NCBI GenBank assembly: GCA_020344335.1
Contig: CP070821.1
Location: forward strand, 498,200-540,107
From: Gammaproteobacteria bacterium
GTDB taxonomy: Bacteria > Pseudomonadota > Gammaproteobacteria > UBA9214
Reading direction: 5' to 3'
Length of the DNA stretch: 41,908 nucleotides
Shown here in pieces: positions 1 to 41,908 of this stretch. The notes beneath the pieces were generated by a model. It was given only the letters and a program-made list of their open reading frames with translations. It searched no databases and was not told the DNA's origin. Every line of letters starts with the position of its first letter. Within the stretch, counting starts at the first letter, position 1. Position numbers and translations under genes: made by a program.

Positions 1-72
1 GGTGATCCGCGAGTAGGCCGCAACGCGCAGCGAAGACAGGCTGCGGCTCCTGTTTACTGACGCACTCACCAT
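1..72 (-). CDS. Start of an unidentified gene downstream of pyrK (partial)
   Basis: An open frame begins at the ATG at 72-70, overlapping the pyrK stop by 7 bases, and stays open for 24 codons to the window edge. A good Shine-Dalgarno (AGGAG at 51-47) lies inside this frame, seven bases before an in-frame CTG at 39-37, so the true start may be further in or outside the window. The visible residues are Ser/Arg-rich and match no family I recognise. Next to pyrK a class 1B dihydroorotate dehydrogenase (pyrD) would be the obvious expectation, but nothing visible proves it. Confidence 0.35.
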   Translation of the reverse strand, partial: MVSASVNRSRSLSSLRVAAYSRIT

Positions 73-950
73 ACGACCCGGGACGCATCAAACACCGGGC
101 CGTCAACACAGACACGCTTCATGGCCGGGCCTTCCACGGTATTTACACGGACGCTACAGCCGGCACAACCGCCCACGGCACACGCCATGAATTCTTCCAG
201 CGACACCTGGCAGGGGAGATCGTATTCCCCGGCAAGCCGTGCGCTGGCTGCCAGCATTGGATGCGGTCCGCAGGCATACACACTGACCTCGGCACGTTGC
301 GTGTCACTCAATGAATCCAGCCAGCTACGCGCCAGGTCGGTGATATAGCCCTCGTAACACCCCGGATAACCCTGCAGACTGGCCAGCCGGTTCGGCACAC
401 CCCAGTCATCCAGCAGTGGCATGGCTGCGATCACGCCCTCCGGCATGCCCGGAACCAGGATGCCGGAAGGCCGTGCGCTGAACGGGAACGGCACTTCCGA
501 ACCCATCAATACCAGTGGCTGCCAGTGTGCTTCGCCACGCAGCATGTCGGCAAGAAACACCATCGGCGGGATGCCAACGCCACCACCCAGTAACAGGGTG
601 CGGGGCCGGGACCGCTCCGGAGTGAACAGCGTGCCGATCGGTCCGATCATGCTGATGGTTTCCCCGATCCGGCGTTGCGCGAGTTCATGCGTGCCGATGC
701 CGACATCCTTGTAGAGGAATTCGACCCAGCCCTGTTCGGCATCGGCACGCATGATCGACAACGGCCTGCGCATCGGCAGTGCGGGGCCGCACTGGATATG
801 CGCGAAACTGCCGGGTCTTGCACGGGACGCGATCAGTGGCGCAGCGACGCGCAGGACGAACTGCTTGCCTGGATAGCTGTCATGGGCAAGTACCCGCGCG
901 TCCTCGACATGCAGGGTGTTGCGATGCGGTTTTTCCTGCGGATGACTCAC
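66..950 (-). CDS. pyrK: PyrK-type dihydroorotate dehydrogenase electron transfer subunit
   Basis: A 294-aa FAD/[2Fe-2S] reductase of the PyrK family. In class 1B dihydroorotate dehydrogenases this subunit passes electrons from the FMN of PyrD to NAD+. An FAD-binding RPLS motif lies near residue 62, the NAD-binding GGGVGIPP follows, and YACGPHPML comes late. The iron-sulfur cysteines are C257, C262, C265 and C281 at the C-terminus, the usual PyrK pattern. Length is normal to slightly long for the family. It starts 34 bases after pyrC' and belongs to the same minus-strand run. Gammaproteobacteria such as E. coli and Pseudomonas use a quinone-linked class 2 PyrD without PyrK, so its presence in this pyr run is notable. 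The fold is also shared with other ferredoxin reductases, but the cysteine pattern and neighbours favour PyrK. Confidence 0.87.
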   Translation of the reverse strand: MSHPQEKPHRNTLHVEDARVLAHDSYPGKQFVLRVAAPLIASRARPGSFAHIQCGPALPMRRPLSIMRADAEQGWVEFLYKDVGIGTHELAQRRIGETISMIGPIGTLFTPERSRPRTLLLGGGVGIPPMVFLADMLRGEAHWQPLVLMGSEVPFPFSARPSGILVPGMPEGVIAAMPLLDDWGVPNRLASLQGYPGCYEGYITDLARSWLDSLSDTQRAEVSVYACGPHPMLAASARLAGEYDLPCQVSLEEFMACAVGGCAGCSVRVNTVEGPAMKRVCVDGPVFDASRVVW

Positions 951-984
951 GGTTGCGGCATTCCTGGTCAGTAGCAGTGCGGGA

Positions 985-2286
985 TCAGAGACTGTGTACC
1001 ACGTGGCCGGCGAGCAGGGTATGGGTCACCCGTCCCTTCAGTTGCCAATTCATGAACGGCGTGTTGTGCCCGTGGCTTTTCATGCTGCCGGGCTCCAGCT
1101 GCCAGGCCAGCTCCGGGTTGAAGATGCAGACATCGGCCGGGGCATCGATCGAAAGGGTGCCGGCAGGCAGACCGAGGATAGCCGCCGGTCCGGCCGTCAG
1201 GCGGTGGATCAAGTCGCCCAGCTCGATCGCGTTTTCCTCGACCAGTCGCAGTCCCAGCGGCAGCAGCGTGTCGAGGCCCGAGATCCCGGGCTCCGTGGAC
1301 GGGAATGGCCCGAGCTTGGCATCCGGTTCGTGTGGCTGGTGGTCGGAACACAGGGCCTTGAGGATGCCGCCCTGGAGGGCATCGCGTAACCGCTGGCGGT
1401 CTTCCGTGGTCCGCAGTGGCGGTATCACATGGCAATTGCTGTCGAAGTCGCTGACGTCGATCTCTGTCAGGTACAGGTAGGGAATCGCCACATCCGCGGT
1501 GATCGGCAGGCCGTCAAACTGTGCACGCGCCACCATGTGAACGGCACGCCCGGTGGTCAGGCGGCAGAAATGCGCCCGGATACCGGTCTGCTCGATCAGC
1601 GCCAGGTCGCGAGCAACCGCTGCGGTTTCCGCGGCTTCCGGAATGCCCTGCATGCCCATGCGTGTTGCCACCTTGCCCTCGTGGGCGCAACCGTTCGCAG
1701 ACAGGGCGTGGTCGTTCGCATACAGGAACACCGTCAGGTCAAACGTGGCGGCATATTCAAGAGCGCGCCGCTGTACCAGCGTGTTCACAAGCGGATGCAT
1801 TGCGTTGCTGACGCCCACGCAGCCGGCGTGCTTGAGAGCGGCCATCTCGCTCAATTGCTCGCCGCCGAGACCACGGGTCAGGGCGCCGAGGGTAACGATG
1901 CGGGTTTTTCCGGATGTCTCGGCACGCAGCCGGATCAGCTCGATATCCGCCGGGGTCTCGACCACCGGGTCTGTATCGGGCGGGCAACATAGGGTGGTAA
2001 TGCCGCCTGTTGCCGCCGCTATCGATTCAGAGGCAATGGTCGCCTTGTGTTCCTGTCCGGGTTCACGCACCCGGGCGCACAGGTCTACCAGTCCCGGGCA
2101 GACGATACAGCCGGTTGCATCGATTTTTTTTGCGGGCCCGAAACCGTCGGGCACCGTACCAACGGCAACGATTCGACCGTTCGCAATAAAGACATCCACC
2201 CGGTCATCTATCCGGTTGGCCGGGTCGATGACCCGTCCGCCATGGATGATGATCCTGTCCGTTGCGTTTGTTTTGGCTGGCGACAT
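985..2286 (-). CDS. pyrC': Dihydroorotase-like PyrC' lacking the metal-binding histidines
   Basis: A 433-aa class I dihydroorotase homologue, normal length. Active enzymes carry an HxH pair before the REPG motif; here that position reads C70-A71-R72, followed by an intact REPG (74-77). The later HAED-type histidine site reads Y189-A-N-D, the histidine of the HICH-type strand is R242, and the histidines of the PHHL-type strand are replaced (IPYLY, 268-272). The aspartate of the DHQPH motif remains. In Pseudomonas, a similarly degenerate PyrC' encoded next to pyrB is needed to assemble the PyrB dodecamer and does not catalyse the dihydroorotase step. By analogy this protein should be structural, with the active dihydroorotase elsewhere in the genome. 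It starts 11 bases after pyrB, supporting co-translation and partnership. Confidence 0.9.
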   Translation of the reverse strand: MSPAKTNATDRIIIHGGRVIDPANRIDDRVDVFIANGRIVAVGTVPDGFGPAKKIDATGCIVCPGLVDLCARVREPGQEHKATIASESIAAATGGITTLCCPPDTDPVVETPADIELIRLRAETSGKTRIVTLGALTRGLGGEQLSEMAALKHAGCVGVSNAMHPLVNTLVQRRALEYAATFDLTVFLYANDHALSANGCAHEGKVATRMGMQGIPEAAETAAVARDLALIEQTGIRAHFCRLTTGRAVHMVARAQFDGLPITADVAIPYLYLTEIDVSDFDSNCHVIPPLRTTEDRQRLRDALQGGILKALCSDHQPHEPDAKLGPFPSTEPGISGLDTLLPLGLRLVEENAIELGDLIHRLTAGPAAILGLPAGTLSIDAPADVCIFNPELAWQLEPGSMKSHGHNTPFMNWQLKGRVTHTLLAGHVVHSL

Positions 2287-2297
2287 CGTGTATTGGT

Positions 2298-3272
2298 TTA
2301 TTCGGGCGTCTCTTCCCTGTGGCGTATGGCCATGGACATGACCGCCATGCGTACGGCGATACCATGGGTGACCTGTTCCAGGATCACCGAACGGGATCCG
2401 TCTGCCACTTCCGAGTCCATCTCCACGCCGCGGTTGATCGGACCGGGGTGCATGATGGTGACGTCGGGCTTCGCCACGGCGAGTTTCTCTTCGGTCACGC
2501 CAAACAGCTCGTAGTATTCATGTTCGCTGGGCAACAGCGCCCCCAGCATGCGTTCGCGCTGCAGCCGCAGCATGATGATCACGTCGGCATCCCGGATGCC
2601 TTCCTGCAGGTCATGGAAGACATGGACACCGAGTGCCTCGCAGTGTGCCGGTATCAGTGTTTTTGGTGCAACGATGCGGACATCGCCGGTATTCAGCAGG
2701 TTCAGGGCGTGAATCTGCGAGCGTGCGACCCGTGAGTGCATGATGTCGCCGACGATGGCGACACGCAGTCGCCCGAAATCGGGTCCCTTGATGCGACGGA
2801 TGGTGAACATGTCCAGCATCGCCTGGGTCGGGTGCGAGTGACGGCCGTCACCGGCATTGATGACGCTGATGTGCGGCTCGACATTGCTGGCAATAAAGTG
2901 TGCGGCACCACTGTCGGCATGCCGGATCACGAACATGTCGACATGCATGGCCTCGAGATTGCGCAGCGTGTCCAGCAGGCTTTCCCCCTTGATCGTGGAC
3001 GACTGGGTGATATTGATATTGAGTACATCGGCAGACAGACGCTTGGCAGCGAGTTCGAAGGTGGTGCGCGTACGGGTGCTGGCCTCAAAGAACAGGTTGA
3101 CGATGGTTTTGCCGCGCAGCAGCGGGACTTTCTTGACGGTTTGCTCGGTGACACCGGCAAATGACTCGGCGGTGTCGAGGATGCGGGTCAGCAGCTCGTT
3201 GGTCAGGCCACTGATACTGAGCAAGTGGCGCAGTCCCCCGTCATCCCTGATCTGCAGATTTCGGTTCTTCAT
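2298..3272 (-). CDS. pyrB: Aspartate carbamoyltransferase catalytic chain
   Basis: A 324-aa enzyme that joins carbamoyl phosphate and aspartate, the committed step of pyrimidine synthesis. The carbamoyl-phosphate loop STRTRTTFE is near residues 64-72. The HPTQAMLDM motif is in the middle, and [10 protein letters not shown] lies near the C-terminus, all as in the family. The start overlaps the pyrR stop by four bases (ATGA), implying translational coupling. No pyrI regulatory subunit follows; instead the defective dihydroorotase pyrC' comes next, as in Pseudomonas, where PyrB and PyrC' form a class A complex. This suggests the same architecture here. Confidence 0.97.
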
Positions 3273-3775
3273 GTGACCTGCTTGATTTCCAGTTCCAGCG
3301 GATCAGGACCAGAAAGCTTGATATGCTCATCCGGCTGCAATTTGACATGGATGCCGGCAACATTGGCTTCCACCGGCAATTCGCGTCCGTCACGTTCCAC
3401 CAGCACTGCCAGCATGATGGAGGCCGGCCGGCCGTAATCAAACAGTTCATTCATGGCCGCCCGGATGGTCCGGCCGGTGTGCAGAACATCGTCTACCAGG
3501 ATAATATGTCGACCATCAATGCTGAAGGGCATTTGTGAAGGTTTTACCACCGGGTTCATCCCGATCTGGGTAAAGTCATCCCGGTAGAAGGAGATATCGA
3601 GGCTGGCAAGTGGCTCGCTGATGCCAAGTCGCTCGTGCAATTGCTCTGCCACCCACACCCCGCCGGTGTGGATCCCGATCATGGCCGGGTTGTCGCGCCC
3701 TGCATCCCGGGTCAGGGTATCCAGTTTTTCGGCCATGCGCGTGATCAGGCCATTGACGTCATTCAGGTGAGTCAT
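3269..3775 (-). CDS. pyrR: PyrR bifunctional pyr operon regulator / uracil phosphoribosyltransferase
   Basis: A 168-aa type I phosphoribosyltransferase of the PyrR family. The PRPP-binding signature [13 protein letters not shown] is present, preceded by a [13 protein letters not shown] segment and followed by the short C-terminal half typical of PyrR. In Gram-positive bacteria PyrR binds pyr mRNA and attenuates transcription. In gammaproteobacteria it is regularly the gene before pyrB, but its RNA-binding role there is less certain. It overlaps ruvX upstream and pyrB downstream by four bases each, leaving no room for an attenuator between pyrR and pyrB. Any regulation of this run must therefore act elsewhere. 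Confidence 0.93.
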
Positions 3776-4230
3776 TCGGTTCTGTTTCCGGTTCCCAGCC
3801 AGTCCTGCAGGATGATTCGAGCAGCAACAGCATCGATCCCCCTTGCCGCTTCCGGGTCATCCCGAGTATTCAGTTGTTCCTGTGCGGCATGCGAACTGAG
3901 TCTTTCATCCACCGTATGGACCGGCAGCCGGTAACGTCCCTCCAGTTGTCTGATAAAGCGTCTCACGGAATCCGTAATATCCGAGTCGGTTCCGTCGGCC
4001 TGCCGTGGCAGGCCGACGACCAGGGCGTCGGGCCGCCAGGTTTGCATTAACTCGGAAATCTTCTTCCAGTCAGGTTGACCATCACGGGATTTTAAAGTGC
4101 CGAGTGCCGTGGCGGTCCCGGTTACGTCCTGTCCTACGGCAACGCCGATACGCTGCAGTCCGAAGTCAAATCCCAGCAGTGTCTGCAAGTTCACTGGCCG
4201 GTCGCATTCCCGGCTGCCGGTGGTACCCAT
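3772..4230 (-). CDS. ruvX: Putative pre-16S rRNA nuclease RuvX (YqgF)
   Basis: A 152-aa RNase H-like protein of the YqgF/RuvX family, which helps mature the 5' end of 16S rRNA. The first catalytic strand GFDFGLQRIGVAVG is near residues 20-33, the VVGLPRQADG segment is in the middle, and the DERLSS motif supplies later acidic residues. The annotated ATG gives about 13 extra residues compared with the usual start; a GTG at 4191-4189 (giving VNLQTLLGFDFG) is an alternative. The gene begins eight bases after yqgE and overlaps pyrR by four bases, the order seen in many gammaproteobacteria. Confidence 0.93.
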   Translation of the reverse strand: MGTTGSRECDRPVNLQTLLGFDFGLQRIGVAVGQDVTGTATALGTLKSRDGQPDWKKISELMQTWRPDALVVGLPRQADGTDSDITDSVRRFIRQLEGRYRLPVHTVDERLSSHAAQEQLNTRDDPEAARGIDAVAARIILQDWLGTGNRTE

Positions 4231-4238
4231 CCCTTCCG

Positions 4239-4838
4239 TCAGGCATGCCCCGCGTCCCCGGAAATGAGGTTCAGATCAATCCCCATGAGCGCCGCTGCCG
4301 CCTGCCAGCGCTGTTCATACGGTGTCTCAAAAACTATTCGGGTACTCGCCGGCCCGCTGAGCCAGGCATTGGCGGCGAGTTCCTCTTCCAGTTGCCCGGC
4401 GCCCCATCCGGCATAACCCAGTGTAATAAATGACTTGTCTGGACCCTCGCCACGGGCAATCGCTTCGAGAATATCCCGGGACGAGGTAATGCCGGTGTTA
4501 TCTGTTACCTTCAGGGTGGCTTCCCAGTCTCCCAGTGGCTCATGCAGGACGAAACCGCGGTCATTCTGGACCGGGCCCCCCATGTAGACGGGCTGTTTCG
4601 CTGCCACGTTGTGGACAGCCTCGATCTCCATGTGGTCGAGAATGTCACCGAGCCGCATGTCCAGAGGCCGGTTGATCACGAGTCCCAGTGCCCCGTCATC
4701 ATTGTGCTCACAGATAAATGTGGCCGTGTGGTGAAAATTCGGGTCAGACAGCGCTGGCATGGCGATCAGGAAGTGGTTGCTGAGAGACTGCACCGTGCTC
4801 ATACCTCTAGTATCAGGCAGAGTGGTGGTTCCCATCAA
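4239..4838 (-). CDS. yqgE: YqgE/AlgH family protein (UPF0301)
   Basis: A member of the UPF0301 family, called AlgH in Pseudomonas; the molecular function is not established. The conserved N-terminal block NHFLIAMPALSDPNF and the following GALGLVINRP motif are clear, and the C-terminal half has the YAGWGAGQLEEEL segment. The longest frame uses a TTG start at 4838 (199 aa). ATGs at 4835 and at 4802 (MSTVQS, 187 aa) are alternatives, and the last matches the usual family start best. It sits between tonB and ruvX, in the order known from Pseudomonas. Confidence 0.93.
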   Translation of the reverse strand: MMGTTTLPDTRGMSTVQSLSNHFLIAMPALSDPNFHHTATFICEHNDDGALGLVINRPLDMRLGDILDHMEIEAVHNVAAKQPVYMGGPVQNDRGFVLHEPLGDWEATLKVTDNTGITSSRDILEAIARGEGPDKSFITLGYAGWGAGQLEEELAANAWLSGPASTRIVFETPYEQRWQAAAALMGIDLNLISGDAGHA

Positions 4839-4883
4839 GTGGTAACGGCGTTCAGGTGCCGGCAGATGAATGGTTCCGTTTCG

Positions 4884-5741
4884 TCAGTGGCTTTTCAGGT
4901 TGTACCTGCTGGAGAATTCCCAGGTACGGGTTATATGCAGTACATCGGCTTCCTTGCTGATCTCTGGCGGGAACGGCGGGTACGGACTGGCCAGTTTGAC
5001 AATACGGATGGCTGCTTCATCGATCACCGCATGTCCCGATGACTTGAGCACGGTGATATTACGTATGGATCCATCCGGGTTCAGGGCCACATCAAGCAGT
5101 AGTTTTCCGGATATTCCTGCGCGCCGGGCCGCATCCGGATAATTCAGGTTTCCCACGCGCTCTACCTTTTTTACCCATTCGAGCATGTAGTTGGCATATT
5201 TGAACTCCTGGGTGCGTGCCGAAACATAGACCTGCCTGGGTCGTTTTGCATAGGCCTGCATGGACTGGGTGATTTCCTCGCTCAGGTTGACCATCTCCAG
5301 ACTCTGCTCGATCAGTTCGGACGCTGTCGGGTCCTTGTCCTCGGTCTCCGGTTGTACTGTTTCCTCCTGGCGGATTTTTGTGGTCGACTCGGTGGTCGTT
5401 ACCACCTGGGTCGGGGCCGGCTCCGGTTTCTGCGTGGCCATGGCCGGGGCCTGGGCCGGGACGGCCTGCTGCGGGCGTACCTTTTCAGTGACATTACCGC
5501 CGCCATCCTGGCTGGTCTGGGCCAGGTATTCGGCTTCCTCCGGTTTCGGTGTCGTGCGCGTGGTGACGGTAATTTCAAGTGTCGGCAGATCATTTTCGGG
5601 AATTTTCTCATCCGGTGTTCCGAAAGTAATGCCGAGAATGATCATGGCATGCAGGACCACGGCAAAAAACAGCGTCAGCGCAAACCGGTCGGTCGAGGTA
5701 ACCGGACTGGTTTCGAGTTCCTCTGCGGTTATGTCCTGCAT
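4884..5741 (-). CDS. tonB: TonB family energy transducer
   Basis: A 285-aa protein with the TonB layout. A short cytoplasmic N-terminus is followed by one membrane helix (about 20-41), a long Pro/Glu/Thr-rich periplasmic spacer (about 50-160), and a C-terminal TonB domain with NYPDAARRAGISG and the paired VLKSSGHAVIDEAA region. The frame is open further upstream, but that extension only shadows the Gx gene; the ATG at 5741 gives the expected MQDIT start just before the helix. It overlaps the Gx gene by 13 bases. No exbB/exbD lies nearby. In P. aeruginosa the gene at this locus is tonB3, linked to twitching motility, which fits the neighbouring pil-chp operon. Confidence 0.9.
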   Translation of the reverse strand: MQDITAEELETSPVTSTDRFALTLFFAVVLHAMIILGITFGTPDEKIPENDLPTLEITVTTRTTPKPEEAEYLAQTSQDGGGNVTEKVRPQQAVPAQAPAMATQKPEPAPTQVVTTTESTTKIRQEETVQPETEDKDPTASELIEQSLEMVNLSEEITQSMQAYAKRPRQVYVSARTQEFKYANYMLEWVKKVERVGNLNYPDAARRAGISGKLLLDVALNPDGSIRNITVLKSSGHAVIDEAAIRIVKLASPYPPFPPEISKEADVLHITRTWEFSSRYNLKSH

Positions 5742-6241
5742 TGTCGGTGTTCCCGGGTCATGGCGCCCGCGATTATACCGCTGACAATGCCGAACAGCAG
5801 TGCGGCAGTCATCAGTACCGGGAACAGGCGCCATAGTGCCGGGTGCGGTATGAACAGCAGCCAGGCAAGGATGAACTGACCGGTCATGTGGGAGAGTGCG
5901 GCGAGGATGCTGTAACCGACCGGTCCAAAGCCCTTGCCGGGCAGCCGGCAGGCAAGCCAGAGCATGCCGATGCTGCAAGCTGCTCCTGCCAGGCTGAGCA
6001 GGAAAGTGGGTGACAGGAACGTACCCAGCAGCAGGCTGCCGCACAATACCCGCAGCAGGCTTACCCAGGCAGCCATATGCCAGCCGAATTGCAGCAGCAC
6101 CGCGATGGTAATTACGTTGGCGAGACCCGGTTTCAGTCCCGGCAGCGGACTGGGCAGGGCGCTTTCCAGTACATGGATGGTGATTGCGAGGGCAGCCAGC
6201 CAGGCAATACGATGGTCTTCAGCTGTTGTCTGGATCTGCAT
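5729..6241 (-). CDS. Gx transporter family membrane protein (HepSI-like)
   Basis: A 170-aa integral membrane protein with about five hydrophobic helices. The N-terminal block with ESALPSPLPGLKPGLANVI is the signature of the Gx transporter family (Pfam Hpre_diP_synt_I), once annotated as heptaprenyl diphosphate synthase component I. Substrate-binding subunits of vitamin transporters look similar, but the substrate here is unknown. Family members often occur beside NusG-domain-II proteins and ApbE flavin transferases in Rnf-like or extracellular electron transfer loci. Both of those genes lie just upstream on the same strand, so a role in a flavin- or quinone-linked redox module is plausible but inferred. 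Confidence 0.85.
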   Translation of the reverse strand: MQIQTTAEDHRIAWLAALAITIHVLESALPSPLPGLKPGLANVITIAVLLQFGWHMAAWVSLLRVLCGSLLLGTFLSPTFLLSLAGAACSIGMLWLACRLPGKGFGPVGYSILAALSHMTGQFILAWLLFIPHPALWRLFPVLMTAALLFGIVSGIIAGAMTREHRQCRT

Positions 6242-6585
6242 AGATCATGGTCTGGCAGGCCGTGGTAACGGTCGTCAGCCGTAATAGTGATCAACCCTGC
6301 CATCAAGGGCAAGCGCCTCCACAGGCGCTAAAGCGCTTTGTCGAACCGGTTGATACGAGGTCTCGCCATAAAACCATTCCATTGTAGATGGGGTGAATCC
6401 GGCTTCCAACAGTCAATCGGGGAGTTGCAATCAATGACCGGCATGGCGCTGTGCAGACAGGGAAGACCCTCTGCCTGACGCTTGTTATCCCGGAAACCGG
6501 CAGCCGTAATGAAAGAAACTGGTTGCATGATCGTCATATAAAGGACAGCAGCGCGCCCCTTTATTTCCTGAATTTATGTGCATCA
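6242..6585 (-). other. Gap between the NusG-II and Gx genes, with a hairpin
   Basis: These 344 bases contain no convincing gene. At 6312-6329 AGCGCCT and AGGCGCT can pair around a CCAC loop, immediately followed by the 10-base palindrome AAAGCGCTTT (6330-6339). There is no T-run on either side, so it is not a classic terminator; it could be a processing site or operator. A promoter for the Gx-tonB-yqgE-pyr run is expected here, but I cannot point to a good one. A 69-codon minus-strand frame (6537-6328) lacks a ribosome binding site. Confidence 0.4.
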
Positions 6586-6948
6586 CTAGAAATTGATGGC
6601 GTCAAAACGCGGGTGCATGCCCACTAGCTGGATACTGATTCGGTTCGGCAGGCAGGCGGCCAGTTCGCCGCTGGCCGTCAGCCAGCCAGCCTGAATGCAA
6701 TGTTTGCCCGGGCACGGTGAATCCAGGAAGCGTGCCCGGGCATCACGGATTTCAACCGTGCTGGTACCCAGCGGCCCTTCCAGCAGCACCTCGGCATCCC
6801 GGTCAAGGGGGATGATACGCGCCGGCTGGTTGCCTTCCTGAACCTGCAGGTAGCGCGCGATCTCATCCTGGAACCAGAAATGAGTGTACAGCAAGGGAAG
6901 ACTCCCGATGACAGCAATAAGCAGCAGCCAGTCCGCACGTGTCATCAC
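6586..6948 (-). CDS. NusG domain II-containing anchored protein
   Basis: A 120-aa protein with one N-terminal membrane helix (about 5-22) and an exported NusG-II-like domain (PF07009). The signature features are the cysteine pair in SPCPGKHC, a following GWL segment, and the ACLPNRISI motif near residues 97-105. Such proteins are not transcription factors despite the name. They are found with Rnf, Gx and ApbE genes and are thought to act in extracytoplasmic redox functions. The start is GTG at 6948, overlapping the apbE stop by four bases (GTGA), or the adjacent ATG at 6945. Either way it is translationally coupled to apbE. Confidence 0.87.
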   Translation of the reverse strand: MMTRADWLLLIAVIGSLPLLYTHFWFQDEIARYLQVQEGNQPARIIPLDRDAEVLLEGPLGTSTVEIRDARARFLDSPCPGKHCIQAGWLTASGELAACLPNRISIQLVGMHPRFDAINF

Positions 6949-8036
6949 AGGGGTGTACTCAGGCGTATATCGGCTGGCTCGGTATCGAAGCTGATCCGCT
7001 TCTGCATCGCCGGATTCATGTGGACAGTACCGTTTGCGTCAATCATCAGGACATACCGGATCCCCATCCGTCGGGCGATAGCATGCCAGTGTTCCGGCCC
7101 GGCGACAAACAGGGCGGTGGCAGCGGCATCTGCCGTGGTGGCATCGGTATGCACCACGGTCACGGAGGTGACGGTATCCGCCGGGTAGCCGGTGCGTGGA
7201 TCAATGATGTGATGGTAACGCCTGCCTCCATGATCAAAGAAACGTTCATAGTCGCCCGAGGTAAATACGCTTTCGTCATCTCCCAGTTCAATGGCCGCGA
7301 GAACTCCGGGTCCGCGCGGGTCGCGGATACCTATGCGCCATGGGCGGTCGCCGTGCCGGCCAATCGCGCGCAGGTCGCCGCCGGCATTGATGATGGCATT
7401 ATGGATGCCGAGTTCACGCAGGCGCCCGATGCCCTGATCTATGGCGTGGCCTTTCGCAACGGCCCCCAGGTCGTAGCGAACGGCCGGATTGCTGCTCCGC
7501 AGGTAACCATCATTGATCGCGACGTCGGTAACCGAGGGCTGCTGTGATACCAGGGCCGTCAAGGCCGAATTGTCCGGTGGCGGGCCAGCCGGCCGCTCAT
7601 CGCTATGGAAGCCCCAGATCGATACCAGCTTGCCAATGGTGGGGTTGAACAGCCCGTCGCTCAGGATTGACAGACGGTTTGCCTTTTCGAACAGTGGCAG
7701 CAGTTCCGGGTCTGCGGGAAATGCATCCCCGGTGGCCAGCCGGCGGTTGGTATCCTGCAGGCGGCCCGGCTGCCAGGCATGCCATTCGGCATGCATGCGC
7801 AGGAACATCTGTTCCAGTTCCTGGCTGGCTTGTTCGGCGACATCGCTGCCAATGCCGTAATAGGTAACTTCGACCAGGGTCCCCAGCGCAAAGAACTGCC
7901 TGTGCCGGGCGGGATCTGCTGGCTGGCCACAGCCTGCCAGTAGCAGCAGGCCGAGGAGCAGACCGATACGCGCAGAACTCGCAGATGCCAGGACAGGGTC
8001 CTCCTTATCGCTCTGCCAGCCGCTTGCCGATGGCAT
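6945..8036 (-). CDS. apbE: FAD:protein FMN transferase, lipoprotein (ApbE)
   Basis: ApbE family, 363 aa. It covalently attaches FMN to threonines of exported or membrane flavoproteins such as NqrB/NqrC and RnfG/RnfD. A lipobox (LLLLAGC, C36) predicts an outer-envelope lipoprotein. Core motifs are visible: the YDLGAVAKGHAID block, NAIINAGGDLRAIG, the HHIIDPRTGYPA metal/flavin segment, and the C-terminal DATTADAAATALFVAG. The ATG at 8036 lies inside gshB and adds a hydrophilic stretch before the signal peptide. A perfect AAGGAGG (8006-8000) stands eight bases before an in-frame CTG at 7991, which would give a normal lipoprotein leader; that may be the real start. No obvious flavinylation substrate is encoded in the window. 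Confidence 0.93.
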   Translation of the reverse strand: MPSASGWQSDKEDPVLASASSARIGLLLGLLLLAGCGQPADPARHRQFFALGTLVEVTYYGIGSDVAEQASQELEQMFLRMHAEWHAWQPGRLQDTNRRLATGDAFPADPELLPLFEKANRLSILSDGLFNPTIGKLVSIWGFHSDERPAGPPPDNSALTALVSQQPSVTDVAINDGYLRSSNPAVRYDLGAVAKGHAIDQGIGRLRELGIHNAIINAGGDLRAIGRHGDRPWRIGIRDPRGPGVLAAIELGDDESVFTSGDYERFFDHGGRRYHHIIDPRTGYPADTVTSVTVVHTDATTADAAATALFVAGPEHWHAIARRMGIRYVLMIDANGTVHMNPAMQKRISFDTEPADIRLSTPL

Positions 8037-8958
8037 CCATCAGTACACCGGCGATATCTGCGTCATACAGTGAATCGAGTTCCCGGATACAGGTCGGACT
8101 GGTGACGTTGATTTCCGTCAGGTAATCACCGATCACGTCGAGCCCGGTAAACAGCAGGCCCTTCTCACGCAGGGCCGGACCGACCTGCTCGCAAATCCAG
8201 CGGTCCCGCTCGGTGAGGTCCACCCCCTTGCCGGTCGCCCCGGCAGCAAGGTTACCGCGGGTTTCCCCGGCGGCCGGGATGCGCGCCAGTGCATGGGGAA
8301 ACGGCTCACCGTCAATCATCAAAATGCGCTTGTCACCCAGGCTGATTTCCGGGATGTAGCGCTGCGCCATTGCCGTTCGGCTGCCATTGTCGGTGATGGT
8401 CTCGAAAATGACATTCAGGTTCGGGTCTTCCCGGCGCACCCGGAATATCGAGGCGCCGCCCATGCCGTTGAGCGGTTTGACAATGATATCCTCGTGTTCA
8501 CCAAGGAACTGCCGCAGGTGCGAAATTTCCCGGCTGACGAGGGTGGGCGGGCAGCAGTCTGCAAACCAGGCGGTGTACAGTTTCTCGCTGGCATCACGCA
8601 ATGCGGCCGGCCGGTTGACCAGCAGTACCCCGTCGGCCTCGGCACGTTCAAGCAGGAACGTCGAGTAGATATACTCCATGTCGACGGGCGGGTCCTTGCG
8701 CATCAGTACCACGTCCAGCGACGCCAGTGACCGAACCGCGGGCTCCGTGCAGCGGAACCAGTCATCCGGGTCATTCCGGACCTCGAGGCGGCTCATGGTC
8801 GCAAAACAGTGACTGTCCTGCAGGTACAGGTCGGCCTGCTCCATGTAAGAGAGTTCCCAGCCGCGCGCACCGGCTGCCATCAGCATGGCCAGGGTACTGT
8901 CTTTTTTGAAGTTTATGGACTTGATCGGGTCCATAACCACGCCCAGTTTGATCGCCAT
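8005..8958 (-). CDS. gshB: Glutathione synthetase
   Basis: A 317-aa ATP-grasp enzyme joining gamma-glutamylcysteine and glycine to form glutathione. The N-terminus VVMDPIKSINFKKDST is diagnostic of proteobacterial GshB. The mid-protein segment MRKDPPVDMEYIYST, NRPAALRDASEKL and the glycine-rich GMGGASIFRV loop of the ATP-grasp fold follow, and the C-terminus has the LDVIGDYLTEINVTSPT motif. Length is normal. It is divergent from pilG with about 200 bases between, and its end overlaps the longest reading of apbE. gshB beside pilG is a conserved pairing in gammaproteobacteria. Confidence 0.97.
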   Translation of the reverse strand: MAIKLGVVMDPIKSINFKKDSTLAMLMAAGARGWELSYMEQADLYLQDSHCFATMSRLEVRNDPDDWFRCTEPAVRSLASLDVVLMRKDPPVDMEYIYSTFLLERAEADGVLLVNRPAALRDASEKLYTAWFADCCPPTLVSREISHLRQFLGEHEDIIVKPLNGMGGASIFRVRREDPNLNVIFETITDNGSRTAMAQRYIPEISLGDKRILMIDGEPFPHALARIPAAGETRGNLAAGATGKGVDLTERDRWICEQVGPALREKGLLFTGLDVIGDYLTEINVTSPTCIRELDSLYDADIAGVLMDAIGKRLAER

Positions 8959-9096
8959 AGATAATGCTTTCCCGCTCCGCGTACGGCCCCCTGCCGGCTT
9001 ATAAAGTTTGCCCGCTGGCGGACGATAAATCGCTGTAGTTGAAGGGCAATAGTAAATTAATTCGACTGTCGGCGCGTTCGCCGGGACTTGTCAGGC

Positions 9097-9124
9097 TTCA
9101 CGGACCGGCGATTGCCGGCATAAT
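9097..9124 (+). promoter_or_regulatory. Possible promoter for the pilG operon
   Basis: A -35-like TTCACG (9097-9102) and a -10-like CATAAT (9119-9124) are separated by 16 bases. The spacer contains a small inverted repeat, CCGGC-GATT-GCCGG (9105-9118). The match to the sigma-70 consensus is moderate, so this is a suggestion only. Confidence 0.35.
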
Positions 9125-9159
9125 TTTAATGAAAACATCAATTAAACATAAGGTTATAT

Positions 9160-9621
9160 ATGCATCACAGTGCTGAGACTCAGGTGTGCACAGGTGCCAC
9201 AGGCACCACCGGGGATCGGGAGGATGCCGCGGTTGCCTTCACGGTCATGGTCATCGATGACAGCAAAACCATCCGGCGCACGGCCGAAACCCTGCTGCGC
9301 AACGAGGGATTCGATGTCGTTACGGCAATGGATGGTTTCGAGGCACTGAGCAAGGTCGCTGACTACCAGCCAGATCTGATCTTCCTGGACATCATGATGC
9401 CGCGACTGGACGGCTACCAGACCTGCGCGCTGATCAAGCATCACAGAGTATTCAAACACATACCGGTAATCATGCTGTCCAGCAAGGATGGCCTGTTCGA
9501 CCGTGCCCGCGGTCGCGTGGTCGGTTCCGACCACTACCTTACAAAACCGTTTACCAGGGAAGAACTGCTGGCTGCCATCGAGCAGCACGGCACTAAAGCG
9601 GCTTCGGAAGTCGGCGTATAG
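9160..9621 (+). CDS. pilG: Twitching motility response regulator PilG
   Basis: A 153-aa single-domain receiver of the Pil-Chp pathway that controls type IV pilus extension. After about 27 poorly conserved residues the receiver begins VMVIDDSKTIRRTAETLL. The phosphoacceptor is D77 (FLDIMMPRLDGYQTCALIK), followed by the MLSSKDGLFD and YLTKPF motifs with the conserved lysine. These blocks match Pseudomonas PilG closely. The ATG at 9160 has an AAGG element seven bases before it. It heads the pil-chp operon, divergent from gshB. The N-terminal extension is slightly longer than usual. Confidence 0.96.
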   Translation: MHHSAETQVCTGATGTTGDREDAAVAFTVMVIDDSKTIRRTAETLLRNEGFDVVTAMDGFEALSKVADYQPDLIFLDIMMPRLDGYQTCALIKHHRVFKHIPVIMLSSKDGLFDRARGRVVGSDHYLTKPFTREELLAAIEQHGTKAASEVGV

Positions 9622-9643
9622 AGCATATACCGAGGAAATGGCC

Positions 9644-10009
9644 ATGACGCAGATAATGATCATCGATGATTCACCTACAGATGCCCATCGCTTGCAGCAG
9701 ATCCTGCAGAAGAACGGCTACCAGACGTTAACGGCGGCGAATGGCGACGAGGGAATTGAATACGCCCGGCGGGAAAAGCCTGACCTGATCCTCATGGATG
9801 TTGTGATGCCGGGACTTAACGGTTTCCAGGCGACCCGCGAACTTACATCCGATCCGGAGACCGCTTCGATACCGGTCATTATCGTTACCCGCAAGGACCA
9901 GAAGGTCGACCGCGTATGGGGACTACGTCAGGGTGCCCGTGAATACCTGACCAAGCCGGTCAATGAGGCCGATCTGATGGATCGTATTAACGCGGCGCTC
10001 GCAAGTTAA
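9644..10009 (+). CDS. pilH: Twitching motility response regulator PilH
   Basis: A 121-aa single-domain receiver, the same length as Pseudomonas PilH. The acidic pair D8-D9 precedes SPT; the phosphoacceptor is D52 in LMDVVMPGLNGFQATREL; then come VTRKDQKVDRVWG and YLTKPV. In Pseudomonas PilH acts against PilG, favouring pilus retraction or serving as a phosphate sink. I chose the ATG at 9644 because the GAGG at 9632-9635 has eight-base spacing to it, and the length then fits the family. The frame is open far upstream into pilG, but only as overlap. pilG ends 22 bases before. Confidence 0.95.
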   Translation: MTQIMIIDDSPTDAHRLQQILQKNGYQTLTAANGDEGIEYARREKPDLILMDVVMPGLNGFQATRELTSDPETASIPVIIVTRKDQKVDRVWGLRQGAREYLTKPVNEADLMDRINAALAS

Positions 10010-10020
10010 CTGCTGCCACT

Positions 10021-10566
10021 ATGAATGAAGCGACAGAAATGGATCCGGTTGCCCTGCTGAGGGCCATGGAAACGGGTTGCCGGAACGCGGCGGCAGGTCT
10101 CCCGGAGAACATTGACCCCAGCGAGGAATGGTCTGGCATTGCCTTTCGACTGGGTGATCAGCAATTGCTGGTTCCGGTGGGCGAGGTGATTGAAACCCTC
10201 TCCCTGCCACAACTTACCGCTATTCCCAACACTGCTGACTGGGTAAATGGAATCGCAAATGTTCGTGGACGCCTGTTACCCGTTCTGGATCTGCGCGGAC
10301 TGTTGTATGGCGAAGTGGCACAGTCTGGACCACGCAGCCGGGTGCTGGTGATTGATTTCGACGATGTTTATTTCGGACTTGTCGTGGACGAGGTCCATGG
10401 TCTCAGGCATTACCCGGTCGAGGCCTGCGTGTCGGCCGGCAAACGCATGGATGATGCGCTGGGACCGTATGTCAGTGACGGCATCCAGGATGAGGATGTC
10501 TTCCGCGGCATTTTCAGCATTTCTGCACTGTCTGCTTCCGGACGATTCATGCAGGCAGCCGTTTGA
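10021..10566 (+). CDS. pilI: CheW-like adaptor PilI
   Basis: A 181-aa CheW-domain protein that should couple the receptor PilJ to the kinase ChpA. After an N-terminal helix (about 1-40), the CheW domain begins with GIAFRLGDQQLLVPVGEVIE and contains the core WVNGIANVRGRLLPVLDL and the VDEVHGLRHY segment. Length agrees with Pseudomonas PilI. It lies 11 bases after pilH, between the pathway's receivers and its receptor, exactly as in the Pil-Chp operon. Confidence 0.94.
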   Translation: MNEATEMDPVALLRAMETGCRNAAAGLPENIDPSEEWSGIAFRLGDQQLLVPVGEVIETLSLPQLTAIPNTADWVNGIANVRGRLLPVLDLRGLLYGEVAQSGPRSRVLVIDFDDVYFGLVVDEVHGLRHYPVEACVSAGKRMDDALGPYVSDGIQDEDVFRGIFSISALSASGRFMQAAV

Positions 10567-10626
10567 AATTTTTATGATTCGCTGTTTGTGTTGCGTATTT
10601 AAAACTAACCGGTCAGGAGATAGACC

Positions 10627-12621
10627 ATGAAGGGAATGACCAAGGTAAAAACGACGGCATCCGACAGTTGGATGAAAGTGCTCACCTTTGCCGTATTGTG
10701 TTCTGTCTGGGCGATGGTGGGTGTCTTCGTGCATGTCGGTAACCAGTCCGAACTGGATCAGCAGCGTTTGTCCTGGACCGGCGAGCAGCAGGTCTTGTCG
10801 CAGCGAATTGCGAAGTATGCCCTGGCAGCTGCTAACGGTGACTCCGAGGCGTTCGCATCACTCGAGGAATCGAAGCGGCGGTTCAGGGATATTCTCGCCA
10901 GCGAGAATAACGAGTTCGAGGCAAGTGAAAGATATCGGCATACACCCGAGTTTCATGCCTATGGCGGGCTGAGTAAGGTCTGGGACGGCTTCAGTTCCAG
11001 TGTCACCGAGGTTGTCAATGGCCAGATTCTGGTGCTCTCGGTGGCCGAGACGGCCAGCCTGACCCGTCAAATCATGCCGGAGTTGATGCAACATACGCAG
11101 GGCCTGGTAGACAAGCTCGTGAGCAATAATGCCAGCTCGGCTCAAATACGTCAGGCCAGTCACCTGTCTATGCTTGGCCAGCGCATCGTGAATAACATCA
11201 ATAATGTCATGTCCGGAGACGGGGCAGAGGCGGCGGCAGTAGCCTTTGCCGAGGATACAGGGAAATTTGGCGCCATTCTCGAGCAGATGCTGCGTGATGG
11301 GAATGACACCAGCGCAGTCCAGGGCAAGCTCAAGAAGATTGCACTGCTGTTCAGCCAGATCAGCGACCATGTTGGTACGGTAGTTGACAACTCGGCGGAA
11401 CTGGTTGGTATTCAAAATGCTGTACAGGATGTGTCGACCCGCAGTGAGAAGCTGTTTGATGCCGCTGATGAGCTGCAAAAGGCCTATGCGGCTGCGCCGG
11501 CCAATCGCCTGGTATCAATGGAACTCGCCTATATCCTCGGTGCAGTGGCTCTCGTGATCCTGTTCTGGATGGGATTTGAAAAACTGCGCACGCAGCGCAA
11601 CCGCAACCAGGTCATCGAGTCTGAAAACCTGCAGAACCAGGAGGCCATCATGCGGTTGCTGGATGAAATGGGTGACCTCGCGCAGGGTGACCTGACGGTG
11701 AACGCCACGGTGACTGAGGATTTTACCGGTGCCATTGCGGACTCCATTAATGCCACAGTCGGTTCCCTGCGTGGCCTGGTGAAGACCATCAACGACACCT
11801 CCACGCAGATGTCTGCCTCGGTAGAGGAAGCCGAGGTGGTTGCCCAGCAACTGTCCGAGGCGAGTTCCTGCCAGTCACAGGATATTGCTAATGCAACGAG
11901 TATAATCAACGAAATGGCAGCTTCCATGAATACGGTATCAGCCGAAGCCGGCGAGTCTGCCAAGGTGGCCATGAGCTCGGTAGAGATTGCGAAGAAGGGT
12001 GGCGATAAGGTGCAGCGCAACATCGTGGGTATGGATTCGATTCGCGAGCATATCCAGGAAACCTCGAAACGCATCAAGCGTCTCGGCGAAAGTTCACAGG
12101 AGATTGGTGATATCGTCGAGCTGATTAATGATATTGCCGAGCAGACCAACATCCTTGCCCTGAACGCCTCCATCCAGGCGGCCATGGCCGGTGAGGCAGG
12201 CCGTGGCTTCGCAGTCGTTGCCGATGAGGTACAGCGGCTTGCCGAGCGTTCAGCCAATGCTACCCGCCAGATCGAGGCACTGGTAAAAGCCATTCAGGCG
12301 GATACCAACGAGGCAGTCATCTCCATGGAAAAAAGTACCTCCGGTGTGGTCGATGGTGCGCACCTTGCAGAGGACGCGGGAAGTGCACTCGAGGAGATCG
12401 AGAATGTTTCCGAGCAGCTGGCCGGACTGATTCAGTCGATTTCCGTTTCTGCCAGCAAGCAGGCCGGAACGGCAGCCGAGATATCCAGCAACATGAACCA
12501 GATCCAGGATGTCACAACCCAGACAGCCAGCAGTACCGAGAAGACCTTCCGCTCAATCGGCAACCTGTCACGTCTTGCGAAGGACCTGGATACCTCTGTT
12601 GCGGGCTTCAAGCTCCCATAA
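10627..12621 (+). CDS. pilJ: Type IV pilus methyl-accepting chemoreceptor PilJ
   Basis: A 664-aa inner-membrane chemoreceptor. Membrane helices lie at about 17-37 and 296-316, enclosing a periplasmic helical region of PilJ type. It contains two repeats beginning around QRIAKYALAAANGD and QRIVNNINNVMSGD. A HAMP region follows, then the cytoplasmic coiled-coil signalling domain. The hairpin tip (about 500-545) contains IAEQTNILALNASIQAAMAG and the GRGFAVVADEVQRLAERS block, in the PilJ-type form. PilJ senses pilus or surface signals and drives ChpA. AGGAG at 10615-10619, seven bases before the ATG, supports the start. No pilK methyltransferase follows. Confidence 0.96.
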   Translation: MKGMTKVKTTASDSWMKVLTFAVLCSVWAMVGVFVHVGNQSELDQQRLSWTGEQQVLSQRIAKYALAAANGDSEAFASLEESKRRFRDILASENNEFEASERYRHTPEFHAYGGLSKVWDGFSSSVTEVVNGQILVLSVAETASLTRQIMPELMQHTQGLVDKLVSNNASSAQIRQASHLSMLGQRIVNNINNVMSGDGAEAAAVAFAEDTGKFGAILEQMLRDGNDTSAVQGKLKKIALLFSQISDHVGTVVDNSAELVGIQNAVQDVSTRSEKLFDAADELQKAYAAAPANRLVSMELAYILGAVALVILFWMGFEKLRTQRNRNQVIESENLQNQEAIMRLLDEMGDLAQGDLTVNATVTEDFTGAIADSINATVGSLRGLVKTINDTSTQMSASVEEAEVVAQQLSEASSCQSQDIANATSIINEMAASMNTVSAEAGESAKVAMSSVEIAKKGGDKVQRNIVGMDSIREHIQETSKRIKRLGESSQEIGDIVELINDIAEQTNILALNASIQAAMAGEAGRGFAVVADEVQRLAERSANATRQIEALVKAIQADTNEAVISMEKSTSGVVDGAHLAEDAGSALEEIENVSEQLAGLIQSISVSASKQAGTAAEISSNMNQIQDVTTQTASSTEKTFRSIGNLSRLAKDLDTSVAGFKLP

Positions 12622-12629
12622 CAGGAAAG

Positions 12630-12731
12630 ATGTCCGGAATGGCCGGTGACTATGCCGTGCAACCATGCGCATTTTTGCGTGTTCGGGATCGTTCGCCATA
12701 TGAGAACGCACGCAGCCAGGAACCAGCATGA
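12630..12731 (+). CDS. Possible 33-aa ORF bridging pilJ and chpA
   Basis: A short frame starts at ATG 12630, directly after an AGGA element following the pilJ stop. It ends with a TGA (12729-12731) that overlaps the chpA ATG as ATGA. The spacing of the AGGA is short (three bases), and the Arg/Glu-rich peptide has no recognisable motif. It occupies the place where Pseudomonas has pilK. It may only provide translational coupling, or be chance. Confidence 0.25.
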   Translation: MSGMAGDYAVQPCAFLRVRDRSPYENARSQEPA

Positions 12732-15700
12732 ACGAAGCTATCGATTTGAGTGCGCTTAACTGGGTGCAGCAGGAACTCGGCGTGACCCTGAAACGGGGGC
12801 GCCAGTTTCTGGAGGAATATGCCGAAGGCAACCGCAGCACCGAAAGCCTGAACAATTGTATGGCCTGTCTGCATGAGGCACGCGGCCCGTTGCGTATTGT
12901 CGGCCTCAACGGGGCTGACCTGCTTGCAACCGAGATGGAAGAGGTCCTCAATGACCTCTCGCGTGACAGCCTCGACAATCAGGAAATGGCTATGGAGGCC
13001 CTGATGCAGGCTTTTATACAGCTTCCCGATTACCTGTTCGCCCTGCGCAGCAGCCGGCGTGAGAGCACCGCCGCGTTACTACCGGTCATCAATGAGCTGC
13101 GCACGGTACGCGGTGCTGCCGTCATGCCGGAGGGCGCTGCATTCACCCCCGACCTGCAAGCCGATTTGCCAGTAACGGCCTATAACCCGCAGCAGGCGGA
13201 CGCCCAGCCTGAAGCGGCATCCCTGGCGCGTTCCCTGCGGCAGCATTTCCAGGCCGGTCTGCTTGACTGGTACGGTAACCCGGATAACCGCGCCGGATTG
13301 CATACCATCAGCAAGGTAGCCGACAGCCTGCGCCGGGCCTCGCGACAGCAGGACGCAGCCCGCTTCTGGTGGGTTGCGAGTGGTTTTGTAGAAGTATTGC
13401 TGTCTGAACAAGAAGCGGCAACAAACGAATCAAAACAGTTGTTGGGACAGGTTGACCGTCAGATCAAGTGCCTGATAGATAGCGGTGAAGTTGAGTTTGC
13501 CGCGCATATTCCGGAAACATTACTCAATAATCTGCTGGCGCATATTGCTGCCAGCGATGTTGATACCGGAGAGGCGGGCGAAATTCGCCGCGTCTTTGCA
13601 CTGGAGACACAGCCGGTAGATTGCGAGTTGGCGGTTGTTGCGCTGGATGGTCGTAATATGGAGGTCCTGAATACGGTGACGACCGCGGCACTCGAGGACC
13701 TTGAACAGATCAAGGAACAGCTGGATCTGTACAGATGCAGTGAAGACAATGTGAATGATCTGCCGGTGCTTTTCGACAAGCTGCATGCTCTCGGCAATAC
13801 GCTGGCAATCAGCGGGCTGGAAGAAGCGGCTGGGGTTATTGCTGATGTTACCTCCCGGCTGCAGCAAATCATCGCGGTTAAAGACAGCGGTGATGAAAAT
13901 GACTTCGTAGAGATTGCCGGTTCATTGATTGCTGTCGAAACCTCGATACGTGACATGCAGACACATAAGCTGATGCAGGAGTCCGGCAGCAGCACCGCCA
14001 GCCTTGCCTGGAATGAAGGGCTTGCCTCCGTCATCAGTGAAGTGGTTGTTGATATGTCGGCCGCGAAGGAACATATCAACAGCTATTTGCAGGCACCGGA
14101 GTCATCATCGGGGCTTGAAAGTGTGCCCGGGTTATTGCAACAGATTCGGGGTGGATTGCAGCTCGCCGGGCAGGATCGTGCAGCCGCGCTGGTGGAACAG
14201 GTAGATGACTACCTGGACAAGGCATTGTTTCGGGGTGAACAGCTGCCGGATGCCGAGCAGCTGGACTTGCTGGCAGATGCCATCTGCTCAATAGAATATT
14301 TTGTCGAGGAACTGGCAGAGAACCGCCTCCATGGTGGAATGGTCCTGGATATTGCCGAGCAGAGCCTGGAGAAGCTTGGTAAAGGTGCAATACCGGCACA
14401 CCAAGAACAAGATGTCGAGCGGGAACTGCCACGCGAACAGTCCGTACCCGTCGTCCCGTCTGCAGATATCCCGGCGATTTCCGGTTTGCAGGTGTTCGCT
14501 GACGATATCGACAGGGAAATCCTCGATATTTTTATCGAGGAAGCCGGGGATGAGATTGAAAAGCTCTCCCGTCTGATTCCTGACTGGGTTGAGGATACGG
14601 ACAACCGTGAAATGGCCGACACGATCTGCCGCTCCTTCCACACGTTGAAAGGTGGCGGGCGCATGGTTGGCGCGCTTGCACTGGCCGAATTCTCCTGGGT
14701 CTTTGAACATCTGTTCAACCAGGTTGTGGAAGGTACGATCAGAGCCGATGAAAAATTGCTGGAACTGATGCTGGAGGCAAGAGAACCGCTCGTTCAATTG
14801 CTTGACCAGGTGAAAGGTGGCAATGCACCGGCTGCAGATGTTGATGCCTTCGTGGCACGTGCCGCAGTAATGGTTGCACCTGTAACACAAGCAAGCAGCC
14901 AGTCCGGGACACCCGCTGTTACAGTCAGGGGTCCATTGGACACAGAGCAAGCGGACCAGACATCAACAGGTAAACAGGCAGCCAGTGAGCCGGAGTCTGT
15001 GGTCGATGACAGAGTTATCGCAGATGAATTCCCGGTACTGGCTGGCGACGCCGACCCCGAAATCGTCGAGATCTTCCTGGAAGAGGCAGAAGAGGTGCTC
15101 GGGGAAATCACCCGGCAACTACCGGAATGGACTTCCAATACCGGGGATCAAGAGGCCCTTGCCTCGCTACGCATGAATTTCCATACACTCAAGGGTAGTG
15201 GCCGCATGGCGGGCGCCATGCTGACAGGTGAATTTTCGTGGACGATTGAAAAGCTGCTTAACCAGGTAATTGACGGGGCGGTACCGGTGGATGAAACATT
15301 GCTTGCGATAGTTGACCGGATTCCGGTTTCCCTGACCGAGCTGATTGCACAGGTCGATGGCGGTCCGCAACCTGAGTCAGATTACCGGGCATTGATGTTC
15401 GCAGCAGAAACACTTGTCCGTGGTGAGCAACCGGACATAACAGCCATTGCAGACAACGAAACGGCAGCAGCGGATGCCGATATTGTCACGATAGCAGAAT
15501 CCGGCAAGGTACGGGAAACCATCGACGGGGAGATCACGGTTGAGGAGCCGGCTACCGCTGACGCTGAGCCGGATATTATCGATATATTCCGGCGTGAATC
15601 GACAGGCCACCTGGAAGCGATACAGGGATTCGTCGAGGAATGCCAAGTAAATCAGGCAAGTTGTCAGGTATCTGAATCACTCTACCGTGCGCTGCATACA

Positions 15701-18649
15701 CTGTCAGGGATAACCGAGTCGGTCGATTTACCCGTCGTACACAGTCTGGCAATTGCACTGTACGGTTATTTCAGTGAACTGAACGAGCAGCGGCTGCCGG
15801 TCAGCGATGCAGCCCTGCACGTGCTGGATAACTGCCGCGTGGCACTGGAAGAGATGGTCGATCGGCTGCCGGAACAGGATTTTGACACCGGCTGGCTGAA
15901 TTCATTGCTGGCAGATATCGAGGGCCTGTCGCTCAAGCCAACGCAAACGACTGAAGCGATGGACGATACACTGCCGGCAGACAGAGATGGTGTAGACGAT
16001 GTAACGGATGTCACCCCAGTCGCCGGGAAAACATCGGCCAGTACTGTTACCGATACGCAGGATATGCCGGATGAAGGGCCGTCGGCGTCCAGCGGTGCCT
16101 TTGCTGACATCGATCCCGAGCTGCTCGAAATATTTATCGAGGAAGCCACGGATATTATCGATAACAGCGAGAGAACCTTGCGTGCTTGGCAGGATGATCA
16201 TGGAAACCGTGAGCTGCTGGATGAACTCCAGCGCCAGCTGCATACCCTGAAGGGGGGCGCACGCATGATCGAGCTGGGAGCCATCGGTGATCTCAGTCAT
16301 GGAATGGAAACCCTGCTGACCCGTGTTGTCGACGGTCATGTCACCGTGTCTGACCGCATGTTCGATTGCCTGCATGAGGCACATGACACACTCGCGGGCA
16401 TGCTGGACAGGGTCAAGGCAAATGAAATACCGGATGCAGCGCCAGCACTTGAACAGTTGCTCGAGCTGCTGGCGCATGAAGAGCCGGATATCGATGTGAA
16501 TGCAGCAGTGACCGATATGCCGGTAGTAAATGCAGTGGAACCGGATTCTGTACAAGTACCGGAACCGGAACAGGTTTACGGTTCCGTTGATCAGCCGGAA
16601 GCAGACGAAAAGACCAGTGAAGCAGCCGAGACAGTACCGGCAACGGAATCTGACGCCAGGCAAATTTCCGCAGAGGAAGCAGTAGAGATAGCGGCTACCG
16701 CGCCAGTGCAGCAACCGTCTATTGTATCGAACCGGCCGGAAGCAGCGCATGAAGGCGAGGTCATGCCAAGGCACGCAGAGCGTCGCAAGTCATCGAGGGT
16801 GCGTACCGAACAGGTGCGTATACAGGCTGACCTGCTTGATAACCTGGTGAACTATGCCGGTGAGATCAATATCTACCGGTCACGTCTCGACCAGCAATTC
16901 GTACGTTACCGCTTTACAATCGATGAGCTGCAGCAGACGATCAACCGTCTGCGTGATCAGTTGCGCAAGATGGAAATCGAAACCGAATCGCAGATCCTGT
17001 ACCGCCATGAACAGGAGACCGGTAGTGCGCACGCCGGTTTTGATCCCCTGGAGATGGATCGTTACTCCAATCTGCAGCAGCTGTCACGCTCGCTGATGGA
17101 AAGTATCGGTGATCTCGACAGTGTCCGCGAATTGATGGACAGCACCACGCGTGAATCAGAAACGCTGCTATTGCAGCAGTCACGTGTCAACAGCGATCTG
17201 CAGGATGGCCTGTTGCGAACCCGCATGATGCAGTTCGCCAGCCTGGCACCGCGCCTGCGGCGCATTGTGCGGCAGGCAGCCAATGAACTGGGTAAGCGGG
17301 TTGAGCTGCGACTTGAAGGTGCTGATGGCGAGATGGACCGCACGGTGATCGAGCGGATTATTGCGCCTCTGGAGCACATGCTGCGTAATGCCATCGACCA
17401 TGGCATCGAGACACCAGCCGAGCGCAAGCGTTCAGGCAAGCCAAAATCCGGAACGATCCAGATCGGTTTTCATCGCGAGGGGCCGGAGATCGTGCTGCGT
17501 ATAGTTGATGACGGCAGGGGTATCGACAGGCAAGCGATCCGTAGCCAGGCCATCGAGCGCGGTTTGATTTCCGAGGATAACGTACTGCCGGATGACGAGG
17601 TGATGCAGTTTATTCTGCAAAGTGGCTTCAGTACGGCTCGTGAGGTGACTCAGATCTCAGGTCGCGGCGTTGGTATGGACGTGGTCAACAGTGAGGTGCG
17701 TCAGCTTGGCGGGTCGCTGCATATTGACTCTACTCTCGGCAAGGGCAGCATCTTTACCTTGCGGCTCCCATACACGCTGGCAATCAATCAGGCCTTGCTG
17801 GTACGGGCCGGCGAGGAGTCCTTCTGCATACCGCTGGGAAGTATTGAAGGTGTCGTACGTGTTGACTCTGATGAGCTATTGGCGCGCTATGCAGAACCCG
17901 ACGCTACTTATGATTATGCAGGTAGCAGTTACAAGCTGAGGCACCTGGGTGCCATGCTCGATGTCGGTGGCTTGGATTCGGAAGACATGACGGGCAGGTT
18001 GCCTGTCTTGCTGATACGTACCGGCGAGAAACGCATCGCCCTGCAGGTCGATGCCCTGTACGGTAACCGTGAAATCGTAGTGAAACCACTTGGTCCCCAG
18101 TTAAGCAATGTCAACGGTGTATCCGGCGCGACCATTCTCGGTGACGGACGGGTGGTCCTGATTCTCGATCTTGCCGCAGTGGTGCGCATGCAAGAAAGGA
18201 AACCGGTGGCCGGCGGGCAGTTTGCAAGCGATCGCAATAACAAATTGACGATAATGGTGGTGGATGATTCGATAACCGTACGCAAGGTGACTACCCGTCT
18301 GTTGAAGCGGCACGGTTATGAGGTTGTTACCGCGAAAGACGGTGTCGATGCCATGGGCAAGTTGCATGAATGCGTCCCGGATATGATGCTGCTGGATATC
18401 GAGATGCCGCGCATGGACGGTTTCGAACTGGCAACACACATGCGTAATGACGAGCGTTTTCGTCATATCCCGATCACCATGATTACTTCACGCACCGGTA
18501 GCAGGCATCGGGAACGTGCAAAGGAAATCGGCATTAATCAGTATCTGGGCAAGCCCTACCGCGAGCATGAATTGCTGCAGATGATTAACCGCTTGATCAG
18601 CTTGCCGGAGGCTGACAACGACAAGGATCAGGAGCAGACGAATGGCTGA
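12728..18649 (+). CDS. chpA: Hybrid chemotaxis histidine kinase ChpA with multiple Hpt domains
   Basis: A 1973-aa CheA-type kinase of the Pil-Chp system. The N-terminal third (1 to about 560) holds degenerate FimL/Hpt-like helical repeats, the first with H49. Then come four tandem Hpt domains at nearly regular intervals: H638 (HTLKGGGRM), H819 (HTLKGSGRM), H990 (HTLSGITES, lacking the usual lysine) and H1172 (HTLKGGARM), joined by acidic linkers. A P3 dimerisation domain (about 1358-1510) and a HATPase domain follow (N box around N1554, DDGRG 1594-1598, GRGVG 1645-1649). A CheW domain (about 1680-1825) and a receiver (D1846-D1847, phosphoacceptor D1890) complete it. Pseudomonas ChpA is longer, with eight phosphotransfer domains, so this is a reduced version. 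A ribosome binding site (AGGA) precedes the ATG. Confidence 0.96.
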   Translation: MNEAIDLSALNWVQQELGVTLKRGRQFLEEYAEGNRSTESLNNCMACLHEARGPLRIVGLNGADLLATEMEEVLNDLSRDSLDNQEMAMEALMQAFIQLPDYLFALRSSRRESTAALLPVINELRTVRGAAVMPEGAAFTPDLQADLPVTAYNPQQADAQPEAASLARSLRQHFQAGLLDWYGNPDNRAGLHTISKVADSLRRASRQQDAARFWWVASGFVEVLLSEQEAATNESKQLLGQVDRQIKCLIDSGEVEFAAHIPETLLNNLLAHIAASDVDTGEAGEIRRVFALETQPVDCELAVVALDGRNMEVLNTVTTAALEDLEQIKEQLDLYRCSEDNVNDLPVLFDKLHALGNTLAISGLEEAAGVIADVTSRLQQIIAVKDSGDENDFVEIAGSLIAVETSIRDMQTHKLMQESGSSTASLAWNEGLASVISEVVVDMSAAKEHINSYLQAPESSSGLESVPGLLQQIRGGLQLAGQDRAAALVEQVDDYLDKALFRGEQLPDAEQLDLLADAICSIEYFVEELAENRLHGGMVLDIAEQSLEKLGKGAIPAHQEQDVERELPREQSVPVVPSADIPAISGLQVFADDIDREILDIFIEEAGDEIEKLSRLIPDWVEDTDNREMADTICRSFHTLKGGGRMVGALALAEFSWVFEHLFNQVVEGTIRADEKLLELMLEAREPLVQLLDQVKGGNAPAADVDAFVARAAVMVAPVTQASSQSGTPAVTVRGPLDTEQADQTSTGKQAASEPESVVDDRVIADEFPVLAGDADPEIVEIFLEEAEEVLGEITRQLPEWTSNTGDQEALASLRMNFHTLKGSGRMAGAMLTGEFSWTIEKLLNQVIDGAVPVDETLLAIVDRIPVSLTELIAQVDGGPQPESDYRALMFAAETLVRGEQPDITAIADNETAAADADIVTIAESGKVRETIDGEITVEEPATADAEPDIIDIFRRESTGHLEAIQGFVEECQVNQASCQVSESLYRALHTLSGITESVDLPVVHSLAIALYGYFSELNEQRLPVSDAALHVLDNCRVALEEMVDRLPEQDFDTGWLNSLLADIEGLSLKPTQTTEAMDDTLPADRDGVDDVTDVTPVAGKTSASTVTDTQDMPDEGPSASSGAFADIDPELLEIFIEEATDIIDNSERTLRAWQDDHGNRELLDELQRQLHTLKGGARMIELGAIGDLSHGMETLLTRVVDGHVTVSDRMFDCLHEAHDTLAGMLDRVKANEIPDAAPALEQLLELLAHEEPDIDVNAAVTDMPVVNAVEPDSVQVPEPEQVYGSVDQPEADEKTSEAAETVPATESDARQISAEEAVEIAATAPVQQPSIVSNRPEAAHEGEVMPRHAERRKSSRVRTEQVRIQADLLDNLVNYAGEINIYRSRLDQQFVRYRFTIDELQQTINRLRDQLRKMEIETESQILYRHEQETGSAHAGFDPLEMDRYSNLQQLSRSLMESIGDLDSVRELMDSTTRESETLLLQQSRVNSDLQDGLLRTRMMQFASLAPRLRRIVRQAANELGKRVELRLEGADGEMDRTVIERIIAPLEHMLRNAIDHGIETPAERKRSGKPKSGTIQIGFHREGPEIVLRIVDDGRGIDRQAIRSQAIERGLISEDNVLPDDEVMQFILQSGFSTAREVTQISGRGVGMDVVNSEVRQLGGSLHIDSTLGKGSIFTLRLPYTLAINQALLVRAGEESFCIPLGSIEGVVRVDSDELLARYAEPDATYDYAGSSYKLRHLGAMLDVGGLDSEDMTGRLPVLLIRTGEKRIALQVDALYGNREIVVKPLGPQLSNVNGVSGATILGDGRVVLILDLAAVVRMQERKPVAGGQFASDRNNKLTIMVVDDSITVRKVTTRLLKRHGYEVVTAKDGVDAMGKLHECVPDMMLLDIEMPRMDGFELATHMRNDERFRHIPITMITSRTGSRHRERAKEIGINQYLGKPYREHELLQMINRLISLPEADNDKDQEQTNG

Positions 18650-19106
18650 TACAGAAGAGAGTGTACGCTGTCTGTGGATCCCGTTGCGGGATGTAAACAT
18701 GCTGATACCAAGTGCATCGGTTGCAGAGGTTTGCAACTACCAGGTCCCTGACGAAATGAAAGAGTCTCCTGACTGGATCCTGGGCACCATCTGCTGGCGT
18801 GGCGAGACCGTGCCGGTCATTTCGCTGGAGATATTATGTGGCGACGGGGTACCGGTAAATCTGGTTTACTCACGGCTGATGATCATCAACTCGATATGCC
18901 CGGACAGCACTGTCCGTTTCTATGCCATTGTCGCAGCCGGTTTACCGCGGCTGTTACAGTTCGATGACAGCACAGTGAGAGGCATGGAGGCCTCGACCCT
19001 GGAAGCGGTCCAGTGCAGGGTTTCTGTTGGATCTGAAACGGCCGTTATCCCTGACCTGGCTTACATTCAGGGATTGCTGGAACAGCACCGGGATATTGCC
19101 GCCTAG
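18642..19106 (+). CDS. chpC: CheW-like adaptor ChpC
   Basis: A 154-aa CheW-domain protein. The N-terminal strand CLWIPLRDVNMLIPSASVAEV and the core WILGTICWRGETVPVISLE match the family, with a weaker C-terminal half. It overlaps the end of chpA by eight bases, so it is translationally coupled and probably a second adaptor linking ChpA to PilJ or other receptors, like ChpC in Pseudomonas. ChpB (the CheB-like methylesterase), which lies between chpA and chpC in Pseudomonas, is absent. Its TAG stop interlocks with the TAG stop of the convergent rsmE gene. Confidence 0.87.
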   Translation: MADTEESVRCLWIPLRDVNMLIPSASVAEVCNYQVPDEMKESPDWILGTICWRGETVPVISLEILCGDGVPVNLVYSRLMIINSICPDSTVRFYAIVAAGLPRLLQFDDSTVRGMEASTLEAVQCRVSVGSETAVIPDLAYIQGLLEQHRDIAA

Positions 19107-19852
19107 CGGAAATCCCCCCATAACGACTGCAGAACCGCCAGCACGGCAAGCGAGGCGGTTTCCGTCCGCAGGACTCTCGGGCCAAGCGCTATCGAGGTGA
19201 AACCGGCACGCCCTGCCCGGGATTGTTCGGAATCACTGATGCCGCCTTCCGGTCCAACCAGCAACAGAATCGATGACTGCGGTGGCTCGAGCCCGGTGAG
19301 CGTTGTGCCGGCATCGGGGTTCAGCAGGATTCGGGTATCTGCGGTGAGACCGGTATCAAGCCAGGATGTAAATCCCGCAGGCGAGTCAATTCCGGGCAAC
19401 GTACTGCGGCCGCATTGTTCACAGGCATTGATCATGACTCTCCGCCAGTGTCGCATGCGTTTCTCCAGTCGTTCACCCCTGGCACGCGTCTGGCTGCGTT
19501 CCATCCACAGTGGCTGGATCAGGCTGACACCCAGCTCGACGGCCTTTTGCACAATGAAATCCATGCGGTCACCCCGCGGAATTCCCTGTGCCAGGGTGAT
19601 GTTCAGTGAAGACTCGGTATTCGAGGTATACGCCGTACCGATCTCGACAGATACCCTGGCGCGTTGTACCTCCAACAGGCTGGCATGGTATTCCGATCCG
19701 GCGCCGTCGAATACCCTTATCGCTGCACCTGGTCCGAGGCGCAGTACCTGCCTGATATGGTGTGCTGCCCGTTCATCCAGAACCAGTGTTTCCCCGGTGG
19801 CCAGGGATTGCGGTATATAAAGTCTTGGAACGTGCATCGCATTGACTCGCAT
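19103..19852 (-). CDS. rsmE: 16S rRNA m3U1498 methyltransferase
   Basis: A 249-aa SPOUT-family RNA methyltransferase that methylates N3 of U1498 in 16S rRNA using SAM. The N-terminal PUA-like part has PRLYIP and AHHIRQVLRLGPG. The C-terminal knot carries LLVGPEGGISDSEQ and LGPRVLRTETASLAVL, both diagnostic. The start may be the ATG at 19852 or the one five codons on (19837). The stop overlaps the chpC stop by three of four bases on the opposite strand. rsmE follows the chp genes in Pseudomonas too. Confidence 0.96.
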   Translation of the reverse strand: MRVNAMHVPRLYIPQSLATGETLVLDERAAHHIRQVLRLGPGAAIRVFDGAGSEYHASLLEVQRARVSVEIGTAYTSNTESSLNITLAQGIPRGDRMDFIVQKAVELGVSLIQPLWMERSQTRARGERLEKRMRHWRRVMINACEQCGRSTLPGIDSPAGFTSWLDTGLTADTRILLNPDAGTTLTGLEPPQSSILLLVGPEGGISDSEQSRAGRAGFTSIALGPRVLRTETASLAVLAVLQSLWGDFR

Positions 19853-20149
19853 TGCTCACTGGAGGCACAAAAGGCTCCGGCTCCATCGCAATGGTTGCAT
19901 TGTACTGAATAAACAAAAGGCAGGGTGTGTTATGGAAATCGCCATCCCGGTGCGGACAGTCGCTTGCTGCTGGACTGGCGAAGTACAGGGTTGTACAAGT
20001 GGCAGTAACGGCTGGTTCACTCGCTCCTGTGTAGCGTCCCGAAACACGATGACTCTGCCGGCACCCGGGCTTCCTTCGAGAAATCCAGGCTGGCGCCGCT
20101 GATGTGCCGGTAAGGGCCAGTCGCGGGGCGGGGATAGGCAACAAGTGAT
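19853..20149. other. Intergenic region between rsmE and metF
   Basis: These 297 bases hold no gene I can support. A plus-strand frame at 19842-20102 has no ribosome binding site and a biased composition. A small repeat, CAATG-GTTG-CATTG, lies near 19888. Both flanking genes are on the minus strand, so this should carry the rsmE promoter and the end of the met transcript, but no clear terminator is visible. Confidence 0.3.
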
Positions 20150-20998
20150 TCAGCTGTTGCCGTGGCCCAGGTTTTTCCAGATCGCTATGGAGGGTTCTGC
20201 TCGGTTCAGGGTATAAAAGTGCAGGCCAGGTACCCCCTGTTCGACAAGCCTTTTGCACAGGCCGGTGACAACCTCTTCACCAAATGCGCGAATGGATTTA
20301 AGGTCGTTGCCATAGGCCTCGAGGCGTTTGCGAACCCAGCGCGGGATTTCGGCGCCGCAGTTGTCGGAGAAACGTGCCAGCTGGTAATAGTTAGTGATCG
20401 GCATTATGCCGGGTACGATCGGGATGTCGATACCGGCGGCCTTGCAGCAGTCTGTAAACCTGAAATAGGCGTCCGGATTGTAGAAGTACTGGGTGATGGC
20501 GCCGTTGGCACCGGCCTCGACCTTGCGCCTGAAATTGGCAAAGTCGCGGTCCGGGCTGCTGGCCTGCGGGTGATACTCGGGATAGGCCGCCACCTCGATA
20601 TGGAAATGATCACCGGTTTCCTCGCGGATAAAACTGACCAGTTCGTTCGCGTACCGGAATTCGCCGGCTTCCAGTGTTCCCGAGGGGATATCCCCGCGCA
20701 GCGCAACCATGTGACTGATGCCTTCATTCCGGTATGCATTGAGGATCTCGCGGATATTTTCCCGTGTCGAGCTTATACATGACAGATGTGGAGCGACCTC
20801 GACACCGGATTTTTCCCGGATATTCGTGACGGTCTCGAAGGTACGGTCGCGGGTCGAGCCACCGGCACCGAAGGTGACCGAGAAAAATCCGGGTTTCATT
20901 GCCGCCAGTTTCCGGCTGGTGGCTTCAAGCTCGTTCATTCCTTCCGCAGTCTTCGGCGGAAAAAACTCAAAGCTGTAAATCGGTTCGCTGGATTTCAT
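20150..20998 (-). CDS. metF: 5,10-methylenetetrahydrofolate reductase
   Basis: A 282-aa FAD-dependent TIM-barrel enzyme making 5-methyltetrahydrofolate for methionine synthesis. The N-terminus YSFEFFPPKTAEG, the SVTFGAGGSTRD motif and the HMVALRGDIP segment are the family signatures, and length is normal. It lies 163 bases after ahcY on the same strand. The three-gene group metK-ahcY-metF covers SAM formation, SAH hydrolysis and methyl-group supply, and is co-regulated in many proteobacteria. Confidence 0.97.
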   Translation of the reverse strand: MKSSEPIYSFEFFPPKTAEGMNELEATSRKLAAMKPGFFSVTFGAGGSTRDRTFETVTNIREKSGVEVAPHLSCISSTRENIREILNAYRNEGISHMVALRGDIPSGTLEAGEFRYANELVSFIREETGDHFHIEVAAYPEYHPQASSPDRDFANFRRKVEAGANGAITQYFYNPDAYFRFTDCCKAAGIDIPIVPGIMPITNYYQLARFSDNCGAEIPRWVRKRLEAYGNDLKSIRAFGEEVVTGLCKRLVEQGVPGLHFYTLNRAEPSIAIWKNLGHGNS

Positions 20999-21077
20999 CG
21001 GTGGTGGGAGGCCATTGTGTGTTTGCAGGAAAGTTCAGAAAATATATTCCCGAGTACAGGGCTTGCTTGCGAACCGG

Positions 21078-21123
21078 GGATGCATCCGCCGGCAAAAACG
21101 CGCCTCCGGAAATAATTATCCGG
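21078..21123 (-). repeat. Palindromes in the ahcY-metF gap
   Basis: GGATGCATCC (21078-21087) is a perfect 10-base palindrome. About 20 bases away, CCGGA (21106-21110) and TCCGG (21119-21123) can form a short hairpin around an AT-rich loop. They lie in the leader of metF. An SAH riboswitch is often placed at ahcY/metF in related bacteria, but I could not match its conserved core here. Confidence 0.3.
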
Positions 21124-21161
21124 GCACGCTCATCGCGCTGCGGTTTTCCGGACAAGGTGCA

Positions 21162-22580
21162 CTAGTAGCGGTAATAGTCCGGCTTGTAGGGGCCCTCGAC
21201 CGGTACGCCAATATAATCGGCCTGTTCCTGCGTCAGTTGTGTAAGCTGTACACCGATCTTGCCAAGATGCAGGCGGGCGACTTCCTCGTCGAGCTTCTTC
21301 GGCAGGGTATAGACCTTGTTTTCGTACTGGTCACCGCGGTTCCATAACTCCATCTGGGCGAGCGTCTGGTTGGTGAAGCTGTTGGACATGACGAAACTCG
21401 GGTGGCCGGTAGCACAGCCCAGGTTGACCAGTCGACCTTCTGCCAGCAGGATGATGCGCTTGCCATCCGGAAAGATGATGTGATCCACCTGCGGCTTGAT
21501 ATTTTCCCACGTATATTTTTTTACGCTGGCAACATCGATTTCGTTATCGAAGTGGCCGATATTGCAGACAATCGCCTGGTCTTTCATGATTGCCATGTGG
21601 TCATGCCCGATGACATGGTAGTTTCCGGTTGCAGTCACGAAGATATCAGCCTTGTCGGCAGCCTCTTCCATGGTGACGACACGGTAACCTTCCATGGCGG
21701 CCTGCAGTGCACAGATGGGATCGATCTCCGTAATCCAGACGGTACAACCAAGCCCCCTCAGTGACTGTGCACAGCCCTTGCCGACATCGCCGTAGCCGAT
21801 GATCAGGGCGATTTTTCCGGCGATCATGACGTCTGTTGCGCGCTTGATGCCGTCTACCAGTGATTCGCGGCAACCATACAGGTTGTCAAACTTGCTCTTG
21901 GTGACCGAATCATTGACGTTGATCGCCGGGAATGGCAGTTCGCCACGTTCCTGCATCTGGTACAGGCGGTGTACGCCGGTCGTGGTTTCCTCGGTCACGC
22001 CCCTGATGTTGTTGTGGATATTCGAGTACCAGCCGGGTTGCTCGGCAAGGCGTGCCTTGATGGAGTTGAACAGTGACACCTCTTCCTCGCTGGACGGGTT
22101 GTCGAGTATCGTCGGATCACTCTCGGCTTTCGTGCCCAGTATGACAAGCAGGGTCGCGTCACCACCGTCATCCAGGATCATGGTCGGGGTGTTGCCATCA
22201 TGCCACTCCATGATGCGGTGCGTGTACTCCCAGTAATCGTCGAGTGATTCGCCCTTCCAGGCATACACCGGGATATTGCGTGCCGCAATGGCCGCCGCCG
22301 CATGGTCCTGCGTCGAGAAGATATTGCAGGATGCCCAGCGCACCTCCGCCCCGAGTTCCACCAGTGTTTCGATCAATACCGCGGTCTGTATAGTCATGTG
22401 CAGGCTGCCGGCGATGCGTGCACCCTTGAGCGGTTTTTCCTCACCGTACTTTTCACGCAACGCAACAAGGCCCGGCATCTCGGTTTCCGCGATCGTTATT
22501 TCCCTGCGGCCCCAGTCGGCCAGTTCTATGTCGGCAACCTTGTAATCAGGTGAAATATTTTCTGCAGTTTGTGAACTCAT
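21162..22580 (-). CDS. ahcY: S-adenosylhomocysteine hydrolase
   Basis: A 472-aa NAD-dependent enzyme that splits S-adenosylhomocysteine into adenosine and homocysteine, relieving product inhibition of methyltransferases. Visible signatures: the substrate block [20 protein letters not shown] near the N-terminus, [16 protein letters not shown], the NAD-binding [27 protein letters not shown], and the C-terminal KPDYYRY. Length is that of the proteobacterial form. It starts 16 bases after metK with a GAGG six bases before its ATG, so the two are co-transcribed. Confidence 0.98.
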
Positions 22581-22596
22581 GTTGTGCCTCGTGCCG

Positions 22597-23784
22597 TTAT
22601 ACGGCCTTGTCCGTTTTATTCAGTCCTGCGGCATCGCGCAGCGTTTCAGCCTTGTCGGTTTTCTCCCAGCTGAAATCATGGTCTTCGCGACCAAAATGGC
22701 CGTAGGCGGCTGTGGCTTTATAGCCGGGCTTCAGGAGATCGAGCATGGTAACCAGGCCACGCGGACGCAGATCGAAATGCTCACGCACCAGTTCAACCAT
22801 GCGTGCTTCATCGAGCTGCCCGGTGCCGAATGTCTCGATGCTGATAGAGGTGGGCTCGGCAACACCGATAGCATACGACACCTGGATCTCGCAGCGCTCG
22901 GCCAGGCCTGCGGCAACGATATTTTTTGCCACATAGCGAGCTGCGTAAGCGGCAGAGCGGTCCACCTTGCTGGGGTCCTTGCCGGAAAAGGCACCGCCAC
23001 CGTGGCGGGCCATGCCGCCGTAGGTGTCCACGATGATCTTGCGACCTGTCAGGCCGCAATCGCCCACCGGACCGCCGATGACGAAACGCCCGGTCGGATT
23101 GATGTGGATATGTTCCTGCGGGCACTGGTCCAGCCATTTGGCCGGCAGCACCGGCCTGATGATTTCGTCCATGACCGCTTCGCGGATCGCCTTGAGTTCC
23201 ATGTCCGGGTCGTGCTGGGTCGAAAGCACTACGGCATCGATACCGACCGGCCGGTCGTTCTCGTAGCGAAAGGTGATCTGGCTCTTGGCGTCCGGGCGCA
23301 ACCAGGGCAGGGTGCCGTTCTTGCGGACCTCCGCCTGGCGTTTTACCAGTCGGTGGGCATAGGTGATCGGCGCCGGCATCAGTACCTCGGTTTCATTGGT
23401 GGCATAACCGAACATCATGCCCTGGTCCCCGGCACCCTGTTCGTGTTCCTCGGTCTCGTTCACACCCATGGCAATGTCCGGCGATTGCTTGCCGATGGCA
23501 TTCATGACGGCACAGGATTCCCAGTCAAAGCCGATTTCGGAACTGTTGTAACCGATTTCACGCACCGTTTGGCGAACGATATCCTCCAGATCGACCCAGG
23601 CCGAGGTGGTGACTTCGCCGGCGATGATCACCATACCGGTCTTGACCATGGTTTCGGCAGCGACCCGGGCGCGTGAATCCTGTTCCAGGATGGCGTCAAG
23701 GATGGCATCCGAGATCTGATCCGCAATCTTGTCGGGATGACCCTCCGACACGGATTCTGAGGTAAACATATGAAAATCTGACAT
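22597..23784 (-). CDS. metK: S-adenosylmethionine synthetase
   Basis: A 395-aa enzyme that makes SAM from methionine and ATP. The N-terminal [20 protein letters not shown], the [16 protein letters not shown] motif and [19 protein letters not shown] (phosphate binding) are all intact, and length is normal. The ATG at 23784 gives the usual MSDF-type start, although no ribosome binding site is visible before it. It heads the metK-ahcY-metF run and is divergent from a thioredoxin-like gene. The shared region contains TTGATCAA (23802-23809) and a possible hairpin, ACCATC/GATGGT (23810-23815 and 23829-23834). Confidence 0.98.
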
Positions 23785-23897
23785 AATTTTTATCTGTTGT
23801 ATTGATCAAACCATCAAGTCTACCTTACGATGGTGATATTTTCACTAGGTGGCCATTTCGCATAGAGTAATTGTCCGTATCTGCACAGGAGGTAATG

Positions 23898-24467
23898 ATG
23901 GTCAGTCTGGAAACACCGGTATGCGATTTTGGCAAGCCCGCCATTGATTTCGCACTTCCCGGAGTCGACGGGAACGTCTGGACACTGGAATCGTGCCGGG
24001 GGCCGAATGGCTTGCTGGTAATGTTTATCTGCAATCATTGCCCTTACGTGAAGGCTATTCGCGAGCGGCTGGTGCGCGATACCCGTGAATTGCTCGATCT
24101 CGGCGTCCATAGCGTGGCCATCATGTCCAACGACCAGACCTTGTACGAGGAAGACAGCTTCGAGAACATGCAGGCCGTGGCGCGGGAATTTGATTTCCCG
24201 TTTCCCTACCTGCTGGATGAATCCCAGGCGGTTGCTAAGGCCTATGGTGCGGTGTGCACCCCGGATTTCTTCGGCTATAACAGTAGCTTGGAGTTGCAGT
24301 ACCGGGGTCAGCTGGATGCCAGCCGCATGGAAACCGCGCCACCCGATACGCGGCGAGACCTGTTCCTTGCCATGCGTCAGGTCGGGGCGAGCGGACAGGG
24401 GCCGGCGGAGCAGACGCCGGGCATGGGTTGCTCCATCAAGTGGCGTGAAGAAGTCGGCGCAGACTAA
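23898..24467 (+). CDS. Thioredoxin-fold redoxin family protein
   Basis: A 189-aa AhpC/TSA-type redoxin of the group annotated 'thioredoxin family protein'. The redox centre is C45-N-H-C48 in FICNHCPYV, after a conserved DFALPGVDG strand. A cis-proline-type segment (AVCTPDFFGYN) follows, and the C-terminal MGCSIKW is typical of this subfamily. No signal peptide is seen, so it should be cytoplasmic. Substrate and partner are unknown. An AGGAGG at 23887-23892 is five bases before the ATG at 23898; the ATG at 23895 is too close. It is divergent from metK and stands alone before the leader of the tkt operon. Confidence 0.88.
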   Translation: MVSLETPVCDFGKPAIDFALPGVDGNVWTLESCRGPNGLLVMFICNHCPYVKAIRERLVRDTRELLDLGVHSVAIMSNDQTLYEEDSFENMQAVAREFDFPFPYLLDESQAVAKAYGAVCTPDFFGYNSSLELQYRGQLDASRMETAPPDTRRDLFLAMRQVGASGQGPAEQTPGMGCSIKWREEVGAD

Positions 24468-24477
24468 AATATAAGCT

Positions 24478-24520
24478 ATCTATAAATATTTGTTATATAG
24501 ACATAATATCGTTTATAGAT
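24478..24520 (+). repeat. AT-rich 9-bp perfect inverted repeat around a promoter
   Basis: ATCTATAAA (24478-24486) and TTTATAGAT (24512-24520) are exact reverse complements separated by 25 bases. The right arm overlaps the proposed -10 element, so it may be an operator bound by a dimeric regulator. No known consensus was recognised. Confidence 0.5.
24490..24519 (+). promoter_or_regulatory. Promoter candidate for the leader/small RNA before tkt
   Basis: TTGTTA (24490-24495) and TATAGA (24514-24519) are spaced by 18 bases, a fair sigma-70 match. They would start transcription at about 24526. The surrounding region is unusually AT-rich for this window. Confidence 0.5.
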
Positions 24521-24525
24521 CGCAA

Positions 24526-24700
24526 GATGTCGGATACCCCGACTATTGCCGAACGGCACAAACTAGGAGAGAATAGCGCGCTTCGCGATTCCGGGGTCAA
24601 GCACCCGGATGGCAACGGGAGTGGACTCCCCGCACAATCTGAAAAATTTCGATGTGGACAATCGCCTCGGTGCACTGATCGGCACCCGGGGCTTTTTTTT
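24526..24700 (+). ncRNA. Candidate structured leader (attenuator/riboswitch) or small RNA
   Basis: This 175-base stretch has no ORF of note, is rich in pairing segments and ends in a strong intrinsic terminator. Visible hairpins: GTCGG/CCGAC (24529-24543), CGCG-CTT-CGCG (24577-24587), CGGGG/CCCCG (24592-24596 with 24628-24632) enclosing CCCG/CGGG (24604-24607 with 24616-24619), or alternatively GGGAG-TGGA-CTCCC (24617-24630). GCACCCGG occurs twice, at 24601-24608 and in the terminator's right arm at 24682-24689. The terminator's left arm could therefore pair with either copy, a terminator/antiterminator choice. It lies 118 bases before tkt. Six GGA triplets raise the alternative of a CsrA-binding RNA. 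I match it to no known riboswitch class. Confidence 0.55.
24664..24700 (+). terminator. Intrinsic terminator upstream of tkt
   Basis: GCCTCGGTGC (24664-24673) pairs with GCACCCGGGGC (24682-24692) around an eight-base loop, with one bulged C and one G-T pair. It is followed by eight T (24693-24700). This is the strongest plus-strand terminator in the window apart from the one after fba. Confidence 0.85.
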
Positions 24701-24818
24701 CCACCGCGCCAGCGCTGCCGGGAAGCCGGGACGCGGCGGACACTGGAACAGATGCCCGACTTCACTCGCGGTACTGGCGACCAGATATAAAGTATCCAAA
24801 TCTGTACAGGAGGAAATC

Positions 24819-26816
24819 ATGGCCCAGCGCAAAGAACTCGCCAATGCAATACGTGCGCTCAGTATGGACGCAGTGCAAAAGGCGAAATCCGGCCATCCCG
24901 GTGCCCCGATGGGTATGGCGGATATTGCCGAAGTCTTGTGGAACGATTACCTGAAACATAACCCGGCAAACCCGGGCTGGGTGGATCGTGACCGGTTTGT
25001 ACTGTCCAACGGGCACGGCTCCATGCTGATTTACTCCCTGCTGCACCTCACCGGTTACGACCTGGGTATCGAGGACCTCAAGCAGTTCCGCCAGTTGCAT
25101 TCCAAAACCCCGGGGCATCCCGAATACGGGTACGCTCCGGGCGTTGAAACCACGACCGGTCCGCTCGGGCAGGGCATTACCAATGCGGTCGGCATGGCCG
25201 CAGCAGAAAAGACGCTGGCCGCACAGTTCAACCGTGACGGTCATAATATCGTCGATCACCACACCTATGTCTTCCTGGGTGACGGTTGCCTGATGGAAGG
25301 AATTTCCCACGAGGCCTGTTCGCTTGCCGGCACCATGAAGCTGGGCAAGCTGATAGCATTCTGGGATGACAACGGGATTTCCATTGACGGACACGTAACC
25401 GGCTGGTTTACCGATGACACGCCGAAGCGTTTCGAGTCCTACCAGTGGCATGTGGTGCGCGATGTCGACGGCCATGACCCGGATGCCATCCGCAAGGCGA
25501 TCGAAGAGGCCCGCGCTGAAACTGACAAGCCCAGCCTGATTTGTTGCAAAACTGTGATCGGTTTCGGTGCCCCCAATCTTGCCGGCACACATGACTGTCA
25601 CGGTGCCCCGCTGGGAGAGGATGAAGTTGCCGCGACCCGTGAAAACATTGGCTGGTCGCATGCACCCTTCGAGGTACCGGATGCGGTGTATGCCAGCTGG
25701 GATGCAAAAGACAAGGGTGTGGAGGCAGAAGCCGAGTGGGATACCCTTTTCACTGCCTACAAGGAAGCGCATCCGGATCTGGCGGCCGAGTTTCAGCGTC
25801 GTATGGCCGGTGAACTGCCGGTGGACTGGAATTCGAAGGCGGCCGAGTTCATTGCCTCTGTCGATGGCAAGGCCGAGACCATTGCATCCCGCAAGGCCTC
25901 GCAGAATGCACTCAACGGCTTTGGTCCGCAGTTGCCGGAGATGCTGGGCGGCTCAGCCGACCTGGCCGGTTCCAATCTGACAATATGGTCGGGATCCGAA
26001 GACATCAACAAGGGTAACGGCGGTAACTATATCTACTATGGTGTGCGCGAATTCGGTATGTCCGCCATCATGAACGGCATTGCCCTGCATGGCGGCTTCA
26101 TTCCCTACGGTGCGACCTTCCTGATGTTTTCGGAATATGCGCGCAATGCCCTGCGCATGGCGGCCCTGATGAAGGTGCACAGCATTTTCGTATATACCCA
26201 TGACTCGATCGGGCTGGGTGAGGACGGCCCGACCCACCAGGCGGTGGAACAAACGGCGACCCTGCGCATGATCCCGCGCATGTCGGTCTGGCGCCCCTGT
26301 GATGCGGTCGAATCTGCCGTGGCCTGGAAGGCCGCTATCGATAATAGCACGGGCCCGAGCTGCCTGATTTTCTCGCGCCAGAACCTGCCGCACCAGGAAC
26401 GCAGCGGCGACCAGATTGCGGCGATTGGTCGTGGCGGCTATATCCTGCGCGACTGTGACGGTACCCCGGATGCCATCATCATCGGGACCGGCTCCGAAGT
26501 CAGTCTGGCAATGGAAGCGGCAGAAACGCTGACTGCCAGGGGCACGCAGGTCCGCGTCGTGTCCATGCCGTCAACCGATGTGTTCGATTCGCAGGACGAG
26601 GCTTATCGTGAGTCGGTGCTGCCGTCCGCCGTTACTGCACGCGTTGCGGTCGAGGCCGGCGTGACGGATTACTGGCTCAAGTATGTCGGTCTCGGCGGCA
26701 AGGTCATCGGTGTCGACTCCTTCGGTGAATCCGCACCTGCCGGTGATGTCTACAAGCACTTTGGTGTCACGTCGGGAAATGTCACGAAAGCGGTCGAAGA
26801 CGTGCTCCAGGCCTGA
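24819..26816 (+). CDS. tkt: Transketolase
   Basis: A 665-aa thiamine-diphosphate enzyme exchanging two-carbon units in the pentose phosphate and Calvin cycles. Near the start is [20 protein letters not shown]. The ThDP-binding [13 protein letters not shown] block is at about 154, the pyrimidine-domain segment with [14 protein letters not shown] lies in the middle, and [19 protein letters not shown] is at the C-terminus. Length is normal. I chose the ATG at 24819 because AGGAGG (24808-24813) lies five bases before it; the frame is open upstream but that part only covers the leader. It opens the tkt-gap-pgk-pyk-fba run. Confidence 0.97.
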
Positions 26817-26855
26817 TACAGAATCCATCATTTTACAAATCAAGCTGAAACCTAA

Positions 26856-27869
<1,014 letters not shown>

Positions 27870-27892
27870 CTGGTCTGAAAGAAGCAGGTCAC

Positions 27893-27911
27893 CGGCCTGT
27901 GGAGCAGGCCG
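27893..27911 (+). other. Hairpin in the gap-pgk intergenic region
   Basis: CGGCCTG (27893-27899) and CAGGCCG (27905-27911) form a perfect 7-bp stem around TGGAG. No T-run follows, so it is more likely an RNA processing or stability element than a terminator. The loop holds a GGA. Confidence 0.45.
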
Positions 27912-27997
27912 TTGATTCTTCAGCAGGGTTGTTTGTCGAGGCTGTGAGCTTCACTTACAAGCAGTTTTGGATACAAGGCAATACTGAGGAGTCGTCC

Positions 27998-29176
27998 ATG
28001 TCCGTTCTCAAGATGACTGATCTCGATCTTCACGGCAAGCGCGTGCTGATACGCCAGGACCTGAATGTACCCGTCAAGGACGGCAGGGTAACCAGTGACA
28101 AGCGTATCGTGGCATCACTGCCGACTATCGAGCATGCCATGAATGCAGGCGCGAAGGTCATGGTGATGTCCCATCTGGGACGTCCCGTTGAAGGTGAGTA
28201 CGATGAACAGTTCTCCATGATCCCCGTGGGTGAGCATATGGCCGCCCTGCTTGGCCATAATGTTGAAATGGTCAAGGACTGGATCAACGGAGTTGGCGAG
28301 ATACATAACGGGGAAGTCGTCCTGTGCGAGAACGTGCGCTTCAATGTCGGCGAGAAGAGCAATGATGACGACCTGTCAAGGAAGATGGCAGCCCTTTGTG
28401 ATATCTATGTCATGGATGCCTTCGGAACGGCCCACCGGGCACAGGCATCCACGCATGGTGTTGCGAAATACGCACCGATAGCCTGTGCCGGGCCCTTGCT
28501 GGCCGGCGAGCTGGAGGCGCTGGGAAAGGCGCTGGATAATCCGGAACGACCACTGGTTGCAATTGTTGGCGGCTCCAAGGTTTCAACCAAACTGACTGTG
28601 CTGGACTCGCTGTCCCGGGTGGTTGATCAGTTGATTCCAGGCGGTGGTATTGCAAACACTTTCCTCGCTGCCAGTGGCTGCAATGTCGGCAAGTCGCTCT
28701 ATGAAGCAGATCTGATCCCGGAGGCGAAACGCCTGATGGATGCGGCCAGGGACAAGGGCGGCGAGATCCCGGTACCGACAGACGTGATCGTAGGCAAGGA
28801 ATTTTCCGAGTCAGCCGAGGCCATTGTCAGGCGGGTTGAAGATGTGGCTGATGACGACATGATCTTTGATATCGGCCCGGAAACCGCCGCGCGTTATGCC
28901 GGGATGATGCGCAATGCCGGGACAATTGTCTGGAACGGACCGGTCGGGGTATTCGAGTTTGACCAGTTCGGCGAAGGCACAAAGACACTTGGGCAGGCGA
29001 TTGCCGATTCCGATGCCTTCTCGATTGCCGGCGGCGGCGATACCCTGGCAGCCGTGGACAAGTATGGCATTGCAGACCGGGTTTCGTATATTTCGACCGG
29101 TGGCGGTGCATTCCTCGAATTTCTCGAGGGCAAGAAACTCCCTGCGGTTGCGATGCTGGAACAGCGGGCGAGTTAA
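27998..29176 (+). CDS. pgk: Phosphoglycerate kinase
   Basis: A 392-aa kinase that transfers phosphate between 1,3-bisphosphoglycerate and ADP. The N-terminal [15 protein letters not shown], the [13 protein letters not shown] segment and the C-terminal GGGDTLAAV nucleotide-binding region are all present; length is normal. The ATG at 27998 follows a GAGGAG element, whereas the longer open frame (from 27899) only adds non-homologous residues. It sits between gap and pyk in one transcription unit. Confidence 0.97.
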
Positions 29177-29193
29177 TCACGGCGCCAGCCTTC

Positions 29194-30639
29194 ATGCCTA
29201 GACGCACTAAAATCGTTGCAACCATCGGTCCGGCCACGGACGAGCCGCATGTCCTCGACGGCATGATCAAGGCGGGCCTGGATGTCGTCCGGGTCAACTT
29301 CTCCCACGGTGATCCGGATGAGCACATCAGGCGTGCAGAAAATGTACGCAATCGCTCGCGTGCCTTCGGTCACCAGGTTGGCGTGATTGCCGATTTGCAG
29401 GGTCCCAAGATCCGGATCAGGCGTTTCCGTGACGGCAAGATTTTCCTGAACAAGGATGACCACTTTGTCCTGGATGCAAACCTCGACACGAATGCCGGTA
29501 CCCGGGAGAGAGTGGGCCTCACCTACGAGGGCTTGCCCGGTGATGTCACTCGTGGTGACACCCTGTTGCTGGATGACGGGCGAGTGGTCCTGTGGGTTGA
29601 AGATGTCACCGGCCACGAGGTGCATTGCCGGGTCGTTGTTGGTGGCGAGCTGTCCAATAACAAGGGTATCAACCGCCAGAGCGGTGGCCTGTCGGCTGCC
29701 GCGATAACCGACAAGGACCGCAGCGATATTGAAGTAGCTGCAAAAATGGATGCCGATTACCTGGCCGTATCATTCCCGCGCACTGCCGACGACATCAACC
29801 TGGCCCGCGAGTTGCTCCGGCAAGCCGGCGGTCATGCCGGGATTGTAGCCAAGATCGAACGAGCCGAGGCGCTGGATGCACTGGAAGAGATTATCGAGGC
29901 CGCCGACGCTGTCATGATCGCGCGTGGCGATCTGGGCGTGGAGATCGGAGATGCCGAGCTGCCCGCTGTGCAAAAACGCATTATCAAGATTGCCAGATCA
30001 CTGGACCGGGTGGTGATTACGGCAACCCAGATGATGCAGTCCATGATCGAGAACCCGATACCCACGCGTGCCGAGGTGTTCGATGTCGCGAATGCGGTGC
30101 TCGACGGGACCGATGCAGTCATGCTGTCGGCAGAAACCGCAACCGGCAAGTATCCCGCCCAGGTGATCGAGGCCATGGACCGGATCTGCGTCAGTGCCGA
30201 GCGCCAGCGTTCCACACTGGCATCCGAGCGGCGTACCCATATACGCTTCCGACGTACTGATGAAGCCATTGCCAAAGCCACCATGTACACCGCCAACAGC
30301 CTGGGTGTGAAAGCCATTGCTGCACTGACAGAGTCCGGTGCCACGCCACTATGGATGTCACGGATCAGTTCCGGTATCCCGATTTATGCCATGACACGGC
30401 ATATAGAAACCCGAAGAAAAGTAACACTTTACCGGGGCGTCTACCCGGTAGGATTCGATGTTACCAGTCCCATTCATGCCGAGGTCAACCGCGAAGCCAT
30501 TGACGAGTTGATGCGTCGCGGGGCAGTGCGTGATGGTGACCTTGTTATAATCACCAAGGGGGATCTTATGGGTGTGCATGGCGGCACCAATGCCATGAAG
30601 ATCATCCAGGTCGGTGAACACGAGATAGTGCAAGGATAA
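29194..30639 (+). CDS. pyk: Pyruvate kinase
   Basis: A 481-aa enzyme making pyruvate and ATP from phosphoenolpyruvate. The start RRTKIVATIGPATD, the active-site block MIARGDLGVEIG, and DGTDAVMLSAETATGKYP are diagnostic. A C-terminal regulatory domain is present. It begins 17 bases after pgk; the ribosome binding site is weak, so coupling to pgk is likely. A pyk inside a run with Calvin-cycle genes is common in Chromatiales-type genomes. Confidence 0.97.
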   Translation: MPRRTKIVATIGPATDEPHVLDGMIKAGLDVVRVNFSHGDPDEHIRRAENVRNRSRAFGHQVGVIADLQGPKIRIRRFRDGKIFLNKDDHFVLDANLDTNAGTRERVGLTYEGLPGDVTRGDTLLLDDGRVVLWVEDVTGHEVHCRVVVGGELSNNKGINRQSGGLSAAAITDKDRSDIEVAAKMDADYLAVSFPRTADDINLARELLRQAGGHAGIVAKIERAEALDALEEIIEAADAVMIARGDLGVEIGDAELPAVQKRIIKIARSLDRVVITATQMMQSMIENPIPTRAEVFDVANAVLDGTDAVMLSAETATGKYPAQVIEAMDRICVSAERQRSTLASERRTHIRFRRTDEAIAKATMYTANSLGVKAIAALTESGATPLWMSRISSGIPIYAMTRHIETRRKVTLYRGVYPVGFDVTSPIHAEVNREAIDELMRRGAVRDGDLVIITKGDLMGVHGGTNAMKIIQVGEHEIVQG

Positions 30640-30748
30640 TTGCAGTCAGGCGGAGACAGAACGACAGCCGCACAAAATGCTGCCATGACCGGATTTATCA
30701 ATATCTGTAACATAATTCCGATTAACCAGAAGCATCGAGGAGAACATA

Positions 30749-31813
30749 ATGGCACTTATATCTTTACGCCAGTTACTTGATCACGCGGCCGAGCACAATT
30801 ACGGCGTGCCCGCATACAACGTCAACAATATGGAACAGATGCACGCGATCATGGAAGCGGCGGACGAGACCAACAGCCCGGTGATTTGTCAGGCATCGGC
30901 TGGTGCGCGCTCCTATGCGGGTGCCCCGTTTCTGCGTCACCTGATCCAGGCAGCCATCGAACAGTGGCCGCATATCCCGGTTGTCATGCACCAGGATCAT
31001 GGCGCATCCCCGGCTGTCTGTCAGCGTTCCATCCAGCTGGGTTTCAGTTCCGTCATGATGGACGGTTCGCTCGGCGAGGATATGAAGACACCGATGAGCT
31101 TTGAATACAATACCGAAGTTACCCGCCGTACCGTGGATATGGCGCATGCCTGTGGCGTATCTGTCGAGGGTGAACTGGGCTGCCTGGGTTCACTGGAGAC
31201 CGGCATGGCCGGCGAAGAGGACGGTTCCGGTGCAGAGGGCAAACTTTCCCATGATCAGCTGTTGACGGATCCCGAGGAGGCTGCCAAGTTCGTCGAGGAC
31301 ACCAAGGTCGATGCCCTGGCGATAGCCATCGGTACCAGCCACGGCGCCTACAAGTTTACCCGCCCCCCCACCGGCGACATTCTCGCGATCGAGCGCATCA
31401 AGGAAATCCATGCACGCATTCCGGATACGCACCTGGTGATGCATGGTTCGTCTTCCGTGCCACAGGACTGGCTGAAGATCATCAATGACTACGGCGGCGA
31501 CATGGGTGAAACCTATGGCGTACCGGTAGAGGAGATCCAGGAAGGCATCAAGCATGGTGTATGCAAGGTCAACATCGATACCGATCTGCGTATGGCTTCC
31601 ACCGGGGCGATTCGCAAGCACCTGAAAGAAAATCCGTCCAATTTCGATCCGCGCAAGTACCTGAAGGCAGCCACCATCGGAATGAAGGAAATCTGCAAGG
31701 CACGCTATGAGGCCTTCGGTACCGCCGGTAATGCGTCAAAGATCAAGGTAATGAACCTGGAAGAAATGACGGAGCGCTATACGAGTGGCGAGCTCGACCC
31801 GACCGTTAATTAA
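30749..31813 (+). CDS. fba: Fructose-bisphosphate aldolase, class II (CbbA-type)
   Basis: A 354-aa zinc-dependent aldolase for fructose-1,6-bisphosphate, and sedoheptulose bisphosphate in the Calvin cycle. Near the N-terminus is [14 protein letters not shown], then the zinc/catalytic [24 protein letters not shown], and the [10 protein letters not shown] phosphate site. The form with [18 protein letters not shown] matches the CbbA subtype of autotrophic proteobacteria. GAGGAG precedes the ATG. It closes the run and is followed by a perfect terminator. Confidence 0.97.
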
Positions 31814-31832
31814 TCAGGAAACGGTAATCATG

Positions 31833-31859
31833 AAAAAGGCGGCCCCTGGCCGCCTTTTT
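31833..31859. terminator. Bidirectional intrinsic terminator after fba
   Basis: Twelve bases, AAAAAGGCGGCC (31833-31844), pair perfectly with GGCCGCCTTTTT (31848-31859) around a three-base loop. The A and T tracts allow termination in both directions, but the gene to the right is also on the plus strand, so it mainly ends the fba transcript. Confidence 0.92.
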
Positions 31860-31951
31860 CTTTTGGTGACATCTTTAATAGAATTTAAAAATGCGCTATA
31901 TACAGCGCGGGTTATCTGCAGATAGTTCGAGTAATCCGGGGTCATTGGTTT

Positions 31952-32473
31952 ATGCCAAATGTGTATTCCTTCAAGGATTATGACAAGCACCTGTGCCTCA
32001 AGCCACCGGTCGAATTCTGGCTGGTCGTGGCGTTTTTCCTGCGACCGTTTATATTGAAAATTTCTACAATCCAGATGGGCAGGGGTGGATCAAAGACAAA
32101 GGACGTGAGTCTGCTGTATGACATTGCCTATCCGGACAACTTCAGTTTTTTCCTCGCCGTACTTTCTGCAATACCCGTTGTATTGTTGCTGGTCTCCTTT
32201 GCAAAACGGAAGCCCGACGCGTCAGATCTGATGCGAAAGATATGGCGCAATGGCATACCCCTGGTGGCGCTTGCCGTATTACTGAATGTTCTGGTTTTGT
32301 TCCTGCCAATCATGCTGGGGAAGATCCACAGCATACACCTGTTCGGATGGGTCCAGCTGGGGATACTTTTGCTGATCTTTGGCTATCTGTTTAGATCGCA
32401 GCGTTTGCGGGACACGTTCGCTGATTTTCCCCTGGAGGCCGATACCGGGAAAAGCAAGGGCAGGAAAGTATAG
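31952..32473 (+). CDS. DUF2919 family inner membrane protein
   Basis: A 173-aa membrane protein with about four helices (roughly 22-38, 67-85, 100-120 and 127-147). The N-terminus YSFKDYDKHLCLKPPVEFW followed by FFLRPF is typical of the DUF2919 (YfeZ-like) family. Its function is unknown. It stands alone after the fba terminator; no strong ribosome binding site is visible. Its TAG stop touches the TGA stop of the convergent YkgJ-type gene with no base between. Confidence 0.78.
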   Translation: MPNVYSFKDYDKHLCLKPPVEFWLVVAFFLRPFILKISTIQMGRGGSKTKDVSLLYDIAYPDNFSFFLAVLSAIPVVLLLVSFAKRKPDASDLMRKIWRNGIPLVALAVLLNVLVLFLPIMLGKIHSIHLFGWVQLGILLLIFGYLFRSQRLRDTFADFPLEADTGKSKGRKV

Positions 32474-33115
32474 TCAGCCGTTGTTTGCCAACCTGCTGTC
32501 ATGGTGCGTCATTTTTTCTGCAAGACTGGACCAGTTGCAGTCTTTCAGCACCCTGGCAATACCATGTATGGTGCCATCGCGTATTACCTTGCGACGTTCG
32601 GATTTTTTCTCTATCCCGTAAAAGGGGAGCATCACGTCAAACGCCCGATCGGTGTATTCTTTCAGCGGGGTGAGGACGTCTTTTCTCCGCGTATACCAGG
32701 CATCCTCCCCTTCGCTGCACACGGTATCGAAGACGTTGAATTGCCGGCAGGCCATCGGCCGCAGCTCATGAATTGAACAGATCTCGTCGACCAGGAACGG
32801 GCAGCCATCCTGATCGCGGTAGTTCAGTAACTGTTTGTGCAGTTGTTCACGTACCGAACCCCTGATCTTCTCGGTGACATACCAGCTTATGCCGATGAGT
32901 TCCAGGGGGTAGACCGGAATGGTGGTATGTGAACGGCAACAGGCGGCGCACCCCTTGCTGCATGCCAGCTTTCTGCCCTGCAGTTCCTCGCGCCGGATTC
33001 CCTCGCAGACTCCGGCATCGGTAATATGGTATGCCTCTAGCAATCTGGACAACCACGGGTGCACCGGCTCATCAGCGGGAAAGGATAGCCGTTCGGTAGT
33101 GTTCTCTGGGTTCAT
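32474..33115 (-). CDS. YkgJ family cysteine cluster protein
   Basis: A 213-aa protein of the CxxCxxCC family (PF03692), thought to bind zinc or an iron-sulfur centre. The cluster CSKGCAACC is followed by further conserved cysteines in CPFLVDEICSIHELRPMAC. The function is not established. The frame continues upstream across the opposite gene, but the ATG at 33115 gives a normal N-terminus; no ribosome binding site is seen. It is divergent from the next gene and convergent on the DUF2919 gene. Confidence 0.85.
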   Translation of the reverse strand: MNPENTTERLSFPADEPVHPWLSRLLEAYHITDAGVCEGIRREELQGRKLACSKGCAACCRSHTTIPVYPLELIGISWYVTEKIRGSVREQLHKQLLNYRDQDGCPFLVDEICSIHELRPMACRQFNVFDTVCSEGEDAWYTRRKDVLTPLKEYTDRAFDVMLPFYGIEKKSERRKVIRDGTIHGIARVLKDCNWSSLAEKMTHHDSRLANNG

Positions 33116-33283
33116 GTAGAGTGAATCTGTCTTGTCAGGGAAAAGAACGGTAACGCGCACACGGCGGGGGTGAAAGCATGGAGATGGCAGGATGCGATGT
33201 GACGTGCTTATCTGACAGGCGCAGGGAAGTGTATTATCTTTCCGGTATTCCAATGGTGTGGCGGGTTGGATATCCTTTAGCCG

Positions 33284-33865
33284 ATGAAGCGCGTTCTCGT
33301 ATTCCCGTTGATCAGTACCTTGCTGGCAGTCGGCCTGATTGTGCTGCTTGTGAGCACAAATATTTATACCTTTTACCGCCTCACCAACGAGGCGCCGATT
33401 GCCGAACTCACATTTGTTAATGTCGCTCCGGAACAGTACCAGGCAACGATATCCTACGGTGACTTCTGCGAACCGGAAAAATACATCCTCTATGGTAACC
33501 AGTGGCGCCTGGATGCACGCTTTCTGAAATGGCGGCCATGGGCAAACCTGTTCGGACTGGATGCCATGTACCGGATCGAACGGCTTGGCGGGCGCTACCG
33601 GGATGTGAGCGACGAAAATTCCAGGCAGGGGATTGCATACAAGCTGTACAGGGAACCGCATATCGACCTTGCAGCTATTTTGCAGGATTACGAGGGTATC
33701 TTCTCGCCCGTGGATACCCTGTATGGAAGTTCCGTATACGAAGATATGGATGAGAGTTTTCGGTATCGCGTATATCGAAGTCAATCGGGCCTGCTGGTCA
33801 GAAAGGAACATCTCACCGCTGGAAATATCATCACCATTGAAATCAACAGTGCCTGTGCGTCCTGA
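33284..33865 (+). CDS. Membrane-anchored protein of unknown function
   Basis: A 193-aa protein with one N-terminal hydrophobic helix (about 5-30) and a soluble remainder that should face the periplasm. The soluble part is mixed alpha/beta with many aromatic residues (YGDFCEPEKYILYGNQW, FLKWRPWANLFGL). I recognise no catalytic motif. It is divergent from the YkgJ-type gene with 168 bases between, and the next gene downstream encodes a c-di-GMP enzyme. Confidence 0.65.
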   Translation: MKRVLVFPLISTLLAVGLIVLLVSTNIYTFYRLTNEAPIAELTFVNVAPEQYQATISYGDFCEPEKYILYGNQWRLDARFLKWRPWANLFGLDAMYRIERLGGRYRDVSDENSRQGIAYKLYREPHIDLAAILQDYEGIFSPVDTLYGSSVYEDMDESFRYRVYRSQSGLLVRKEHLTAGNIITIEINSACAS

Positions 33866-33997
33866 CCAGGTCACTGGGCAGATGAAGCGCTCCCGTGCGC
33901 GCCGCGCTGTTACCCGCAGAATCTGGCTGTCCTGCCATGTCACCGGGATCCCGGAAATAAAATAAATATAACAATAGGTTATAGTAGCCAGCTGGCC

Positions 33998-34174
33998 ATG
34001 CTCGCCGCGCTATCAGAGCCTGTCTCCTATGTCACTGTCCGGGCTCAATTTTCCGACCGGATAACCGATAACCTCTTGAAGAGAAAGATTATTGATTCCG
34101 AGGAGTTGCTGGCGCCACCAAGCGGTCCAGTGCCGGGTCTTGCCAACAAAGGCAGTGACAACAGGCATAGATGA
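33998..34174 (+). CDS. Possible 58-aa ORF coupled to the GGDEF/EAL gene
   Basis: A 59-codon frame runs from ATG 33998 to TGA 34172-34174, whose first bases overlap the next gene's ATG (34171) as ATGA. The predicted peptide is charged, includes LLKRKIIDSEELLAPPSG and has no membrane helix. No good ribosome binding site is visible. The rest of the 33866-34170 gap holds an AT-rich stretch (33955-33985) that could contain the promoter. The exact stop/start overlap is the main argument for it. Confidence 0.35.
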   Translation: MLAALSEPVSYVTVRAQFSDRITDNLLKRKIIDSEELLAPPSGPVPGLANKGSDNRHR

Positions 34175-36975
34175 CAATGACACACAGCGATTTTTCTATT
34201 ACCGGGACACCGGCCGGACAGGTTCAGGGGCTGCCGGATGGTGAACAGTACGCGTCCGCGATTCGCCATGAACAGACCGAACTGGTTTTTACGCAGGCCC
34301 CGGTCGCACTCCTGGCCGCTCTGGCTGTTGCCGTGCTGGTCACTGCCGGATTGTGGCACGTGACGGCCCACCAGCCGTTGCTTGTCTGGCTGGGAATTCA
34401 GTTCGCGCAAACTGCCTTGCGCGCGCTGCTGGTTTTGCTGTACCGCCGTGCAAGTCCCGTGAGTCGCAGCGTGAACCCGCGCTGGGCACAGTGGTACCTT
34501 GCCGGTGTACTGGTCTCCGGTGTCACCTGGGGCTGTCTCGGTCTGTTTATCGATTTCACCTTGCCTATCGAGTACCAGTTCCTGATCCTGCTGGGATTTA
34601 CCGGTGTCCTGGGCGGTGCAATCTTCTCCTATGCGGCGTCAATGCCGGTCTATATTGGCTTTCTGTTCCCGGCAATCATCATTCCCTTTCAGTCACTGCT
34701 GGTACAGGCCACCCAGGCGGCCAATGCCATAGGGTTTATGCTGATAGTCTATGCAGGCGCGTTGCTGCTGATTGCCTATAACTACAATCGGAATATCTAC
34801 CAGTCACTGTTGCTGCGACACGAAAACACCGGACTGGTGCGACATATGTCTGTCACCAATGCATCGCTGGAGAACGAGATCCGGGAACGCCAGCAGGCGG
34901 AAAACGAACTCAGCGGGGAGCGTCGCCTGTTCACCAATGGTCCGGTGACCGTGTTTCGCTGGTGTGCTGCAAAAGGCTGGCCCATCGCGTATGTATCGAA
35001 AACCGTCACACAGTTCGGTTTTGACGACGATGAACTGGTCAACAAGCAGTCCCTGTTCGCTGACATGATTCTCAAATCCGATCTCAAGCGGGTCGAGCAG
35101 GCAAAAACCAGTGTTCCTGAAGGGCGTCATGTGACAGCCGGCATCGACTACCGGATTATCCGGAATGATGGCGAAATTCGCTGGGTGTACGATTATACGA
35201 TTCCGGTACGCGACAAAAACGGTAAAATCACCCACTATGCCGGTTACCTGCTTGACATCACCGACCGCAAGCAGGCCGAAATTGATCTGCTGCACGAAAA
35301 AGAGCGTGCCCAGGTCACCCTGCATTCAATTGTGGATGCCGTTATCACCACCGATGCAAACGGCCAGGTCGAGTATCTTAACCAGGCAGCCGAAAAGCTG
35401 ACCGGATGGGACAGCGATAACGCACACGGTCTCCCGCTGAGCCGGGTATTCAGCCTGTTTGACGATGAGAGCAGGTCCTCTATCGTGGAACCGGCGTTGC
35501 AATCGCTGAAATCTGGCAAGTCACTTACGTCTGCGTATGACCACATACTTGGCAGAAATGACGGCAGTCATCTGTCAATCCAGTATTCGATTTCCCCTAT
35601 CATGAGTACTCATGATGCACCGTTCGGCGTGGTGCTGGTTTTTCACGACGTGACGGAAAATCGCAGCATGGCAAGGCAGATATCCTACCAGGCGGCACAC
35701 GACCAGCTGACAGGGCTGATTAACCGTGCAGAGTTCGAAATACGCCTGGAATATGCACTGGAATCGGCACGCAGTGAAAACGCGCACCATGCCTTGTTTT
35801 TTCTGGACCTTGACCAGTTCAAGCTGGTTAACGACACCTGCAGCCATGCGGCAGGTGATGCCCTGCTCAGGGATATTGCGGGCCTGCTGAAGGCCAGCCT
35901 GCGCGACTCGGATATTATTGCCCGGGTGGGCGGTGACGAGTTCGGTGTACTGCTGAAAAACTGCTCGCTGCAGAAAGCGGAAGAAATTGCCGGGAACATG
36001 TTGTCGCTGATCAAGACAACCCGGTTCGAAAGCGGCGGAAGTACAATAGAAACCAGTGCCAGTATTGGAATTTCAATGATTGATTCCGGGTCGGCCAGTG
36101 TAACCGAGGTCATGAAAGCCGCTGACCTTGCCTGCTATGCTGCGAAGGATACCGGCAGAAGTACCATACACATATTCCATTCCAGCGATACGGAGCTCGC
36201 CCGACGGCATGAGGAGATGCAGTGGGTCTCGCGTCTGAAAGAAGCGATCAATGATGATCGCCTGCTACTGCACTACCAGGATATCGTTCCGGTAACCCAG
36301 GGTACAGGCGCAAGACGTCATTTCGAAGTACTGGTCAGGATGCGGGACGAAGAAGGTGGACTGATCAAACCGAACCTGTTCCTGTCGGCCGCCGAGAACT
36401 ATGACATGATTACCGCAGTGGACCGCTGGGTTGTCGAGCACAGTTTTTCCTGGTATTCCGGTCGTAAGGAACGACTGTTGATGTCGATCAACCTGTCCGG
36501 TAAATCAGTCACAGACCCCGCCTTTCTTGAATTTATCATTAACAAGCTCGCTGAATACCGGATCAAGGCGGAAGATATCTGTTTTGAGATAACAGAAACT
36601 GCTGCCATTGCAAAACTCGACCTGGCGGCCAGCTTCATGCATGAATTGCACAAACTGGGATGCCGCTTTGCACTGGATGATTTTGGCAGCGGTCTGAGTT
36701 CATTTGCCTATCTCCGCAGCTTGCCTGTCAACTATCTGAAGATCGATGGCAGTTTCGTCAGAAACATGGATACCGACCAGGTCAATGCAGCCATGGTCAA
36801 TGCCATCAACCAGCTCGGTGTCGTTATCGGTATCGAGACGATTGCCGAATTCGTGGAAAATGATGACATCATGCAGAAACTGGCCGATATCGGTGTTGAC
36901 TATGCGCAGGGACATGGTGTGTCCCTTCCAAAGCCGCTGGAAGACATGGAAGGCGAAATGCACCAGACTGCCTGA
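34171..36975 (+). CDS. Membrane-bound PAS-GGDEF-EAL cyclic-di-GMP enzyme
   Basis: A 934-aa protein. About six membrane helices lie between residues 45 and 210. A short coiled coil (NEIRERQQAENEL) leads to two PAS domains (about 250-370 and 385-500), then a GGDEF domain and an EAL domain. The cyclase motif GGDEF is intact at 587-591, and an RDSD (578-581) matches the product-inhibition I-site. The EAL signature is EVL at 719-721. Other catalytic landmarks are present: ITETAAI, D836-D837-F838-G839 and IETIAEFVE. Both making and breaking c-di-GMP are therefore possible; which dominates cannot be told. c-di-GMP often controls type IV pili, encoded elsewhere in the window. Confidence 0.93.
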   Translation: MTMTHSDFSITGTPAGQVQGLPDGEQYASAIRHEQTELVFTQAPVALLAALAVAVLVTAGLWHVTAHQPLLVWLGIQFAQTALRALLVLLYRRASPVSRSVNPRWAQWYLAGVLVSGVTWGCLGLFIDFTLPIEYQFLILLGFTGVLGGAIFSYAASMPVYIGFLFPAIIIPFQSLLVQATQAANAIGFMLIVYAGALLLIAYNYNRNIYQSLLLRHENTGLVRHMSVTNASLENEIRERQQAENELSGERRLFTNGPVTVFRWCAAKGWPIAYVSKTVTQFGFDDDELVNKQSLFADMILKSDLKRVEQAKTSVPEGRHVTAGIDYRIIRNDGEIRWVYDYTIPVRDKNGKITHYAGYLLDITDRKQAEIDLLHEKERAQVTLHSIVDAVITTDANGQVEYLNQAAEKLTGWDSDNAHGLPLSRVFSLFDDESRSSIVEPALQSLKSGKSLTSAYDHILGRNDGSHLSIQYSISPIMSTHDAPFGVVLVFHDVTENRSMARQISYQAAHDQLTGLINRAEFEIRLEYALESARSENAHHALFFLDLDQFKLVNDTCSHAAGDALLRDIAGLLKASLRDSDIIARVGGDEFGVLLKNCSLQKAEEIAGNMLSLIKTTRFESGGSTIETSASIGISMIDSGSASVTEVMKAADLACYAAKDTGRSTIHIFHSSDTELARRHEEMQWVSRLKEAINDDRLLLHYQDIVPVTQGTGARRHFEVLVRMRDEEGGLIKPNLFLSAAENYDMITAVDRWVVEHSFSWYSGRKERLLMSINLSGKSVTDPAFLEFIINKLAEYRIKAEDICFEITETAAIAKLDLAASFMHELHKLGCRFALDDFGSGLSSFAYLRSLPVNYLKIDGSFVRNMDTDQVNAAMVNAINQLGVVIGIETIAEFVENDDIMQKLADIGVDYAQGHGVSLPKPLEDMEGEMHQTA

Positions 36976-37225
36976 AACCGGTATCCGCCGCCAATGCCCC
37001 CTAAGCCTCATCCACCGCGCTGTTTCGTCGATCACCCGGATAAACCGGATTCTGCCGTCACCGTGGTCGTTAGTACGAACTTTCCGGATCAGGGGAGGGT
37101 TCCCCGCGGCGGAAAAACGGTGCCGATTTTGTGATGATCGCGAGCATGAGTGTTACGGCATGTCCCCTGCTGCGCAGCCCGATGACCGCAGTGCGGATGG
37201 ACAATTTCCCCTGCGACGACCTGGC
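36976..37225. other. Convergent intergenic region
   Basis: Two hundred and fifty bases between convergent genes hold no supported feature. GGGG/CCCC segments near 37093-37109 could pair, but no T-run follows, so a terminator is not evident. Confidence 0.3.
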
Positions 37226-38221
37226 CTAGACTTCCAGCAGCGGTTCGTTCATCAGGCTGGCCTGCTCACGCAAGGCGAGTATGTGGTCTTCCCAGTAGCG
37301 CGCGGTATTGAACCAGGGAAATGCCAGAGGGAATGCAGGATCTTCCCAGCGGCGTGCCAGCCAGGCTGAATAATGGATCATCCGCAAGGTTCGCAACGCC
37401 TCCACCAATTGCAGTTCCCGGTAGTTGAATTCGTAAAACTGCCGGTAACCCTCCAGTATTTCGGACAGCTGCAACTGCATGTCATGGCGTTCTCCGGAGA
37501 GCAGCATCCACAGGTCCTGAATTGCCGGGCCGGTACGGCAGTCGTCCAGATCGACAAAGTGTGGCCCCTGTTCTGTCCACAGAATATTACCGGGATGGCA
37601 ATCGCCATGCAGGCGGATAGCCGCCACGTTACCGGCATTCCTGAAACAGGTTTCGACCTGCTGCAACAGGTCCTTCGTGAGCGTCCGGTAAGCAGTCGCG
37701 GTATGTGCTGGCAGGAAACCGTGTTCCAGCAGGAAGCTGGATGACTGGTAACCGAAGCTCCCGATATCAAGTGTCGGGCGGTGTTTGAATGAGCGGCTGG
37801 CCCCAACCGCGTGGATACGTGCGATGAAGCGTCCCATCCACAAGCGCTCCTCCCGGTGATTCAGCTCCGGCCAGTGGCCGCCCTGGCGTGCATACAGCGC
37901 GTAGCGATAGCCGGCGTGCCGGTGCAGTGTTATTTCCCCGATGACCAGAGGGGGGACCACCGGGATTTCCTGCGCGGCCAGTTCCAGCGCAAAGGCATGC
38001 TCTTCGAGTATGGCGTCATCCGACCAGCGGCCCGGCCGATAGAATTTCGCGATCAGCGGGTCACCGTCATCCAGCCCGATCTGGTATACACGGTTTTCAT
38101 AGCTGTTCAGTGCAAGGAACCGGCCACTGGTCTGGAAGCCACAGCGGTCGACCGCAGACAGCAGGACATCCGGGGTCAGTCCGGCGTAGACGGCCGTTGT
38201 CGGGGGGGCTTGATCAGTCAT
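37226..38221 (-). CDS. srkA: Stress response Ser/Thr kinase SrkA (YihE)
   Basis: A 331-aa choline/homoserine-kinase-fold protein kinase. SrkA (YihE) counters envelope stress and limits death by reactive oxygen in E. coli. Key sites are visible: LNSYENRVYQIGLDDG (nucleotide loop), LIAKFYRPGRWSDDAILEEH (lysine and glutamate), catalytic LHGDCHPGNILW, and VDLDDCRTGPAIQDLW (metal-binding aspartate). Length is normal. In E. coli the next gene is dsbA; here no dsbA follows. It stands as a single minus-strand gene, with about 270 bases before the DUF2652 gene. Confidence 0.94.
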   Translation of the reverse strand: MTDQAPPTTAVYAGLTPDVLLSAVDRCGFQTSGRFLALNSYENRVYQIGLDDGDPLIAKFYRPGRWSDDAILEEHAFALELAAQEIPVVPPLVIGEITLHRHAGYRYALYARQGGHWPELNHREERLWMGRFIARIHAVGASRSFKHRPTLDIGSFGYQSSSFLLEHGFLPAHTATAYRTLTKDLLQQVETCFRNAGNVAAIRLHGDCHPGNILWTEQGPHFVDLDDCRTGPAIQDLWMLLSGERHDMQLQLSEILEGYRQFYEFNYRELQLVEALRTLRMIHYSAWLARRWEDPAFPLAFPWFNTARYWEDHILALREQASLMNEPLLEV

Positions 38222-38494
38222 GCTCTGGCACCGGTTCGCGAAAGTACAGGGGTTTTATCATACTGTTATCAGGCAAGGTAGCGTGTTCCCCGGGTACCTG
38301 GAACCGGCGCATATCGGAAATCAGAATGTGCCATGCAATGGAAAGCAGCGTCGCTGTGATGGACAGTCACGGGTTCTGCGGACTCCGGCTTCGTACCAGC
38401 CGGCACAGACAGACACGGGATACCTGTCGGAAAATCAACCGGGTCGGGCCTGTGTAAACGCAACGAATGACAGGGTGGTCATCCCGCTTGCTGC

Positions 38495-39112
38495 TTACGG
38501 TGTTGCCGCACTCGCCGGAGAGTATACGAATGTCTTTACCTTCCCAAGGTGTTCATAGTTCTCACTGCCTTCCTCGACCGGGAGCTGGCACGGGAACTCG
38601 ATTTCCGCGTATGCCGCCTCTGTCATGAGCAGATATTCATCGATCGTCATGGAGTTTTTCAGCAGCCGGTGAACCAGTATCACGTCACTTCCCGAGAGTT
38701 CATTGAAGTGATGAATCCGGTAAAACAATGCCTCCCCACTGTGAACGACGATCTTGAGTTTCAGCGCATGCAGGTTGCTGCAGGCCCCGCATGAGCAGGA
38801 TACATCGCCGCGCAGCTCCTGCAGTTTTTCATGGAAGGCGTCAAAGAACAGGATGAGCTTTTCCCCGGTCACCTTGCGGACGTCCTCCCGGCTATATACG
38901 TCGCTGTCTTTTTTCACATAAAGGAATATCGCATCGCCTTCGAGCTTTGATACCTCCAGCGGAATTTCAACCTGCTCGATGATGGTCTGGATCAGTTCGC
39001 TGATGACACGCTGGCTGTGCTCGATTTCCAGGTCACTGGAAACCATGAACTTTGTGTAACCACTAATGTCAGCAATCATTAGCAGTACCTGGTGTGTGAC
39101 CTGGTCATTCAT
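38495..39112 (-). CDS. DUF2652 protein resembling class III nucleotidyl cyclases
   Basis: A 205-aa protein of the DUF2652 family, with the outline of a class III adenylate/guanylate cyclase domain. D15 in ADISGYTKF and D60 in KLEGDAIFLY sit where the two metal-binding aspartates of cyclases lie. The later block ELSGSDVILVHRLL keeps the arginine but not the asparagine used in catalysis, so activity is doubtful. A tight cysteine cluster C106-x-C108-xx-C111 could bind metal. The ATG at 39112 (MNDQV) is preferred; an ATG at 39148 is possible. It is divergent from an envelope gene cluster, which may be its functional partner. Confidence 0.78.
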   Translation of the reverse strand: MNDQVTHQVLLMIADISGYTKFMVSSDLEIEHSQRVISELIQTIIEQVEIPLEVSKLEGDAIFLYVKKDSDVYSREDVRKVTGEKLILFFDAFHEKLQELRGDVSCSCGACSNLHALKLKIVVHSGEALFYRIHHFNELSGSDVILVHRLLKNSMTIDEYLLMTEAAYAEIEFPCQLPVEEGSENYEHLGKVKTFVYSPASAATP

Positions 39113-39262
39113 GAATATGTCCCGATAGCCGGATCCGATATACCGCATAAGTATAACGGCTGTCACATCTTGCAAGTATGCATGGTCGTACCAGGCGTTA
39201 TACTTATAAGTAGTACCATGGCAATACCACCAATGACAGCGGAAGCCATGGTGGAGAGTGAT

Positions 39263-40054
39263 ATGCATATCAATGTATTAGCTGCGGCACTGGCGTTTTT
39301 TGCAATCACCGGCGTTCTGGCGGCTACGGAATGGCAGGTGGAGCAACTGCGGCTGGATCATGCGGCCCTGGTGGCAGCAGAAACCGATTTTCGTGCGCGT
39401 CGCGAACGCGGTAGTCTGGTCGGGACAGAAGCAGCCGACTACGCCGCCTATATCGCCCGACTGCAGCGCCGTGTTATCGAGGACTGCGCGGCACTGGTCC
39501 GCTCGGGAAATCCCGTGCCTGAAAGCCTGCCGTGCCCGGAGACGTTGCCGTCGGTGACGCAATCTGCGGATATTGACCAGCAGGCAGAACGTACCCGCGG
39601 TGAGCAGCTTGCCGCCCTGGATGCGGAACTCAATACCGGCCTCGGTGAATATGATGAAATGCTGTTGCGGGAACAGGAGCGCATCAAGGCGGCAACCCCG
39701 CGCAGTGACGAGATCGGCGACGGCAGTGGTACCGGGCAGGGTGGTGGTACCGGTGGGGAAGGTACCGGTGAAGAAGGTGCTGATGCCGATGGGGAACGCG
39801 AGGCTACCGGCAGTGACAAAGGTACCGCGGACGCTGAACAGCCGCCGGAAGGGCAAGCAAGCCACGGGGTCGGTGCCGGTGAGGGGGCTCAACGGCAGGC
39901 CGGTGCCGGCGGGACGCCGCCGGATATACCGGACGGCAGTGATGATGATGTGGTGGCCCGTCAGCTGCGTGAGGCAGCCGAGAAGGAGACCGATCCCGAG
40001 CTGAAAAAGAAACTCTGGGAAGAATACCGCAAATACAAACAGGGAACCCGCTGA
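39263..40054 (+). CDS. Exported Gly/Glu-rich protein of unknown function
   Basis: A 263-aa protein with an N-terminal signal peptide (about 1-22, LAAALAFFAITGVLAA). A helical, probably coiled-coil region (about 25-150) follows, then a low-complexity Gly/Thr/Glu linker (about 155-215) and a charged helical tail (REAAEKETDPELKKKLWEEY). I chose the ATG at 39263 because GGAG at 39253-39256 lies six bases before it and the signal peptide then starts properly; the frame is open upstream. The linker DNA repeats GGTACCGG. I recognise no family. It is the first of three plus-strand genes separated by about 10 bases, so it is likely in an operon with the lipoprotein and the TPR-like protein. Confidence 0.72.
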   Translation: MHINVLAAALAFFAITGVLAATEWQVEQLRLDHAALVAAETDFRARRERGSLVGTEAADYAAYIARLQRRVIEDCAALVRSGNPVPESLPCPETLPSVTQSADIDQQAERTRGEQLAALDAELNTGLGEYDEMLLREQERIKAATPRSDEIGDGSGTGQGGGTGGEGTGEEGADADGEREATGSDKGTADAEQPPEGQASHGVGAGEGAQRQAGAGGTPPDIPDGSDDDVVARQLREAAEKETDPELKKKLWEEYRKYKQGTR

Positions 40055-40065
40055 ACGGTGCTGGC

Positions 40066-41262
40066 ATGAAAGCGTTTTATATTTTCCTGCAAATCCTCGC
40101 ACTGTCGCTGTTATCCGGCTGCAGCAGCCTGGGCCCGCAGCGCGATGCCAGTGGCCCGGTTGCGCTCAACCGGTCGATCAGCGAGATCCCGGACAATCAG
40201 TTGCTCGATGTCTGGGTCGAGATATTCGATCCGGGGCAGTTACCGGCGAGTGCCAAGGATGCCAGCGGCCTGTCGATGGATATCCGCGAGGCGGAGGCTC
40301 GCTATATGCCGGAACAGCTGCGCGATACCATGGAAAGGACCGGCTACTGGGGCGCGGTGCGCATGGTGCCCCGCGGTACGGAAGGCGCCGAGGTGCTGGT
40401 GTCCGGGAAGATCCTGGTCTCCGATGGAGAACAGCTGAAACTCCAGATCAGCGCGCAGGATGCGACGGGACACCGGTGGTTCAATTCCGTGTACCAGGCC
40501 GAGGTCCCCGCTGTTGTCTACCAGTCAACGGTACCGCGTGGCGAGCCCTTCCAGTCACTCTATAACGCGATTGCCAATGACCTCGCGAAATTTCGCGGCA
40601 AGCTGGCAGTGGAGGATATTACGAACATCCGCCGGGTCGCGGAGTTGCGTTTTGCGGCCGATCTCGCACCCGATGCCTTTGCCGGATACCTGCAGCGCAG
40701 CGCGTCTGGTGAATACACCATTGTGCACTTGCCCAGCCAGGACGACCCGATGTACCGGCGGGTCCAGGCAATAAGGGAACGCGATTTCCTGCTGATCGAT
40801 ACCCTGAACGGTCACTTCGACAATTTCTACCGCGAAATGGAGCAGCCCTATACCGACTGGCGCAAGGCACGCAGTGAAGAATCGGCTGCGCTGCGGGAAA
40901 TAGAAAAGGATGCATTGAAACGCAAACTGCTGGGGGTTGCCGCGATTGCCGGGGCCATTGCCATCGAAGCGACAGGTAACGGTAACAGTGCGACCGGCAG
41001 CGTGTTACGCGATACCATGGTGCTGGGCGGTGTCTATGCGATCAAGACCGGCTTCGACAAGGACTCGGAGACCGAGATCCACCGCGATGCCATCGAGGAG
41101 CTGGGGCAGTCGTTTGCCTCCGAGGCGCAGCCCCTGGTGGTTGATGTGGAAGGTGAAACCCATGAGCTTACCGGTTCGGCCGAGGTGCAGTATACCCGGT
41201 GGCGCGGATTGCTGAAGCAGATCTATACAACGGAAACCGGTCTTCCCGGTGCGGTTAACTGA
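40066..41262 (+). CDS. Putative lipoprotein of unknown function
   Basis: A 398-aa protein with a clear lipobox (LLSGC, C19), so it should be lipid-anchored in the envelope. Residues about 30-190 look like a compact alpha/beta domain, followed by a helical region (FYREMEQPYTDWRKARSEES). A short hydrophobic, alanine/glycine-rich segment lies near 288-330 (LLGVAAIAGAIAIEATGNGN), which could insert in a membrane. The C-terminal part is soluble again. I do not recognise the family. It starts 11 bases after the preceding gene and ends eight bases before the next. Confidence 0.8.
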   Translation: MKAFYIFLQILALSLLSGCSSLGPQRDASGPVALNRSISEIPDNQLLDVWVEIFDPGQLPASAKDASGLSMDIREAEARYMPEQLRDTMERTGYWGAVRMVPRGTEGAEVLVSGKILVSDGEQLKLQISAQDATGHRWFNSVYQAEVPAVVYQSTVPRGEPFQSLYNAIANDLAKFRGKLAVEDITNIRRVAELRFAADLAPDAFAGYLQRSASGEYTIVHLPSQDDPMYRRVQAIRERDFLLIDTLNGHFDNFYREMEQPYTDWRKARSEESAALREIEKDALKRKLLGVAAIAGAIAIEATGNGNSATGSVLRDTMVLGGVYAIKTGFDKDSETEIHRDAIEELGQSFASEAQPLVVDVEGETHELTGSAEVQYTRWRGLLKQIYTTETGLPGAVN

Positions 41263-41270
41263 GGCCCTGC

Positions 41271-41908
41271 ATGGTTCCCGGCAAGCAGCCCGGCAAACAA
41301 CACACGATCCCCGAACTACGACCCCCCGGCACCTTGCCGGACCCGGCGGCGAACGCGACGCATATCCACCGTGGAGTATGGCTGGCACTGGTTGTCCTGG
41401 CTGGCCTCGGACTGGCCGTTGTGCTGGTGCTGCCGCAACTGGTGTCCGAACCGGCACCCGGGGAGCCGGAAACGGTTGCCAACCCTGCACCGCAACTGGT
41501 GTCCGAACCGGCACCGGGCGAACCGGAAGCGATTGCCAACCCCGCACCACAACCCGATCCGGTCGTCGATACGACGGCGGAACGCACCGCCGCCGAGCAG
41601 GCGTTGCAGTCCTATTTGCAATTGCGCGCACAACTGGAGCTTGCCAATGCCATGGCCTGGGGGGATCCGGAATGGGGGCAGGCCGCCCAGGCCGCCAGTG
41701 CCGGTGACCGCATGTTCGGGCAGCGGCAATTTGCCATGGCGCAAGACTCCTATGCCGCCGCCCTGCAGGGCTTGCAGGCGCTGGAATCCGGGCGCGACGA
41801 GCGCCTTTCGACGGCGCTCGAATCCGGGCAGCAGGCCCTGGATCGGGATGACAGTGCGGCGGCCGTGGGACACTTTGAAATGGCACTGTCCATCGAACCC
41901 GGTCATGA
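41271..41908 (+). CDS. Anchored Pro-rich, TPR-like protein (3' end missing)
   Basis: An open frame of 212 codons running off the window. An N-terminal cytoplasmic tail (about 1-36) precedes one membrane helix (about 37-54). A proline/glutamate-rich spacer follows, containing a 19-residue unit repeated twice (from 41433 and 41490). Then comes a helical region with TPR-like pairs (GQRQFAMAQDSYAAAL and DDSAAAVGHFEMALSIEPGH). GAGG at 41261-41264 is six bases before the ATG. It probably carries a further C-terminal domain outside the window, whose identity would be informative for the whole cluster. Confidence 0.72.
   Translation, partial: MVPGKQPGKQHTIPELRPPGTLPDPAANATHIHRGVWLALVVLAGLGLAVVLVLPQLVSEPAPGEPETVANPAPQLVSEPAPGEPEAIANPAPQPDPVVDTTAERTAAEQALQSYLQLRAQLELANAMAWGDPEWGQAAQAASAGDRMFGQRQFAMAQDSYAAALQGLQALESGRDERLSTALESGQQALDRDDSAAAVGHFEMALSIEPGH
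41433..41546 (+). repeat. 57-bp in-frame tandem duplication
   Basis: Two adjacent 57-base units (41433-41489 and 41490-41546) encode PQLVSEPAPGEPETVANPA and PQLVSEPAPGEPEAIANPA, with only a few base changes. A partial third unit (PQP) follows. Confidence 0.9.

Follow-up and report, generated by a model that had tools for sequence, protein, structure and literature searches.

A conserved promoter and a clade-specific candidate premature terminator in the 5′ leader of a gammaproteobacterial tkt operon

Introduction

The RNAs CsrB and RsmZ are short, terminator-ended, CsrA-binding small RNAs that carry GGA triplets. Intrinsic terminators are also found ahead of genes, and premature terminators in 5′ untranslated regions (UTRs) have been catalogued as candidate attenuators, the rimP-leader being one example (Naville and Gautheret, 2010; PMC2965389). 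A leader RNA released by attenuation can itself act as a small RNA, as described in Sinorhizobium for RZ, a product of a SAM-II riboswitch (PMC9373788).

Here, we analyzed the region upstream of the transketolase gene tkt in an uncultured gammaproteobacterium. The window is a 41,908-nt stretch of contig CP070821.1 (assembly GCA_020344335.1). In it, tkt (24819–26816, forward strand), assigned by Pfam matches, heads the run tkt-gap-pgk-pyk-fba, whose products are transketolase, GAPDH, PGK, pyruvate kinase, and class II fructose-bisphosphate aldolase. The upstream neighbor of the leader is an AhpC/TSA-like gene that ends at 24467 on the same strand. An initial annotation of the interval 24526–24700 had proposed a candidate attenuator or riboswitch that controls this run. 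On the sequence comparisons reported below, the region is best read as a promoter together with the 5′ leader that precedes this run.

Results

The leader was recovered across the host family by DNA search, in every case flanked by the AhpC-like gene and tkt, and 20 tkt leaders from several genera (g1, g4, and g5 among their labels) formed the comparison set. A class-wide DNA search with one leader sequence as the query returned only family matches and noise. A match in Chloroflexi (L048) was attributed to chance, as it had neither an adjoining tkt nor a terminator-like sequence. The set compared contained 23 genomes, all of one family, from the uncultured gammaproteobacterial order of the host. 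RuBisCO is present in the host genome, and the alpha-carboxysome genes CsoS2 and CsoSCA adjoin it (genome positions 794000–806000; L228); therefore, this is probably an autotrophic lineage with carboxysomes.

The best-conserved part of the noted interval is 24543–24581. The strongest block within the leader, CTATTGCCG-N8-AAACTAGGGGAAAATAGCGCGC, is constant in length in the 20 family leaders, and the leader behind the promoter block ranges from 114 to 139 nt in the same set. This conserved block is a predicted tkt promoter (24546–24574, forward strand), a DNA element and not an RNA aptamer, consisting of the −35 hexamer TTGCCG (24546–24551), a 17-nt spacer, and the −10 hexamer GAGAAT (24569–24574). 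The fixed spacing of the two hexamers upstream of the gene falls within the 16–18 nt expected of a sigma-70 promoter. Each hexamer has four of the six consensus positions, and the site is absent from the output of a default promoter scan.

The same element was identified as TATTGCC-N11-AGTAGGGGAGAATA in the tkt upstream regions of other families of the class. The pattern TTG[CT][CT]-N15-20-GANAAT occurred in 50 of 89 such regions compared with 4 of 89 on the reverse strand, and the spacing was identical in 44 of the 50 matches. A pattern search of 143 genomes gave 18 matches, 15 of which fell no more than 400 bases upstream of tkt. The class logo shows a −35 of TTGCC, a −10 of GANAAT, and a spacer in which one T hardly varies and one G is strongly conserved, followed downstream of the −10 by a GC-rich discriminator and by C/T-rich positions at 7–9 nt. 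In the window, the discriminator and the predicted transcription start occupy 24575–24583 on the forward strand. Based on these promoter features, including the C/T-rich positions 7–9 nt past the −10, the RNA should start near 24581. The initial annotation had placed the RNA start near 24526, which has to be revised because the promoter lies within the noted interval. Taken together, the class-wide tkt promoter is, in our best reading, a more solid find than the leader terminator described below.

The G at the first −10 position and the invariant T and G of the spacer are unusual, which suggests an additional regulator. Written as TTGCC-N18-GANAAT (24546–24582; L091–L169), the tkt promoter occurs in many families of the class and is close to single-copy in each genome. 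The idea of a regulon was rejected, since the block is single-copy in each family genome and good matches across the class are nearly confined to tkt upstream regions. A general promoter class was likewise sought in the host genome with the wider pattern TTGNC-N17-19-NANAATNGCGC, which matched the tkt site only. An aptamer reading of the 36-nt block was also considered, in which a putative CUAUU/AAUAG helix has a near-invariant left side and fixed spacing. The helix showed no covariation and was broken without compensation on the right side in L009, L030, and L038 and on the left side in L021. This reading was dropped because the same block recurs as a promoter in other families.

Upstream of the promoter, an AT-rich block (ATAA-N5-TGTTAT-N6-ATAA; 24482–24506, forward strand) was identified as a candidate activator-binding site. 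Its TGTTAT core lies 53–57 nt 5′ of the −35 in 17 of the 20 family leaders, and the intervening sequence is variable. The block possibly represents an activator site, resembling the LysR type by eye. A link to CbbR was pursued by searching for the block near the RuBisCO and carboxysome genes of the host genome, where it was not found.

The terminator described in the initial annotation was confirmed. It lies at 24664–24700 (forward strand) and is composed of a 10-bp stem, GCCTCGGTGC (24664–24673) pairing with GCACC-C-GGGGC (24682–24692) with the C at 24687 bulged, and a T8 run (24693–24700), 118 bases before the tkt ATG at 24819. The hairpin z score was −3.6 in the window and averaged −3.0 over the 20 leaders, well outside what chance would give. 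The terminator was kept in 19 of the 20 family leaders, 73–90 nt past the promoter block, and is absent or degenerate in L026, which comes from another genus of the family. Terminator positions were paired in 98.2% of cells compared with 35–48% in slid controls, and two pairs had changed on both sides. This GC-rich hairpin followed by a T run and conserved through compensatory changes has the features of an intrinsic terminator. Conserved in relatives and separating the promoter from the first gene, it corresponds to an attenuator in the wide sense. The label of candidate attenuator stands because the comparison supports a premature terminator that is conserved within the 5′ UTR of tkt. Directly behind the T run, 24701–24710 is conserved in most of the family even though it lies beyond the stop point, and the bases found there in relatives are GTCGCTGA or GCCACTGA.

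With a cutoff of −10 kcal/mol, a hairpin with a T run was detected in 9 of 50 leaders of other families and in 3 of 50 reverse-strand controls; thus, the terminator is not a class feature. The predicted terminator is specific to the family. By eye, L118 may carry a related one.

The initial annotation had further proposed that the left arm of the terminator pairs alternatively with an upstream copy of the right-arm sequence, giving mutually exclusive antiterminator and terminator forms. Both copies of GCACCCGG (24601–24608 and 24682–24689) were found as described, and an 8-base match between the right arm and the upstream region arises in 2.6% of shuffles, which speaks for a metabolite riboswitch or protein switch in which 24601–24608 pairs exclusively with 24664–24673. 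Nevertheless, the duplex itself was ordinary, at −14.5 kcal/mol in the window compared with −14.0 ± 2.2 kcal/mol in shuffled sequences (p = 0.38), and it was at shuffle strength in nearly all relatives. The antiterminator pairs were kept in 78% of cells, largely by G-U and inner pairs; of 18 sequences, 11 broke one outer pair and 8 the other, and covariation was at the shuffle level. The nested hairpin thought to mask the upstream copy was kept in 47% of cells, similar to slid controls. No conserved, structured aptamer was found upstream of the expression platform, and no conserved pairing was mutually exclusive with the terminator, which alone is structurally conserved across genera. A riboswitch or protein switch of this kind is very improbable.

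The leader had also been called highly foldable, whereas its z score was −1.58 and 13 of 200 shuffles folded as well. Without the terminator, the leader body folds like shuffles (z = −0.71 in the window; mean z = −0.75 over the leaders). RNAalifold predicted the terminator as the sole structure when all genera were included; within two subgroups, weak hairpins that differed between the subgroups were added. No Rfam family was matched, even at E values up to 5.

The leader body (24581–24663, forward strand) is variable between genera. In g5, its identity was 92%, compared with 76% in the stretch behind the terminator, 61% in that 5′ of the −35, and 80% in the third codon positions of tkt. The corresponding values were 80, 72, 45, and 75% in g1 and 59, 43, 38, and 60% across g1–g5. 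In g4, the identity was 42% in the body compared with 37% after the terminator. The leader body is probably functional because, in g5 and g1, the two closest genera, its conservation exceeds that of its flanks. It looks selected in these two genera, and its sequence turns over between genera. Neither an open reading frame (ORF) common across genera nor an enrichment of GGA was found that would account for the conservation of the body.

Attenuation by a leader peptide was considered for the same region. An ATG at 24609 in the window is open and in frame with tkt, and weak ATG ORFs occur in g5 leaders; however, no Shine-Dalgarno-bearing ORF is common across genera, and the lengths of the leader and of the terminator loop vary by non-multiples of three. 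With no conserved short ORF with a ribosome-binding site among the leaders, a peptide-based mechanism is extremely improbable. The ATG at 24609 opens a 735-aa ORF that runs in frame across the terminator into tkt (24609–24819), and this ORF is probably due to chance because it is not kept in relatives.

The suggestion that the leader is a CsrA-binding small RNA was not supported. The leader in the window has four GGA triplets compared with 2.5 expected, and L026, L030, L038, and L074 have none. Several GGA triplets in hairpin loops at a frequency above expectation, as would mark a CsrA-binding small RNA, were not found among the leaders.

An A/T-rich stretch and the Shine-Dalgarno sequence of tkt (24777–24817, forward strand) are conserved in the family. 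The stretch reads AAAGTATCCAAATC in the window and takes the form ACAGAATTC or AAAGTATTC in relatives, just 5′ of the ribosome-binding site. Related words are enriched in tkt leaders of the class (ACAGAAT, 5 compared with 0.2 expected; CAGAATT, 6 compared with 0.7). We take 24777–24810 to resemble RNase E sites and regard it as a candidate only. In the family comparison, no second conserved promoter was visible between the terminator and tkt.

These observations bear on a further possibility, namely, that the main product of the locus is a trans-acting, leader-derived small RNA with a poly-U terminator of the Hfq-bound kind, tkt being expressed via read-through and processing near its ribosome-binding site or from an unseen promoter. 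The strong conserved terminator, the selection on the leader body in g5 and g1, and the RNase E-like stretch 5′ of tkt are consistent with such an RNA. On the other hand, no seed-like stretch is conserved across genera, Rfam gave no match, and the element was never found outside the tkt 5′ UTR. We consider a trans-acting main product unlikely. A further alternative is that the terminator is an unregulated element, either a fixed brake or a stop for transcripts from the upstream AhpC/TSA-like gene. A body that has no conserved structure and a terminator that has no conserved switching partner speak for this alternative. Selection on the leader body in close relatives speaks against it, and the terminator is located downstream of the tkt promoter and must therefore act on tkt transcripts as well. 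An unregulated terminator is accordingly rated as quite doubtful.

Discussion

The tkt 5′ UTR is best read as carrying a premature terminator that is specific to the clade and would act as an attenuator, as the 3′ terminus of a small RNA derived from the leader, or as both. Comparison among relatives supports the predicted promoter, the predicted terminator, and the order of the two, as well as selection acting on the leader in g5 and g1. RNA polymerase would start near 24581 at the class-wide promoter TTGCCG-N17-GAGAAT, probably assisted by a protein at the AT-rich block, and would reach the family-specific terminator about 120 nt on. Part of the transcripts would stop at 24700, releasing a leader RNA of about 120 nt, and the remainder would read through into tkt. 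Judged from sequence, this course of a start near 24581, a partial stop, and read-through is reasonably probable, and many transcripts probably end before reaching the genes. Located between the promoter and tkt, the terminator would therefore set, and may regulate, the output of the operon. We infer that termination takes place in vivo, that read-through is the source of tkt mRNA, and that read-through may be regulated. Counting against the attenuator reading are the lack of a conserved antiterminator or sensor, the absent or degenerate terminator of L026, and the imperfect consensus match of the hexamers, which the default promoter scan passed over.

A more far-reaching proposal is that the premature terminator is regulated by protein- or RNA-controlled antitermination and that the class-wide tkt promoter is read by a putative regulator via its unusual −10 and spacer bases, which would make the locus a new clade-specific regulatory leader RNA of a Calvin-cycle/glycolysis operon. 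This proposal is tentative and, in our judgment, somewhat unlikely.

The comparison corrects a misreading, as the best-conserved block 5′ of the terminator is a predicted promoter rather than an RNA aptamer. Neither a bacterial tkt leader nor this tkt promoter, whose conservation extends over much of the class, was described in the open-access literature searched. For the genes that the Calvin cycle and glycolysis share in an uncultured lineage bearing RuBisCO and carboxysomes, the leader offers a control point that can be tested.

Compared with CsrB and RsmZ, the tkt leader RNA is likewise predicted to be short and terminator-ended with some GGA triplets, but these are not enriched, and the leader has no Rfam match. 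It shares with RZ a short leader transcript and an intrinsic terminator ahead of a metabolic gene, whereas it has no aptamer and a function in trans is only putative (PMC9373788). In layout, it resembles the catalogued attenuators, whose main-text description does not mention tkt (Naville and Gautheret, 2010; PMC2965389). The tkt leader differs from these in having no conserved antiterminator and in being limited to one family. As described in that catalog, premature leader terminators are a known kind of element, and the tkt leader agrees with them in that a conserved intrinsic terminator separates the promoter from the gene start, an arrangement that in many of the catalogued cases likewise comes without a recognized sensor.
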